Notes under the pieces: generated by a model | Database searches by the model: none | Seen by the model: only the letters and a program-made list of their open reading frames with translations | Told to the model about the DNA's origin: nothing | Assembly: GCA_003213855.1 (NCBI GenBank) | Contig: QCMJ01000003.1 | Span: 62,001-126,000 of the forward strand | Origin: Prochlorococcus sp. AG-418-O03 | GTDB lineage: Bacteria; Cyanobacteriota; Cyanobacteriia; PCC-6307; Cyanobiaceae | Direction: 5' to 3' | DNA length: 64,000 bases | Program-made: the position numbers and the translations under genes | Shown here: piece after piece, positions 1-64,000 of the stretch | Numbering within the stretch: the stretch's first letter is position 1 | Layout: the number at the start of each line of letters is the position of its first letter

Positions 1-118
1 TTCAGTAGAAAAATGGAGAAATTTAAACGAATTAGATAGATTTGCTTTTTGCAAATTAGTTAGGCCCAGTCATGAACACAACAATTTAGATAGAGCATTT
101 GATGAGATTCTGAAATAA
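1..118 (+). CDS. narM: NarM-like nitrate reductase associated protein, C-terminal fragment (truncated by window edge)
   Basis: Open frame from nt 2 to TAA at 116-118: SVEKWRNLNELDRFAFCKLVRPSHEHNNLDRAFDEILK. Resembles the C-terminus of cyanobacterial NarM-type proteins (L..RFAL.KL.RPSHE..N); adjacent to narB. Confidence 0.7.
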   Translation, partial: SVEKWRNLNELDRFAFCKLVRPSHEHNNLDRAFDEILK

Positions 119-127
119 AATTATTGC

Positions 128-2239
128 CTAGTTTGGAACAATTATTACTGAGCATGCTTTTAATTCCGGTTGTTTTGATATCGGGCATGACTTTTCATGC
201 ATCAAAGAGTTTACTTCACACATATTTTTTTGACTAAAACCCCAATGCATTGGTAAAAAAACTGTACCTGCTTTAATTTTGTCAGTAATCTGAACTTTTG
301 CTTGAACTTCCCCTCTTTTGGATTTAATTTTTACTATTTCATCATTTTTGATTTTTAAAGATAAAGCATCTTTAGAATTAATTTCCAATAACGGTTCTGG
401 ATTCTTTTTTGTAAGTTTTTGAACTTTAGAAGTTCTTGTCATTGTATGCCATTGACTTAGATATCTTCCAATTGTCAAAATTAGTGGGTACTCATCTGAA
501 GGGGGTTCAGCCAACCCTATAGGATCATCAATACAAAAATTTGCTTTGCCAGTCTCAGTTGGGAAATAACCATCTTCATATAATCTTTTTGAAGATGTAC
601 TAGGTACGCTGCCTTTGGGATAAGGCCATTGTTGAGGACCATGATTTTTTAATAATTGATATGATAATCCGCTCATATCGCATAATCTTTTTGTAGTCGT
701 TTTTAAAAATTCATCATAAACTTCCGATGAAGATTCATATTCAAATTGTTTGAAATAGCCTATCTTCTGTCCTACTTCAGCAAATATTTGCCAATCTGGT
801 TTTGAATTTTTATTCGATTCTCTGAAAGATGGGCAAAGGGTTACTCTTCTTTCTGAATTTGTCATAACACCATCTTTTTCGCTCCATTGAGCCGCGGGCA
901 ATACTAGATGAGCATATTTAATTGATTCACTTTGTTCATAAGATTCGTTGAGGATAATTAAAGGACATTTTGAAAGTGATTTTTTTACAAAGTTTAAATT
1001 AGGCATGCTAACCAAAGGGTTTGTAGCTGCAATCCACCAAATTTTCACAGATCCTTTTTTTATAGCTTCTATTTGTTCAAATGCAGATAGACCCTGTTTT
1101 GCAGATATCTTTCCCTCAGGGAACCCCCATATTTTTTCAATTTCATTCCTATCTATTTTATTTTTTACAAACCTATATCCTGGAAGAAGGTGCGATAGTC
1201 CACCAGCTTCTCTCCCCCCCATAGCGTTTGGTTGGCCAGTCAAAGAAAAAGGACCAGAACCTTCTTTGCCTATTTGGCCTGTCATTAGATGAAGATTTAT
1301 TAGCCCATTTACTGCTGCTGTACCCTCCTGCCTTTGATTCAAACCCATAGACCAGAGACTTAAAACATTTTTGCTTTCTCCCCATAATTTTGCAATATCA
1401 ATAATTGTTTTCTCGGATATATTGCAAATTTCACTTATTTTTATTAAATCCCATTTTTGTATATGTTTTACAAAATCAAAATAGCTTTCGGTGGACTTAT
1501 CAATGAAATTTTGATCAGTTAATTGATTCTTATAAAGATAATTCGCAATCCCAATGAATAAAAAAAGATCTGTTCCAGAAGAAATTTGTAAGTAAAAATC
1601 TGCTATGGATGAAGTTTCTGTTTCTCTTGGATCGATTACTATTACTTTTAAATTATCATTTACGTTTCTTTTACGTTTTTTAATTCGATCAAAGAGAACG
1701 GGATGACATTCTGCAGTATTTGTCCCTATTAATAAAATTAAGGAGCAATGATCAATATCTTCATAACAACAAGGAGGGCCATCAGAGCCAAAACTTCTGT
1801 TATATCCAGCTACTGCTGAGCTCATGCATAGTCTTGAATTAGCATCAAAATTATTTGTGCCTATTGCTCCCTTGAGAAGCTTTTGGGCTACATAATAATC
1901 TTCAGTATGAAATTGACCTGAGCCATACATAGCTATTGAATCAGGTCCATAATTCTTTATAGAACTCAAAATATTCTCTTTCAGAATTTCGTATGATTCG
2001 TCCCAGGAAATTTCTTTAAATTCTTCATTTAAATTTTCCCTGTAAAGTGGTACTTTTAATCTCCCATCTTTTAGGGTCTCACAAACTGTTGCTCCTTTTA
2101 CGCACAATTTACCTTGAGATGAAGGACTATCCCTATCTCCACTTACTAACCATTTATCATCAGAAACCGAACTTTTAGGCTTCATTTTTAAACCACAGCC
2201 AACACCGCAATATGGGCATTGACTTTTAGTAAAATTCAT
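128..2239 (-). CDS. narB: Assimilatory (ferredoxin-type) nitrate reductase, molybdopterin/4Fe-4S
   Basis: 703 aa; N-terminal CPYCGVGCG 4Fe-4S motif, molybdopterin oxidoreductase signatures (GSGQFHTEDYYV, TGQPNAMGGREAGGL), next to nitrate transporter and Mo-cofactor genes. Confidence 0.95.
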   Translation of the reverse strand: MNFTKSQCPYCGVGCGLKMKPKSSVSDDKWLVSGDRDSPSSQGKLCVKGATVCETLKDGRLKVPLYRENLNEEFKEISWDESYEILKENILSSIKNYGPDSIAMYGSGQFHTEDYYVAQKLLKGAIGTNNFDANSRLCMSSAVAGYNRSFGSDGPPCCYEDIDHCSLILLIGTNTAECHPVLFDRIKKRKRNVNDNLKVIVIDPRETETSSIADFYLQISSGTDLFLFIGIANYLYKNQLTDQNFIDKSTESYFDFVKHIQKWDLIKISEICNISEKTIIDIAKLWGESKNVLSLWSMGLNQRQEGTAAVNGLINLHLMTGQIGKEGSGPFSLTGQPNAMGGREAGGLSHLLPGYRFVKNKIDRNEIEKIWGFPEGKISAKQGLSAFEQIEAIKKGSVKIWWIAATNPLVSMPNLNFVKKSLSKCPLIILNESYEQSESIKYAHLVLPAAQWSEKDGVMTNSERRVTLCPSFRESNKNSKPDWQIFAEVGQKIGYFKQFEYESSSEVYDEFLKTTTKRLCDMSGLSYQLLKNHGPQQWPYPKGSVPSTSSKRLYEDGYFPTETGKANFCIDDPIGLAEPPSDEYPLILTIGRYLSQWHTMTRTSKVQKLTKKNPEPLLEINSKDALSLKIKNDEIVKIKSKRGEVQAKVQITDKIKAGTVFLPMHWGFSQKNMCEVNSLMHEKSCPISKQPELKACSVIIVPN

Positions 2240-2274
2240 AAAATTTCTTTTATAAATATCTCAATAGTTATTGG

Positions 2275-3828
2275 TTAAACGTAATTTTCAGCTTTTTCGC
2301 CTTCATAAGCATCAGCGAATGATCCTTGAGGTTCCTTTAAAAAGAAATAACAGAAGAATCCAACTATTAATCCTGCTATACCTAAGACTTGGAAGAAGGC
2401 ACTATTTGAAGCAGCAATTATTTCTGGAGAAGGATCTTTACCTCCACCCATCCATAAAGGTAAAAGGCTATAAATATTTAGATAAGTTACCGCACCAACA
2501 TTTCCATAAGCTCCAACCAATCCAGCTATTTGTCCTGTAACTCTTTTTTTAACTAAGGGAACTAAAGCAAAAGTTGAACCTTCTCCTGATTGTACAAAAA
2601 ATGAACAAAGCATAGTTAAAAATACAGCCATAAGAATTCCCGCTGATCCTGTAAAAGTTCCAGGTTTTATTAAAGACATCAATAGATATCCAAACCCTAA
2701 TCCCATAGTTAGGAATCCCATTGTATTTTTTCTATTGCCTGTTCTGTCAGATATCAATCCTCCGGCAGGTCTAGCTATTAAATTCACAAATGCATAACAT
2801 GATGCAAGAATTCCGGCTACAGCTTTAGGTAAATCAAATGTAAATTCAAAGAAACTAGGAAGCATTGAAACTACTGCCAATTCTGATCCAAAATTCACAA
2901 TGTAAGTTAACTCCAAGATCGCTACTTGTTTGAATTCATATCTATCTTCTTTAGGGTAAATTTTAGTTCCATTTAATAATTCAATATTCGTTCTTATAAT
3001 TCCCCAAGTTTGGAAAATAAACCAAGCTAAAACTGCGATTAAGGCTATTGGATAAGTAGATGAAGTAAGGAAACCTACTTTTTGAAGTCTCCAACATAGG
3101 ACTGAAAGAATTGCTGCGAATGGGACATTCATTCCAATTAAACCCCAGAAATCTCTTATACTCGTTACTTCTAAACCAGCTGTTTTTGCAGGCCTTTGAT
3201 AAGGTTTTCCTGGAGGTGTATCAGTCACACTAAAGAAATAAATAATTCCATAAACGAAAGAAATAATTCCTGTAAGAGCAATAGCCCCCCTCCAATTAAG
3301 TACAGCTCCAGTAGGCAACTCAAACCCTCCTGAAAAAGACAAGAATCCAGCTACAGCAACAAGAGAAAGAGCAGAAAAAGCAGATCCAAAATTTCCCCAT
3401 CCTCCATATATTCCCTCAGCCAAACCAATTTCTTTAGGAGGGAACCACTCAGATACCATTCTTATTCCGATAACAAAACCTGCTCCTACTATTGATAAAA
3501 GCAATCTCGCAATAACGAGTTGATTGAAGTCTTGCGCACTTGCAAATAATAAACATGGCACTACAGAAAATATCAAAATTGATGAGTAAGTTTTTCTTGG
3601 GCCAAATTTATCCAATAACATTCCAATCAAAACTCTTGCAGGAATAGTCAAAGCAACATTACATATTGCTACTGTTCTAATTTGAGCAACAGATAAACCT
3701 AAATCGGCTTTAACAGTAGTTGCAAGAGGTGCGAGGTTAAACCAAACAACAAAAGTAAGGAAAAAGGCAAACCAGGTGAGGTGAAGAGTTCTATATCTGC
3801 CATTTAAAGACCAAACGTCACTTAACAT
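2275..3828 (-). CDS. nrtP: MFS nitrate/nitrite permease (NrtP/NapA type)
   Basis: 517 aa, multi-TM MFS protein with NNP-family features (TWFAFFLTFVVWFNLAPL, AGFGN-like GGWGNFGSAFS); co-directional with narB. Confidence 0.92.
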   Translation of the reverse strand: MLSDVWSLNGRYRTLHLTWFAFFLTFVVWFNLAPLATTVKADLGLSVAQIRTVAICNVALTIPARVLIGMLLDKFGPRKTYSSILIFSVVPCLLFASAQDFNQLVIARLLLSIVGAGFVIGIRMVSEWFPPKEIGLAEGIYGGWGNFGSAFSALSLVAVAGFLSFSGGFELPTGAVLNWRGAIALTGIISFVYGIIYFFSVTDTPPGKPYQRPAKTAGLEVTSIRDFWGLIGMNVPFAAILSVLCWRLQKVGFLTSSTYPIALIAVLAWFIFQTWGIIRTNIELLNGTKIYPKEDRYEFKQVAILELTYIVNFGSELAVVSMLPSFFEFTFDLPKAVAGILASCYAFVNLIARPAGGLISDRTGNRKNTMGFLTMGLGFGYLLMSLIKPGTFTGSAGILMAVFLTMLCSFFVQSGEGSTFALVPLVKKRVTGQIAGLVGAYGNVGAVTYLNIYSLLPLWMGGGKDPSPEIIAASNSAFFQVLGIAGLIVGFFCYFFLKEPQGSFADAYEGEKAENYV

Positions 3829-3857
3829 GAAAATTTTTTCGAGAATGATTTTTAAGC

Positions 3858-3900
3858 AATTTATATTTCGATCAATGCATTCATTTGTATTATTTAATAC
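3858..3900 (-). promoter_or_regulatory. NtcA-activated promoter for nrtP: GTATTATTTAATAC (3887-3900), 23 nt spacer, -10 TAAATT (3858-3863, minus)
   Basis: Perfect GTA-N8-TAC with canonical spacing to a TAN3T -10 on the minus strand; predicted TSS ~25 nt before the nrtP start codon. Confidence 0.75.
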
Positions 3901-4001
3901 GAAATCTGGTTTTTAAGAAATGCAACTTTTTTAAAAGACTAGAATTAATAGTCAGCACTAATAAAATCAAAAATTGGGGGAAATTATTAATTTGATTTTT
4001 G

Positions 4002-4015
4002 GTACTATCCGATAC
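4002..4015 (+). promoter_or_regulatory. Second perfect NtcA box GTACTATCCGATAC upstream of mobA-moaA
   Basis: Perfect GTA-N8-TAC 33 nt before the mobA ATG; -10 element not clear at canonical spacing. Confidence 0.55.
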
Positions 4016-4048
4016 ATAAAATACTCGTGGGAAAATATTACCTAAGTT

Positions 4049-4654
4049 ATGGAAATAAAACTTAAAAAATTTAAAGCATTCATTTTGGCTGGTGGCAAGA
4101 GTTCAAGGATGGGATCTGATAAAGCACTCATTAAACATCATGAAGGAGGGAATTGGCTGACTCACAAAATAAAAATATTAAATAACCTTCATTTAGAGAC
4201 TTTTGTAATAACAAATTATACTTCTCATTTAAAGGAAGTTGATAAAAGTAATAATGTTGAGTTTATTTCAGATGCCCAACCCTTTGATGGACCCTTAACT
4301 TGTATAGAACAAATTTTTTCATCTTTTAAAAAAACCACTAAAAATATACTAATCATCCCAGTCGATATGCCTAATTTGAATACGAAATTAATTTATTCAC
4401 TTTTTAAATCATGGGAAGAAAATCAAAATTTTGCGGTAATATCCCATGATGGAATTTTTGCACAACCATTATTCGGAATTTATCCCATCAATGAAGAAAA
4501 TCATTTTAAATTAAAAAAAAAGTTATCCTCTGAGAAGAAAAATTTTCTCGGCTGGGTTGATCAAATTCCCCATAAATATTTCTATGCAAACAATGGAGAT
4601 TTAATTAATATAAATTCCAAGAGAGAATTTTTAAATATGAATAATGGAATTTAA
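4049..4654 (+). CDS. mobA: Molybdenum cofactor guanylyltransferase
   Basis: 201 aa; N-terminal FILAGGKSSRMGSDKALI nucleotidyltransferase signature. Confidence 0.93.
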   Translation: MEIKLKKFKAFILAGGKSSRMGSDKALIKHHEGGNWLTHKIKILNNLHLETFVITNYTSHLKEVDKSNNVEFISDAQPFDGPLTCIEQIFSSFKKTTKNILIIPVDMPNLNTKLIYSLFKSWEENQNFAVISHDGIFAQPLFGIYPINEENHFKLKKKLSSEKKNFLGWVDQIPHKYFYANNGDLININSKREFLNMNNGI

Positions 4655-5705
4655 GCAATTGGAGGATAATAGAAAAAGAAAGTTAAAAGTTTTAAGGTTA
4701 TCTCTTAAACAAAATTGCAATTTTTCATGTATTTACTGTAAGCCTGAGAACTCTAGTTTGGATGTTTTAAATATTGAACAATTTAAAAAGTTAATTTTAG
4801 TCAGTTGTCGATTAGGGGTAAATTCTTTAAGAATCACTGGAGGAGAACCTTTATTGAGTTCTCAATTAGATGAACTTCTTTATGAAATTAAATCGCGAAG
4901 ATTAGAAGAATCAAATCCAGTAGCTAATTTACAGGATATTTCTCTAACCACAAATGGATATTTGCTCTCTAAGAAAAAAGCTAATGAGCTTTTTAAAAAT
5001 GGTTTAGACCGCATAACAGTAAGTTTAGATGCGATTGATCCTGATATTTTTTCAAACATGATTGGAGAGGAAAATAAAATTATTGGCAAAGAAAAATTAT
5101 TTACTGTCCTTGAAGGAATAGATCATGCAATTAATGCTGGATTTAATCCAAAGGCGGGGAAATTAAAAATAAATGCAGTTATAAAAAAAGAGATTAATGA
5201 CAATCAAATTTTTGAATTAGTTGATTTTGCAAAAAAAAGGTCTATAGAAATTCGTTTCATTGAGTATATGGACGTAGGGATATCTAATAATTGGCAGCCA
5301 TCAGATGTTTTTTTCTCTGAAAGAATTATTAGGCTATTAAAGAAGAAACATCGATTAAAAGACTACGGAAGAAAGGAGGGACAAACTGCTAATAGATGGT
5401 ACATGAGTGATTCAAATAGTTTTGTAAGTACAATCTCTTCAATAAGTAATCCTTTTTGTTCAGACTGTAATAGATTGAGGATAACTAGCGATGGTTATGC
5501 TTATACATGTCTTTTTTCTAATGAAGGTATAAATCTAAACCCATGGTTGTCTCTACCAATTAATCTCCATGAATTGGAAAATAAAATCAAGAGCATTTGG
5601 GAAGCTAGAGAAGATAACTATAGTGAAGATCGATTTAAAGTAATAGAGAAAACAACTGACAAAAATCAAAAAATTCATCCATCAATGTCATATCTTGGGG
5701 GATAA
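4644..5705 (+). CDS. moaA: GTP 3',8-cyclase (molybdenum cofactor biosynthesis radical SAM protein)
   Basis: 353 aa; CNFSCIYC radical SAM motif, TGGEPLL, C-terminal CSDCNRLRITSDG and terminal GG; overlaps mobA by 11 nt. Confidence 0.95.
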   Translation: MEFKQLEDNRKRKLKVLRLSLKQNCNFSCIYCKPENSSLDVLNIEQFKKLILVSCRLGVNSLRITGGEPLLSSQLDELLYEIKSRRLEESNPVANLQDISLTTNGYLLSKKKANELFKNGLDRITVSLDAIDPDIFSNMIGEENKIIGKEKLFTVLEGIDHAINAGFNPKAGKLKINAVIKKEINDNQIFELVDFAKKRSIEIRFIEYMDVGISNNWQPSDVFFSERIIRLLKKKHRLKDYGRKEGQTANRWYMSDSNSFVSTISSISNPFCSDCNRLRITSDGYAYTCLFSNEGINLNPWLSLPINLHELENKIKSIWEAREDNYSEDRFKVIEKTTDKNQKIHPSMSYLGG

Positions 5706-5780
5706 AAAATTATTTAGTATAAATAACAACATCATATATTCTTAATTCGAGGGAAATTAACATCAAATTTATATTCTTGG

Positions 5781-5921
5781 ATGCGTTTAGCAATCTTACT
5801 TGGTTTTATTTTGGGGGTAACTCACGGAACTGTTGTTTCCGAAAGTTATTCTGCAAACAATTATGAAAATAATCAATTATTTTTTACTCAAAAAAATTCA
5901 AATATATTTTCTTCACTTTAA
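5781..5921 (+). CDS. Hypothetical small protein with N-terminal hydrophobic segment (46 aa)
   Basis: ATG..TAA ORF MRLAILLGFILGVTHGTVVSESYSANNYENNQLFFTQKNSNIFSSL; below the length of the supplied ORF track, read by eye. Confidence 0.35.
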   Translation: MRLAILLGFILGVTHGTVVSESYSANNYENNQLFFTQKNSNIFSSL

Positions 5922-5952
5922 GATTTAATTTCTTATTTTTTAATAAGTTTTT

Positions 5953-5994
5953 GTATTGCCATTAACATCTTGTAAATTAAATTATACTTATAGT
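5953..5994 (+). promoter_or_regulatory. Candidate NtcA promoter: GTATTGCCATTAAC (5953-5966), 22 nt spacer, TATAGT -10 (5989-5994)
   Basis: GTA-N8-AAC (GTN10AC) box exactly 22 nt upstream of a TAN3T -10; predicted TSS ~6001, just ahead of the riboswitch candidate. Confidence 0.6.
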
Positions 5995-6000
5995 AAGAAT

Positions 6001-6080
6001 GTAGCGTAGACTACATAAACGTTCATCTCGTTTTTCGAGCCGCATTAAGATTGAAGCCAAGGAACGGGGACTTCAGTCAA
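6001..6080 (+). promoter_or_regulatory. Candidate glutamine-II riboswitch (downstream-peptide RNA motif)
   Basis: ACGTTCATCTCGTTTTTCGAGCCGCATTAAGATTGAAGCCAAGGAACGGGGACTTCAGTC. P1 CGTTC(6020-6024)/GAACG(6062-6066), hairpin CTCG/CGAG (6027-6030/6036-6039), pseudoknot TGAAG(6052-6056)/CTTCA(6071-6075) directly before the ORF start. Confidence 0.75.
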
Positions 6081-6082
6081 AA

Positions 6083-6412
6083 ATGAAATTTAGTCACATA
6101 ACTATTATGTCTAATAACGTATCTACCACAGTAAGTAGTAACAATATTACTGCTGTATTTGCAGGTTTTCTTGGAGCATTTATTGTTGGTTCTCTTGGTG
6201 TCCAACTTGTAAGAACCCAAAAGCCTTCTTTTCAATCTCAACCATTAAAAGTTCAACCAGTTATCGCTCATCAATCAACTTTATGGGCAGCTTTAGGAGA
6301 ACAAGATACTCCTATTGTTAAAAATAAAGTTTCTAATGCAAAAACTACAGGAGTTGTACCTGTTATAGGTTCTGAAGCAACTCTTTGGGCTCCTCTAGGT
6401 TTAGGTAATTAG
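6083..6412 (+). CDS. Hypothetical small protein with one TM segment and duplicated TLWAxLG motif; riboswitch target (start could be 6107)
   Basis: 109 aa ORF; alternative ATG at 6107 (MSNNVSTT...). Contains STLWAALGEQ and ATLWAPLGLG repeats. Confidence 0.75.
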   Translation: MKFSHITIMSNNVSTTVSSNNITAVFAGFLGAFIVGSLGVQLVRTQKPSFQSQPLKVQPVIAHQSTLWAALGEQDTPIVKNKVSNAKTTGVVPVIGSEATLWAPLGLGN

Positions 6413-6437
6413 TAAATTAGGTCTTTTAATAAACCGA

Positions 6438-6463
6438 AGGGGGTTTTTAACCCCCTTTTTTTT
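6438..6463 (+). terminator. Rho-independent terminator
   Basis: AGGGGGTTTTTAACCCCCTTTTTTTT stem-loop plus T-tract after the 6083..6412 ORF. Confidence 0.85.
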
Positions 6464-6714
6464 ATTAATTGCATTAAAAAGATGATTGAAAATTTTCAAT
6501 TCAATTCATGGATAACTATAAATTAAATCAGGGTTTGAAAACAATGTAATCGTAGATACCAACAGCTTTTTGATTAATTGATTATAAATTAAAAACACGA
6601 GTTAACCCGTTCCAATTTGTTGACTCTGAGGTTTTAACCGTTGACTCCTTATCTACTTCTAGTTGTGACTCGCTAGTTTCAAGATTCAAAAATGGTACTT
6701 ATATATCTTAAATT

Positions 6715-6852
6715 ATGGAAAAAAAAATCGCAAAGAAATACGCCGCTCTTATAGTCCAGGCTAATAATTCAACTGGCAGAAAAGAAGCTTTGTCATTGAT
6801 TAAGCAAGCAACAAAATTAAAAACCAAACTTGATCAATACGAAATGATGTAG
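6715..6852 (+). CDS. Hypothetical small basic protein (45 aa)
   Basis: ATG..TAG: MEKKIAKKYAALIVQANNSTGRKEALSLIKQATKLKTKLDQYEMM. Confidence 0.55.
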   Translation: MEKKIAKKYAALIVQANNSTGRKEALSLIKQATKLKTKLDQYEMM

Positions 6853-6966
6853 TCTCTTAAAATCTACAGGATATTCAAGATGAGGTAGAAACTAGTTCCT
6901 TTTTTTTTTATCCTGCTATAAAAAATACTAAGAGATTATTTAACTTCTCTGCTTTAATAAAATATC

Positions 6967-7257
6967 GTGGAATTAACTGAGCTAATTAAGGATTACGTTG
7001 CTACAGAATTATTATCAAGTATTGAAATTGATTTTCTTGAAGGAGAATTATGGGAAACCACTCAACATATTGCAGAAATAAATACAGTTATCAAAGCCCC
7101 AAAAAATATATGCAAGAAATTGGGACTAGATGAAAAATCTTGCTGGCAATTATGTTGTGCAGCCGTACTTGACTCATCAAGACCATTAAAAAATGGACAA
7201 AATAGAGTAGATGATTTTAAAAAATTAATTAATCGATATGAAATTAGCTACATATAA
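6967..7257 (+). CDS. Hypothetical protein (GTG start)
   Basis: 96 aa ORF, no family recognised. Confidence 0.6.
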   Translation: MELTELIKDYVATELLSSIEIDFLEGELWETTQHIAEINTVIKAPKNICKKLGLDEKSCWQLCCAAVLDSSRPLKNGQNRVDDFKKLINRYEISYI

Positions 7258-7269
7258 ACTAAAGACTCA

Positions 7270-7566
7270 ATGATACGTTTACTTATTGCTTCAATTCTTT
7301 TTTTTACTCCACTAGGAGGTTTTGCTGATGAAAAGCAAAGAGAAATTGAGAATGAAGCTCTAAATCTTGTTATTAAAAAATATGGAAAAGGCTTAGAAAA
7401 TAGATTAAAAGGAACGGGAGTGACTCCCAGTTATCGAAGTTGGTATGAAAATGATTGTTTTGTGAGTATTGCAGCAGGTACATACCAAGAAGATACTTGG
7501 TCGGCAATGAAGTGGTTTAGCGTTAATGTCTGTTCTGAATCAGCTGAAATAATGGAAATTGAATGA
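7270..7566 (+). CDS. Hypothetical secreted protein
   Basis: 98 aa ORF with signal-peptide-like N-terminus (MIRLLIASILFFTPLGGFADE); overlaps the next gene by 4 nt. Confidence 0.65.
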   Translation: MIRLLIASILFFTPLGGFADEKQREIENEALNLVIKKYGKGLENRLKGTGVTPSYRSWYENDCFVSIAAGTYQEDTWSAMKWFSVNVCSESAEIMEIE

Positions 7567-8300
7567 AGGAAATAAAACGCCTATTAGTTTTGCAGCATTT
7601 AGAAATAGAGGGTCCTGGTCTTTTTGAACAATTTGCTAAAGAAAGAGATTTAAAAATAGAAATTATTCGTTTAGATAATAAAAATGCTCTTCCGCAAACA
7701 AAAAAAGGTGACTTAATTTTAATTATGGGTGGACCAATGGGTGTTAAAGATATTGGAAGCGAAAAATATCCATGGCTTAAGTTAGAAAAAGATTTTATAA
7801 AAAAAGAATTAGAAAATGAGAGACCTATAGTCGGTGTTTGCTTAGGTGCTCAGTTGCTTGCGAGTGCTGCTGGGGGAGATGTAGAAATTCTTAAATATGG
7901 ATCACCTCCAAAAGCATTACCAGAAATTGGATGGTCTCAAATTTTCATAGACAAATCGAATAAAGACTTTAAAGCACTGTTTGAAGACCCTTTTCATGTA
8001 CTACATTGGCATGGAGATAGGATTTTATTACCTAATAAAGCAGTACTCATTGCTAGTAGTGCACGTTGTAAGGAACAGTTTTTTAGGATTGGTAATTTTG
8101 CTTACGGATTACAATTCCATATAGAGACGACGGGGGGAATGATAAATAACTGGATAAAAGAAGATAAAGAGTTTGTCCTTAAAGGATTAGGCTTAAATGG
8201 TCAGGAAATTTTAAAAGAAGAGAATAAAAAATATATTGATAAAACTTTTTCAAAAAGAAAGCTTCTAATAAGTAAATTATTTGAATTATTAGATAATTAA
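7563..8300 (+). CDS. Class I glutamine amidotransferase (GMP synthase-like)
   Basis: 245 aa; GVCLGAQLLA nucleophile motif, GGPMGV, LQFHIE. Confidence 0.85.
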   Translation: MKEIKRLLVLQHLEIEGPGLFEQFAKERDLKIEIIRLDNKNALPQTKKGDLILIMGGPMGVKDIGSEKYPWLKLEKDFIKKELENERPIVGVCLGAQLLASAAGGDVEILKYGSPPKALPEIGWSQIFIDKSNKDFKALFEDPFHVLHWHGDRILLPNKAVLIASSARCKEQFFRIGNFAYGLQFHIETTGGMINNWIKEDKEFVLKGLGLNGQEILKEENKKYIDKTFSKRKLLISKLFELLDN

Positions 8301-8322
8301 AAAGGGCATAATCCATTAAAAA

Positions 8323-8346
8323 AGGGCTTGATAAAGCCCTGAAAAA
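8323..8346. terminator. Hairpin terminator between convergent genes
   Basis: AGGGCTTGATAAAGCCCT with flanking A/T tracts. Confidence 0.55.
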
Positions 8347-8364
8347 ATTTAAAAAGGATTTTTA

Positions 8365-8493
8365 TTAGAAAATACCTGGAAGAATTTGACCAGTAAAATA
8401 GTAGGCTCCTACAAGAGCAAACATTCCAAGCATTGCTGCTTTACCATTAAGCTTTTCAGCTTTTTCGGTCATGATTTTTTTTGCGAATTCCAT
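8365..8493 (-). CDS. hli: High-light inducible protein (single-helix Chl-binding)
   Basis: 42 aa: MEFAKKIMTEKAEKLNGKAAMLGMFALVGAYYFTGQILPGIF; HLIP motif (E..NG..AM.G) and TGQ(I)LPGIF tail. Confidence 0.85.
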   Translation of the reverse strand: MEFAKKIMTEKAEKLNGKAAMLGMFALVGAYYFTGQILPGIF

Positions 8494-8627
8494 AATTATT
8501 CGAAATAGATTTATATCTTTAAATTAATTATTCCCAAAAGTTAGATGTTGTAGTATTTCATACATAAATCACTTTTTTTCTTAGAATTTAATTTTTAATT
8601 TATTTTTTATTTAGTAGTACTAGAAGT

Positions 8628-9929
8628 TTAAGAACCTAAGAGAGCTTTGCACTCCAGCATTTCTTTAGCAGCAGCTGATTTATTTGATCTCAATGAAATA
8701 ATATCCGCTAAAAAGTTTGCATCATCTTTTACTCCACAAAAACGTCCTGAGCCCCATGTATAAAGCCAAGGCAAACCAATAAAATACAATCCAGGAGATT
8801 GTGTCACACCTCTTTCATGAACAGGGATCCCAGTTCCGTCAAAAACTGAGATATCTACCCAACTAAAATCACTTTTATAACCTGTACACCAAATCACTAC
8901 TGCTAAGTTTTTGCATTCAAGTTGAGTGCCTTTGACATCTTCAGTTGGTTCCCAACATGGAGTATATATTTCGCCTTTAGGAGCTTCTATATTATTTTTT
9001 GAAATCCACTCATCAATACTATTTCTTATTCTACAGTAAACAGAATCTGCTCCATCAAGATTTTTAGAAAGATCATTTGAAAATTGAATATTATCAATTG
9101 TTATCTCTTTAAGTCGCCCATGAAGATTCATCCCTTCTATTGCTCTCTTTCTAAGATCTATTTCTCTTCCATTATCTCTTCCAGTTAAATAATGATTAGT
9201 TTTATTCCTTACACTTTTAGGATCATCGTGCTCACCAATAGGCATTGAATAATAACCCATTCTGTCAAGCCAATCTACAACATCTCTTCCTCTATACATT
9301 CTGGGAGATCTTGGAGCACTCCCAACACTTAGATGAACTTTTCTTTTTTCAAAAAAAAGATCTTCAGCTATTTGACAACCTGATTGACCACTGCCAACAA
9401 CTAGGACAGGTCCGTCTGGTAATGTATTTGCATTTTTATATTCTCTCGCATCAATTTGCAGGATATTAGTTGGTAATCTCTCAGAAAGAGGATGTCGGTT
9501 CGGAACATGATAAGCTCCAGTAGCTATAACAACTTGATCAGCTTCAAAATTTCCACGGTTAGTTGAAATAAAATATTTTTCATTTTTTTTAACTAAATGT
9601 TTTACTTCAATCCCTTCAAGAATATCAGCCTTTACAAATTCAGAATATTTTTTTAAATACTTAACTATATTTTCTTTATCCATAAAACCGTTAGGATCTT
9701 TACCAGAATATTGATAATCAGGAAGTGTGCATTGCCAATTTGGAGTCACAAGGCAGAAAGAATCCCAACGTTGTTCTTTCCAAGAAAAACCTACATAATT
9801 TTTTTCTAAGATAAGAGGTTTTATCCCTTTTTTTTGGAGTGAATGAGCAATAGACAACCCTGCTTGTCCCGCACCAATAATAATGACAGAACATTTAGCA
9901 GAAATTTGATTTAAAAATTCTTCAGCCAT
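8628..9929 (-). CDS. Nit1C cluster flavin-dependent oxidoreductase (MSMEG_0569 family)
   Basis: 433 aa; Rossmann FAD motif GAGQAGLS, second GSGQSG motif, divergent from the Nit1C operon. Confidence 0.85.
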   Translation of the reverse strand: MAEEFLNQISAKCSVIIIGAGQAGLSIAHSLQKKGIKPLILEKNYVGFSWKEQRWDSFCLVTPNWQCTLPDYQYSGKDPNGFMDKENIVKYLKKYSEFVKADILEGIEVKHLVKKNEKYFISTNRGNFEADQVVIATGAYHVPNRHPLSERLPTNILQIDAREYKNANTLPDGPVLVVGSGQSGCQIAEDLFFEKRKVHLSVGSAPRSPRMYRGRDVVDWLDRMGYYSMPIGEHDDPKSVRNKTNHYLTGRDNGREIDLRKRAIEGMNLHGRLKEITIDNIQFSNDLSKNLDGADSVYCRIRNSIDEWISKNNIEAPKGEIYTPCWEPTEDVKGTQLECKNLAVVIWCTGYKSDFSWVDISVFDGTGIPVHERGVTQSPGLYFIGLPWLYTWGSGRFCGVKDDANFLADIISLRSNKSAAAKEMLECKALLGS

Positions 9930-10096
9930 CTTTTTTATTATTAATTAAATTCTGTCATATTTATGAGATTCAATTTGTTATTAAACTCACTAAAAAATTT
10001 TTTGATCTGAAATCTTAAGTTAACTAATTTGGTGATATTGGTTACATTCTTTTTGAAAATCAAGTCAGAGAATATTCTAAGTTTTTTTAGATTTTC

Positions 10097-10579
10097 ATGC
10101 CATCCGTAACTCGTCCCGCAAATCAGCCTGGAGAATTCTTAGTTGATTATGAAGAAAAAGTATTCCCAGATGTTAAAGCCGAGCCAGGTGAGAAAGCCTT
10201 ACTAACTTTTCATACTGTCGCTTTTGAGGGATCTATTGGTCTTGTTAATCTTTTGCAAGCTAGTCGTCTTATAAACAAGGGTTTTGAAACTTCAATATTG
10301 CTATATGGTCCTGGAGTGACATTAGGACTACAAAGAGGCTTCCCAAAGCTTGGGGATGCAGCATTTGATGGTCATTTAAATTTTAATGCTCGCTTAGAAA
10401 AATTTATGGGTCAAGGCGGAAAAGTTTATGCCTGCCGATTTGCACTACAAGCTTTGTATGGACATGGAGAAGGAGCTCTTACACCAGGGATAAAACCAAT
10501 AAGTCCTTTAGATGTTCTAGATATCGTTTTAATGCATCGCAAAGATGGGGCATTTATTTTAGATACTTGGACTCTGTAA
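10097..10579 (+). CDS. Nit1C cluster hypothetical protein (MSMEG_0572 family, nitrogen starvation response)
   Basis: 160 aa; [26 protein letters not shown]..., first gene of the operon in canonical order. Confidence 0.85.
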
Positions 10580-10597
10580 GACATAAGATCCAAGAAA

Positions 10598-11590
10598 ATG
10601 ACTAAAACATTTAAAGTAGCTGCTGCTCAAGTTAGACCTGTACTTTTTGACTTAAATGGTTCATTGAATAAAGTTCTTTTAAAGATCCAAGAGGCAGCTA
10701 CAAAAGATGTAAAGTTGATAGTCTTTCCAGAAACTTTTCTTCCTTACTACCCATATTTTTCATTTGTAGAGCCACCAGTTCTTATGGGTAAATCTCATAT
10801 GAAGCTATATGAGCAAGCAGTAGAAATCCCGGGTCCAGTTACAGACATAGTTGGGAAATCAGCTAAAAAAAATAATATCCAAGTTCTTTTAGGAGTTAAT
10901 GAACTTGATGGTGGAAGTTTGTACAACACTCAAATTCTTTTCAACGAAAAAGGTGAAATTATTCTAAAAAGAAGAAAAATAACTCCTACGTTTCACGAAA
11001 GAATGATTTGGGGTCAAGGCGATGGTTCTGGCCTAGAAGTTGTAGATACTCAACTTGGCAAGATAGGATCTTTGGCTTGTTGGGAGCACTATAACCCTTT
11101 AGCTAGATTTGCTCTTATGGCTAAAGGGGAACAAATACATTGTGCTCAATTTCCTGGTTCATTAGTTGGTCCAATATTTACCGAGCAAACTGCTGTCACA
11201 ATGAGACATCACGCTTTAGAGGCTGGCTGTTTTGTGATTTGCTCAACAGGATGGTTAGATTCAGAAGATTATGAAAAGATAACGTCCGATACCAATCTTC
11301 ACAAAGCATTTCAGGGAGGATGTCACACAGCAATTATCAGTCCAGAAGGCAAATATTTAGCAGGACCACTTGATGAAGGAGAAGGATTAGCAATAGCAGA
11401 AATTAATTTATCACTTATTACTAAAAGGAAAAGAATGATGGATAGTGTTGGTCACTACAGTCGTCCAGATCTTCTTTCTCTAAAACTAAATACATCCCCT
11501 AACAAGGTATTTGAGATGACAAATAAGAAAAATTTCATCCCAAAAGATCTAAGTGCAAAAGACTTTTTAGAGGAAATCAATCATGTCTGA
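10598..11590 (+). CDS. Nitrilase (Nit1C / Nit6803 family)
   Basis: 330 aa; FPETFLPYYPYF, KRRKITPTFHERMIWGQGDGS, GSLACWEHYNPLAR catalytic Cys region. Confidence 0.93.
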   Translation: MTKTFKVAAAQVRPVLFDLNGSLNKVLLKIQEAATKDVKLIVFPETFLPYYPYFSFVEPPVLMGKSHMKLYEQAVEIPGPVTDIVGKSAKKNNIQVLLGVNELDGGSLYNTQILFNEKGEIILKRRKITPTFHERMIWGQGDGSGLEVVDTQLGKIGSLACWEHYNPLARFALMAKGEQIHCAQFPGSLVGPIFTEQTAVTMRHHALEAGCFVICSTGWLDSEDYEKITSDTNLHKAFQGGCHTAIISPEGKYLAGPLDEGEGLAIAEINLSLITKRKRMMDSVGHYSRPDLLSLKLNTSPNKVFEMTNKKNFIPKDLSAKDFLEEINHV

Positions 11591-12671
11591 AATAGGTAAA
11601 ATTATTACTGATTTGCAAGTTAATGGGATAAGTTCAACTCCCAAAAAGGGCAACAGAGGTAGGAAAGGAGGAGCTGGTCCATCGGATCATAGAGCTTTAA
11701 CAATTGAAGGAAAAACTGTAATGGTACCCGTTTATAATCACGTATCTAAGAAGTCTAATTATCAACTTTCAGAGGAGCCTGACGGACAACTTATTCTCCA
11801 GAATAGAGAAGATTCAATCATCAAGGAATTATCCACCACAAAAGAACCAAATTTTTATTCTTTAAAAACAAAAGACGGTATACCTTATAAATCGATTGCT
11901 CTTCTTCATAGCAAGGATGTATTAGCCACAACAATTCTTCAAAAATGTATTCGTTTCAGAAATAGAGAAGAATCTTGCCAGTTTTGTGCAATAGAACAAT
12001 CTTTGGACAACGAGCAAACCATCGTAAGAAAAACTCCAAATCAAATAGCTGAAGTTGCAGAAGCAGCTGTAAGACTTGATGGAATAAAGCAATTAGTAAT
12101 GACAACTGGGACCCCTAACAGTAGCGATAGGGGAGCAAGAATAATGGCAGAAGCCGCTAAGGCTGTTAAGGCTAAAGTTAATATTCCAATCCAAGGTCAA
12201 TGCGAACCGCCTGATGATCCTATTTGGTTTCAAAAAATGAAAGACTCAGGTATAGATAGTTTAGGCATGCATTTAGAGGTTGTAGAGGAGGAGATAAGAA
12301 AAAAAATTCTGCCCGGCAAATCTGAAATTTCTCTTGAAAGATACTATAAATCTTTCGAAGAAAGCGTAGCAGTTTTTGGAAGAGGAGAAGTTTCTACATA
12401 TCTATTAGCCGGATTAGGTGATAGCAAAGAATCTCTAATAAATTGCAGTAAAAAATTAATATCTATAGGAGTTTATCCTTTTATAGTTCCATTTGTGCCA
12501 ATAGCAGGGACTCCTCTAGAACATCATCCCTCCCCAAATACTGATTTCATGATTGATATTTATCAATCAGTTTCACATTTACTAAATGAAGGCAACATAA
12601 AATCTGATGAAATGTCAGCTGGTTGTGCCAAATGTGGTGCCTGCTCAGCTTTATCCCTATTTGAGAATTAA
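11583..12671 (+). CDS. Nit1C cluster radical SAM protein (MSMEG_0568 family)
   Basis: 362 aa; CIRFRNREESCQFCAIEQ, TTGTPNSSDRG, C-terminal CAKCGACSAL; overlaps nitrilase by 8 nt. Confidence 0.88.
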   Translation: MSEIGKIITDLQVNGISSTPKKGNRGRKGGAGPSDHRALTIEGKTVMVPVYNHVSKKSNYQLSEEPDGQLILQNREDSIIKELSTTKEPNFYSLKTKDGIPYKSIALLHSKDVLATTILQKCIRFRNREESCQFCAIEQSLDNEQTIVRKTPNQIAEVAEAAVRLDGIKQLVMTTGTPNSSDRGARIMAEAAKAVKAKVNIPIQGQCEPPDDPIWFQKMKDSGIDSLGMHLEVVEEEIRKKILPGKSEISLERYYKSFEESVAVFGRGEVSTYLLAGLGDSKESLINCSKKLISIGVYPFIVPFVPIAGTPLEHHPSPNTDFMIDIYQSVSHLLNEGNIKSDEMSAGCAKCGACSALSLFEN

Positions 12672-12677
12672 AAAATT

Positions 12678-13316
12678 ATGTTTTGTATTGACCCCTCAAG
12701 TCAGGATATAGGCAGAAGCTTTAGCTCTGCGCCTTACTATTTCACACCCTCTGTAAGATCAGGTATAGGGATTGAAGAAGAAGATTTCATGCTATCTCCA
12801 AATTCAAATTCAGAAAACTTTTCATTTCATTTGCTTGAAGAGAATTCTCCTCTTATCAAAGACTACTGGGGATTACGAAAGAGGATATTTTGCGAGGAAC
12901 AAAATATTTTTGCTGAATCAGATATTGATGAAATTGATCAAGTTGCGTACCCAATAGTTTCTTTGAATTATGGATATGGCACTCAAGAGAGAGTCGTTGG
13001 AGTAGTAAGAATTTACGAAACAGAAAAAAGACAATGGTACGGTGGGAGACTAGGTGTTGATTCTACTTTCCGTAAATTCAACCAAATAGGAAAAGGATTG
13101 ATCTGGAAAGCAGTAACTACAGCAAATGGATGGGGATGCGATCAATTTTTAGCCACTGTTCAGATACAAAATGTAAGGTTTTTTAGACGACTCAAATGGA
13201 ATTCAATTAAACAAATTGAAATCAAAGGAATAAAACATCACTTAATGGAGGCTGACTTAAATTACTACAAGCCATCAAAATTAAGCAGACCAGGCTCATA
13301 TTTAGTGAAAAAGTGA
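12678..13316 (+). CDS. Nit1C cluster GNAT N-acetyltransferase (MSMEG_0567/sll0787 family)
   Basis: 212 aa; GNAT-like region RLGVDSTFRKFNQIGKGLIWKAV, position in operon. Confidence 0.83.
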   Translation: MFCIDPSSQDIGRSFSSAPYYFTPSVRSGIGIEEEDFMLSPNSNSENFSFHLLEENSPLIKDYWGLRKRIFCEEQNIFAESDIDEIDQVAYPIVSLNYGYGTQERVVGVVRIYETEKRQWYGGRLGVDSTFRKFNQIGKGLIWKAVTTANGWGCDQFLATVQIQNVRFFRRLKWNSIKQIEIKGIKHHLMEADLNYYKPSKLSRPGSYLVKK

Positions 13317-13325
13317 TCACAAAAA

Positions 13326-14306
13326 ATGTTAGATAGTCTTATCAAAAAATTGCAAACACATAGTGGTATTGAATCTAAAAAAGACATTCAAAGTGCTGCA
13401 AAAACCTTCTCACATAGCCCGTTCAGTGAACTTGGCAAATCTGCAATGCTTGGAGATGATGCTGCAGTAATCCCTAAACAATCAGGTTTGTTATTAATGG
13501 CAAGTGAAGGAATTAGTCCAAGCTTGGTAGAAAAAGAGCCGTGGTTCGCAGGCTGGAGCAGTGTATTGGTAAATATCAGTGACATCGTTGCGATGGGCGG
13601 TAAACCTTTAGCTTTAGTTAACAGTATTTGGAGTGATAAAAATGATTTAGAAAAACATAATCAAATTCTTTCTGGCATGAGTTTTGCGTGTGAAAAATTT
13701 AATGTACCAATGGTCGGTGGTCACTCAAATCAAAAAAGTCCTTATACTGCTTTATCAGTATCAATTCTTGGAATGGTAGATGGTCCTATTCTTTCTTCAA
13801 GATTCGCAGAGTCTGAAGATGAATTATGGATAATAGCAAACAAGGATGGATGCTTTTTTAAAGATTATCCCTTTTGGGATGCAGCTACGAAAGCATCTGC
13901 AACTTTACTTAGAAAACATTTTTCATTGATACCTTTTCTTGCTAAAAAAAATATCATTCATGCGGCCAAAGACATAAGCATGGGCGGTATAACAGGTACT
14001 GCAGTTATGTTTGCTGAATCCGCTGGAAAAACAATTGTAATTGATCTTGAGAAAATTCAACGCCCTAAAGGAGTAACAGAATTCGACTGGCTTACTTGTT
14101 TCCCCAGCTATGGTTTTCTTTGTGCTATCAAGCCATCTAAAGCTAATTTTTTAAAGGAAGCTTTAAGAGCATATGAAGAACTAATTTGCTGTCATGTCGG
14201 CAACTTTAAAAACGGGAATAGCAGTGTTTATATCAAAAATTCAAATGGAGCAAAATTACTTTGGGAAGAAGATACTCCTCTCACTGGATTTACTCATGCA
14301 AATTAA
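13326..14306 (+). CDS. Nit1C cluster AIR synthase-like (PurM-related) protein (sll0787 family)
   Basis: 326 aa; LGDDAAVIP, NISDIVAMGGKPLA, VGGHS, DISMGGITGT. Confidence 0.87.
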   Translation: MLDSLIKKLQTHSGIESKKDIQSAAKTFSHSPFSELGKSAMLGDDAAVIPKQSGLLLMASEGISPSLVEKEPWFAGWSSVLVNISDIVAMGGKPLALVNSIWSDKNDLEKHNQILSGMSFACEKFNVPMVGGHSNQKSPYTALSVSILGMVDGPILSSRFAESEDELWIIANKDGCFFKDYPFWDAATKASATLLRKHFSLIPFLAKKNIIHAAKDISMGGITGTAVMFAESAGKTIVIDLEKIQRPKGVTEFDWLTCFPSYGFLCAIKPSKANFLKEALRAYEELICCHVGNFKNGNSSVYIKNSNGAKLLWEEDTPLTGFTHAN

Positions 14307-14365
14307 ATAAATAATGCTCCAATCCACTAAAATTTTCATATAAAACAAAGAAAACTAATTTAAAA

Positions 14366-14641
14366 ATGCCAGAAATTAATTTTCAACTAAATTTACCTGA
14401 CGGTAAAAAAGCATCTCTATATTCACCTTCTACAGTAATTTTAGAATATTTAAAACCTGGAGATTCCTTAAAAATTTCAGATTTTAAGTCTCTTGCTATT
14501 CAAGCTTTGCATAAAGCTTCTGAAAAAGTCAGATCAAAATATGGTTTTGCGTGTACTAGAACATTAGAAGAAGAAGAAAAAATACTTAGTTGGATTTCTA
14601 ATTATGATCCTGACCAACTTATTTCAATATCAATGGAATAA
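14366..14641 (+). CDS. Nit1C cluster small protein (MSMEG_0570 family, nitrogen starvation response)
   Basis: 91 aa; terminal gene of the conserved seven-gene set. Confidence 0.8.
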   Translation: MPEINFQLNLPDGKKASLYSPSTVILEYLKPGDSLKISDFKSLAIQALHKASEKVRSKYGFACTRTLEEEEKILSWISNYDPDQLISISME

Positions 14642-14935
14642 GCTATTCAAAATTAGATTTACTTAAGAAAATAGAAGCCTAAATCAAGTTTTTCCTACCT
14701 AGACCTAATAAAACCTTTAAAAAAGTATTTTTTTTTCATCTCTTAAACAGAATACTTGCCCATTCATGATGCAAAGAAAATAAAAAAAGCAATCCCAAAA
14801 AACAACTATTTAAATAATTATGTAACGGCTATGTTACATATATGTAGTAAATATATTGAAAATAACTTAATTTAGGCTTAATACTTTACATTTGTTAATA
14901 GTAGTGTTACATTAATTAACAATTACACAACTTCA

Positions 14936-15142
14936 ATGGCTAATTCAAACGTTACTACTGAATCAGGCGGCAGACAGAATATGTTTCCTACTGAAACACG
15001 TCCTTACATAGATGAGTCTGTTTCATACGACAGCTACCCGCAAAATGCAGAAAAAGTTAATGGTCGTTGGGCAATGATTGGCCTTGTTGCTTTAGTAGGT
15101 GCTTACGTTTCAACTGGACAAATTATTCCTGGCATCTTTTAA
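14936..15142 (+). CDS. hli: High-light inducible protein
   Basis: 68 aa; EKVNGRWAMIGLVALVGAYVSTGQIIPGIF. Confidence 0.9.
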   Translation: MANSNVTTESGGRQNMFPTETRPYIDESVSYDSYPQNAEKVNGRWAMIGLVALVGAYVSTGQIIPGIF

Positions 15143-15402
15143 TGAGTCCACTTTCAGGTTTTTTAGCTGTAATTGTATTCTTTACAGCTTTCCTCGTTGC
15201 TTATTTAACCAAGCAATTTCAAAACGAAAATTTAAACTATTCATCTTTTAATCAAATGAAAAACACAAACACAAAAGCTAAAACAATCGAAAAAGAAAAA
15301 GTTGTTGCTGAAACTCTTAACGGCAGATTCGCAATGCTTGGATTAATTGCTGCAGTTGGAGCATACCTAACAACAGGCCAAATAATTCCTGGTTTCGTTT
15401 AA
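15142..15402 (+). CDS. hli: High-light inducible protein (start overlaps previous stop, TAATG)
   Basis: MSPLSGFLAVIVFFTAFLVAYLTKQF...ETLNGRFAMLGLIAAVGAYLTTGQIIPGFV; supplied ORF begins at 15067 but the coupled ATG at 15142 is the likely start. Confidence 0.88.
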   Translation: MSPLSGFLAVIVFFTAFLVAYLTKQFQNENLNYSSFNQMKNTNTKAKTIEKEKVVAETLNGRFAMLGLIAAVGAYLTTGQIIPGFV

Positions 15403-15437
15403 AAACCTACTATTTAATAATTCTACAAATCAGAAAA

Positions 15438-15566
15438 ATGGAAAATTCAAAAACAACTTATTGGCAAAACGCCGAAAGAACTAATGGAAGAATGGCAATG
15501 ATGGGCTTATTTGCATTAGTTGTAAATTATGGCTTATTCGGGTGGATAATCCCAGGAATTTTTTAA
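15438..15566 (+). CDS. hli: High-light inducible protein
   Basis: 42 aa: MENSKTTYWQNAERTNGRMAMMGLFALVVNYGLFGWIIPGIF. Confidence 0.88.
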   Translation: MENSKTTYWQNAERTNGRMAMMGLFALVVNYGLFGWIIPGIF

Positions 15567-15567
15567 G

Positions 15568-15747
15568 ATGAATTTAGGCTTACTTTTTCTTAAAGTGAAT
15601 ACTTTGGGAGTTATAACTCTTTCTGAACTTGATTGGATAACTAACCATCAATCTGAATTTTCAAGGCTAGATATGTCTTTAGTTATTAAAATCGGCCGTC
15701 TTATGGATTCTGGAGTTGTTGAAATTGATCATAGATTGCCTATTTGA
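15568..15747 (+). CDS. Small conserved-looking protein downstream of hli array
   Basis: 59 aa: MNLGLLFLKVNTLGVITLSELDWITNHQSEFSRLDMSLVIKIGRLMDSGVVEIDHRLPI; 1 nt after the hli stop. Confidence 0.7.
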   Translation: MNLGLLFLKVNTLGVITLSELDWITNHQSEFSRLDMSLVIKIGRLMDSGVVEIDHRLPI

Positions 15748-15770
15748 TTTTTAAAAAATTGATCGTCATG

Positions 15771-15807
15771 AGTGTTTGTCAATAGGGATACTGACAAGCA
15801 CTTTTTT
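15771..15807 (+). terminator. Rho-independent terminator of hli array
   Basis: AGTGTTTGTCAATAGGGATACTGACAAGCACTTTTTT. Confidence 0.8.
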
Positions 15808-15956
15808 ATAAGAAAAAATATTTATAAAAAAAAGAGATTGTTTCTTAGCTAAAAACAATCTCTCAATTACCTAATTCTTACATGAAAATTTCAAGTAAGC
15901 TTTCAGATCTTAACTGATTTGTTTTTCTAGCAAATCCTTAAAAATGCTTTTGTAAT

Positions 15957-16172
15957 TTATCTTTTTAAACCACCTCTTTTTATCCAAAGGAACCAAGTAA
16001 CCCAAATAGGAGGAAGGAATCTGATTAAAAAAGAAATTTTGTATATATAAAATGGGGCATTTTCATTTTGAAATAAATTCATCAAAAAGGAAGATATAGT
16101 TACCCAAAGTAAAATTATTAATATATTTGCTCCCAACAAAGCGAACTTATTTTGTTTGAATATTTTTGGCAT
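15957..16172 (-). CDS. Hypothetical membrane protein
   Basis: 71 aa ORF with two hydrophobic stretches. Confidence 0.5.
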   Translation of the reverse strand: MPKIFKQNKFALLGANILIILLWVTISSFLMNLFQNENAPFYIYKISFLIRFLPPIWVTWFLWIKRGGLKR

Positions 16173-16231
16173 AAGGTAAATTTTTTTATATTCTTAATTT
16201 TAAATAATCTCGGGAAATAAATTATACGTTT

Positions 16232-16483
16232 TCAAAAAAACTTCAAATTTAAAATCCATATCCAAATAAAAAAAGTACTAAATTTCAATCCCTCTCCAAA
16301 TAACAATCCAAAAGCGATAGGAGGAGAAAATATTAAAAAAAGAATAGAGAATAAACTAAATAACGCAAATGCCCCTCTTAGAAAAAAATTCTTTCTTTTT
16401 GTTCTTCTTAGATTTTTTAAAGTATTCCACTCCCATTCGATAAACCTATAGAACTTTTCTGATAATAAAAAAAAATACTTCAT
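16232..16483 (-). CDS. Hypothetical membrane protein
   Basis: 83 aa ORF, hydrophobic C-terminus. Confidence 0.45.
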   Translation of the reverse strand: MKYFFLLSEKFYRFIEWEWNTLKNLRRTKRKNFFLRGAFALFSLFSILFLIFSPPIAFGLLFGEGLKFSTFFIWIWILNLKFF

Positions 16484-16537
16484 TAAATATTATTAATTTC
16501 TATCGGCTTTTCTTATTTATAAAATTAATTTCACCTG

Positions 16538-16828
16538 TTAGCAATAAACCTTATCCCCTTCTTCAGAAAGATAATAAATTTTATTTTCTGAACTTACGAA
16601 GAAAGTTAATCCCTTATATTGTGATCTTTTAAATTTATCTAATCTAAGTTTGTGTAAATCCCAATTATCAGTACTTATGTCAGGATTAAATTCTTCTTTT
16701 TTTAAGAAAGGTACATAAGTTGGAATAATTGTTGTTTTTTGGGCTAACCCTCTTTTTCGTTTTGAATAAAAAAGTAATAAAAATAAAAGTACAAAAAAAA
16801 GAATTAATAATATATTTGTCATTGTCAA
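16538..16828 (-). CDS. Hypothetical protein with N-terminal TM segment
   Basis: 96 aa; ILLILFFVLLFLLLFYSKRKR then soluble domain. Confidence 0.55.
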   Translation of the reverse strand: MTMTNILLILFFVLLFLLLFYSKRKRGLAQKTTIIPTYVPFLKKEEFNPDISTDNWDLHKLRLDKFKRSQYKGLTFFVSSENKIYYLSEEGDKVYC

Positions 16829-16984
16829 TTTTTCTAATTTGAAAAAACTTTATTTTAGAGAATCAAGAACTTTTCTCAATAAATTTCTTAGTAAGTAAAA
16901 AATCCTATTTTTATATTCTTGTATTTTTGAATACTTATCAAGGGGTTATCTAAATCAGATTATAAAATCAGTCGCATTTTCAAC

Positions 16985-17128
16985 ATGACTCAAAATTCCA
17001 TGAATACTCCTTATGCAAAAAGAGTAGCTGAAAAATTTAGAGAGGCTCAAAACTATTTAAAAACTAATGGTTTTAGTAGATCAACTAAACATTTACTGGA
17101 AGACATTGAAAATTCTGTTGAAAAATAA
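16985..17128 (+). CDS. Hypothetical small protein
   Basis: 47 aa: MTQNSMNTPYAKRVAEKFREAQNYLKTNGFSRSTKHLLEDIENSVEK; stop overlaps next ATG. Confidence 0.5.
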   Translation: MTQNSMNTPYAKRVAEKFREAQNYLKTNGFSRSTKHLLEDIENSVEK

Positions 17129-17286
17129 TGCCAATACCCCCTCACTTACCACAATTGCAATATGGCTACGATAATGGCTTTACAACCATTGTTTTTGGGT
17201 TAATAGGAAGTTGCTTAGGATGTATCTTAATTTTATTAATTTCATTTTTTGAATTTAAATTCAAAAAGCAAAATAGTAAGCCTTAA
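17128..17286 (+). CDS. Hypothetical small membrane protein
   Basis: 52 aa: MPIPPHLPQLQYGYDNGFTTIVFGLIGSCLGCILILLISFFEFKFKKQNSKP. Confidence 0.5.
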   Translation: MPIPPHLPQLQYGYDNGFTTIVFGLIGSCLGCILILLISFFEFKFKKQNSKP

Positions 17287-17294
17287 GAGACTTA

Positions 17295-18386
17295 CTAAAC
17301 ATTAAATAAGAACTCCATTACATCACCTTCGTTAACAATATATTCCTTACCTTCACTTCTTAAAAGACCTTTAGTTTTTGCATTGGCAATTGAACCTGAA
17401 TCAATTAAATTTTGATACGAAATAGTCTGAGCTCTTATAAATCCTTTTTCAAAATCAGTATGAATTACTCCTGCTGCCTGTGGCGCAGTCATCCCATCTT
17501 TTATGGTCCATGCTTTTGTCTCCTTTTCTCCGGTGGTGAAATAAGTTTTTAATCCCAATAATTTATATGTTGATCTAATTAAAGAACTTAATCCCCCTTC
17601 TTCTACTCCTAAACCAATAAGGTAGTCTTTTTTATCTTCTGGTTCTAACTCTATTAATTCAGATTCGACTTGGGCTGATATTTTTATACATTCTGTATTT
17701 TCATTACTTGCAAAACTCTGAACTTTTGATGAGAAATCATTACCTTCAGCTAAATCATTTTCATTCAAATTTGTTGCGTAAATAATTGGTTTAGCAGTAA
17801 GGAATCCAAGTTGCTTAATTATTAAATTTTCTTCTTCACTCAAAGATATTGATCTAACTGAAAGTCCTTTCTGTAGCTCTTCTTCAATTTTTTCTAGTAA
17901 ATTATCTTCTTTTGCTGCCTCTTTACAAGTTCTAACCTGTTTTTTAATTCTTTCTCTTCTTTTTTGGAGTTGGGATAAATCAGCTAAATTCAATTCCAGA
18001 TTAATTATCTCAATGTCATCTAAGGGATCTACCTTACCGGAAACATGAATTACATCACTATCTTCAAAGCACCTCACAACATGAACTATTGCATCAACCT
18101 CCCTAATATTTGATAAAAATTTATTTCCTAAACCCTCACCTTTACTGGCTCCTTTTACTAGTCCTGCGATATCTACAAATTCAATTTTTGTTGGGATAAT
18201 ATTTTGGCTAGAACTTAAATCACCTAACTCTTGTAACCTTTGATCTGGGACGGAAACTATACCTTTATTAGGTTCTATAGTACAAAAGGGGAAATTAGCC
18301 GCTTGAGCTTTAGCATTTTCTACAAGTGCATTAAATAAAGTTGATTTTCCAACATTTGGTAATCCAATAATACCGGCTTTTAACAT
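17295..18386 (-). CDS. ychF: Ribosome-binding ATPase / GTPase YchF
   Basis: 363 aa; GIIGLPNVGKSTLFNAL, NFPFCTIEPN, KTKGLLRSEGKEYIVNEGDVMEFLFNV. Confidence 0.97.
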   Translation of the reverse strand: MLKAGIIGLPNVGKSTLFNALVENAKAQAANFPFCTIEPNKGIVSVPDQRLQELGDLSSSQNIIPTKIEFVDIAGLVKGASKGEGLGNKFLSNIREVDAIVHVVRCFEDSDVIHVSGKVDPLDDIEIINLELNLADLSQLQKRRERIKKQVRTCKEAAKEDNLLEKIEEELQKGLSVRSISLSEEENLIIKQLGFLTAKPIIYATNLNENDLAEGNDFSSKVQSFASNENTECIKISAQVESELIELEPEDKKDYLIGLGVEEGGLSSLIRSTYKLLGLKTYFTTGEKETKAWTIKDGMTAPQAAGVIHTDFEKGFIRAQTISYQNLIDSGSIANAKTKGLLRSEGKEYIVNEGDVMEFLFNV

Positions 18387-18532
18387 TTGAAAAAAATTTA
18401 TGGAAAAAATTATTCAGAAAACATCTTCTAGTAATATAGTATTTACTTAACCAATCTTGGATAAGTTAATTATAATCGACTTGATTATTTATTTAGTTCC
18501 CAAATATTCTTAATTACTGTTTTTTAAAAGAA

Positions 18533-19594
18533 ATGCTTGATTTAATAAAAAAAAATATAAATCTAAGAAGTGGAATTATATTACTTTCTTTAACTATATT
18601 TTTCGTTTTCATAACCAATTCCTTCAAGAAAAATAAATCAAAAGACATTTCTGATTTTGTTGTTCAAGTTGAAAAAGGAATCCTCTCAGATTCAATTAAT
18701 ACAAGTGGTGAAGTAAAAGCAATCAGGACAAGCAATATTGGACCTCGGAAGCAAGGTGTAATAAAAGAAATCAAAGTAGATGAGGGCGATCTTGTAAAAA
18801 AAGATCAGGTTTTAGCTTCTCTTGATGATGAAGACTTTATTTATAAAATTGAAGAACTTAAATTAAATGTAGAAAAACAAAAATCTGAATTTTTAAGAAG
18901 GGAATATTTATATCAAGAAGGTGCAGTAAGCAAAGAAGATTACGAAAGTTATAAAAATAACTACAACATTAGTAGCGCCAAACTTAATGATGCAAAAACC
19001 GAAAAAAGTTTTTATCTAATTAAAGCTCCTTATGGAGGAAAGATAACTGCAAAATATGCGGAGATAGGATCTTATGTCACACCAAGTACAAACTTAATTT
19101 CAGACCCTAAAACCAAAAACTTTATTTTCGAACTATCAGAGGGTCTAGAAATTGTTGCCAAAGTTCCTGAAAGTGACATTGGCAGAATAAAAATAGGTCA
19201 AGAAGCCTCAGTAAGAATTGAGGCTTATCCCTCAAAAAAATATAGTGCCATAGTTAAAAAAATAGCTACAAGAGCTGTAAAAGATAATAATGTAACCTCA
19301 TTCGAAGTAACTTTAAATTTTAAAGATATTTCTGAAGAAATTAAAATTGGAATGACTGCAGATCTTGAATTTAGAGTCGAAGGTAATGAAGAAAAAATCC
19401 TAGTACCAACAGTTTCAATTGTTACTGAAAAAGGTGAAAAAGGAATTTTGAAAGTTGATAAAAACAATTCTCCCAAATTTGAAAAAATCGAAATTGGTAT
19501 TAGTAGTGGAAATAAAACTTCAGTAATTGATGGATTAGAACCTGGAGAGCAAATCTTTATTGATATTCCACCTTGGGCTAAGAAGAGAAAATGA
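18533..19594 (+). CDS. RND/MFP-type efflux membrane fusion protein (HlyD-like)
   Basis: 353 aa; single TM, lipoyl-like GVIKEIKVDEGDLVKKDQVLASLDD. Confidence 0.85.
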   Translation: MLDLIKKNINLRSGIILLSLTIFFVFITNSFKKNKSKDISDFVVQVEKGILSDSINTSGEVKAIRTSNIGPRKQGVIKEIKVDEGDLVKKDQVLASLDDEDFIYKIEELKLNVEKQKSEFLRREYLYQEGAVSKEDYESYKNNYNISSAKLNDAKTEKSFYLIKAPYGGKITAKYAEIGSYVTPSTNLISDPKTKNFIFELSEGLEIVAKVPESDIGRIKIGQEASVRIEAYPSKKYSAIVKKIATRAVKDNNVTSFEVTLNFKDISEEIKIGMTADLEFRVEGNEEKILVPTVSIVTEKGEKGILKVDKNNSPKFEKIEIGISSGNKTSVIDGLEPGEQIFIDIPPWAKKRK

Positions 19595-22521
19595 GTTTAA
19601 AGTCTGAAAACTCTAAAAAACCAATTTTGCTTTTAGTCGATGGCCACTCACTTGCTTTTAGAAGCTTCTATGCATTTAGCAAAGGGATTGATGGAGGTTT
19701 AACCACCAAGGAGGGATTTCCAACAAGTGTCACTTATGGATTTCTAAAAAGCCTTTTGGATAATTGCAAAAATATTAGTCCTGAGGGTGTTTGTATTACG
19801 TTTGATACCGAAAAACCTACTTTCAGACATGAATTAGATCCAAATTATAAGGCCAATAGAGATGTAGCACCAGATGTTTTTTTTCAAGATATTGAACAAC
19901 TAGAAATCATTTTAGAAGAAAGCTTAAATTTACCAATTTTTAAATCTCCAGGTTACGAAGCAGATGATCTCCTAGGCACAATTGCAAATGATGCTTCTTC
20001 TAAAGGATGGTGTGTGAATATTCTTTCTGGAGATAGGGACTTATTTCAATTAGTAGATGATCAAAAAGATATTTATGTACTTTATATGGGTGGTGGTCCA
20101 TATGCGAAAAGTGGTAATCCAACTCTTATGAATGAAAATGGAGTAAAAGAAAAATTAGGTGTTGCACCAGAAAGAGTAGTTGATCTTAAAGCTCTAACTG
20201 GTGATAGTTCTGATAATATTCCGGGTATTAAAGGGGTCGGTCCAAAAACTGCAATTAATCTACTAAAAGAGAACGATACGCTTGATGGGATCTATAAGGC
20301 TCTAGACAAGATTCAGCAGAACAACGATAAGAAATATAAAGGATTCATCAAAGGTTCAGTTATAGAAAAGCTCAGAAACGATAAACATAATGCTTTTCTT
20401 TCTAGGGATTTAGCAAAAATAAATACTGAGGTGCCTTTGATTTTAAGTAACGGTTATGAATTAAAAAATATAAATCAAGAACAACTTTCAGAGTCACTGC
20501 AAAAACTAGAACTATCAACACTACTTAGACAAATTGATATTTTCAATTCAACTTTCAGCAAAGGTGGTTTTGACAAAAATAATGTAGCTAAAGAGGGGGA
20601 GAAGGCACCAAAAGTCTCAAGTAATAATGAATTAGAAAATAGTGAAAATAAAATCCCAAAAATCAACGTAACTGTTGTAAATAATTTCGAATTATTTGAT
20701 AAATTAATTCAAAGATTAGACAAGACCAATCAAATAGTTTCTTTAGATACAGAGACCAATAGTTTAAATCCAATCGATGCGGAACTTGTTGGGATAGGGT
20801 TATGTCTTGGAGAAGAAAATGATGATTTATTTTATATACCTCTTGGCCATCAAACGAAAAATGCGACCCCCAATCAATTATCAATTGAAGATGTTTTCTC
20901 AAAACTAAGAACTTGGATAGAAGATCCAAACAAAGAAAAGGTACTCCAAAATTCTAAATTTGATAGGCAAATATTTTTTAATCATGGACTTGATCTTAAA
21001 GGCGTAACCTTTGACACCTTAATAGCAGACTACCTTCTTAATAATCAGGAGAAGCATGGGTTAAGTGAAATTAGTTTTAGATTATTTGGATTTAAGCCCC
21101 CTTCATTTAAGGAAACAGTTGGGAAAAATAAAGACTTTTCATTTGTTGATATTGATGAAGCAAGTATTTACTGCGGTTATGATGTATTTCTAACTTTTAA
21201 GATTGTCAAAATTTTTAAAGAAAGATTTTCAAAGGAAAAAAATGAATTAATCAAATTGTTCGAAGAAATCGAGCTACCTTTAGAGCCGGTATTGTCCCAA
21301 ATGGAAATGAATGGCATAACCATCGACATCTCTTATTTGGATAAACTCTCAAAAGAACTAAAAAGTACCTTAGAAGATATTGAAAGTAAAGTTTATGAAT
21401 TGGCTCAAGAGAATTTTAATCTATCTTCACCAAAACAACTTGGTGAGATCTTGTTTGAAAAATTAAATTTGGATAAAAAGAAATCACGAAAAACGAAAAC
21501 AGGATGGAGCACAGATGCAATAGTTCTTGAGAGATTAGTCGACGAACATGAAATAATCCAACATTTAATAAAACATAGAACTCTCAGCAAATTACTTAGT
21601 ACTTATATTGATGCTCTTCCAAATCTTATTAACGAAAAGACAGGAAGAGTTCATACAAACTTTAATCAAGCTGCTACAGCAACTGGCAGACTAAGCAGTA
21701 GCAATCCTAATCTTCAAAATATCCCAGTTAGGACTGAATTTAGTAGGAGAATAAGAAAAGCATTCTTACCTGAAAAAAATTGGAAACTTTTATCAGCTGA
21801 TTATTCTCAGATCGAATTAAGAATACTTGCTCACTTAGCGGATGAAGAAATACTCATTAATGCATTTCATAAAAATGATGACATTCATTCTTTAACTGCA
21901 AGATTAATTTTTGAGAAAGAAGAAATATCATCTGATGAGAGGAGAGTTGGGAAAACAATAAATTTTGGAGTTATCTATGGTATGGGAATAAAAAAGTTTG
22001 CACGTTCTACAGGAGTAAGTACTCCAGAGGCGAAAGAATTCCTAATAAAATACAAAGAAAGATATTCAAAAATTTTCAAATTTCTTGAACTTCAAGAAAG
22101 GCTTGCCTTATCAAAAGGATATGTAAAAACAATTTTTGGTAGAAAGAGAGAATTTAAGTTTGATAAAAATGGACTTGGAAGATTAATAGGAAAAGATCCT
22201 TATGAAATTGACTTGCAATCCGCAAGAAGGGCTGGCATGGAAGCACAGTCATTAAGAGCCGCAGCTAATGCACCAATACAGGGTTCAAGTGCAGACATTA
22301 TTAAAATTGCAATGGTTCAACTAAATAAGAAATTCATAGAAATGAATGTTCCAGCAAAAATGCTTTTACAAGTACATGATGAATTATTGTTTGAAGTTGA
22401 ACCAGATTCTTTGGAAATTACGACGAAATTAGTAAAGAAGACTATGGAAGATTGTGTAAAATTAAATGTGCCTCTTTTAGTTGATATTGGTATTGGAGAC
22501 AATTGGATGGAGACAAAATAA
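19591..22521 (+). CDS. polA: DNA polymerase I (5'-3' exo, 3'-5' exo, polymerase)
   Basis: 976 aa; SADYSQIELRILAHLA, GKTINFGVIYGMG, LLQVHDELLFEV; exo motif SLDTETNSL. Confidence 0.98.
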   Translation: MSLKSENSKKPILLLVDGHSLAFRSFYAFSKGIDGGLTTKEGFPTSVTYGFLKSLLDNCKNISPEGVCITFDTEKPTFRHELDPNYKANRDVAPDVFFQDIEQLEIILEESLNLPIFKSPGYEADDLLGTIANDASSKGWCVNILSGDRDLFQLVDDQKDIYVLYMGGGPYAKSGNPTLMNENGVKEKLGVAPERVVDLKALTGDSSDNIPGIKGVGPKTAINLLKENDTLDGIYKALDKIQQNNDKKYKGFIKGSVIEKLRNDKHNAFLSRDLAKINTEVPLILSNGYELKNINQEQLSESLQKLELSTLLRQIDIFNSTFSKGGFDKNNVAKEGEKAPKVSSNNELENSENKIPKINVTVVNNFELFDKLIQRLDKTNQIVSLDTETNSLNPIDAELVGIGLCLGEENDDLFYIPLGHQTKNATPNQLSIEDVFSKLRTWIEDPNKEKVLQNSKFDRQIFFNHGLDLKGVTFDTLIADYLLNNQEKHGLSEISFRLFGFKPPSFKETVGKNKDFSFVDIDEASIYCGYDVFLTFKIVKIFKERFSKEKNELIKLFEEIELPLEPVLSQMEMNGITIDISYLDKLSKELKSTLEDIESKVYELAQENFNLSSPKQLGEILFEKLNLDKKKSRKTKTGWSTDAIVLERLVDEHEIIQHLIKHRTLSKLLSTYIDALPNLINEKTGRVHTNFNQAATATGRLSSSNPNLQNIPVRTEFSRRIRKAFLPEKNWKLLSADYSQIELRILAHLADEEILINAFHKNDDIHSLTARLIFEKEEISSDERRVGKTINFGVIYGMGIKKFARSTGVSTPEAKEFLIKYKERYSKIFKFLELQERLALSKGYVKTIFGRKREFKFDKNGLGRLIGKDPYEIDLQSARRAGMEAQSLRAAANAPIQGSSADIIKIAMVQLNKKFIEMNVPAKMLLQVHDELLFEVEPDSLEITTKLVKKTMEDCVKLNVPLLVDIGIGDNWMETK

Positions 22522-22545
22522 ACCTTATGAAATACTTTGTTTAAG

Positions 22546-24015
22546 ATGATCAAATTTTTTAATACTTTAAGCAAAAGAGTTGAGGTTTTTAAGCCTATTG
22601 ATGATGTCATAAAAATATATTGTTGTGGAGTAACTGTTTATGATTTATGTCATCTTGGTCATGCCAGAAGTTATATAGCTTGGGATGTATTGAGGAGATT
22701 TTTAATTTATAGTGATTTCAAAGTGAAGTATGTTCAAAACTTTACAGATATTGATGACAAGATCTTAAAAAGAGCGAAAGAAGAAAGCAGTTCAATGGAG
22801 AAAGTATCTGAAAAAAATATTATTGAATTTCATAAAGATATGGATTCTTTAGGGATAATGCGTCCCGATAGTATGCCAAGAGCAACGAATCATATATGCA
22901 ATATCTGCTCCTTCATAACAATACTTGAGGACAAAGGTTTCGCATACTCTAGGGATGGAGATGTTTATTATTCTGTTTTTAAAAATAAAAATTATGGAAA
23001 GCTAAGTAATCAAAATATACAAGGTCAAAATATCAATCAGCAAGGAAGAATGGCTAATGAGGAAAATAGTAAAAAACTTAATCCGCAAGATTTTGCACTA
23101 TGGAAAAAAGCCAAAGACGATGAACCATATTTTGATTCGCCATGGGGTAAAGGTAGACCAGGATGGCATATTGAATGTTCAGCGATGGTCAAAGATGAAT
23201 TAGGAGATACTATTGATATCCATTTGGGTGGTTCTGATTTGATTTTTCCGCATCATGAGAATGAAATCGCCCAATCAGAAGCAGCCAATGGTAAAAAGCT
23301 AGCGAACTATTGGTTACACAATGGGATGGTCAATGTAAATGGACAAAAGATGAGTAAATCCCTTAAAAATTTTAAAACTATCAGAGAGCTAATTAAGTCA
23401 GGTATAAGCCCTATGACTTTGAGATATTTTGTTATGACTGTGAATTATAGAAAACCACTTGATTTTACTGAAGAAGCTTTAAGAAGTGCTTCAGAAGCTT
23501 GGAAAAACATTAATGTAGCCCTTTCTTTTATGGAACTTACAAAAGGTGATTTTAGATCTATTGATAAAAATGAATCTATCGAAGAAGAATATAAAGAGAA
23601 AATAAGTTTTGAATTATCTCAAAAAAAGATTAAATTTTCTGAGGCTCTTGGAAATGATCTTAATACAGCAGGTGCTATTGCAATTATTTACGATTTAGCG
23701 AAACCATTAAAAAACTTTTTAAACCAATTTCAAAGGATTGAAGGTTTTAAAATAGACCTAAATGAAAAATTCTTTCTACTTGAAAATTTTAAAACTCTTG
23801 AAAAGTTGACTGAGGTACTTGGTCTTAAAAAAGAGGTTTTAGTAAAAGAAAGTAAAATAACAGAAGAAGAAATATCATCGCTTATTAATGAAAGATTGAA
23901 TGCAAAAATGGAAAAGAATTATGCGAAGGCCGATGAAATCAGGAATTTGTTAAAAGAAAAAGGTATTGAACTTATTGATCAATCAAAGGAAATAACAACA
24001 TGGATAAGGATCTAA
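22546..24015 (+). CDS. cysS: Cysteinyl-tRNA synthetase
   Basis: CCGVTVYDLCHLGHARSYIAWDVLRR, GWHIECSAM, KMSKSLKNF; ATG at 22546 preferred over ORF start 22537. Confidence 0.97.
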   Translation: MIKFFNTLSKRVEVFKPIDDVIKIYCCGVTVYDLCHLGHARSYIAWDVLRRFLIYSDFKVKYVQNFTDIDDKILKRAKEESSSMEKVSEKNIIEFHKDMDSLGIMRPDSMPRATNHICNICSFITILEDKGFAYSRDGDVYYSVFKNKNYGKLSNQNIQGQNINQQGRMANEENSKKLNPQDFALWKKAKDDEPYFDSPWGKGRPGWHIECSAMVKDELGDTIDIHLGGSDLIFPHHENEIAQSEAANGKKLANYWLHNGMVNVNGQKMSKSLKNFKTIRELIKSGISPMTLRYFVMTVNYRKPLDFTEEALRSASEAWKNINVALSFMELTKGDFRSIDKNESIEEEYKEKISFELSQKKIKFSEALGNDLNTAGAIAIIYDLAKPLKNFLNQFQRIEGFKIDLNEKFFLLENFKTLEKLTEVLGLKKEVLVKESKITEEEISSLINERLNAKMEKNYAKADEIRNLLKEKGIELIDQSKEITTWIRI

Positions 24016-24098
24016 ATTTTTAAGAAAAAAACCAATTTGAAATTTTTGTTTTTTAAATACACCTTTAAATGGGAAAATATTAGAAACATCAGAGAAAA

Positions 24099-25328
24099 TT
24101 GAAATACATTACTGTGCTCGGTTCTACTGGTTCAATAGGGACTCAAACTCTCGAAATAGCTAGTGAGCAGCCTCATAAGTTTAAAGCCGTAGCTCTTTCT
24201 GCAGGAAGAAATATTAATTTATTAACTGAACAAGTTAAAACACATAAACCAGAGGTAGTTGCAATTGAGGATGAAAATCTTATAGAAGATTTAAAAGATA
24301 ATATTAATAACTTAGATTTGGATGGTGCTCCCTTGGTTTTAGGTGGAAAGCAGGGGATTAACGCAGTTGCAGCATGGGATAAGGCAGATACTGTGGTAAC
24401 AGGGATAGTAGGCTGTGCAGGCTTAATTCCAACAATGTCAGCAATTAATGCGGGGAAAAATATTGCACTTGCTAACAAAGAAACTTTAATTGCGGCAGGG
24501 CCAATTGTTATTCCTGCATTAAAGAAAAATAATAGTAGGCTTTTACCTGCTGATTCAGAGCACTCTGCTATCTTTCAATGTTTACAAGGATTACCTAATT
24601 ATGAAAATGCAAATTTTTCAACAGGAGAGATGCCTAAGGGTTTAAAAGCTATACATTTAACAGCTTCTGGTGGTGCTTTCAGAGATTGGCCCGTTGAGGA
24701 TTTAAAGCATGTCACAGTGGAAGATGCGACTTCGCATCCTAATTGGGATATGGGGAAAAAAATAACTGTAGATTCTGCAACTCTTATGAATAAAGGATTA
24801 GAAGTTATAGAAGCTCATTATTTATTTGGGACCTCTTACGAAAATATCGAAATAGTTATCCACCCTCAAAGTATTATTCATTCAATGATTGAGATGGAAG
24901 ATTCTTCAGTATTAGCTCAATTAGGTTGGCCAGATATGAAGCTACCTATTTTATATGCGATGAGTTGGCCTGAAAGATTTAAAACAAATTGGAAAAGATT
25001 AAACTTAAGTGAAATTGGAAAATTAACTTTTAAAGAGCCAGACGAGTTTAAATATCCATGCATGGGACTTGCCTATGCCGCAGGAAAATCTTCTGGGACC
25101 ATGCCTGCAGTCTTAAATGCTGCTAATGAAATGGCTGTTGAACAATTTCTTAAAGAAAAAATCTCTTTTCAAGAAATTCCAACATTTATAAGTAAAGCTT
25201 GTGAATCACATATGGAGAATTTGAATTTAAGTCCACAATTGGAGGATATTCTTGAGGTAGACAATTGGGCCAGACTTTTTGTTAAGCAAGAAATTAAGAA
25301 AGGGAAAAAATACTTAAGTATTGGATAA
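24099..25328 (+). CDS. dxr: 1-deoxy-D-xylulose 5-phosphate reductoisomerase (TTG start)
   Basis: 409 aa; [41 protein letters not shown]. Confidence 0.97.
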
Positions 25329-25330
25329 AA

Positions 25331-25672
25331 GTGAATATTAAAAAGCATCTTCTACTATGCGCAACACCCACAAAACAGAAATGCTTTAAAGGCAATGAAG
25401 GTCAAAAAACATGGGAATGTCTGAAAAAGACTTTAAAAAAATTTGAGAATGATCCCTGTACAAAAAACGTTCGTATATTAAGATCAAAAGCTGACTGTTT
25501 AAGGATATGTAAGAACGGCCCAATTCTTCTTGTTTGGCCTGATGGTATTTGGTACGAGAAAGTTTCTCCAGAAAAAATTTCAGAAATTTTTACCTCACAT
25601 ATTATTAACGGTAAGCCAATAGAAAAATGGATTTTTAAAAAAACACCATTTTTAAATAGTCCTAGATACTAA
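25331..25672 (+). CDS. (2Fe-2S) thioredoxin-like ferredoxin
   Basis: 113 aa; HLLLCATPTKQKC...CLRICKNGPILLVWPDGIWY. Confidence 0.85.
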   Translation: MNIKKHLLLCATPTKQKCFKGNEGQKTWECLKKTLKKFENDPCTKNVRILRSKADCLRICKNGPILLVWPDGIWYEKVSPEKISEIFTSHIINGKPIEKWIFKKTPFLNSPRY

Positions 25673-26747
25673 TAAACCAGTTCTTTACGACTTCGTCTGA
25701 CCAGCAGCCATTAATCGAGTGAAAACCATTATGACCTCCTTTTTCAGTTATGAAAATAGTAAATTTATCAATAAATTTTCCTCTTAAATTCAAAGTTGCA
25801 TTATATGGAACCCAAGGATCATCCTTGGCGTGAATAAAAAGAGTTTGAGGTAATTTTTTTATTGAGTTTTGGATTCTAAATATTGGAGAAGCTTTAACAT
25901 AATAATCTTCTAAAGAATTAAATCCCCAACTAGGAGCTGTAAATTTCTGATCAAATTCCCTTATACTTTTTAAACTTCTAATTTTTTTTCTTAATTTCTC
26001 ATTATTAAGAATTTTGCCTTCATCATTAAATCCGTCCCATAACTGATTTTTTAAGCGGTGAAGTAACCATTTTTGGTAGATATAATTTCTAGATTTTTCA
26101 ATACAGAGACTGCATGATAATAAATCTAAAGGGCTACTCACACAGGCTAGGCCATCTAAAAGTTTTTCCCCTTTGTTTTCATCGTAATCTAAGCAGGCAT
26201 TTAAAAGAATTGTTCCGCCTAAAGATAATCCAACTCCGTAAATTGGAAAATTATTTATCTTAATGAGATCTTTAAACTCTAAATTAATGAATTTTTTAAA
26301 ATAATTAATTACTGAAATAATATCACTGGAGCATCTAGCACAATAATTTCCTTTAGCTAAATATCTCGCAGATCCAGATCCTCTTAGATTTAATTTAAGA
26401 ACTCCAAAACCATTATTTGCTAATTTCCTAGAAATTCTTCTTAAACCAAACCGTTTAGTTGAGCCCCCTAAACCATGTGTAACGATTATAAAACCCTTAA
26501 GTGAGTTTAAGTTTTCAGGTAATTCTAAAAACCCTAGAAGATAATCACATTCAAATTTTTTAGAAAGAATTTTATTAATCGGAAAGAATATTTTTTTATT
26601 TTTTTTTGATTTACCAAAATCAATAACAAAAGTATCTCTCAAAGTTTGTAAGTCGCCACCTATCCAAGGTAAGACTTCTCTAAATGGCTTATTTTTTAAG
26701 TAATCTGAAAAACTAAAAAATATACTATTATTTCTCCCCAACTCCAA
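25662..26747 (-). CDS. Alpha/beta hydrolase (YheT-like)
   Basis: 361 aa; THGLGGSTKR, GVGLSLGGTIL, GGHNGF. Confidence 0.85.
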   Translation of the reverse strand: MELGRNNSIFFSFSDYLKNKPFREVLPWIGGDLQTLRDTFVIDFGKSKKNKKIFFPINKILSKKFECDYLLGFLELPENLNSLKGFIIVTHGLGGSTKRFGLRRISRKLANNGFGVLKLNLRGSGSARYLAKGNYCARCSSDIISVINYFKKFINLEFKDLIKINNFPIYGVGLSLGGTILLNACLDYDENKGEKLLDGLACVSSPLDLLSCSLCIEKSRNYIYQKWLLHRLKNQLWDGFNDEGKILNNEKLRKKIRSLKSIREFDQKFTAPSWGFNSLEDYYVKASPIFRIQNSIKKLPQTLFIHAKDDPWVPYNATLNLRGKFIDKFTIFITEKGGHNGFHSINGCWSDEVVKNWFISI

Positions 26748-28167
26748 GATCCTTTAATTCTCCAATCAAATCATTCAGTACCTTTTTTGCATCACCAAAG
26801 ACCATTGAAGTATTGGGCAGATCAAATAAATCATTTTTTATTCCGGAGTAACCTGCACTCATACCACGTTTAATTACAAATACCGTTCTTGCTTCCTGCA
26901 CATCAAGAACTGGCATGCCATACAAAGGAGAAGAGCTATCATTTTTAGCTTGAGGATTAACCACATCATTTGCTCCTAAAACTAAAACAACATCCGTTGC
27001 TGGAAAATCAGGATTTACAACGTCCATCTCTTTAAGTTGTTCGTAAGGAACATCTGCTTCTGCTAAAAGTACATTCATATGACCAGGCATCCTCCCTGCT
27101 ACAGGATGAATTGCGTAAACAACTTCAATACCATTTTGCTCTAGTTTTTTTGTCACTTCCCTTAAAGTATGTTGAGCTTGAGCAACTGCCAGACCATAAC
27201 CAGGAACAATTATTACCTTGTTGGCTGCCTCTAAAGTCAATGCACATTCTTCAACACTGCAAGAAGTTATATTTGTATATTCGCCTGAACCAGAAGAGGC
27301 TGTACTTTGTGCAGATAAAGATCCTCCAAAAAGAACTGAGACCAAAGATCTATTCATTCCCTTGCACATTACTTGAGTAAGTATTAATCCTGCCGCTCCA
27401 ACCATTGCGCCTGCTACTATCAAAAGCTGACTATCTACAACGAAACCTGCTGCTGCTGCTGCAATCCCTGAATAGCTATTTAATAAAGATATAACGACTG
27501 GCATATCAGCTCCACCAATTGGCAAAGTAACTCCAATACCTAATAAAGAAGAAACTATAACTAAAAGCCAAATAGAACTTGTATTGCCGTTTATCAAATC
27601 AAAAAAGGCTATCAAGGAAGCAACTGCAAAAACAATATTTACAAAATGTCTAAATTTGCTCTGAGTCCATCCTGGAGTTGACAACCAACCCTGTAACTTT
27701 GCCATCGCCACAATAGAACCTGTGAAAGTTATGGCACCAACAAATATAGAAACAGATATTGAAACTTCGTTAATCAGTGACTTAAAAAAATCAAAATTTT
27801 CTTGGCCACCAGATATAGGAAAAATAGCTACTCCCAAGGCCACTAAAAGTGATGACATTCCTCCGCAACCATTGAACAATGCCACTGTTTCAGGCATGGA
27901 GGTCATAGGTACTTTTTTTGCAAGAATTGCTCCTAATAAACTACCTATGATTGATCCAATTATTATCCAAATCCAAGACTGAATGGCAATTCCAGAAGTG
28001 CCTAAATAATAAGAAAGTAATCCTACTACTGATAGGGACATTGCAAATGCAGCTAATCTATTGGCATCCCTTGCTGATTTTACTTTTGACAATCCTTTAA
28101 TTCCCAAAGCCAGCAAAAGTACTGCTAGAAGGTCAATAACAAATTTAATGATTACAGGTAGATTCAT
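26728..28167 (-). CDS. pntB: NAD(P) transhydrogenase subunit beta
   Basis: 479 aa; VPGYGLAVAQAQHTLREV, GRMPGHMNVLLAEADVPY. Confidence 0.96.
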   Translation of the reverse strand: MNLPVIIKFVIDLLAVLLLALGIKGLSKVKSARDANRLAAFAMSLSVVGLLSYYLGTSGIAIQSWIWIIIGSIIGSLLGAILAKKVPMTSMPETVALFNGCGGMSSLLVALGVAIFPISGGQENFDFFKSLINEVSISVSIFVGAITFTGSIVAMAKLQGWLSTPGWTQSKFRHFVNIVFAVASLIAFFDLINGNTSSIWLLVIVSSLLGIGVTLPIGGADMPVVISLLNSYSGIAAAAAGFVVDSQLLIVAGAMVGAAGLILTQVMCKGMNRSLVSVLFGGSLSAQSTASSGSGEYTNITSCSVEECALTLEAANKVIIVPGYGLAVAQAQHTLREVTKKLEQNGIEVVYAIHPVAGRMPGHMNVLLAEADVPYEQLKEMDVVNPDFPATDVVLVLGANDVVNPQAKNDSSSPLYGMPVLDVQEARTVFVIKRGMSAGYSGIKNDLFDLPNTSMVFGDAKKVLNDLIGELKDLGVGEK

Positions 28168-28175
28168 GTTAAAAT

Positions 28176-28469
28176 TTACTTCTTATTTGATGGTTTACGA
28201 CTAAACATCGCGAGCATTCGATCAGTTACAAAGAAACCGCCTACAACATTGAAAAGAGCAAATCCAAGAGAAACTGAACCAATGATTAAAAGTGGTACGT
28301 TACCTTCTGCTTTTACAATTAAAGTCAAGGCTGCAAGCATTGTTATTCCTGAAATTGCATTTGCTCCACTCATTAGGGGTGTGTGAAGAGTAGGGGGAAC
28401 TTTTCCAATTAACTCGAGGCCTAGTAAACTACCAAGTAAAAGGACCCAAAGAAGACTTATAAAAGACAT
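28176..28469 (-). CDS. pntAB: NAD(P) transhydrogenase alpha subunit, membrane part
   Basis: 97 aa; HTPLMSGANAISGI, VVGGFFVTDRML. Confidence 0.94.
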   Translation of the reverse strand: MSFISLLWVLLLGSLLGLELIGKVPPTLHTPLMSGANAISGITMLAALTLIVKAEGNVPLLIIGSVSLGFALFNVVGGFFVTDRMLAMFSRKPSNKK

Positions 28470-28481
28470 AATTTTAAAACC

Positions 28482-29612
28482 TCAATTTTCAAAAACTTTA
28501 TTTTGAAGAACAACTCCTTGATCGCTTAATAAACATCCAGAAATGAGTTCATCCTCTTTATCTAATTTAATTACACCATCTTTTATAAATGGTGTAATCA
28601 AAGATGTTAAGTTCTTAGCATAAAGTGAACTTGCATCATAAGGAACTGAAGAGGGTAATTCTCCAGCTCCTATAAGTTTTACCCCATCTTTGATAATAGT
28701 TTCATTTGATTTTGTTCCTTCGCAGTTCCCTCCCTGCGAAACTGCTAAATCAATAACTACTGCACCAGGCCTCATTTTTTCAATCATGGGAGAGTCTATT
28801 AAAACAGGAGCCTTTTTACCTAGAACTTGCGCAGTACATATAGCAACATCAGCTTCAGATAAATATTTAGTTAAAGTTGCCTTCTGTTTTGAGAGGAATT
28901 CGGGTGTTACAGCTTTTGCATAACCACCTGCCTCTGCTGGCTTTTCCTCAACTACAGGAAGTTCTATAAATCTTGCTCCGAGGGACTCTACTTGTTCTTT
29001 AACAGCAGGTCTAATATCAGATACAAATACTATTGCTCCAAGTCTTTTTGCTGTCGCAACTGCCTGTAATCCTGCAACGCCTCCACCAAGAACCACTACT
29101 TTGGCAGGTTGGACTGTCCCTGCTGCAGTCATAAGCATTGGAAAATATCTATCTAATTCACTTGCAGCCAAAAGAACTGCTTTATATCCAGCAATATTGG
29201 CCTGTGAAGAAAGAACATCAGAAGATTGAGCTCTACTAATCCTCGGAAGCAACTCTAATGATAAAGCTGAAATCTTATTACTATTTATAATACTAAGAAG
29301 CTCCTTATTACCATATGGGTTAAGAAGACCAAGAAGAACAGCGCCTTTCTTTAATTTAGTTAAATTATCCTGTGATGGAGTTTGGACACAAAATATTAAG
29401 TCGGCTTCACCCCAAATTTTTTGATCTAAGTTATTTATTATTGTTCCGCCCGATTCTTCATATGATAAGTCACTAAATCCTGATAATATTCCTGCTGAAC
29501 TTTCAATATAAACATCACATCCAAGGCTTTTTAATTTCTTTACCGCTTCTGGTGTAGCTGAAACTCTCCTTTCACCAGAGCTTGTTTCGGAAGGAATAAG
29601 TATCTTTGTCAA
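28482..29612 (-). CDS. pntAA: NAD(P) transhydrogenase alpha subunit, soluble part
   Basis: 376 aa; ERRVSATPEAVKKL, VVLGGGVAGLQAVATAKRLGA. Confidence 0.95.
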   Translation of the reverse strand: MTKILIPSETSSGERRVSATPEAVKKLKSLGCDVYIESSAGILSGFSDLSYEESGGTIINNLDQKIWGEADLIFCVQTPSQDNLTKLKKGAVLLGLLNPYGNKELLSIINSNKISALSLELLPRISRAQSSDVLSSQANIAGYKAVLLAASELDRYFPMLMTAAGTVQPAKVVVLGGGVAGLQAVATAKRLGAIVFVSDIRPAVKEQVESLGARFIELPVVEEKPAEAGGYAKAVTPEFLSKQKATLTKYLSEADVAICTAQVLGKKAPVLIDSPMIEKMRPGAVVIDLAVSQGGNCEGTKSNETIIKDGVKLIGAGELPSSVPYDASSLYAKNLTSLITPFIKDGVIKLDKEDELISGCLLSDQGVVLQNKVFEN

Positions 29613-29739
29613 TTTATTTATTTTTTTAACATACTAAATATAAATTGAAGAAAGTCAAAAGTCTTGGATTTTTGTTAAAAATATATTTTCTTTTCTATAA
29701 AAAATAGCTATCTAGAATATATAAGTACTAAATAATCCA

Positions 29740-30318
29740 ATGAGTATAAAAGCAATCGAATGTCCTGATGGAGTGTGCCACAGTCATCATGGTGGTCATG
29801 CTGTTCCAAGACAAACTATGCAGAAAAATCTAGAAAAGCATGGTAAAGACTGGTGCGAGAAATTAGCAGAGAGAATTTATGAAATGTCAGTTGATACCTA
29901 TTCACAGACAGTCATGCCCAGCCTTCACTCAGCAGGTTGGCAAAGAAGACATTTAGATTGGGAATTTAAGTTAGCAGAAAATGATTCTGAACCTGATGAA
30001 GCTCTTGTTGAAGGAATTATTAATGCCACCGAAAGCTTTCTAAGGAGTAGTGAGGTTCATCGATTATTTATTCAAGAATTAGTTCAGGGCACATTCGAGG
30101 AAGCAAATGACAAAAAAATAATTTCTAAAGCAATAAAATCTATCATTGAAGAAGAAATTGTTAGTTCACTAAGAGAAAAGAAAGAAACTCTTTTAAAGAA
30201 AATATCCGCAAAATTAATATCAGAAGAAAAAGTTAGCGAGGAACTTGCAATAAATTCAGCTAAAGAGGGTTTTGAGGAAGTTGAAAGGCTACTTGCAAAT
30301 CACAGCGAGGCAGTCTAA
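29740..30318 (+). CDS. Hypothetical protein with His-rich N-terminus (cyanobacterial)
   Basis: 192 aa; MSIKAIECPDGVCHSHHGGHAVPRQTM.... Confidence 0.75.
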   Translation: MSIKAIECPDGVCHSHHGGHAVPRQTMQKNLEKHGKDWCEKLAERIYEMSVDTYSQTVMPSLHSAGWQRRHLDWEFKLAENDSEPDEALVEGIINATESFLRSSEVHRLFIQELVQGTFEEANDKKIISKAIKSIIEEEIVSSLREKKETLLKKISAKLISEEKVSEELAINSAKEGFEEVERLLANHSEAV

Positions 30319-30472
30319 CTCTGTTTCTTTATATTTCCTTTATAATTAATACAAAAATACGCTCAAATATAAATTAAAGATTAAATTATTGTTTGGAAGT
30401 ACAAAGTTGTAACTTATTAGACAATACATAGGTTCTCTGATGTGTTTACCTATATACAACTTGAGGCTTTCA

Positions 30473-30697
30473 ATGGACAATTTCATTAGAAAAAGGATCG
30501 ACATAGCTACCTGTTGGGCTACCAACAGGATTTCTGCAATGGACACTTTAGAAAGGTATGAAGATAGTTATGCAATCGCTGAGGAATTTAGAGAGTGGAT
30601 ATTACATATTGGAGAAAAGAACGAAAATTTAAAAGATTCCGTTTTAAATTTCCCAAAGGAATTGAAAAAGTTATTAGATCAAAAAGTTAACGATTGA
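30473..30697 (+). CDS. Hypothetical protein
   Basis: MDNFIRKRIDIATCWATNRISAMDTLERYEDSY...; internal ATG preferred to 30440. Confidence 0.55.
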   Translation: MDNFIRKRIDIATCWATNRISAMDTLERYEDSYAIAEEFREWILHIGEKNENLKDSVLNFPKELKKLLDQKVND

Positions 30698-30776
30698 GTA
30701 ATAAATCTATAAAGTGAAATCCGCCTTACAATATTTGGGTTTGTTTATTATTATTAGAAGTGAAGTTTGCAAATAA

Positions 30777-32153
30777 ATGGAAAATAAAGAAAAAATTTCT
30801 AACGTAGAAAATGTTGTAATTATTGGTTCAGGACCTGCAGGTTATACTGCTGCAATTTATGCCGCAAGAGCGAATCTTCAACCATTGCTTGTAACAGGAT
30901 TTAATTCTGGTGGGATTCCTGGTGGGCAATTAATGACTACAACATTTGTTGAAAATTATCCAGGTTTCCCCGATGGAGTACTAGGTCCTGAATTAATGGA
31001 TCTAATGAAGGCTCAAGCAGAAAGGTGGGGCACTAATTTACACGAAAGTGATGTTGTCTCAATAAATACTGATTCACATCCTTTTGAATTAAAAACTTTA
31101 GAAGGAACTTTAAAATCTAACTCAATTATCATTGCAACTGGAGCAAGTGCAAATAGGTTAGGCATGATAAATGAAGATAAATTCTGGAGTAAAGGAATAA
31201 GCGCTTGTGCAATATGTGATGGGGCGACCCCACAATTTAGAGATGAAGAATTAGCTGTTATTGGAGGGGGCGACTCTGCATGTGAAGAAGCAGCATATCT
31301 CACAAAGTATGGAAGCAAAGTTCATTTGATTGTTAGATCAGAAAAATTAAGAGCTAGCGCAGCAATGGTAGATAGAGTAAAAGCTAATCCAAAGATAGAA
31401 ATTCATTGGAACACAAAAGTTGATAAAGCGGATGGTTCTGAATGGCTTGAGAAAATTGTAACTATTCACTCTCAAGAAGGCAAAAAGGAAATTAATATAA
31501 AAGGTCTTTTTTACGCCATAGGGCACACACCAAATACAAAGTTCTTAGACAACAAAATTGATTTAGATAATAAAGGATATATTGCTTGCAAATCAGGAAG
31601 ACCAGAAACATCTATAGAAGGCATTTTTGCAGCAGGTGATGTTGTTGATTCTGAATGGAGACAAGGAGTTACCGCGGCAGGAACTGGATGTATGGCAGCA
31701 TTAGCTACTGAAAGATGGCTAGCCGAGAAAAACTTGGCAAAAACTATAGTCCGAGAAACACCCGAACCAGAAAAAAAACTTAATTCATCAGATTTTAATG
31801 AAGAAGAAGTTAATGAAGATACTTTCGATTCAAATTCTGAATGGCAAAAAGGCAGTTATGCATTAAGAAAACTTTATCACGAGAGTAAAAAACCTATCTT
31901 AGTAATCTTTAGTTCTCCAAGCTGCGGCCCATGTCATGTTTTGAAACCTCAGTTAAAAAGGGTAATTAAGGAACTTGATGGTGCAGTGCTTGGCGTTGAA
32001 ATAGATATTGATAAAGATCAAGATATTGCAAAACAAGCTGGTATTAACGGCACACCAACAGTTCAACTTTTTAAAGAAAAATTATTAAAAAAACAATGGC
32101 AAGGTGTCAAACAAAGAAGTGAGTTTAAAGAAGCGATAAAAAATATTATTTAA
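30777..32153 (+). CDS. trxB: NADPH-thioredoxin reductase with C-terminal thioredoxin domain (NTRC)
   Basis: 458 aa; CAICDG redox motif, GGGDSACEEA, C-terminal SSPSCGPCHVL thioredoxin motif. Confidence 0.95.
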   Translation: MENKEKISNVENVVIIGSGPAGYTAAIYAARANLQPLLVTGFNSGGIPGGQLMTTTFVENYPGFPDGVLGPELMDLMKAQAERWGTNLHESDVVSINTDSHPFELKTLEGTLKSNSIIIATGASANRLGMINEDKFWSKGISACAICDGATPQFRDEELAVIGGGDSACEEAAYLTKYGSKVHLIVRSEKLRASAAMVDRVKANPKIEIHWNTKVDKADGSEWLEKIVTIHSQEGKKEINIKGLFYAIGHTPNTKFLDNKIDLDNKGYIACKSGRPETSIEGIFAAGDVVDSEWRQGVTAAGTGCMAALATERWLAEKNLAKTIVRETPEPEKKLNSSDFNEEEVNEDTFDSNSEWQKGSYALRKLYHESKKPILVIFSSPSCGPCHVLKPQLKRVIKELDGAVLGVEIDIDKDQDIAKQAGINGTPTVQLFKEKLLKKQWQGVKQRSEFKEAIKNII

Positions 32154-32162
32154 TGTAAATGT

Positions 32163-32429
32163 TTACTTATTATTCCTCTTAGGATTATTTTTATTAGTTG
32201 TAGGTTTAGCCCCTCCTGCATTTCTTTCTCTATAAGTTATCCTCCCTCTAGAAAGATCATAAGGACTTATCTCAACTAACACTTTGTCTCCAGCTAATAA
32301 TTTAATTCTAAATTTAGTCAATTTACCCGCAGCTCTACATAAACACTGATGACCTTCAGGCTGTTCTAAGGTAACCAAATAAAATCCATTCCCCTGCTCT
32401 TTTTCTATTACACCCGAAGTTTCAATCAT
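32163..32429 (-). CDS. infA: Translation initiation factor IF-1
   Basis: 88 aa; GVIEKEQGNGFYLVTLE, DKVLVEISPYDLSRGRITYR. Confidence 0.95.
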   Translation of the reverse strand: MIETSGVIEKEQGNGFYLVTLEQPEGHQCLCRAAGKLTKFRIKLLAGDKVLVEISPYDLSRGRITYRERNAGGAKPTTNKNNPKRNNK

Positions 32430-32521
32430 TAATTAATCTTTTACTAAGTTCATATTATCAGAAAAAGATTGGCCAAAATTGATTTAAGAAAAATTACATC
32501 AGTAAAAATACTAAATGCAAT

Positions 32522-32734
32522 TCAAATTGAAAATTTAATTTCATTTATTATTTGAAGTTGACCATAATAAAAATTTGCTTTCGCAATTTTTTCAGAATCT
32601 TTTAATTGATCAAAAAAAACAAACCCAAGGCTTTCCCATAATGAAGATCCGCAAACATTATTCAATTCATTTTTTGCTTCTTTTGCAAAATTATCTAGTT
32701 TTCGTTCTAGATTTTTAAATTTAGAAACTGACAT
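32522..32734 (-). CDS. Hypothetical protein
   Basis: 70 aa from ATG at 32734 (MSVSKFKNLERKLDNF...). Confidence 0.6.
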   Translation of the reverse strand: MSVSKFKNLERKLDNFAKEAKNELNNVCGSSLWESLGFVFFDQLKDSEKIAKANFYYGQLQIINEIKFSI

Positions 32735-32787
32735 AATCAAAAATATTTCATAGTACAAATATACTATAAAAATCCAGAATTGCAATA

Positions 32788-33750
32788 TTAAAAAGGTAAT
32801 CTCTTTTTTTCTTCAATATTTAGATCTGCTTCCATTTCCCTTAGTCTTTTAAGTATTTGTTGGTAGTACTCCTTTATATAACTCTCTAGTGAGGTCATAT
32901 CTTCTTTTTTAAGTTCCAATATTTCGTAAGTTTTGCTCATGTCAGCATCTAATGATTCACCACTACTAGTTACTTCAGCAAAAGCCAATCTTTCAGCAAC
33001 ATTTAAAGAGTCTTGAAAAAAGGAAACTACTTTTTGAGTGATGCTAATAAGGAAGGGGGAAACTCTAAAAATTTTCGCCTTTTTTTCACTAAATTTTTCA
33101 CATAGAGATATAACTTCGTTTGAATCCCATGCTTTGGGACCTACTAATGGCAATGATCTTCTGTAAGTTTTTGGATTATTTACTGCTGCTACAACAACTT
33201 TCGCCATATCTTGGGTATTCATATAAGCAATTTTAGTGGGGGTGCCACTCATCCATACTGCTTGACTATCCAAGATTGGGATAGCGAATTGACCAATAAC
33301 CCCTTGCATAAAAGCTGCACATTTGAAAATTGTATATTCTAAATCTGATTTCTCAAGAAGTTTTTCAGTGCAAAATTTGACATCCATTAAAGGAACATTT
33401 CTAAACTTTTCTGTTAAAAGAATTGAAAGGAATATTACCCTTTTTACATTTAAAGATTCACAAGCATTAAATAAATTAAGTTTTCCGTCCCAATCTATTT
33501 CATAAATACTTTTAGGATCATCTGGCCTACTAGTCGCTGCATCAATAACTACTTCAATATCCTGCAATGCATATTCAACATCAGAAGAATTTAATAAATT
33601 ACCTTTAGTTAGTTCACAACCCCACTCTTGAAGAAAGGATGCTTTTCTTGGGTTTCTTACAAAGCATCTAACTTCATGTCCATCTTCTATAGCCAGCTTA
33701 GCAATTTGCCTCCCAAGTGTCCCTGTTGCTCCTACTAAAAGAATCTTCAT
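32788..33750 (-). CDS. ycf39: NAD(P)-binding atypical SDR (NmrA/Ycf39 family)
   Basis: 320 aa; MKILLVGATGTLGRQIAKLA. Confidence 0.9.
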   Translation of the reverse strand: MKILLVGATGTLGRQIAKLAIEDGHEVRCFVRNPRKASFLQEWGCELTKGNLLNSSDVEYALQDIEVVIDAATSRPDDPKSIYEIDWDGKLNLFNACESLNVKRVIFLSILLTEKFRNVPLMDVKFCTEKLLEKSDLEYTIFKCAAFMQGVIGQFAIPILDSQAVWMSGTPTKIAYMNTQDMAKVVVAAVNNPKTYRRSLPLVGPKAWDSNEVISLCEKFSEKKAKIFRVSPFLISITQKVVSFFQDSLNVAERLAFAEVTSSGESLDADMSKTYEILELKKEDMTSLESYIKEYYQQILKRLREMEADLNIEEKKRLPF

Positions 33751-33807
33751 ATTTAAGACTTACTTAACTTGTAGACAATAACTAAATTTGTGATGTATTC
33801 GTGAGAA

Positions 33808-33906
33808 TCAATCTCCTTGAAACTTTAATAATAATGCTCCACCAACCAATCCTATTGGTATCAGTATCCAAAAAACTGCCGCGATACTAAAGATTTCTTT
33901 TGCCAT
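33808..33906 (-). CDS. petM: Cytochrome b6f complex subunit PetM
   Basis: 32 aa: [32 protein letters not shown]. Confidence 0.93.
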
Positions 33907-33998
33907 AGTAAAATTCAATGATTACTATAATTTACATTCAATATACAATTTTTTGTTAAAAAAGTAGATAATGCAAATATCTTGAAAATTTTGAATAT

Positions 33999-34946
33999 AT
34001 GAATAATAATTTTGAAAAAAGTATTAATCTCCCTAATTTCTGGGATTGGAATGGTTTTAAAGTTTGTTGGAGTGTTTCAGGCGAAGATAATGAAATTCCA
34101 ATTATCTTTCTTCATGGATTTGGCGCCAGTCGAAAACATTGGAGGAACAATATAGAATATTTTGCAAAAAGGAATTGTGCCTCATATTCTTTAGATTTAA
34201 TAGGATTTGGAGATTCAGAACAACCTGGGATAAGACAAATTGGAAAATTAAATAATAAAATTTGGTGTAATCAAGTGAAAGATTTTATTTCACAGGTAAT
34301 AAGACCAAAGAACTCTGGGAAAGTAATTCTTATTGGCAATTCACTAGGATCATTGGTGGCTTTAACATGTGCTGTTACATTTGACGATCAGATTGCAACA
34401 GTTATTGCATCGCCTCTGCCAGATCGAATTCAAGAAAATAAAAAATCCAAAACAAAAAAATCATCATTTATAAAATTTCAAGATAAATTTATAAGAATAT
34501 TTTTTATATTTTTCCCTTTAGAGATTATTTTATTTTTAATAACAAAATTAGGCGTTATAAAACTGGGATTAAATTCTGCCTATTTCAAAAAAGACAATAT
34601 TGATGGCGAACTAATAGATTTGGTAACAAAACCAGTATTAAGAAAAACTTCAGCTAGATCATTAAGAGCAATGTGCATTGGAATGTCTTCAAGAGATGAA
34701 AAATTTCAAGCTTCTTACCTTTTGAGAAAACTATGCGCCTCAAAAAAAGTTCCTTTTTTATTGATTTGGGGAGAAAAAGATAATTTCATACCTTTGTTTG
34801 TTGGTAAAAAGATTGCAAATTTCCATAGATGGGTAAAATTAAAAATAGTATCCAATTCAGGGCATTGTATCCATGATGAAGATCCATCAGTATTCAATAA
34901 AATTTCTTATGAATGGATTAGAGATTTAAAATCTTTTAAAATATGA
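33999..34946 (+). CDS. Alpha/beta hydrolase
   Basis: 315 aa; [24 protein letters not shown]. Confidence 0.88.
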
Positions 34947-35467
34947 AACATACATTATCAGTTCTTGTAGAAGACGAATCTGGAGCCTTGAGTAGAATCT
35001 CAGGTCTCTTTGCTAGAAGGGGATTCAACATAGATAGCCTTGCAGTAGGACCTGCAGAATCCAAAGGGATTTCAAGGTTAACAATGGTAGTAGAAGGTGA
35101 TGATGAAACTCTTCAACAAATGACTAAGCAGCTTAATAAGTTGTTTAATGTTCTGGGAGTTGTAGATTTTACTAATCTCGCAGCTGTTGAGAGGGAATTG
35201 ATGTTACTAAAAGTCTCATCAAAAGAAGATACCAGGAGTAATATCCTTGATATAGTGCAAATTTTCCGTGCAAAAGTTGTTGATGTATCAGATATGGCCT
35301 TAACTCTCGAGGTAGTTGGAGATCCTGGGAAGTTAGTTGCTCTAGAGAAATTACTCGAGCCATACGGCATCCTTGAGATAGCGAGAACTGGTAAGGTAGC
35401 TCTTAAACGCTCTTCAGGAGTTAATACAGAAATGTTGAAAATAAACAAATATTCTCTAGAAATTTAA
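34943..35467 (+). CDS. ilvH: Acetolactate synthase small subunit
   Basis: 174 aa; [31 protein letters not shown]. Confidence 0.97.
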
Positions 35468-36075
35468 TTAATTATCTGGACCGCCTTGATGTAGTCTTCT
35501 TTATTAATTTTTTTGAGTACATCTAATCCTTTTATAATTTTCCCAAAAATTGAATATCTTCCATCTAATTCTGGGATATTAGTAGTTACAAAGAAGAATT
35601 CCGTTGATGAAGACTTATTGTTACCGCTCTTAACCATAGCAATTGAACCATTCTCAAAAGTATTAACTAAATTTTCAGTTTCGTTAGGATTTTTTATTTG
35701 ATAGTTATATCTTGGTTTACTTTCTTCTTTGAATTTTATTTCTAAAGGTATTAAGGGACTTGTCTTATTCAGGTTTTGATTTCGTTCAAAATAAAATTTA
35801 TTTTTTGGATTAACACCACCATGAACAAACCTTATTTGGGTAAAATTTATTATTTTATAAAATTTTTGATTTACATAAATATAATTGTTTATGTTTTCCA
35901 GAAAGTTTGATACTGTTACTGGGTTATCTTTACCAAATAATTCAACCTCAAAATCACCTTTTGTAGTTTTAAAATTAACTATTTTATTACTCTGAATACA
36001 ACTTAATCTGAGTTTTTTGCAGTAATAATTTGAATCAAACTTGTTTTTATAACTACAAGCTTGAAACAAAAACAA
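35464..36075 (-). CDS. Cyclophilin-type peptidyl-prolyl cis-trans isomerase (lipoprotein-like)
   Basis: 203 aa; [58 protein letters not shown]. Confidence 0.9.
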
Positions 36076-36116
36076 AACCTGTATAAAAGATAATGTTCTT
36101 ATAAAATATTTTTTTT

Positions 36117-36674
36117 TTATTTTAAGCCCTCCAAATTTACATCCAAAAATTTAGCCAGACGAGCTCCTTCTTCTTCAACTTGAAGCAGTGGTTTAAGTTC
36201 ACCTGCACCGCTTAAAGGGAGAGGTTTTTTTCTACCTTTTAATACTAAAGCAATTCTTCTTCTAGGATTAAATCCCTCACTAATATCCAACTTTACCGAT
36301 TTAATTTCATCAAAATTCAATTTAACTTCAATATCTTTAAATAATCCTTTTCTTTTTATTTCCACAGATTTTGATGATTTATCAAAATAGTTACTTCCTG
36401 ACCCAAAGTTTATGTAAACCAAATACCACAAGTAAAAATTTAATAAATTGGCTATTACTCCGTATGCTCCCATTATTATCCCTTGAGGGATAAACAATAA
36501 AGTGGAAGGATTTCCTAAAGGTAATAAATCCCTTCCTGTGTAGCTAGATATAGAGGCCAAAAGAAAACCAATCCCTCCTATCGTTAACATTCCTCCTATA
36601 ATGTAATTTGAAATTTTTCTTGATCCACCAATTTTTTGTTCGATTTTATCGAAAGACGTGAGGTCTGAATTCAT
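36117..36674 (-). CDS. ycf4: Photosystem I assembly protein Ycf4
   Basis: 185 aa; GGIGFLLASISSYTGRDLLP, FIPQGIIMGAYG. Confidence 0.95.
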   Translation of the reverse strand: MNSDLTSFDKIEQKIGGSRKISNYIIGGMLTIGGIGFLLASISSYTGRDLLPLGNPSTLLFIPQGIIMGAYGVIANLLNFYLWYLVYINFGSGSNYFDKSSKSVEIKRKGLFKDIEVKLNFDEIKSVKLDISEGFNPRRRIALVLKGRKKPLPLSGAGELKPLLQVEEEGARLAKFLDVNLEGLK

Positions 36675-36856
36675 TTTTATCTTTTTTTAGAGCCTAATTC
36701 AGATAATTTAACAAACTAAGGGAGTATTCTTACCTAATTTTTAATAAAAAAGTCAGGAAAGCTTTACAAGGCATTTCAGATATACAAATATTTCCCCACA
36801 TTACTCTCAATCTTTGTTACAGTCACTGCGTATCCCGAAGCTAAAAACGATTTCTC

Positions 36857-37933
36857 ATGACGATCGCAGTTGGTAGCGCCCCACAAAGAGGATGGTTTGA
36901 TGTCCTCGATGATTGGCTGAAGCGCGACCGCTTTGTATTTATTGGTTGGTCCGGACTACTTCTACTTCCTTGTGCATATCTTGCTATAGGTGGTTGGTTC
37001 GTCGGAACAACATTTGTTACCTCCTGGTACACACACGGAGTTGCAAGCTCATACCTTGAAGGTTGTAACTTTTTAACAGCAGCTGTAAGCACCCCTGGTG
37101 ATGCCATGGGACACAGTCTTCTATTTTTATGGGGTCCAGAGGCCCAAGGTAGTTTCGTAAGATGGCTACAACTTGGTGGTCTTTGGAACTTTGTTGCATT
37201 ACATGGAGTATTTGGCCTAATTGGTTTTATGCTTCGTCAGTTTGAAATTGCTGGCCTTGTTGGAATTAGACCATACAACGCATTAGCTTTCTCAGCAGTA
37301 ATTGCAGTATTCACAAGTATTTTCCTTATTTACCCCTTAGGACAGCATAGTTGGTTCTTTGCACCTTCATTCGGAGTTGCAGCAATCTTCCGTTATATTC
37401 TGTTCATTCAAGGTTTTCACAATATTACTCTAAACCCATTCCATATGATGGGAGTTGCTGGAATTCTTGGTGGTGCTCTTCTTTGCGCTATACATGGAGC
37501 TACAGTACAAAATACTTTATATGAAGATACAAGTATTTATACAGATGGTAAGGTTCAAAGTTCAACATTTAGAGCTTTTGACCCAACTCAAGAAGAAGAA
37601 ACTTATTCAATGATTACAGCGAATAGATTCTGGAGTCAAATCTTCGGTATTGCTTTCTCAAACAAGCGTTTCTTACATTTCTTGATGCTATTTGTACCTG
37701 TTATGGGTATGTGGACATCTTCAATTGGTATTGTCGGCCTAGCACTAAATTTAAGAGCTTATGATTTTGTAAGCCAAGAAATCCGTGCAGCAGAAGATCC
37801 AGAATTTGAAACTTTCTATACAAAAAATATACTTTTGAACGAAGGTATGCGAGCATGGATGTCTTCTGTGGATCAACCACACGAAAACTTTGTATTCCCT
37901 GAGGAGGTTCTTCCACGTGGAAACGCCCTTTAA
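36857..37933 (+). CDS. psbD: Photosystem II D2 protein
   Basis: 358 aa; [41 protein letters not shown]. Confidence 0.99.
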
Positions 37934-39300
37934 TAATTTATTAAGAGCTCCGAACCAAAGTATTGAGGAAACTGGTTATGCCTGGTATGTAGGCAACGCT
38001 AGATTAATCAATTTATCTGGACGTTTATTAGGAGCTCACATTGCTCACTCTGGACTAATAGTCTTTTGGGCGGGAGCAATGATGCTCTTTGAGGTTAATC
38101 ATTTTACTTTTGATAAACCAATGTGGGAGCAAGGTTTAATCTGTATGCCACACGTTGCAATGTTTGGCTACGGAATAGGCCCAGGTGGTGAAGTTACTGA
38201 TATCATGCCTTTCTTCCAAGCAGGCGTGGTTCATTTGATAGCTTCCGCTGTGCTTGGTTTTGGTGGTATTTATCATTCATTAGCAGGTCCAGAAAAACTT
38301 GAAGAAGATTTTCCATTTTTCTCCACCGATTGGAGAGATAAAAATCAAATGACAAATATCCTTGGATATCATTTGATTGTTCTAGGTGTAGGTGCATTAG
38401 CATGGTCAGTAAACTGGTGTTTTATTGGTGGTGCATATGACACTTGGGCACCTGGTGGTGGTGAAGTCAGACTTGTAAATCCAACGTTAGATCCAAGAGT
38501 TATTCTTGGTTATCTATTCAGATCTCCATGGGGGGGGTGCTGGTTCAATAATCGGTGTTAACTCAATTGAAGATATTGTTGGCGGACATGTTTATGTGGG
38601 TATTACTGCAATTATTGGAGGAATATTCCATATCTTTACTAAACCTTTTGGATGGGCAAGAAGAGCATTCATCTGGAATGGTGAAGGACTATTAAGTTAT
38701 GCTCTAGGTGGAATTTGTGTTGCAAGTTTTATTGCTTCAACATTCATCTGGTTTAATAACACTGCTTACCCTTCCGAGTTTTATGGTCCAACAAATGCTG
38801 AAGCTTCACAGGCTCAAAGCTTTACTTTCCTTGTGAGAGATCAAAGAATTGGAGCTAACGTAGGTTCAACAATGGGACCAACTGGTCTAGGTAAGTATCT
38901 CATGAGATCTCCTACTGGTGAAATTATATTTGGTGGTGAAACAATGAGATTTTGGGATTTCAGAGGTCCATGGTTAGAGCCTTTAAGAGGACCTAACGGA
39001 TTAAGCCTCGAAAAAATCCAAAATGATATTCAGCCTTGGCAGGTAAGAAGAGCTGCTGAATATATGACTCATGCTCCTAACGCTTCTATCAACTCTGTTG
39101 GTGGAATTATTACTGAGCCTAATGCTGTTAACTTCGTTAATTTAAGACAATGGTTAGCTGCAGCTCAATTCTTCCTAGGATGGTTTACATTCATCGGTCA
39201 CCTTTGGCATGCTGGACGTGCTAGAGCAGCCGCTGCTGGTTTCGAAAAAGGAATCGACAGAAAGAGTGAACCAGCTCTAGAAATGCCTGATTTAGACTAA
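37917..39300 (+). CDS. psbC: Photosystem II CP43 protein; reading frame broken by one extra G in the run at 38530-38537
   Basis: GTG start 37917 after GAGGAGGT; frame 1 [15 protein letters not shown]...YLFRSPWGG then frame 2 [16 protein letters not shown]...EMPDLD. Span 1384 nt = 461 codons + 1 nt. Confidence 0.93.
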
Positions 39301-39320
39301 TTTCTATCTCATCAAAAAAG

Positions 39321-39347
39321 CCCTATCTTTTGATAGGGTTTTTTTTT
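39321..39347 (+). terminator. Rho-independent terminator of psbDC
   Basis: CCCTATCTTTTGATAGGGTTTTTTTTT. Confidence 0.9.
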
Positions 39348-39358
39348 GCTCAATTTTA

Positions 39359-39970
39359 TTATCTATATAAATTTCCCCTGAGCCATGGCAAACTTAAACC
39401 CATTACATTGCTGAAACAACCCTCTATTTTTTCTATATATTTACCGCCTATACCTTCCAAGGCAAATCCTCCGGCGCAATATAAAGGTTCGTTTGTGTCT
39501 ACATAACTCTTGATTTCCCAATCCTCCAAATTAGAAAAATAAACTCTTGAACTTACTGTTTTTTTTATTACTTCTGTGATTTTAAATATTTTGGAAGTTG
39601 AATCAAAATTCCCAATTATTAGAGTATGACCAGTATGTAAAAATCCAAATTCTCCAGACATTTTTTTCCATCTAATAAATGCCTCCTCTTTATTAGATGG
39701 TTTTCCATAAGCTTCTCCTTTAAATTCAAAAATTGAATCGCACCCAAGTATTTCCAAAGGACCATAATTAAATTCTTCGGGCAATAATTTGTTTTGAATA
39801 TTTTCAGATAAACTATTAGCCTTTTGAAAAGATAATTCCAAAGCTAAATTAAATATATTCTCTTCTCGAATAGTAGTTTCATCAAAGTCACTTGATATTT
39901 GGATAAATTCGATTTGACAATTTTCTAGTAATTTCTTTCTAGATTGAGAAGCAGAGGCTAGAATTAACAC
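39359..39970 (-). CDS. maf: Maf-like nucleotide pyrophosphatase
   Basis: 203 aa; [28 protein letters not shown]. Confidence 0.95.
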
Positions 39971-40036
39971 AAATTTTTTACCAAATTATAATTCAATTTA
40001 ATAATTAATAAATTTTAAAATTAATATAAATTACTA

Positions 40037-41566
40037 ATGGAGTTAGAAGCAAAATTACATGAAATAAGGAAACCAATAATGGTCCTTGGTACTTCCAGTG
40101 CGGCAGGGAAATCATTAACGGTTACTGCTATTTGTAGGATTCTTAAAAATTTAGGAGAAGAACCAATACCTTTTAAAGGACAAAATATGAGTAACAACGC
40201 TTGGGTTGATTGGGAAGGTGGAGAGATGGCATATTCACAAGCACTTCAAGCTTTTGCTTGTGGTATTAATCCCTCTGTAGAGATGAATCCCATTTTATTA
40301 AAACCACAAGGAAACTCAATAAGTGAGGTGATTCACCTTGGCAAAAGCATAGGGACCACAACTGCACAAAATTACTATAAAGATTGGTTTATTCCAGGCT
40401 GGGAAGTAATTAAAAAAAGTTTAAAGTCTATTTATGAACGGAATCCGAATTGCCGTTTAATTATCGAAGGGGCTGGGAGTCCGGTAGAGATGAATTTGAT
40501 TCATAGAGATCTAACTAATTTAAAAGTTGCTAAATATTTAAATGCAAATTGCATTTTGGTTACTGATATTGAAAGGGGAGGGGTATTTGCACAAATAATT
40601 GGTACCCTTGAATTAATGAAGCCTGAAGAAAAGAAGCTTATTAAGGGAATTATTATAAATAGATTTAGAGGAGACCTTTCATTATTTGAAGATGGGAAAA
40701 AATGGATAGAGAATAAGACTCAAATTCCTGTTATTGGAATTATTCCATGGTTAAATGATTCATTTCCTCCAGAGGATTCTTTAGATTTAATAGAAAAAAA
40801 ATCACTTTCTAAAAATCCTGAAATCAAAGTTGGAATTATAAAATTACCATCTATTAGTAACTTTTCTGATTTTGATCCACTAGAAAATGAAGAAACAATA
40901 TTAATTGAATGGATTAGAAAATCACAAAACCTAAGTAAGTATGACTTCATTATTTTGCCGGGCAGTAAACAAACGATTAAAGATCAAATATTTCTTGAAA
41001 ATTCTGGTTTATCTCAGGATATAAGGGACTATTCAAATAACGAAGGAAATATTATTGGAATATGTGGAGGTTTACAAATGTTAGGTACTACACTTAAAGA
41101 TCCTTATTTTAAAGAAGGTTCCAAAAATTATTCTGAACAAAAAATTAAAGGTATTGGATTACTACCATTAAAAACGACTTTCTTCAAAAAAAAATTAACA
41201 CGTCAAATCAACTCTAAATCCATATGGCCGTGCCAAGCAGAAATTAATGGATTTGAAATTCATAATGGTCAAACTGTATTAGATGATATCCAAAGTTCAT
41301 TAAAGATTAATCCTATTTTTGAAAATTCAGATCTTGGTTGGTACAAAGAAAATAATAAAGGCGGAACTATTGCAGGAACGTACATTCATGGGATCTTTGA
41401 AAATGACATTTGGAGAGAGCAATATATTAATTTAATAAGGAAGAGTAAAAATCTACCAATATTAAATAAAAAATCAATATCTTATAAAGAGAAGAGACAA
41501 TCCATTATTGATAATCTTGCGAATGAATTCCACAAACATTTAAATCTCAAATCGTTTTTAAGTTGA
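40037..41566 (+). CDS. cobQ: Cobyric acid synthase
   Basis: 509 aa; MVLGTSSAAGKSLTVTA, QNMSNNAWV, GICGGLQMLG. Confidence 0.97.
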   Translation: MELEAKLHEIRKPIMVLGTSSAAGKSLTVTAICRILKNLGEEPIPFKGQNMSNNAWVDWEGGEMAYSQALQAFACGINPSVEMNPILLKPQGNSISEVIHLGKSIGTTTAQNYYKDWFIPGWEVIKKSLKSIYERNPNCRLIIEGAGSPVEMNLIHRDLTNLKVAKYLNANCILVTDIERGGVFAQIIGTLELMKPEEKKLIKGIIINRFRGDLSLFEDGKKWIENKTQIPVIGIIPWLNDSFPPEDSLDLIEKKSLSKNPEIKVGIIKLPSISNFSDFDPLENEETILIEWIRKSQNLSKYDFIILPGSKQTIKDQIFLENSGLSQDIRDYSNNEGNIIGICGGLQMLGTTLKDPYFKEGSKNYSEQKIKGIGLLPLKTTFFKKKLTRQINSKSIWPCQAEINGFEIHNGQTVLDDIQSSLKINPIFENSDLGWYKENNKGGTIAGTYIHGIFENDIWREQYINLIRKSKNLPILNKKSISYKEKRQSIIDNLANEFHKHLNLKSFLS

Positions 41567-41817
41567 AAGAAAAAAAAAATATAAAAGTAATTTGGCCAAA
41601 CAATAAAGAAACATTTGTTTCAGATGGTGATGACTGGTTTTCTTCTGCAAAAAAAGCAGGTTTAGAAATCCCTACTGGCTGCCTCACAGGAAGTTGCGGA
41701 GCCTGTGAAATAGATGTAAATGGTTCAACAGTAAGAGCTTGTATAAGTGAAATTAAAAATAATAAAAAATGTATGTTACGGGTTTCTTTAACTACAGACC
41801 CCTTTTGGGAAAAATAA
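41563..41817 (+). CDS. 2Fe-2S ferredoxin (TTG start, overlaps cobQ)
   Basis: 84 aa; CLTGSCGACEIDVNGSTVRAC. Confidence 0.88.
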   Translation: MKEKKNIKVIWPNNKETFVSDGDDWFSSAKKAGLEIPTGCLTGSCGACEIDVNGSTVRACISEIKNNKKCMLRVSLTTDPFWEK

Positions 41818-41987
41818 ATTCCCCTAAACATTACCTATACAACAGATAAAGGAAAACATAGTAAAAAAATGATCCTAAAAATGTGTTTAATAGAATAACC
41901 TTCTTTTTAATTTTTGATGAGGCAATAATATAGCTACCCAAAAAATGAAATAGGATTGGGAAAGATATAAAGTATCTAAAATATAAA

Positions 41988-42185
41988 TTACGAATTCTTT
42001 TCCCAAAACAGATAAAGATTTGAAAACTGGTTTTTAGTATCTACTATTGCGGTACTTGTTGAGATCAACTTCCATCCTGCAGAATTACGTTTTTTTATAA
42101 TTGCTGCAAGTTCGTTTTCTTGTCTTTGAGTATTTGCATTTCCGACTGCGTAGTATATATCAAGATCATTTTCTAATTTTGCCAT
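41988..42185 (-). CDS. DUF4177-like small protein
   Basis: 65 aa; NELAAIIKKRNSAGWKLISTSTAIVDTKNQFSNLYLFWEK. Confidence 0.55.
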   Translation of the reverse strand: MAKLENDLDIYYAVGNANTQRQENELAAIIKKRNSAGWKLISTSTAIVDTKNQFSNLYLFWEKNS

Positions 42186-42277
42186 TTTTTAAGGTGGTGC
42201 TTTTTCAGAGTTAATATTACTCAATCTTTCATCGTTAATGGAAAAGATTCGATAGGGTGTTTGTAAATAAGACATAT

Positions 42278-42382
42278 ATGATATTACCTTCACCCCAAAT
42301 TGCGATTGGATTACTGCTTATAAGTATTGGAATAGTAGTTACTTTTGATATCAAAATTGATCGATTTAAAAGTAAAGAGTAA
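42278..42382 (+). CDS. Hypothetical single-TM small protein (34 aa)
   Basis: MILPSPQIAIGLLLISIGIVVTFDIKIDRFKSKE. Confidence 0.45.
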   Translation: MILPSPQIAIGLLLISIGIVVTFDIKIDRFKSKE

Positions 42383-42437
42383 AAGAAAAAAGTTGAATAT
42401 CTGGGGAAATAACTATATTAATTTGATCAAATAATAA

Positions 42438-43040
42438 TTAAATTAAGAATAAAAAACATCCTGCAATAAATCCACTTAAATGCCCTAATAAACTTACACC
42501 TGGTAAAAAAGAGAACATCAAACCTATCAGGCATATTATCTTTAACATTTTTTGAACTTCATAATTGGACTTAAAACCAATTTCTTTACCTAAAAAATAT
42601 TTCTTTCCATAAAAAGAAGTTAATAGTAAGAATCCAAATAAAGCATAAATTATTCCACTAAATCCTAAAGCGGCATAATTCGGATAGATATTAAAATACG
42701 ATAAGATCTTTTCGTAAACCCAGATAATTAAAAAATTTAAAAAAGAACAAATTAAAATAAATTTCAAATAAAAAAATCTTCTCTTAATACCTAGTCTCAT
42801 CAAAAAATATCTAGTGATGATTATCCCACCGAGATTACTTAATAAATGATTTAAATCTGAATGAGTTATAATTGATGTGAAAATCCTATGTGGTTGATCA
42901 CTAATTAATTTTGGTACAAAGTAAAAATATTCTTTATCAATAACTCCAATTAAATCTGTAAAAATAAAAACTGAGATTAAAAAAAATCCAGTTATAAGAT
43001 ACTGCCAGTCATATTTTGATATTGAATTATTAAAAGGCAT
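42438..43040 (-). CDS. Rhomboid-family intramembrane protein
   Basis: 200 aa; HSDLNHLLSNLGG, ALGFSGIIYALFGF (GxSG), GHLSGFIAG. Confidence 0.85.
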   Translation of the reverse strand: MPFNNSISKYDWQYLITGFFLISVFIFTDLIGVIDKEYFYFVPKLISDQPHRIFTSIITHSDLNHLLSNLGGIIITRYFLMRLGIKRRFFYLKFILICSFLNFLIIWVYEKILSYFNIYPNYAALGFSGIIYALFGFLLLTSFYGKKYFLGKEIGFKSNYEVQKMLKIICLIGLMFSFLPGVSLLGHLSGFIAGCFLFLI

Positions 43041-43127
43041 TTTTTAGTTTTAAATTAAAAAATATCTTCTTAAATAGAAGAAAAGACCATGAAAGGGTCT
43101 TTATTAATATCTTAATTTATATTGCCT

Positions 43128-43286
43128 TTAGTAAGCTTTGCAATGAGAGCTTGTTGGGTGGTCTTTGCATTCTTTTTCCCAATAATCTTGTCTATGGTCT
43201 TTAGGTAGTTGATAATTAAAATCATGCATTCTCCAAATATCTGAAGTTGCATTTCTAAGAGCAGTAAATGGAGTGGTGAGTCTCAT
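43128..43286 (-). CDS. Hypothetical small protein (52 aa)
   Basis: MRLTTPFTALRNATSDIWRMHDFNYQLPKDHRQDYWEKECKDHPTSSHCKAY, read by eye on the minus strand. Confidence 0.6.
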   Translation of the reverse strand: MRLTTPFTALRNATSDIWRMHDFNYQLPKDHRQDYWEKECKDHPTSSHCKAY

Positions 43287-43329
43287 AAAACCTCCTATAT
43301 CTCTACTCCTTAATTATCCTCCTATTCAA

Positions 43330-43630
43330 TTGAAATTAATAGAGTATTAATACCCGAGTATTACTGCTTTGTGGTTGTCGCGACTATCTTTTCCCATTCA
43401 GTAGGAGTAGAGATAATTCAGAAGTCAAAAGCACTTCATCTACTTTGTAGACAGTGAGGTGCATAAGACTCATAGAGAACGAATCTGACACCTTCAGAAA
43501 CTAAAAAAATCCGGAGAGGGTGTAATACGACTTCAACCTCAGAGAACACTATAGAACTCGCCTGAGCATGTTTTTCATATCGTAAATCAAATTCCCGACA
43601 ACAAGCCCGCCAACGAGAGAAAAGTTAACA
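43330..43630. ncRNA. Candidate structured non-coding RNA / long 5' UTR, elevated GC
   Basis: No ORF; hairpins 43431-43462 (GCACTTCA-TCTAC-TTT-GTAGA-CAG-TGAGGTGC) and 43488-43523 (ACACCTTC...GAGGGTGT). Confidence 0.4.
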
Positions 43631-43633
43631 AGA

Positions 43634-44272
43634 CTATTTAGCTCTTACGAAATTTCTATTTAATTTAAAATTAAATGATAGGCTTATCCTATCTTCATCA
43701 GATAAATTAATCTCAACACCGTGAGGTACCCAAGCAGGAAAAACAACTAGTAAATTTTCTTTAGGTGAAATTGTATTTATTGCATAGTCATAACTTTGCA
43801 GTTGGTAATCTTTTTTAAAATGACCCATATATTCTGTTGAAATAAAGTCAGCTTCATTAAAATTCCTATAAAAAAGAAATCTTCCTCCTTTAATCTCTTT
43901 TGGGACTTTAATGTAAAACACTCCTGAATAAGTTAAGCCAGAATGTGTGTGGGGTATATTCGAAGAACCTTTTGGACTTATATTTAACCAAAAATTTGTT
44001 AACAGCAAGTCTCCTTGTCGACTGATTTGATGTATTGCATTAACTGCATTTATTATTTGGTTTAATAAATGATTTGTTCCTGGAAGATTGTTTAAATCTC
44101 GTATATCTTTTGAATGATATCCGTTAAGACCAGTATTACTTTTACTTACACCATCTTTATCATTTTCCCTTATTAGATAAGCCTCATTTTGTAATCGCTC
44201 TATATTTTCATTTAGTTCAGCTGTCCAAAACTGTGTTGGGAAACAAAAACCAGGCTTAATCTGAAATTTCAT
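43634..44272 (-). CDS. 2OG-Fe(II) oxygenase-like protein (putative, TIGR02466-like)
   Basis: 212 aa; FWLNISPKGSSNIPHTHSGLTYSGVFYIKVP, FPAWVPHGVEIN. Confidence 0.8.
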   Translation of the reverse strand: MKFQIKPGFCFPTQFWTAELNENIERLQNEAYLIRENDKDGVSKSNTGLNGYHSKDIRDLNNLPGTNHLLNQIINAVNAIHQISRQGDLLLTNFWLNISPKGSSNIPHTHSGLTYSGVFYIKVPKEIKGGRFLFYRNFNEADFISTEYMGHFKKDYQLQSYDYAINTISPKENLLVVFPAWVPHGVEINLSDEDRISLSFNFKLNRNFVRAK

Positions 44273-44692
44273 TTTTAATCAAGTCTTCAAATACAATAGT
44301 AGCCTTACGCTTTAAAATTTTAAAAAGATATTATCTTTAAAAAAAAATATTTTTATTTTCTCTTTTTGAAATGAGTAAGGTACAAATTAGAGTAATTAGC
44401 TAGAACTAAAAGCAATAATAAAAAAAACTATTTAAATAGTTCAAATTAATTTTTAACATTTAACTACTTTTCAATCTATCGTCAAATAATTAGAGAGGGA
44501 ACTCTTAGCTTTAACTTTTATGACTAATCCACCAACAGATTTTTAAATTCCCACCAACAACAATTATTCTTTCAGATTAAATTTAAGAACTAGTTTTAAA
44601 TTTTAATAGATGTGAAATTAATTTTTAGCTATAAACTCAGGGTAATTTTAATAAATTTGTCTTCCGTGAAATGGAATAATTTTAAATCGTAC

Positions 44693-44776
44693 GGAGAGGG
44701 TGGGATTCGAACCCACGAATAGTTACCTATTAAACGATTTCGAGTCGTTCGCTTTCGACCACTCAGCCACCTCTCC
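44693..44776 (-). tRNA. tRNA-Ser(CGA)
   Basis: Minus strand GGAGAGGTGGCTGAGTGG...AACGACTCGAAATCGTT...GTGGGTTCGAATCCCACCCTCTCC; cloverleaf with variable arm, anticodon CGA. Confidence 0.95.
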
Positions 44777-44839
44777 TACTATTTATTAAGTATGAACAAA
44801 ATAAACAGAAAATTATGAACTATGTAATTATCTTAATTT

Positions 44840-45862
44840 TTAATTCCACCCTGCATCTTTCATCAATTTAATAGCTAAAGAATTTTTTTCTCCAAGTTCT
44901 TCTACAGTGACACTATCAGGTATAAACTCTCCAAAATTCTGCACTATTTCATTCTGATTAACTTCCTTTAAAGGATGTTCAAAAGTTGGAGCAGCTAAAC
45001 CTTTACTTCCTTCTGGAGATGCCAAGAATTCAAGCAACTGAACAGCTTCTTTTTTATTTGTAGCATATTTTGCAACGCCACCAGCACTTATATTTACGTG
45101 CGCAGGAATAGGAGTAAGGACCTTCGTTTTTTTCGCGTACAAAGCATCTCTTCTTCCATTAACACCCCCTAACATTCTTGCTACGTAATAGTGATTAACA
45201 ATTCCTACTCCACATTTTTTCTTAGAAACTGCTCTAATTATTGCAATATCGCCTGGGAAAAACGGTTTTGAAACGTTTGAAATCATTCCGCTTAGCCAAG
45301 CTTTAGTTTCTGATTCACCTTTTTGAATTATTTGATTAGCAACTAAAGATTGATTATATGGACTTTTTCTATTTCTTAAACATACTTTGCCTTTTAAAGA
45401 AGGATCAGCCAAATCAGTGTAATCATTAATCTTGCTAACATCTACCACTTTTGGATTGGCTATCATAACTCTAACTCTTCTGGTTAATGCATACCATTCC
45501 TTGTTTGGATCTTTTAATCCAACAGGAACATCATTTTCTAAATTAGAAGATTCTACTGGTTGCAGTAATCCAGCTTTGGCTGCATTAGTAATTCTTGCTG
45601 CATCTACTAACAATATTAAATCTGCTTGGGAATTCTTTCCTTCTCGTTTCAATCTTTCAATTAAAGAAATTCCTGCTGCCTCTATAAGCCTAACTTTAAT
45701 TCCTGTTTCTTCTGCAAACTTTTTATAAATACTTCTATCTGTATTGTAATGTCTACCCGAATAAACTTTGACTTCTTTTTCTGTTGAATTAGCGGGTATA
45801 TTAACGTTTAGCAAAAATGTACATGTTAGTGCTGAATAAAAAAGTTTTTTGAGATTTTGCAC
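44840..45862 (-). CDS. futA: Fe(3+) ABC transporter substrate-binding protein (FutA/IdiA-like)
   Basis: 340 aa; VKVYSGRHYNTDRSIYKKFAEETGIKV, signal peptide. Confidence 0.93.
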   Translation of the reverse strand: MQNLKKLFYSALTCTFLLNVNIPANSTEKEVKVYSGRHYNTDRSIYKKFAEETGIKVRLIEAAGISLIERLKREGKNSQADLILLVDAARITNAAKAGLLQPVESSNLENDVPVGLKDPNKEWYALTRRVRVMIANPKVVDVSKINDYTDLADPSLKGKVCLRNRKSPYNQSLVANQIIQKGESETKAWLSGMISNVSKPFFPGDIAIIRAVSKKKCGVGIVNHYYVARMLGGVNGRRDALYAKKTKVLTPIPAHVNISAGGVAKYATNKKEAVQLLEFLASPEGSKGLAAPTFEHPLKEVNQNEIVQNFGEFIPDSVTVEELGEKNSLAIKLMKDAGWN

Positions 45863-45964
45863 TTTTTAAAATTAGTATCTATGGTTACTTTATCTCTAAC
45901 TACATAACAGGGGTTCTTAAAGATATTTTCTATACCTCAATTTGTATCATTTTTAATAGAAACA

Positions 45965-46630
45965 ATGAATTATTTAACTCATCAATTAATAAATCCTCAA
46001 GAAATAAATCTTTTAAAGAAAAATCTAACTCTAAAAGATTTACCATGGGAAGATGGCAAAAAAACTGCTGGGAATCACGCTGCAAAAGTTAAAAATAATC
46101 TTCAGCTAGATAGAAGTTCTAATATTTCAAAAAAATGTACTGAATTGATTGAAAAAAAAATGCTCAATGATGTTCTAATAAAAAGTTTTGCTTTACCTAA
46201 AAGAATTCATGGAACAATGATTACTAAATCATTGGAAGGGATGAAATATGGGAGACATATTGATAATGCTTATATGCCAACTGGAAGGGCAGATTTATCA
46301 TTCACTATTTTTCTTAATGAAAAGGATAAATATACAGGGGGTGAATTATTAATTGAAAGCCTAAATTCAGAAAGTAAATTTAAACTCGATGCAGGAGGTA
46401 TAATAATATATCCTAGTACATATTTACATTCCGTTTTAGAAGTTTTATTTGGTGAAAGATTAGTTATTGTTGGTTGGATAGAAAGTTATATAAAAAGTAT
46501 CGAGGAAAGAGAATATTTATTTGACCTAGATGCTGGAGCAAGAAGTTTACTTGCTAAGCATGGCAGATCTGATGAATTAGACCTTATCTTTAAATCCTAT
46601 TCAAACTTGCTTCGTACATTAGGAGATTGA
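45965..46630 (+). CDS. Fe(2+)-dependent 2OG dioxygenase (PKHD-type hydroxylase, PiuC-like)
   Basis: 221 aa; YGRHIDNAYMPTGRADLSFTIFLNEKDKYTGGEL, YPSTYLHSVLEV. Confidence 0.9.
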   Translation: MNYLTHQLINPQEINLLKKNLTLKDLPWEDGKKTAGNHAAKVKNNLQLDRSSNISKKCTELIEKKMLNDVLIKSFALPKRIHGTMITKSLEGMKYGRHIDNAYMPTGRADLSFTIFLNEKDKYTGGELLIESLNSESKFKLDAGGIIIYPSTYLHSVLEVLFGERLVIVGWIESYIKSIEEREYLFDLDAGARSLLAKHGRSDELDLIFKSYSNLLRTLGD

Positions 46631-46701
46631 TAAGAATCATTTTATACACCTATTAGAATATAAAAATAAATTTGATTAAAATAAAAAAAAATAAATATCC
46701 A

Positions 46702-46941
46702 ATGCCAAAAAAAAGTTCTATAGCTATTTTCTTAGCTGCAACAAGTGCTCTCGCAATCACTACATCTGAAACAAATACTTTAAATGCTGGAGAAAATGAT
46801 TTAGGAGGATTAAAGGAATGGAATACTGATATGCCTTTAGATGCTGATTTTGTATTAGATGAAAACGCTCAAAAAATAGCAGATGAAGCTGCAAAATCAA
46901 GCACATGTGTTCCTATTGGAGAAGGAGAAAATTGTTGGTAA
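46702..46941 (+). CDS. Small secreted protein
   Basis: 79 aa from ATG 46702; signal peptide, two Cys near the C-terminus (SSTCVPIGEGENCW). Confidence 0.6.
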   Translation: MPKKSSIAIFLAATSALAITTSETNTLNAGENDLGGLKEWNTDMPLDADFVLDENAQKIADEAAKSSTCVPIGEGENCW

Positions 46942-46972
46942 ACCAATAAATATAAAAACAAAAAAAACAAAA

Positions 46973-46998
46973 AAAAAACACCCTTTCGGGTGTTTTTT
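46973..46998. terminator. Bidirectional rho-independent terminator
   Basis: AAAAAACACCCTTTCGGGTGTTTTTT. Confidence 0.88.
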
Positions 46999-47014
46999 AC
47001 TATTTAGACAAATT

Positions 47015-48349
47015 TTAGAATTTGAAAGTTGTCTGTAGAAGTGCTCCGAAGACATCTTCAGAATCTCCTTCTCTATCCTGACCGCCAAATACAGAAGGAG
47101 TGATTGTCACAGAATCATTAGCTTTGTATGAATAATAAAGTTCATAAGCAAATGGATCTGTAGTCTCATCATCATGCTTAGTTGGCTGACCAAAAGCAAT
47201 TCCAATTCTGTCATCAGCAGTAATCATATCTTGCCATGTAAGACCTACAAACCAAGCATCTGAATTATCTGAAGTCCCTGCAGGAACACCAGAATACTGT
47301 GTAGTATCATAGCCCAATGAAATTGATGGGGTAGCTGTTCCAGTTTCTAATGGTCTCCACCAGCCTCTTAAACCAACAGCTGTATGGTTTCCGTCTCCTC
47401 CAGACACAGCGTCATCGGCATATTTTGTATGGAAGTAACCATCAGACCAACCATTGTACTTCTGATTAACCATCAGTGAAGCAGAATATTGTGGTTTAGT
47501 AATACCAATTTGAGTAGCCCAACTAGTCTTTGAACAATCTGTCAAAATACCAGTATTGGAATAAGAGTTACTGGCTGTCTTTGCAACACATCCAGATTCA
47601 GATGCGCTTGAAACTGAGTTAGTTGATTTAGATACAACGTTAGAACTAATTGCAAATCCATTATCTGCTTTATAAGCCCAACCTGCACCAGTGTTTGTAC
47701 TTGCACCATAGGCGTTTCCATTACCACCTAAAGTAAATTGCTTTGTAATAGGTTTATATATAGATGGAGAAGTTCCATGCATATAATAGTTTTCAATTTT
47801 TGGACCTACCCAAACAGTATTATTTTCCCCAACAGGAAATTCGTACCAAATTTTATCAACCTTAAGTGCATCATCGCTACCTTTTGCAGAACTTAGGTAT
47901 CCACCATGATCACTTGATGTCATCCATCCAGAATGGTTACCAGTCTTAAGCCGAACGTAGAGATTATCATCTCCAGTAAAACTACTATTAAGATTTAGAG
48001 TATAAGAATAAGAAAATTTTACAGCTTCAGCAGAACTTTCTGTTTCACTATAATCTAAAACACCAAGGTCAAAGATAGCTTTACCATCCATGGTTGTTGT
48101 ATCAGAGAAAGCTCCAGCTTCAAAGACATTTTGCTGTGCTTCTAAACCGTCAAGACGGCCCTTAATTTTTGCTATATCTTCACTAACTTCGTTAATGAAT
48201 GTTTTGCTATCGAATCTTTGAATTTTTGAACTACTACGGGAGTAGTTATTCATCTCTTCAAGATTCAATGTGTCAGATGCTTGAGCTGCTAAAGGAGTAA
48301 TTAAACTCATAGCAGTGCTGGCAACCAACAATTTTTGGAAGAGTTTCAT
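47015..48349 (-). CDS. Outer membrane porin
   Basis: 444 aa; signal peptide, aromatic terminal residue (LLQTTFKF), beta-barrel-like repeats. Confidence 0.85.
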   Translation of the reverse strand: MKLFQKLLVASTAMSLITPLAAQASDTLNLEEMNNYSRSSSKIQRFDSKTFINEVSEDIAKIKGRLDGLEAQQNVFEAGAFSDTTTMDGKAIFDLGVLDYSETESSAEAVKFSYSYTLNLNSSFTGDDNLYVRLKTGNHSGWMTSSDHGGYLSSAKGSDDALKVDKIWYEFPVGENNTVWVGPKIENYYMHGTSPSIYKPITKQFTLGGNGNAYGASTNTGAGWAYKADNGFAISSNVVSKSTNSVSSASESGCVAKTASNSYSNTGILTDCSKTSWATQIGITKPQYSASLMVNQKYNGWSDGYFHTKYADDAVSGGDGNHTAVGLRGWWRPLETGTATPSISLGYDTTQYSGVPAGTSDNSDAWFVGLTWQDMITADDRIGIAFGQPTKHDDETTDPFAYELYYSYKANDSVTITPSVFGGQDREGDSEDVFGALLQTTFKF

Positions 48350-48489
48350 TTTGCCTCACACTAAAATAACCCAACAAAATTGGGTAACTATACTGTATCG
48401 ACAGTAACAAAAAAAGAAAGGAATAAAAGTATCAAAGCCATGTATCTTTTGTTACTGCAGTAATTAGTTTTTAAAATCTATTCCTTTCA

Positions 48490-49356
48490 TTACTTTAATA
48501 ATGGATATTCCAGAGATTCTCTTTCTCCTAGCCAAGATGATGCGACTTCTCTTGCTAAATTTCGAATCTTTTCAATGTATTGAGCACGATCTGTAACTGA
48601 AATTACTCCCCTTGCATCAAGCAGATTAAAAGTATGACTACATTTCAGAACAAAATCAAGGGCAGGATAAGTTAATTTTTTATCAACTAAAGAATTTGCC
48701 TCATCCTGGTAAATATCAAATAATTTCCTGAGATTATCAGGATGAGACTCGTTAAAGTTATATGAACATTGACTTTTTTCAAATTGAAGCCAAATGTCAC
48801 TATATTTCAAATCTTTGTTCCAATTTAAGTCCCAGATACTTTCTTTATCCTGCAAAAACATTGCGATCCTCTCAAGTCCATATGTAATTTCAATCGGGAT
48901 TGGATTACAATCTATACCTCCGCATTGTTGGAAATAAGTAAATTGAGTAACTTCCATGCCATCCAACCAAACTTCCCAACCTACGCCCCAGGCTCCAAGT
49001 GTTGGAGACTCCCAATTATCTTCCACAAATCTTATGTCATGATTTCTAGGATTAACGCCAAGAGATTCTAGAGATGTCAAATATTTTTCTTGGATACCTT
49101 CGGGTGAAGGTTTAATTATTACTTGATATTGGAAGTAATGTTGCGCCCTATTTGGATTATCACCAAAACGTCCATCTGTAGGTCTCCTACATGGCTCTGC
49201 ATATGCCACACTCCAAGGCTCTGGTCCAATAGCTCTTAAAAAAGTATGCGGATTCATTGTTCCAGCTCCTTTTTCAGTATCATATGGCTGCATAATCAAA
49301 CAACCTTCTTTCGACCAAAAATTATTTAAATTTTGAATTATATCCTGAAAAAACAT
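48490..49356 (-). CDS. glyQ: Glycyl-tRNA synthetase alpha subunit
   Basis: 288 aa; [48 protein letters not shown]. Confidence 0.98.
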
Positions 49357-49509
49357 TAAATTAAAAAAATGGAAAAATTTAGATCAATGCCATTAGTCAT
49401 AATAACAAAGCTTTAAAGTAAAAAAATTTTGAAATCCAAGTTCTCAAAATATCATCCTATAAAAAGTTGTAATTAAATTAGATCCTAGATAAAAAAAATG
49501 AAGAATTAA

Positions 49510-49896
49510 TTATGTAAAAAAATCTAATGGAAATGGTCCAAAAGTATTAGATTCTTTAGCATCTTTGTCATACTGACATGTTATTAAAATTCCCTCTCCA
49601 AGACCATTTTCAGATCTCACAAAAACATTACCAGTTTTTTGATTAGCTTTTAAAAAAACACCTCCAACAGCGTGAAGAGAACCTAGATTCCCAAATTTAA
49701 TTGAGGAATATTTCTTAGAAATTGATTGTAATGTTTCAATAGCTTCATTATCACTAGATGACATGATACCTATTGTTATCCAATCGGCATTAAAAATATT
49801 TGCTTCTAATTCCTCTAAAAGTTTTTTTTCTTGCCTATCACTTAATTTAGGAGCAGTTCTAAAATTATTTAAATCGACTAATTTATTTATTTCCAT
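49510..49896 (-). CDS. DUF1824-like protein
   Basis: From ATG 49896 (MEINKLVDLNNFRTAPKL...GILITCQYDKDAKESNTFGPFPLDFF). Confidence 0.7.
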   Translation of the reverse strand: MEINKLVDLNNFRTAPKLSDRQEKKLLEELEANIFNADWITIGIMSSSDNEAIETLQSISKKYSSIKFGNLGSLHAVGGVFLKANQKTGNVFVRSENGLGEGILITCQYDKDAKESNTFGPFPLDFFT

Positions 49897-49918
49897 TTGT
49901 TTTATACATAAAAAATCC

Positions 49919-50251
49919 TTAACCAAATGTTTTTCCATTCCAAGCCCACAACGAAGCTGGAACATCTTCAAAAGAAATATAAATCCTATCTATTGGAATC
50001 CCCATTTTCTCATATACAAAATCTGATATTGGCTTTGCCATTTCTGAAGGATTTAGAGAACCTATTGATTTGATTTCTAAAAAGCAGGCTGGTGTTTGAT
50101 TTTCAAAATACATTTGGCAATTATCATCTATTTTGGCCATAACAAATCTTTTTGATTTGTTAGTTAAAGATGAAATAAGAATTGAAATTTCTTCGAGTAA
50201 TTTACCTTTATCATTTACTTTTGCTGAAGTCGAAACATTAATATAAGGCAT
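49919..50251 (-). CDS. MIF/tautomerase superfamily protein
   Basis: 110 aa; MPYINVSTSAKV (catalytic Pro2), PACFLEIKSIGSLNP, RIYISFEDVPASLWAWNGKTFG. Confidence 0.9.
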   Translation of the reverse strand: MPYINVSTSAKVNDKGKLLEEISILISSLTNKSKRFVMAKIDDNCQMYFENQTPACFLEIKSIGSLNPSEMAKPISDFVYEKMGIPIDRIYISFEDVPASLWAWNGKTFG

Positions 50252-50253
50252 CT

Positions 50254-50427
50254 CTATGCAGCAAGATAATCTTTCTTAGAATCATTTTCTAGAAAAACAG
50301 TTTTATTTTTTGAATTTGTTTTTGATGAAAGATATGCCATATCGTATGAACTTATTCCGTTTTTATAAGGATTGAAAAGAGCATTTTTAGACCTGTTTTT
50401 TTTGCTCCTCTTGAACTCAGTCATCAT
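50254..50427 (-). CDS. Hypothetical small protein (57 aa)
   Basis: MMTEFKRSKKNRSKNALFNPYKNGISSYDMAYLSSKTNSKNKTVFLENDSKKDYLAA. Confidence 0.5.
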   Translation of the reverse strand: MMTEFKRSKKNRSKNALFNPYKNGISSYDMAYLSSKTNSKNKTVFLENDSKKDYLAA

Positions 50428-50573
50428 TATTCAATCATTAATTAATAATTTAACTTTTTTTGAATAGATGTCTAGTTTTTTGAAATTTTTTAAAATAAAA
50501 AGAAAAAAATTTCTAATACACAATTAGAATTTCTATAAACTAAATTTGTTATACGTATATTAAAGAACTTATC

Positions 50574-51212
50574 TTGGAAGTTTTAAATAATTATCAAAGG
50601 AAAAAACTTGATGAGAGTAATGATGAAGAATTTTATTCTGATCCAAAATTTGTTTATCATCTAGATGCAAACTTCAGGCAAAATCTATCAGATTTATATG
50701 AAAGAGAAATCGATAATTATTCAACAGTCCTAGATTTAATGTCCAGTTGGGATAGTTATTTACCTAAAGGGAAAAAATATAAAAAAGTTATTGGTCATGG
50801 TTTAAATAAACAAGAACTTGAAAAAAACAAAATTTTTGATTCTTTTTGGATACAAAATTTTAATTTAAGTCAAAAAATTCCTTTAGATATAGAAAGCGTT
50901 GATTATTGCTTGATGGTAGCCGCATGGCAATATTTACAATATCCAGAGAATTTAACTAAAGAAATTGCAAGAATATTGACAAGAAATGGCAAGATTATTA
51001 TTGCTTTTTCAAACAGAGCGTTTTGGCATAAAGCTCCTAATATATGGACTTCATCTACTGAAGAAGAGAGGGTCAAATATGTAAGAAAAGTCTTAATCTC
51101 AAACGGATTTAATGAGCCAAAAATTATCAAAAAGTTTACTGAACCAGCAATTAATATTTTTAATTTTTTAAATAAAGATCCATTTTATTGTTTAATAGCG
51201 ACCAAAGAGTAA
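50574..51212 (+). CDS. SAM-dependent methyltransferase-like protein (TTG start)
   Basis: 212 aa; VLDLMSSWDSYLP, ARILTRNGKIIIAFSNRAF. Confidence 0.8.
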   Translation: MEVLNNYQRKKLDESNDEEFYSDPKFVYHLDANFRQNLSDLYEREIDNYSTVLDLMSSWDSYLPKGKKYKKVIGHGLNKQELEKNKIFDSFWIQNFNLSQKIPLDIESVDYCLMVAAWQYLQYPENLTKEIARILTRNGKIIIAFSNRAFWHKAPNIWTSSTEEERVKYVRKVLISNGFNEPKIIKKFTEPAINIFNFLNKDPFYCLIATKE

Positions 51213-51322
51213 TTTTTTAATTTCATAATATTAAAAAACAACTCTATGAAAAAGTTATCAACTATTTTTCATAGCCATACTTTTAAATTTTTACTAATAT
51301 TGGGTAGTTAAAAATTAATCAT

Positions 51323-51568
51323 ATGGGTTCTAAAAGAGAAAAATATCCTGAAAAATGTCCTTGGGATCTTGGCCCTAATCAACATTTAGCTAAGGAAGAG
51401 AACTGGACTTTAAGATTAGGCGAAGCAAATGTATGCTTTAGCAAAAATAAATTAGATAATAATTATTTTCATGTAATTAGTAATGAAAATGAAGAGCAAA
51501 TTCTAGCTTTTAGAGCAAGACTCTTATATCAAAAACTACTTGATAAAGGGTTTAGATTGGTTGAATAA
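51323..51568 (+). CDS. Hypothetical protein
   Basis: 81 aa ORF. Confidence 0.6.
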   Translation: MGSKREKYPEKCPWDLGPNQHLAKEENWTLRLGEANVCFSKNKLDNNYFHVISNENEEQILAFRARLLYQKLLDKGFRLVE

Positions 51569-51573
51569 AAAAC

Positions 51574-52227
51574 CTAGTTTAATAAGCATAGATCCTCGAA
51601 AATAAACTTTTGTATTTCTTCTTCTTGATTTAGGTTTAAGTATTTTATTGTCCTCGAATTTAATATCCAATAATCGTCTATACCCATATATAGAAATTCA
51701 TCCTCGTATTCCAATTTTTGAGAATTTGTCTCTAGTGTATCTGGATCAATTTGCTGACTACTGTATTTTTTGCTGAGGGAACCTGTTCCTGTATCTAAAA
51801 ATTCTTCTACAAAAATTTCTATTATAGTTCCATGAATTTTTCTGTAGACCATATTAATACAGTTATTTTTAACTCTATATTTATCGCCTTGATTCTTACC
51901 TGAAACGCTCATTTCAATACCACTTTCAGAATTTTTTAGTAAATTAAAATTATTTTCTGAATGCACTGATTCAAATTCTCTCTTTACCCTATGTATACAC
52001 ACTTCAAATAACTGAGAGGCAATACTTTTAACAACTTTCGCATCTTCTATTTTTTGAATATTTGGCTTAAAGTCTTCACCTAATACAAAGTCACCTTGAT
52101 GAATATTATTATTATTCAAAAAAATACATTTACCTTGGTAACCATGAAAATCATTCTTCCAGGTGTATCGATTTTCATAAGCCTTTCTGAAAATCTCCTT
52201 ACAATTAGTTTCTTTTATATTATTCAT
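51574..52227 (-). CDS. DUF3386-like protein
   Basis: 217 aa; FRKAYENRYTWKNDFHGYQGKCIF..., cyanobacterial DUF3386-like layout. Confidence 0.75.
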   Translation of the reverse strand: MNNIKETNCKEIFRKAYENRYTWKNDFHGYQGKCIFLNNNNIHQGDFVLGEDFKPNIQKIEDAKVVKSIASQLFEVCIHRVKREFESVHSENNFNLLKNSESGIEMSVSGKNQGDKYRVKNNCINMVYRKIHGTIIEIFVEEFLDTGTGSLSKKYSSQQIDPDTLETNSQKLEYEDEFLYMGIDDYWILNSRTIKYLNLNQEEEIQKFIFEDLCLLN

Positions 52228-52257
52228 TAATTTTTGAATAAGTGAAGTAATTCTAAA

Positions 52258-52291
52258 AAAAAAACCTCCCTGTTGGAGGAGAGGTTTTTTA
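52258..52291 (-). terminator. Rho-independent terminator downstream of pcb
   Basis: AAAAAACCTCCCTGTTGGAGGAGAGGTTTTTT. Confidence 0.75.
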
Positions 52292-52301
52292 TTAGATTAA
52301 A

Positions 52302-53360
52302 CTAGTTTTGAGTAATTTTTGTATTTTCAATATTGTCAAAAGCTTGACCAATTTTCTTAAAGTCAAAACCCATTGCTCTTAGTGCGTGCCAAAGATGACC
52401 TTGTAAGAAAAAGAAACCCAAATAAAAATGAGTATTAGCAAGCCAAGCTCTTGAGCTATATGCTCCTGAACCTAAATCTACTGTATCAGTAAAATAAGGG
52501 GCGAATTCAAATTGAAGTTTTAAGGGCTCTCCATATAGATCAATTGGATATATAGTTGTATTTGAAGCACACCAAAAAGCAGCAACAAAAGCCATATAAG
52601 AAACACCAACAACTGAGTATGACAAAATTGCCTCAGCGCCAAGTAATCCTTTTCCTTTGAATTCTGTATATTCTCCAAATTGTTTAGTACAAATATGGAA
52701 AACACCTCCAATTATCTCCAGGAAAGCTAGGAAAGCATGTCCTCCCATAACGTCTTCAAGACTATCAATTTTTAAAAAATCAAATTGATGGTTCCAGATA
52801 GCGGCAATATCTAAATTGTAAATAACTTGTCTTGTAGATCCTATCGCTGGGTCGTAAATTCCATGAATACGAGCCCATTCAACGAACATAATTGCTCCAA
52901 GCCCAAGAAAGATTAAATGATGTCCAAGGATAAAGGTTAATTTATCTGGGTCATCCCATTCGAAATCAAATTTTTGTGGCTTACTATTTTCTGGGTAGTC
53001 TCCAAGATCACCTGCAAATTTGTTGGAATGTAATAATCCCCCAGCACCCAATACGGCTGAAAAAATTAGATGTAATGTGCAAATTACAACAATTCCATAT
53101 GGTTCTGTAATAACACCATTTTCAACGCCACCAATTCCAATACCCGCTAGGTGAGGCAAAACAATTGCTTTCTGTGCCCCCATTGGAATACTGGCGTCGT
53201 AACGGGCCAATTCAAATAATCCAAAAGCTCCTGCCCAGAACATCATTAGGCCTGCATGGGCAGCATGAGCAGCTATGAATTTACCTGAACGGCCAACAAC
53301 ACCAGAATTCCCTGCGTACCAGTCATAGGTGACATCAGATTTTCCGTAAGTTTGTAACAC
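52302..53360 (-). CDS. pcb: Chlorophyll a/b-binding light-harvesting protein Pcb (CP43/IsiA family)
   Basis: 352 aa; MLQTYGKSDVTYDWYAGNSGVVGRSGKFIAAHAAHAGLMMFWAGAFGLFELARYD. Confidence 0.95.
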   Translation of the reverse strand: MLQTYGKSDVTYDWYAGNSGVVGRSGKFIAAHAAHAGLMMFWAGAFGLFELARYDASIPMGAQKAIVLPHLAGIGIGGVENGVITEPYGIVVICTLHLIFSAVLGAGGLLHSNKFAGDLGDYPENSKPQKFDFEWDDPDKLTFILGHHLIFLGLGAIMFVEWARIHGIYDPAIGSTRQVIYNLDIAAIWNHQFDFLKIDSLEDVMGGHAFLAFLEIIGGVFHICTKQFGEYTEFKGKGLLGAEAILSYSVVGVSYMAFVAAFWCASNTTIYPIDLYGEPLKLQFEFAPYFTDTVDLGSGAYSSRAWLANTHFYLGFFFLQGHLWHALRAMGFDFKKIGQAFDNIENTKITQN

Positions 53361-53503
53361 TTGATTTAAGTAAACAGCAAATTGAGCATATTGCTTATCG
53401 CTATTGTTTTTACATGTTCTTTACAGATTTAATTACTTATGTAAAAAAAACATATTTTGAAAGAACAAATGTTACAAACTAGGGAAGTAATATCTGAGAA
53501 AGC

Positions 53504-54028
53504 TTACGCCAATGAGGGGATTTCACCCTTAAGCTGAGAAGCCCATGTTTCAAGACGCGAATCGGTCAAATCAGATTCACTATCTTCATCAAGAGGTAAT
53601 CCACAAAAGCTTTCTCCGATGACACTTTTAGACTCATCAAATGTATAAGAAGATTTATCTACGTAACCGACCATTTCGGCGCCTGCTTTTGTGAAGTAGC
53701 TATGAAGTTCTTCCATTGCATCACAATAGTTTTCTGTATATGTAGAAGAATCTCCTAAACCAAAAATTGCAACTTTTTTTCCTGATAAACTTAGTTCACC
53801 AATATCATCTAAGATTGAATCCCATGCAGTTCCAGATCTTTCTTCATCTGCGCCAGTATTCCAAGTAGGTATCCCGCAGATAATTCCATCAAGACCTTCA
53901 AATTCCGAAAGATCATCTACATCAGATACATCTTTAGGTGCTTCTGCTGAAGAGATAAAGTTGTGAAGACGATCAGCTACGTCTTCAGTTTTTCCAGTTG
54001 TAGTTGCGTAATAAATTCCTACAGTCAT
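53504..54028 (-). CDS. isiB: Flavodoxin
   Basis: 174 aa; GIYYATTTGKTEDVADRL, PTWNTGADEERSGTAWD, FGLGDSSTYTENYCDAM. Confidence 0.96.
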   Translation of the reverse strand: MTVGIYYATTTGKTEDVADRLHNFISSAEAPKDVSDVDDLSEFEGLDGIICGIPTWNTGADEERSGTAWDSILDDIGELSLSGKKVAIFGLGDSSTYTENYCDAMEELHSYFTKAGAEMVGYVDKSSYTFDESKSVIGESFCGLPLDEDSESDLTDSRLETWASQLKGEIPSLA

Positions 54029-54168
54029 AACTTCAAAATGTTTACATTAAGATAATAAAATCTAAAAACGTTAAATTAATTTCTTTAAAAACTTTTTCAT
54101 GTAAAATTTTATACTAATCAAAGTAAGAAAAATTTTTTGAGAATAATTTATAAAAAATTCAAGCCATC

Positions 54169-54903
54169 GTGACTGACAAATTTCAAAATAACATAAAAAA
54201 TCTTATTGAAGAATTCAACTTTAATGGGCATAAAAAATTCAAATTAATTGTTTTATTTGGTTTATTGGGAGACTTTGATAGCTTTGAATATGCTATAAAT
54301 TTGAAAAGTTTTATCGATAAAAATCAAGATAAAAATTTAGATATTTTTGCAATTGCTATTGGGAACAAAAATGGTAAAGAAAAATTCTGTAAATTTACTG
54401 GCTTTCACAAAGAAAATTTAATAGTTGTTTCTGATAATCAAATCCATAATAATCTAAAAATCTCAAGAGGATTAGATATTGGTTTAGGAGGTTGGATCAA
54501 TATGCTTTTGATGTTATCAGGGATAAATTCTTTTAAAACAATTAAAGAAGTTATTAGAGGTTATACCGGCGACCGAAGAGCAAAGCAAATCTATTCGGAA
54601 TTTGACAACATTGATGTTTTAAAATTTTTAAAATTCTCAGGTAATTCTTTTAAAAAGGTTTTCGGGGAAGGTTATTTGAGACCATTTGAATTAGCAACAT
54701 TTAGATTAAATAATATGAATGAAATAATTCAAAATTGGAGTGATTATATTCTTAATGAAGAATACCTTCCTCAAAGAGGGGCTTCTTTTCTATTGAATAA
54801 TAAAAATCAAATTATTTATAATTTTTTTTCAAAAGATGTGCTTGGATATTCATCAAACATGAGGGATCCCTTAGGATTTTTGACTGATTTAATTAAAGAA
54901 TAG
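54169..54903 (+). CDS. AhpC/TSA peroxiredoxin-like family protein lacking an obvious peroxidatic Cys (GTG start)
   Basis: 244 aa; FDSFEYAINLKSFIDKN..., SRGLDIGLGGWINMLLMLSGINSFKTIKEVIRGYTGD. Confidence 0.7.
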   Translation: MTDKFQNNIKNLIEEFNFNGHKKFKLIVLFGLLGDFDSFEYAINLKSFIDKNQDKNLDIFAIAIGNKNGKEKFCKFTGFHKENLIVVSDNQIHNNLKISRGLDIGLGGWINMLLMLSGINSFKTIKEVIRGYTGDRRAKQIYSEFDNIDVLKFLKFSGNSFKKVFGEGYLRPFELATFRLNNMNEIIQNWSDYILNEEYLPQRGASFLLNNKNQIIYNFFSKDVLGYSSNMRDPLGFLTDLIKE

Positions 54904-54919
54904 TTTTTAAAATATTTTT

Positions 54920-55177
54920 ATGAATGTAGATATATTTGGATATTTTGCAGCGATTTTAACAACGGCAGCATTTCTACCTCAATTGATAAAAACTTTAAAA
55001 ACCAAAAAGGCAGATGATGTTTCTTTGACAACATTAATAATGTTCATTATCGGTGTTTTATCTTGGATCATTTACGGTTATAAAATTTCTTCTACACCAA
55101 TATTGATAGCAAATTTAATTACCCTGATCTTAAATTTATTGATATTAATCTCTAAAATATATTTTTCAAAAAACTAA
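54920..55177 (+). CDS. SemiSWEET-family transporter
   Basis: 85 aa; GYFAAILTTAAFLPQLIKTLKTKKADDVSLTTLIMFIIGVLSWIIYG (PQ-loop). Confidence 0.88.
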   Translation: MNVDIFGYFAAILTTAAFLPQLIKTLKTKKADDVSLTTLIMFIIGVLSWIIYGYKISSTPILIANLITLILNLLILISKIYFSKN

Positions 55178-55262
55178 TATGAGTAAAAATTTTTTTAAAA
55201 GTAATAAATATTAGATTTATTACTTAAATCTTTATTAAAATAAAACAAAAAATTTACTTATC

Positions 55263-55487
55263 TTGAAAACTTCAAAATGCTGGGTTTGGTTTAAAGGAAG
55301 CCTTAACAGTGGTGGATATTGGAAAGAAGGTTTTACATGTACTTTTGATGAGAACCCTGGAGTTTTAATAGAAAGTCCTGCTTACGTAACTTGTCGGGTT
55401 CCTACATGGAGAGTTTTGACTAAAGAACCAGAAAATTTATATAAGTCTCCTACAATTCCTGACAAAGCAATCTGGAAAATAATTTAA
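55263..55487 (+). CDS. Hypothetical protein (TTG start)
   Basis: 74 aa ORF. Confidence 0.6.
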   Translation: MKTSKCWVWFKGSLNSGGYWKEGFTCTFDENPGVLIESPAYVTCRVPTWRVLTKEPENLYKSPTIPDKAIWKII

Positions 55488-55557
55488 ATTCTCAATAAAT
55501 TATAAAAACCTTTTTGACTGCACTATGGCAAGTTAATATTGCTTTAATAAATTTCCA

Positions 55558-56478
55558 ATTAATACCATCTACTCTCTTTTTATAAATATTATCCCTTTTT
55601 TAATCTTTGGTTTTCTTCTGGGAAAAAAGAATCCAAAGATTTCAAAATATATAGCAAGACCTCTAATAAGATTTGGCATTCCATTAAGTGTAATGGGTCT
55701 TCTATTAAAGGAAGGTATAGATATAAACCTAATTAAAAGTGCATTTTTAGCATTCTCTGTAATTGGATTTTTAATAACATTATTAAATATAATCCCAATA
55801 TTTAAGAAGAGGTTTGCAAATTACACATTGCAGTTAGCAGGCCTAATAGGTAATACATCATTTCTTGGAATACCAATTGCGCTAGCTCTTCTACCTTCAA
55901 CAACTATAAATTTCACTATTGGATTTGATTTAGGAACAACACTTTTCGCTTGGATATTTGGACCTTTTTTTCTACAAGAAAAATCCAACAGCAATAACAT
56001 CCCAAACATCAAAGGTCTATTAAGTGCATTGATAAATAGCCCTGCATCAAGAGGGATTATAGGTGTACTTCTTGCATATCTTTTTCAAATAGATGAAATT
56101 TTAGGCAATTATCTTTGGATTCCTGCAAGATTAGTTATTGCTTTGGCAATAATAATTGTGGGAACAAGACTTGGAATAATCACAAATCAAAATGAGAGGA
56201 TTTTGGATCTAAATGAAGAAATTAAATTTTCAATTTTATTAAAGTTATTTATTTTTCCTTTTATTATTTTTTTAATATGCAAATTCTTAAATTTCAACTT
56301 CTATCAATCATCTGCAGTAATTCTTCAGGCAGGAACCCCAACGGCAATATCCACTATATTAATGGCAGAGGCTTATGGTGTAAAACAAAAAATAGCTTCA
56401 AAGATTCTTTTTACTACAACCATTATTTCAATAATTACAATTCCTCTATTAAAAATGTTTATGAATTTATTTATTTAA
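55558..56478 (+). CDS. AEC-family (auxin efflux carrier-like) permease; start codon unclear
   Basis: ORF track begins at 55693, but the frame is open and hydrophobic from 55537 (INTIYSLFINIIPFLIFGFLLGKKNPKISKYIARPLIRFGIPLSVMG). Confidence 0.75.
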   Translation: MNTIYSLFINIIPFLIFGFLLGKKNPKISKYIARPLIRFGIPLSVMGLLLKEGIDINLIKSAFLAFSVIGFLITLLNIIPIFKKRFANYTLQLAGLIGNTSFLGIPIALALLPSTTINFTIGFDLGTTLFAWIFGPFFLQEKSNSNNIPNIKGLLSALINSPASRGIIGVLLAYLFQIDEILGNYLWIPARLVIALAIIIVGTRLGIITNQNERILDLNEEIKFSILLKLFIFPFIIFLICKFLNFNFYQSSAVILQAGTPTAISTILMAEAYGVKQKIASKILFTTTIISIITIPLLKMFMNLFI

Positions 56479-56572
56479 ACAACTTACATTAACGTCTTAC
56501 GCTTAATACATGATTAATGAATATTGTAAAGATTATATTCTGATAACTAAATAATGTCTTAAGATTTAGTGT

Positions 56573-56824
56573 ATGAAGTCAGCAAACCCTGAAAATGAAT
56601 ATATCCCTTTAGATCTAAGGATTTCTGTTAGGAGGGATACTCTAAGGCTTATCTCAGAGATGGCGCAAGATATGGGAATAAGCATTAATGAAGTTTTTAG
56701 TTTTTTAGCCGAAGATTCTGTCATCGATCTCGAATTAATGGAAGATTTAAATAAGATTGATATACCAAGCAAGTGCAGCCTTGATGATTTAAAAAATGCT
56801 CTTCTTAAAAAAAGACTTTGTTAA
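56573..56824 (+). CDS. CopG/RHH-like or hypothetical small protein
   Basis: 83 aa; PLDLRISVRRDTLRLISEMAQDMGISINEVFSFLAEDSV. Confidence 0.6.
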   Translation: MKSANPENEYIPLDLRISVRRDTLRLISEMAQDMGISINEVFSFLAEDSVIDLELMEDLNKIDIPSKCSLDDLKNALLKKRLC

Positions 56825-58626
56825 AATTTTTCAACTTTTCTATTTTCCCAGTCAGATTTATAACCACTTTTAACTAAAAATCTCGAATATTTATTTAAAT
56901 CACTTTTTTGAATTCGCCATAAATTATAAATCCCAAATTTACCCAATTTTTGATGATTAATTTTTGACCATTGCTTTCGGCGTGTAGAGTATTCATCTAT
57001 CACTACTAATAGAGATTTGTATTCATAATCAGGTTGATCCGCATAATTCTCTCTCCTATCAGTATTTAGCCTTTCTGACAAATTAATTAATCCCTCTTCA
57101 GTGTTTGGTTCATAAAAAACTATTTGTCTGGAGTAATAATGTAATGAAGGTTTTCTTATCCCTATCATTGCTAAAGTTTCCCTCCCCTCGCGAATATCTA
57201 AAATTAATTTTGAGATATTCCTTAAGGGTAATTGCCTTGAAGTATCTGCTAAGTTTCTAATTGGCGACATCAAATAAGATTGTCCCATAAGAAGTAAAAT
57301 TTGGAGATAAAGAAGGATATTTCTAGACTTTAAAGAAAATAAAATTAATGCAAGAAGGGTAAATGAAGAGAAGAACAATTTAGCTTTGAAAATAATCCCA
57401 GAGCTTATAAGTTCGGATGCAAGATTAGGCATTTCAGGATCATTAATTGAACTTAACCAAATATTCGAGAAAAAGAATGCTATCGAGAAGCCAAACAAAA
57501 TTAAAATATTAAAAATCCAGAAATATAAATAACTTTTATTTATATTTTTTAAGCTTATAAAGCTATTACTTGTTAATAGTGCCGCCGCTGGAATTGCTGG
57601 CAACCAATAGCTAGGTAGTTTCGTCGCAGAAAGGCTAAAGAAGATTAAAACTGAAGTTAACCAGCATAGAGAATATGTATAAAGGGTGTCAGTGACATCG
57701 CCATTTTCTTTTAAACTTTTAAAGAAATCCTTAAGGGTTTTAAATATCCCATGATACAAAAAAGGAGTGAATGGTAATGAAGCCAATATCATTATGTAAA
57801 GAAAAAACCAGAATGGTTCTGCATGATTATTTACAACTGAGGTATATCTTTGAAAATTATGGTAACCAAAAAAATTATCCCAAAAAGGCTTTCCCTCTTT
57901 TAAAAGTTCTAATAAATACCATGGAACACTTATTAGTGTTGTTATTAAAAAACCTTTCTTGGGGTTTATCTTACTGAGCAACGTTTTCCAATTCTTCTGA
58001 CAAAAAAAGAAAGACGTAATAGTAAATAATGCCAAAACAAATGCAACAGGTCCTTTAACTAAAATTGCAAAACCTAAAAATACCCAAGCTGAAATGCATT
58101 GATCATTATTTTCACTTGCCATTCTTCTCCAAAACAAAAGCAGGCTAATCCCTAAGGTTCCAGTTAAAAGGGCATCACTCACGGCAGTTCTACTCCAAAT
58201 AATTATTAATGGAGAAAGAGCAAAGCCTAATGATGCAACTATTGGCGTGAGGAATTGCCTATCACCCTTCTGTGGCCAACAAAACAACGTATCTCCAATC
58301 ATCAACATTAAAAATAATGAAGCCAAAGCTGAAGGGAGTCTTGCTGAGAGAGTCCCCAAACTATCCCAAATCTCGTTTTTAGGTAACGAGTAAAAAAACC
58401 CCATCAGCCAATATATCAGTGGAGGCTTATCAAAACGGAATATTCCATTGACTTTTGGAGTCAACCAATCACCAGATTCACTCATTGCCCGTGCTGCAGC
58501 GGCAAATAAAGGGGGAGTTTCATCCACCAATCCTGTAGCGCCTAAACCTAAGATAAATATAATGATCCCGCAAACTAAAACTATCAATAAGGTTATAATC
58601 CTTTTTTTTGAGTAAAGAAGAATCAT
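56821..58626 (-). CDS. ArnT-like membrane glycosyltransferase (dolichyl-phosphate-mannose-type)
   Basis: 601 aa; GLVDETPPLFAAAARAMSESGDWLTPKVNGIFRFDKPPLIYWL. Confidence 0.9.
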   Translation of the reverse strand: MILLYSKKRIITLLIVLVCGIIIFILGLGATGLVDETPPLFAAAARAMSESGDWLTPKVNGIFRFDKPPLIYWLMGFFYSLPKNEIWDSLGTLSARLPSALASLFLMLMIGDTLFCWPQKGDRQFLTPIVASLGFALSPLIIIWSRTAVSDALLTGTLGISLLLFWRRMASENNDQCISAWVFLGFAILVKGPVAFVLALFTITSFFFCQKNWKTLLSKINPKKGFLITTLISVPWYLLELLKEGKPFWDNFFGYHNFQRYTSVVNNHAEPFWFFLYIMILASLPFTPFLYHGIFKTLKDFFKSLKENGDVTDTLYTYSLCWLTSVLIFFSLSATKLPSYWLPAIPAAALLTSNSFISLKNINKSYLYFWIFNILILFGFSIAFFFSNIWLSSINDPEMPNLASELISSGIIFKAKLFFSSFTLLALILFSLKSRNILLYLQILLLMGQSYLMSPIRNLADTSRQLPLRNISKLILDIREGRETLAMIGIRKPSLHYYSRQIVFYEPNTEEGLINLSERLNTDRRENYADQPDYEYKSLLVVIDEYSTRRKQWSKINHQKLGKFGIYNLWRIQKSDLNKYSRFLVKSGYKSDWENRKVEKF

Positions 58627-58632
58627 TTAATA

Positions 58633-59709
58633 TTATTTATATTCATGCATTACCTTATTAAGCCAGTTCACAACCTTGTTAGCAAATATATCTGCAGAGG
58701 CATTCTTTTCTACCCAATCTCTACATTTCTGACGCTTTATTTTTTCAATAATCTCTACATAAGAAAGCATATTTTTTTTATCATCAGGATCAGCAAGATA
58801 ACCTGTTTGGCCATGCTGAATAATTTCACTAGGTCCTCCCCTTTTATAAGCTACAACAGGTACCCCACAGGCTAAAGCTTCAACAATAACGTTCCCATAT
58901 GCCTCATTCCATTTCGGAGTATTTAGCAGACCTCTGCATTTACCAAGTTCTTTTTGTAATTCATCGGTTGATAAAAACCCCATCCAATCTATAGCTCCTT
59001 GAGGGAATAATTTTTCTATCTTAGAGGCATACATCTCATCTTCTATAAATCCCCAAACTTTTAATTTTTCGCCAAGTTGATTTGCTACATAAGCTGCGTC
59101 CTCCAAACCTTTCTCAGGAGCCACTCTTCCAACCCATGCCAAGGGTCCCTTAACTGAATCTTGAAAAATATAGTTTTCTAAATTAAACCCATTACCGATA
59201 ATTGTTGGTTTTTTTATGAATGGATAATCATTAGCTTGCATTTTCGAATGAAAAGCAAAATTATTTGGATATTTAGCATATACCTTAGAGATTAAATTAG
59301 TAATTACTGAACTTTCAGAACCCATGCTAATAATATGTGCAATGGGTATCTCTGAATTTAGGGTCATCCAGATAGGCAACCAATCATAAGACATGTTCAA
59401 CAATAAATCTGCATGTTTAGCAATATCTAATCCCTTTTCAAGCATTCCTGCTAAAAGAGAATTGTCTGGGATACTTACGGGAGAATTATAATTTTGATGC
59501 TGCCAACTAATTTGACCTTCACCTTCTACAAAATGTAATTTTGCTTTTACATTACTTTCATGTAACTTAGAATTTTTTGGAGCTACAACCTCAACAGAAT
59601 GACCTAAAGAAATTAAACCTGAAACTAAAGAATTTAAAGTTAGTTCAACTCCACCACCTTTACCACTCCCTAAGAACCCTATTGGCGTACTAATCAAAAC
59701 TATTCGCAT
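58633..59709 (-). CDS. Glycosyltransferase family 4
   Basis: 358 aa; GSGKGGGVELTLNSL, WVGRVAPEKGLEDA, EALACGVPVVAYKRGGPSEII. Confidence 0.92.
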   Translation of the reverse strand: MRIVLISTPIGFLGSGKGGGVELTLNSLVSGLISLGHSVEVVAPKNSKLHESNVKAKLHFVEGEGQISWQHQNYNSPVSIPDNSLLAGMLEKGLDIAKHADLLLNMSYDWLPIWMTLNSEIPIAHIISMGSESSVITNLISKVYAKYPNNFAFHSKMQANDYPFIKKPTIIGNGFNLENYIFQDSVKGPLAWVGRVAPEKGLEDAAYVANQLGEKLKVWGFIEDEMYASKIEKLFPQGAIDWMGFLSTDELQKELGKCRGLLNTPKWNEAYGNVIVEALACGVPVVAYKRGGPSEIIQHGQTGYLADPDDKKNMLSYVEIIEKIKRQKCRDWVEKNASADIFANKVVNWLNKVMHEYK

Positions 59710-59737
59710 TATTAGACTTTTTACAAAAAGAAACTAA

Positions 59738-60679
59738 TTAAATAGTAGTATCAGGAAATTTATTTTCCCATAAACTCTTTCTCTGGCTAACAAAAAATAC
59801 TGAGATAAGAACAAACACCACTCCAATCCACTGCACAATAGTGAGTCTTTCATCTAACCAAACACCTCCACTGAGAAGAGCAAATACAGGTGTTAAAAAT
59901 GCAAGAGTGCTAAATCCAGTTATTTCTTTATTATTAGCAAAGTAGAAAAACAATCCATAGGCTATTGCTCCTCCAAAAATACTTGCAAATGACATAAGTC
60001 CCCAATCAAGTAATGTCCAATCTGGAATTATTGTGAAATTTGATTGTATGAAGTGCTTAATAATTAAGGGCAAACTCCCTAAAACCATATGCCAGCCTGT
60101 AACTGCAACTGGATCACTTTTAGTGCAAGTGAATCTAATTAAAATTGTTCCTAATGCCATAGCGAGAGAAGCTGCAAGCATCCAAAGTTCTCCAAAGTTA
60201 AAAGCAACATCATTTATAGACTTATCAGACATCAACCACCAATTCCCTAAAAATTCTTGTGGAACTCCTAAAAATACTATCCCTCCCAAGCCAAAAAGTA
60301 GTCCTAACCATCCTATTGGATTAATTAAATTCCCAAAAATTGCCCTAGCTAAAATAGCTACCAAAAGCGGTTGAGAATCAATCAAGACAGAACCTAAACC
60401 TGCTCCAGTTTTTTCAATACCATAAGTTAAAAACAACTGAAAAAAAGTGGCATCAACAATCGTAAAAATAAAAAACCACTTCAAATCGCACTTATAAATT
60501 TTTAAATCTCTTTTAAACAAATATGTTGTTATTAGAACAAGAATACCTGCAGGAAGTAATCTTAAAGAAGCCACAAATTCTGGCCCAGCACTAGAAACTA
60601 AAGGAGTCATAGCCGCCATTGAAGTACCCCAAAGTGCAAAAGGGAGTATCATTAAAAACCAATTTAGGATTGAATTCAT
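59738..60679 (-). CDS. EamA/DMT-family transporter
   Basis: 313 aa, ~10 TM, duplicated EamA domain. Confidence 0.9.
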   Translation of the reverse strand: MNSILNWFLMILPFALWGTSMAAMTPLVSSAGPEFVASLRLLPAGILVLITTYLFKRDLKIYKCDLKWFFIFTIVDATFFQLFLTYGIEKTGAGLGSVLIDSQPLLVAILARAIFGNLINPIGWLGLLFGLGGIVFLGVPQEFLGNWWLMSDKSINDVAFNFGELWMLAASLAMALGTILIRFTCTKSDPVAVTGWHMVLGSLPLIIKHFIQSNFTIIPDWTLLDWGLMSFASIFGGAIAYGLFFYFANNKEITGFSTLAFLTPVFALLSGGVWLDERLTIVQWIGVVFVLISVFFVSQRKSLWENKFPDTTI

Positions 60680-60731
60680 TAGGTCTGCTGATAGTCTTTT
60701 TAAAGTAGTTTTATGAATTTACCTTAAAAGA

Positions 60732-61541
60732 ATGATTTGGCCTTTTAGACGAAAGTCAAAAAAAAGAATAGCTCGTATAGTAATTGATGAGCCTATCACA
60801 AGTTCAACAAGAGTTTCAGTCCTTAAAGCTCTTAAACAAATTGAGGATAGAGAATTCCCCGCTTTAATCGTGAGAATTGACTCTCCAGGGGGAACTGTTG
60901 GGGATAGCCAAGAAATATACTCTGCTATTAAAAGACTAAAAGATAAAGGATGTAAAGTCATTGCCAGTTTTGGAAACATTTCAGCATCAGGAGGCGTTTA
61001 CATTGGTGTTGCATCTGACAAAATAGTTGCTAATCCAGGCACAATTACAGGATCTATTGGTGTGATTATAAGAGGAAATAATTTATCTGAATTATTAGAT
61101 AAAATCGGCATTAAATTTGAGACAGTTAAAAGCGGTGTATTTAAAGACATACTTTCTCCAGATAAACCTCTAAGCGAGGAAGGTAGAGGTCTACTCCAAG
61201 GGCTTATAAATGAAAGTTACAATCAATTTACCGAAGCTGTTGCTGAAGGCAGGAATTTACCTGTTGAAGAAGTAAGAAAATTTGCTGATGGAAGAATTTT
61301 CACTGGGACTCAAGCACTCGAACTTGGTCTTGTTGATAAGGTTGGAGATGAATTTGTTGCAAGGGAGCTAGCTGCAGAAATGGTAAATATTGATCCTAAA
61401 ATTCAGCCTTTAACATTTGGGAAGAAGAAGAAAAAAATACTTGGACTAATTCCTGGAAGTAGAATGATTGAGAAAATTATCACTAATATCTTTTTTGAGT
61501 TTGACTCATCTAATAAAGTACTTTGGTTATACAAGCCTTAA
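60732..61541 (+). CDS. sppA: Signal peptide peptidase SppA (protease IV)
   Basis: 269 aa; IVRIDSPGGTVGDSQEIYSAI, SASGGVYIG. Confidence 0.95.
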   Translation: MIWPFRRKSKKRIARIVIDEPITSSTRVSVLKALKQIEDREFPALIVRIDSPGGTVGDSQEIYSAIKRLKDKGCKVIASFGNISASGGVYIGVASDKIVANPGTITGSIGVIIRGNNLSELLDKIGIKFETVKSGVFKDILSPDKPLSEEGRGLLQGLINESYNQFTEAVAEGRNLPVEEVRKFADGRIFTGTQALELGLVDKVGDEFVARELAAEMVNIDPKIQPLTFGKKKKKILGLIPGSRMIEKIITNIFFEFDSSNKVLWLYKP

Positions 61542-61547
61542 ATCGAT

Positions 61548-61931
61548 ATGTATGAGAAAATGAAAGATGATTATAAAATTACATTTATTCGTGGTGCCAC
61601 AACTGCATCTGGTAATTCTGTTAAGGAAATAGAAGCTGCCGTAGTGGAATTAATTGATGAATTAATTTCACGAAACAATCTAATCAAGACGAACATACTA
61701 TCCATTACATTCACAGCGACAAAAGATTTAAATGCATGTTTTCCCGCTTCAATTGCAAGGAAATTTAATGGACTTGATTCAGTTGCCTTTTTAGACTGCC
61801 AACAAATGCACGTATCCAATGATGTTGATTTTTGTATAAGAATAATGGCTCAAGTTTTATTGCCGCCAAACTATGCAATAAAGCACCCTTATTTAAAAGG
61901 CGCTGCGAAATTAAGGTCAGATAGATGTTAA
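61548..61931 (+). CDS. aroH: Chorismate mutase (AroH class)
   Basis: 127 aa; FIRGATTASGNSVKEIEAAVVELIDELI. Confidence 0.95.
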   Translation: MYEKMKDDYKITFIRGATTASGNSVKEIEAAVVELIDELISRNNLIKTNILSITFTATKDLNACFPASIARKFNGLDSVAFLDCQQMHVSNDVDFCIRIMAQVLLPPNYAIKHPYLKGAAKLRSDRC

Positions 61932-62001
61932 CCTTAGTAAAAATATTTTTCTGCTTTAAATTTGCATAGCACTAACTAAAACTTTAAATTCCATTTCCTT
62001 A

Positions 62002-62577
62002 ATGCTAAAAATCACAAAGAAACAAATTTTAAATCTTAAAATTTTAAGACTTTTTATTATACCTACAATTTTAGTTTTTACTCCCTTTTATAACACCCAA
62101 GATGCTAAAGCTGGGTTGGAATTTCAGTGGGATCAAAACGATGGTTATAGAAGATTAAAGTGGTTTCAAAAAGAAAATGAAAGGAGATTTAGAAATAAAA
62201 TTTATTTTTTCTTGAGGCCATCTGATAGAAGAAGTGATCTCTTAAAAATTAATCTAGCAATTCCTAAGTCCTTTAAATCCACTCTAAATAATGAAAAAAT
62301 TAGTTTTTGTAAAGTAAAAATAGGTGGTTTTGAGAGTAGAACTAAATGCTTAGAAGACATTCCAGCTGATTTCGAAATCAAGACTGATGAATCAGGTTTA
62401 CGTTCACTGGATATTTACCCCTACAGCCCAATTCCTTCTAACAAAGACAGTTATGCAATTGTCTTTAAAATCTTTAATCCAAAAAAATCAGGTTTATATC
62501 AATTTCATTCATTTGGGCAACCTAAAGGGAAATCATTTTCAAGTTATTTAGGAAGCTGGACTATAGTGATCGATTAA
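62002..62577 (+). CDS. DUF2808-like secreted protein
   Basis: 191 aa; GLEFQWDQNDGYRRLKWFQKENERRFRNKIYFFLRPSDR. Confidence 0.75.
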   Translation: MLKITKKQILNLKILRLFIIPTILVFTPFYNTQDAKAGLEFQWDQNDGYRRLKWFQKENERRFRNKIYFFLRPSDRRSDLLKINLAIPKSFKSTLNNEKISFCKVKIGGFESRTKCLEDIPADFEIKTDESGLRSLDIYPYSPIPSNKDSYAIVFKIFNPKKSGLYQFHSFGQPKGKSFSSYLGSWTIVID

Positions 62578-62607
62578 ATGATAAATTAAATAAGGATAAT
62601 TAAACAA

Positions 62608-62745
62608 ATGACTAAAAGAACTTTTGGCGGAACTTCAAGAAAAAGAAAACGTGTATCTGGTTTTAGAGTAAGAATGCGTTCTCATACTGGTAGAAGAGTT
62701 ATTAAGAGCAGAAGACAAAAAGGTAGAGAAAGAATAGCTGTATAA
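62608..62745 (+). CDS. rpmH: 50S ribosomal protein L34
   Basis: 45 aa: [45 protein letters not shown]. Confidence 0.98.
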
Positions 62746-62757
62746 CTTCTTATTTAA

Positions 62758-63144
62758 ATGGCCTTACCTAAGGATATGCGTTTAAAAGGTCATAGGACTT
62801 TCAACTATATTCATAAAAATTCCAAAACATATTATGGAAATTTAATGACATTTAAAGTTGCAAGATCAAATCCAGAAATTCTCTTAACCCATAAACTAAC
62901 AAATACCTCAAACAAATTTAGAATAGCAATAGCTATTAGTAAAAAAGTCTCAAAAAAAGCTGTAGAAAGAAATAAATTAAGAAGAATCCTTCAAGAGTGG
63001 TTAATAAAAAATATTCAAAAAATTAATAACCACAAACCATATTGGTTACTTGTTAACCTTAAATTTGGAGATTTCTGCAACGATAAAAGCAGACTTTTGG
63101 AAGAATTTCAAAACTTAATGTTCAAATCTCGTCTAATCAAATGA
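62758..63144 (+). CDS. rnpA: Ribonuclease P protein component
   Basis: 128 aa; RFRIAIAISKKVSKKAVERNKLRRILQE-type motif, rpmH-rnpA-yidC order. Confidence 0.95.
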   Translation: MALPKDMRLKGHRTFNYIHKNSKTYYGNLMTFKVARSNPEILLTHKLTNTSNKFRIAIAISKKVSKKAVERNKLRRILQEWLIKNIQKINNHKPYWLLVNLKFGDFCNDKSRLLEEFQNLMFKSRLIK

Positions 63145-63554
63145 TTAACATGAATGAAGAATCCTTTTATGAAGGTGGTCCCGCAAAAGGGGATTTATTA
63201 ATAAATCTACTTGCAGGTATAACTATTCTTGGATTACCCTTTACCTTTGCTGCAATAGTAAGAGCATTTTGGTTGAGATATAAGATTACAAATAAAAGAA
63301 TTACGATAGACGGCGGCTGGTTTGGTAAAAACAAAACACAAGTTTCATTAAGTAACATTGAAGAAATTAGATCTATTCCAAGGGGATTCGGATCTTATGG
63401 TGATATGGTCCTTATTCTTAATGATGGATCCAAGGTTGAAATGAAATCAATACCTTTATTCAGAGAAAAGCAAAAATATATTGAAGAAAATATAAATAAA
63501 AGATCACAAATCCAAAATCTCAACGAGGTAGAGGGTTTTGCTACTAAATCCTAA
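63141..63554 (+). CDS. PH-domain (bPH2-like) membrane protein
   Basis: 137 aa; RYKITNKRITIDGGWFGKNKTQVSLSNIEEIRSI. Confidence 0.82.
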   Translation: MINMNEESFYEGGPAKGDLLINLLAGITILGLPFTFAAIVRAFWLRYKITNKRITIDGGWFGKNKTQVSLSNIEEIRSIPRGFGSYGDMVLILNDGSKVEMKSIPLFREKQKYIEENINKRSQIQNLNEVEGFATKS

Positions 63555-63625
63555 TTAAATTAATTACAAAAACCTTATTTTCCTGTAAAATAAATGTCTA
63601 ATAAAATTACACTCCTTTTAATATC

Positions 63626-64000
63626 GTGATAGGGTTCATTTCTGAAAAATTACTTATCCCTATTCTAGATTTTTTCTACGGTTTAGTACCTAGTTATGGT
63701 TTAGCGATTGTTGCATTGACAGTCGTAATTAGAATTGCACTTTTCCCTCTAAGCGCTGGTTCCATTAGAAGCGCGAGAAGGATGAAGATTGCTCAACCAG
63801 TAATGCAAAAAAGGCAAGCAGAAATAAAATCTAAGTTTTCTGGTGATCCAAAGAAACAGCAAGAAGAATTGGGAAAACTAATGAATGAGTTTGGAAGTCC
63901 TCTAGCAGGTTGCCTTCCATTGATTGTACAAATGCCCGTGCTATTTGCATTGTTTGCGACCTTAAGGGGATCACCATTTGCTGATGTCCCCTACAACATA
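63626..64000 (+). CDS. yidC: Membrane protein insertase YidC (partial, runs off window; GTG start)
   Basis: [61 protein letters not shown]... . Confidence 0.95.

Follow-up and report, generated by a model that had tools for sequence, protein, structure and literature searches.

The RNA element considered here belongs to the Glutamine-II riboswitches (RF01704, also referred to as type 2 or Downstream-peptide), with which it shares its sequence, its pseudoknot architecture and its location just before a small ORF. Type-2 switches have been linked to DUF4278 proteins (PMC6316151), whereas the target here is a membrane protein encoded in a nitrate-assimilation cluster and not a DUF4278 protein. 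The papers on type-2 switches found in an open-literature search draw this link to DUF4278 proteins and do not mention the present target; the riboswitch adds one more member to a class already known, and the new part is its target. A second parallel is the gifB/IF17 system, in which an NtcA-type site near the start and a glutamine-ON riboswitch likewise precede a small regulatory protein that is expected when nitrogen is replete. The gifB/IF17 switch is of the glutamine-I class, combined with NtcA repression, and the partner of its product is glutamine synthetase, whereas the protein described here is unrelated, is predicted to be membrane-bound and has a nitrate permease as its genomic partner.

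Control of nitrate uptake and reduction has been described for several other systems. The ABC nitrate transporter NrtABCD is controlled by PII through NrtC/NrtD (PMC6603209). If the protein described here is a brake, as discussed below, the likeness would be that nitrate import is stopped when nitrogen suffices (PMC6603209), yet the transporter and the regulator are different ones, and the small protein is absent from all 81 sampled narB-containing genomes that lack NrtP. NirP1, an 81-aa protein that binds nitrite reductase, is comparable as a small nitrogen-regulated protein acting on nitrate assimilation, and has been reported to be absent from Prochlorococcus (PMC10907346). It is by this published distribution that NirP1 differs from the protein described here. 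Plant NRT2 transporters need a single-helix partner, NAR2. The comparison with NAR2/NRT3 lies in the single-helix partner of a related MFS nitrate transporter; no family match was found for the protein described here, and size and regulation differ. NrtS is a small-protein nitrate transporter, for which an open-literature search found no paper.

The Glutamine-II aptamer

The window (the whole stretch of 64,000 nucleotides that was analysed) contains a Glutamine-II aptamer at positions 6017-6076 of the forward strand. The original prediction had proposed such a riboswitch and suggested an Rfam covariance-model search as a check. The proposal is borne out, as cmscan of the window assigns the element to RF01704 with 64.4 bits (gathering score 33; E 2.8e-13). 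The aptamer consists of a pseudoknot helix, CGTTC (6020-6024) with GAACG, a CTCG/CGAG hairpin and a 3′ helix formed by TTGAAG and CTTCAG. The CGTTC/GAACG pairing had been recognized previously under the name P1; the pairing is present, but its place in the fold is that of the pseudoknot helix, the hairpin being CTCG/CGAG. Among 25 distinct aptamers from the window's genome and other picocyanobacterial genomes these three helices are paired in 96.3% of cells, and two-sided changes occur at 10 of the 15 pairs. None of 500 shuffles reached either the observed pairing or the observed covariation value; the shuffles, as well as slid controls, remained far below both. Six nucleotides separate the end of the aptamer from an ATG at 6083, so that a small ORF has the aptamer in its 5′ leader. 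It is well supported that the gene of a small single-helix membrane protein is directly preceded by a genuine Glutamine-II riboswitch. A pairing between CATT (6043-6046) and the start codon, obtained from single-strand folding, was dropped as a mechanism; its letters are invariant in close orthologues.

The window's genome contains four Glutamine-II riboswitches. Two of the other three precede DUF4278-like small ORFs (assigned by eye) and one precedes a 53-aa ORF that is unlike DUF4278. This last copy (L004; G000:C3:48057-48119, reverse strand), the fourth of the genome, is located about 8 kb from nirA, and its aptamer is nearly identical to the crystallised aptamer of Prochlorococcus sp. RS01. 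It is not accompanied by the GTAN8TAC palindrome described in the next section and has a direct repeat, TTAACGTTCA.

Predicted promoter elements and the sign of the switch

Upstream of the aptamer there is an NtcA-like box, GTATTGCCATTAAC (GTA-N8-AAC; 5953-5966, forward strand), which is followed after exactly 22 nt by the -10-like element TATAGT (5989-5994, forward strand). Box, spacing and TATAGT are retained together in 40 of 41 orthologous loci, and the one exception, L071, is also without the riboswitch. These elements had already been part of the original prediction, and all are found where it placed them, the box at activator distance. A further element that had been overlooked is the palindrome GTAGCGTAGACTAC at 6001-6014 (forward strand), a perfect GTAN8TAC that overlaps the predicted transcription start. 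Transcription of yfr6 starts about 20 nt before the aptamer (PMC2864571), and a start at the same distance here would centre the two predicted sites near -41.5 and +7.5. A position of about -41 is one from which NtcA activates; the sites for repression of gifA and gifB are at -30.5 and -7.5, near the place taken here by the palindrome (PMC6316151). By the sequence of its sites the gene would be a candidate member of the NtcA regulon, with GTAN8TAC exact at 6001-6014 and with one mismatch (AAC for TAC) in the -42 box.

The arrangement is shared by other loci of this riboswitch class. A GTAN8TAC palindrome is present within 45 nt before the aptamer in 42 of the 43 Glutamine-II loci scanned (0.4 expected from Markov-simulated sequence), and in most of these loci a GTAT-N6-(G)AAC box precedes the palindrome by 48-49 bp, measured centre to centre; the loci are paralogous or orthologous, so that the counts are of non-independent events. 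The more specific form GTAG-N6-CTAC is found at only 16 sites in the window's genome, three of which are at its riboswitches.

The palindrome at 6001-6014 may be an NtcA operator or a 5′ RNA hairpin. If it were a stem-loop of the RNA, NtcA would act only at -42 and the leader would operate as an AND gate, with transcription responding to 2-oxoglutarate and translation to glutamine, so that starved cells would make a pulse of the protein on encountering new nitrogen. Conservation of the letters GTAG/CTAC goes beyond the NtcA consensus and would allow them to pair, which fits a stem-loop; they show no covariation, however, the fifth pair is a C-A mismatch in some variants, and GTA and TAC are exactly the NtcA half-sites. 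We regard the RNA hairpin, with the AND gate that goes with it, as the less likely identity of the palindrome, though one to be taken seriously.

In this riboswitch class, the pseudoknot is known to be stabilised when glutamine binds. For a type-2 riboswitch of Prochlorococcus, a passage in the review PMC6316151 states that glutamine binding activates expression, and the glutamine-bound state has been proposed to free the ribosome-binding site (structure paper PMC6698751). For one gene behind a Downstream-peptide RNA, apparent down-regulation on nitrogen starvation has been reported (PMC2864571). From the reported glutamine-ON behaviour and the NtcA-type palindrome over the predicted start, the protein is expected when nitrogen is replete. 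The original prediction, in which the protein was made when glutamine is low, is probably inverted, and expression at high glutamine is expected instead; the gifB-like wiring that it proposed holds as far as the combination of NtcA with a glutamine ON switch is concerned, but with the opposite sign.

The small membrane protein and its nitrate cluster

The gene behind the aptamer (6083-6412, forward strand) encodes 109 aa, or 101 aa from an alternative start at 6107; the second ATG is the only start common to other genera, and the 101-aa form is therefore the likelier product. The ORF is under purifying selection (median pairwise dN/dS 0.36) and is followed directly by an intrinsic terminator-like GC stem and T run (6437-6463, forward strand). 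AlphaFold2 predicts a transmembrane helix at residues 14-36 of the 101-aa form (6146-6214), which is the only confident element of the model (block pLDDT up to 91), the rest being disordered with a mean pLDDT of 59. Arginine and lysine residues after the predicted helix suggest that the tail is cytoplasmic. Alignment shows a PVI...TLW..LG motif twice in the tail, the first copy being VQPVIAHQSTLWAALGEQD (6251-6307) and the second VVPVIGSEATLWAPLGLGN (6353-6409). In several other genera the homologues have a length of about 60-75 aa and a single copy, a form that looks ancestral. The alignments and the model agree with a proposed family pattern in which one predicted helix precedes one or two PV-x-x-x-x-[SA]TLW-like motifs.

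Comparisons of the protein with Pfam, NCBIfam, PHROGs and PDB sequences returned nothing above threshold, and no Pfam or NCBIfam family, DUF4278 and IF17-like families included, was matched at its cut-off. A weak resemblance to the cobalt transporter subunit CbtB (TIGR02459, 14.7 vs 64.4 bits, E 0.033) was dropped. Searches of viral contigs for relatives of the protein, and of phages for similar DNA, found none. Two genomes (G009 and G092) have a second, weaker match to the small-protein profile, a 92-aa frame located away from the nitrate cluster (E 2e-5 to 4e-5). The frame of the gene is also open across 6005-6082 (forward strand), through the aptamer, in nearly all close orthologues, L047 being an exception. 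A start inside the aptamer was rejected, the frame relative to the aptamer being different in another genus, and the open frame is probably due to chance.

The gene forms the closing end of a nitrate-assimilation cluster (nirA...narB, nrtP, mobA, moaA). Upstream are a moaA gene for a GTP 3′,8-cyclase-like protein (4644-5705, forward strand; Pfam Radical_SAM and Mob_synth_C, TIGR02666 at 278.8 against a cut-off of 284 bits) and a mobA gene for a molybdenum cofactor guanylyltransferase-like protein (4049-4654, forward strand; Pfam NTP_transf_3, the best NCBIfam models being MobA, below their cut-offs). Beyond these are the gene of an NrtP/NapA-like MFS nitrate permease (2275-3828, reverse strand) and a narB-like nitrate reductase gene (128-2239, reverse strand), both identified by sequence and position, and a narM-like gene, moa/moe genes and nirA, several of them recognized by eye. 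moaA adjoins the gene in 40 of 41 intact named orthologues, and mobA and nrtP are present too wherever the contig reaches that far. This neighbourhood is the strongest clue to function and had no place in the original prediction, whose claim of an uncharacterised, nitrogen-linked small membrane protein agrees with the location and with the lack of a family match.

Between moaA and the promoter elements there is a 46-aa ORF (RLAILLGFILGVTHG..., 5781-5921, forward strand), the first half of a conserved small-protein pair. In a search at E up to 0.05, homologues with the pattern R-x-A-x-x-LG-x-x-x-G-x-x-HG were found at 40 of the 43 family loci that carry the gene. Similar short ORFs precede the gene in distant genomes in which the pair is located away from nitrate genes (L142, L144, L149, L150 and L151), and the 46-aa ORF and the small membrane protein appear to form a conserved module. 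Among the loci scanned, the riboswitch precedes the gene only in the window's genus and in g56, which resembles low-light Prochlorococcus. The pair is positioned directly after narB, without a riboswitch, in the marine Synechococcus-like genera g5 and g34. On this distribution the riboswitch seems to have come in between the two members of the pair in the Prochlorococcus lineage.

Eight loci retain only a 3′ remnant of the gene. Here DNA from the nirA-region start of the cluster is fused, with short overlaps, to the equivalent of window position 6195, 6219, 6239, 6242 or 6316; the five distinct junctions indicate at least five independent deletions that took the cluster, the riboswitch and the 5′ part of the gene together. 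nrtP was not found in any of the genomes with such remnant loci. At L071 an intact gene is located elsewhere, without riboswitch or nitrate neighbours and near a DUF4278-like gene; nrtP was not found in this single-cell genome, which may be incomplete. A 45-aa ORF (MEKKIAKKYAALIVQ..., window 6715-6852, forward strand) is conserved and retained in the deletion strains, and has a paralogue near L004 (2292-2426, reverse strand).

Association with NrtP and candidate function

The distribution of the protein was followed in a family sample of 300 genomes, with the window's own narB and nrtP products as queries for these two genes. Matches to narB were obtained in 177 genomes, to nrtP in 96 and to the protein in 87; one further match (E 0.009, with an internal stop) was left out of the 87. 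All 87 protein-carrying genomes also have nrtP. The protein is present in 87 of 96 family genomes with both narB and nrtP and in 0 of 81 with narB but without nrtP (Fisher p 2e-40 for the association, a statistic that ignores shared ancestry); the remaining nine nrtP-containing genomes gave no match. Protein and nrtP genes are on one contig, at most 6 kb apart, in 80 of the 87, and on different contigs in the other seven. Within the window's genus the protein occurs in 7 of 7 nitrate genomes and in 0 of 17 genomes without narB. No flexible genes beyond the nitrate genes, a set that may include this gene, have been reported to covary with narB (eLife 2019, PMC6370341). Outside the family, in a class-wide sample that includes 40 nrtP-containing genomes, seven genomes match at E<0.01 and all seven have nrtP. 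Weaker candidates are found adjoining nrtP in G421 (E 0.001) and adjoining narB in G320 (E 0.024). Gene order varies between genera and the association holds; the genomic tie between the protein and the MFS permease NrtP is well supported.

In the mechanism that we favour, NtcA would occupy the palindrome (about +7.5) and limit transcription when 2-oxoglutarate is high, and the weaker -42 site may prime transcription. When nitrogen is sufficient, NtcA would be released and glutamine would open translation, and the protein would be made. It would reside in the membrane, the ATLW-motif tail probably facing the cytoplasm, and would exert feedback on NrtP, or on the nitrate reduction coupled to NrtP, as a modulator and most likely as a brake, so that glutamine-sufficient cells would stop nitrate import and reduction. 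That the protein is gated by glutamine and modulates, probably brakes, NrtP-type nitrate uptake, with a presumed NtcA role, topology, target and sign, is in our estimate evenly poised between right and wrong. Such a brake would give the Glutamine-II riboswitch a physiologically sensible target. Where the ABC-type nitrate transporter has its control via PII and NrtC/NrtD, the NrtP type would gain a specific candidate for matching uptake to nitrogen status, one that tracks NrtP across the cyanobacteria sampled. In Prochlorococcus the ability to use nitrate is patchy and ecologically important, and cells grown on nitrate have been reported to release nitrite, without a known regulator; the locus suggests a way in which nitrate-using Prochlorococcus could tune nitrate use to the internal glutamine level.

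Several observations speak against this mechanism. The -42 box predicts activation by NtcA, opposite to the palindrome. The marine Synechococcus-like homologues have no riboswitch and are perhaps co-expressed with narB, an arrangement compatible with a positive role too, and both the L071 genome (gene without detected nrtP) and the nine nrtP-containing genomes without a match depart from strict pairing. A review also holds that NrtP is not regulated post-translationally (PMC4390861), an argument against a direct effect on the permease that leaves NarB in play as a rival target. A broader proposal is that in cyanobacteria with NrtP this permease is controlled or completed by two tiny membrane proteins, a pair not described before, and that Prochlorococcus put one of the two under a glutamine riboswitch. 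If so, nitrate import would answer directly to glutamine, in a PII-independent feedback loop for the nitrate trait of an abundant marine phototroph. This proposal is held tentatively and falls somewhat short of an even chance.

A further main rival is that the protein and its 46-aa partner are a positive accessory subunit of NrtP in the manner of NAR2, contributing to stability, assembly or high-affinity function. Such a role would account for the strict co-occurrence with NrtP, for single-helix partner proteins and for the pair directly after narB in marine Synechococcus-like nitrate clusters. A subunit for import should be made when nitrogen is short, however, whereas in Prochlorococcus a glutamine-ON switch precedes the gene; no sequence relation to NAR2 was found. 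We consider this role improbable. Similar doubt attaches to a target other than the permease, with the cytoplasmic tail acting on NarB or PII in strains whose NrtP is not itself ammonium-controlled. The gene adjoins narB in marine Synechococcus-like loci and at the weak match of distant G320, and in some species it is nitrate reductase, not NrtP, that is ammonium-controlled (PMC4390861). Against this, the absence of the protein from all narB-containing genomes without nrtP ties it to NrtP-type strains, and if the target were soluble, the conservation of a membrane helix would be difficult to account for.

An NtcA-activated, glutamine-OFF effector made under nitrogen shortage, as first proposed, would suit the conserved -42 box and -10 spacing but is very improbable given the reported ON switch (PMC6316151), the palindrome over the predicted start and the reported down-regulation on nitrogen starvation (PMC2864571). 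It is hardly credible that the gene merely marks the cluster edge, its position in the window's genus, and is lost with the cluster through position only, when the association persists across differing gene orders, when pairs outside the family can be located away from nitrate genes while confident matches occur only in nrtP-containing genomes, and when no copy was detected in any of the 17 narB-lacking genomes of the genus.

The window also contains two further RNAs on its reverse strand, the IsrR antisense RNA (RF01419; 38331-38514, 155 bits) and the Yfr19 small RNA (RF02366; 15819-15900, 102 bits).
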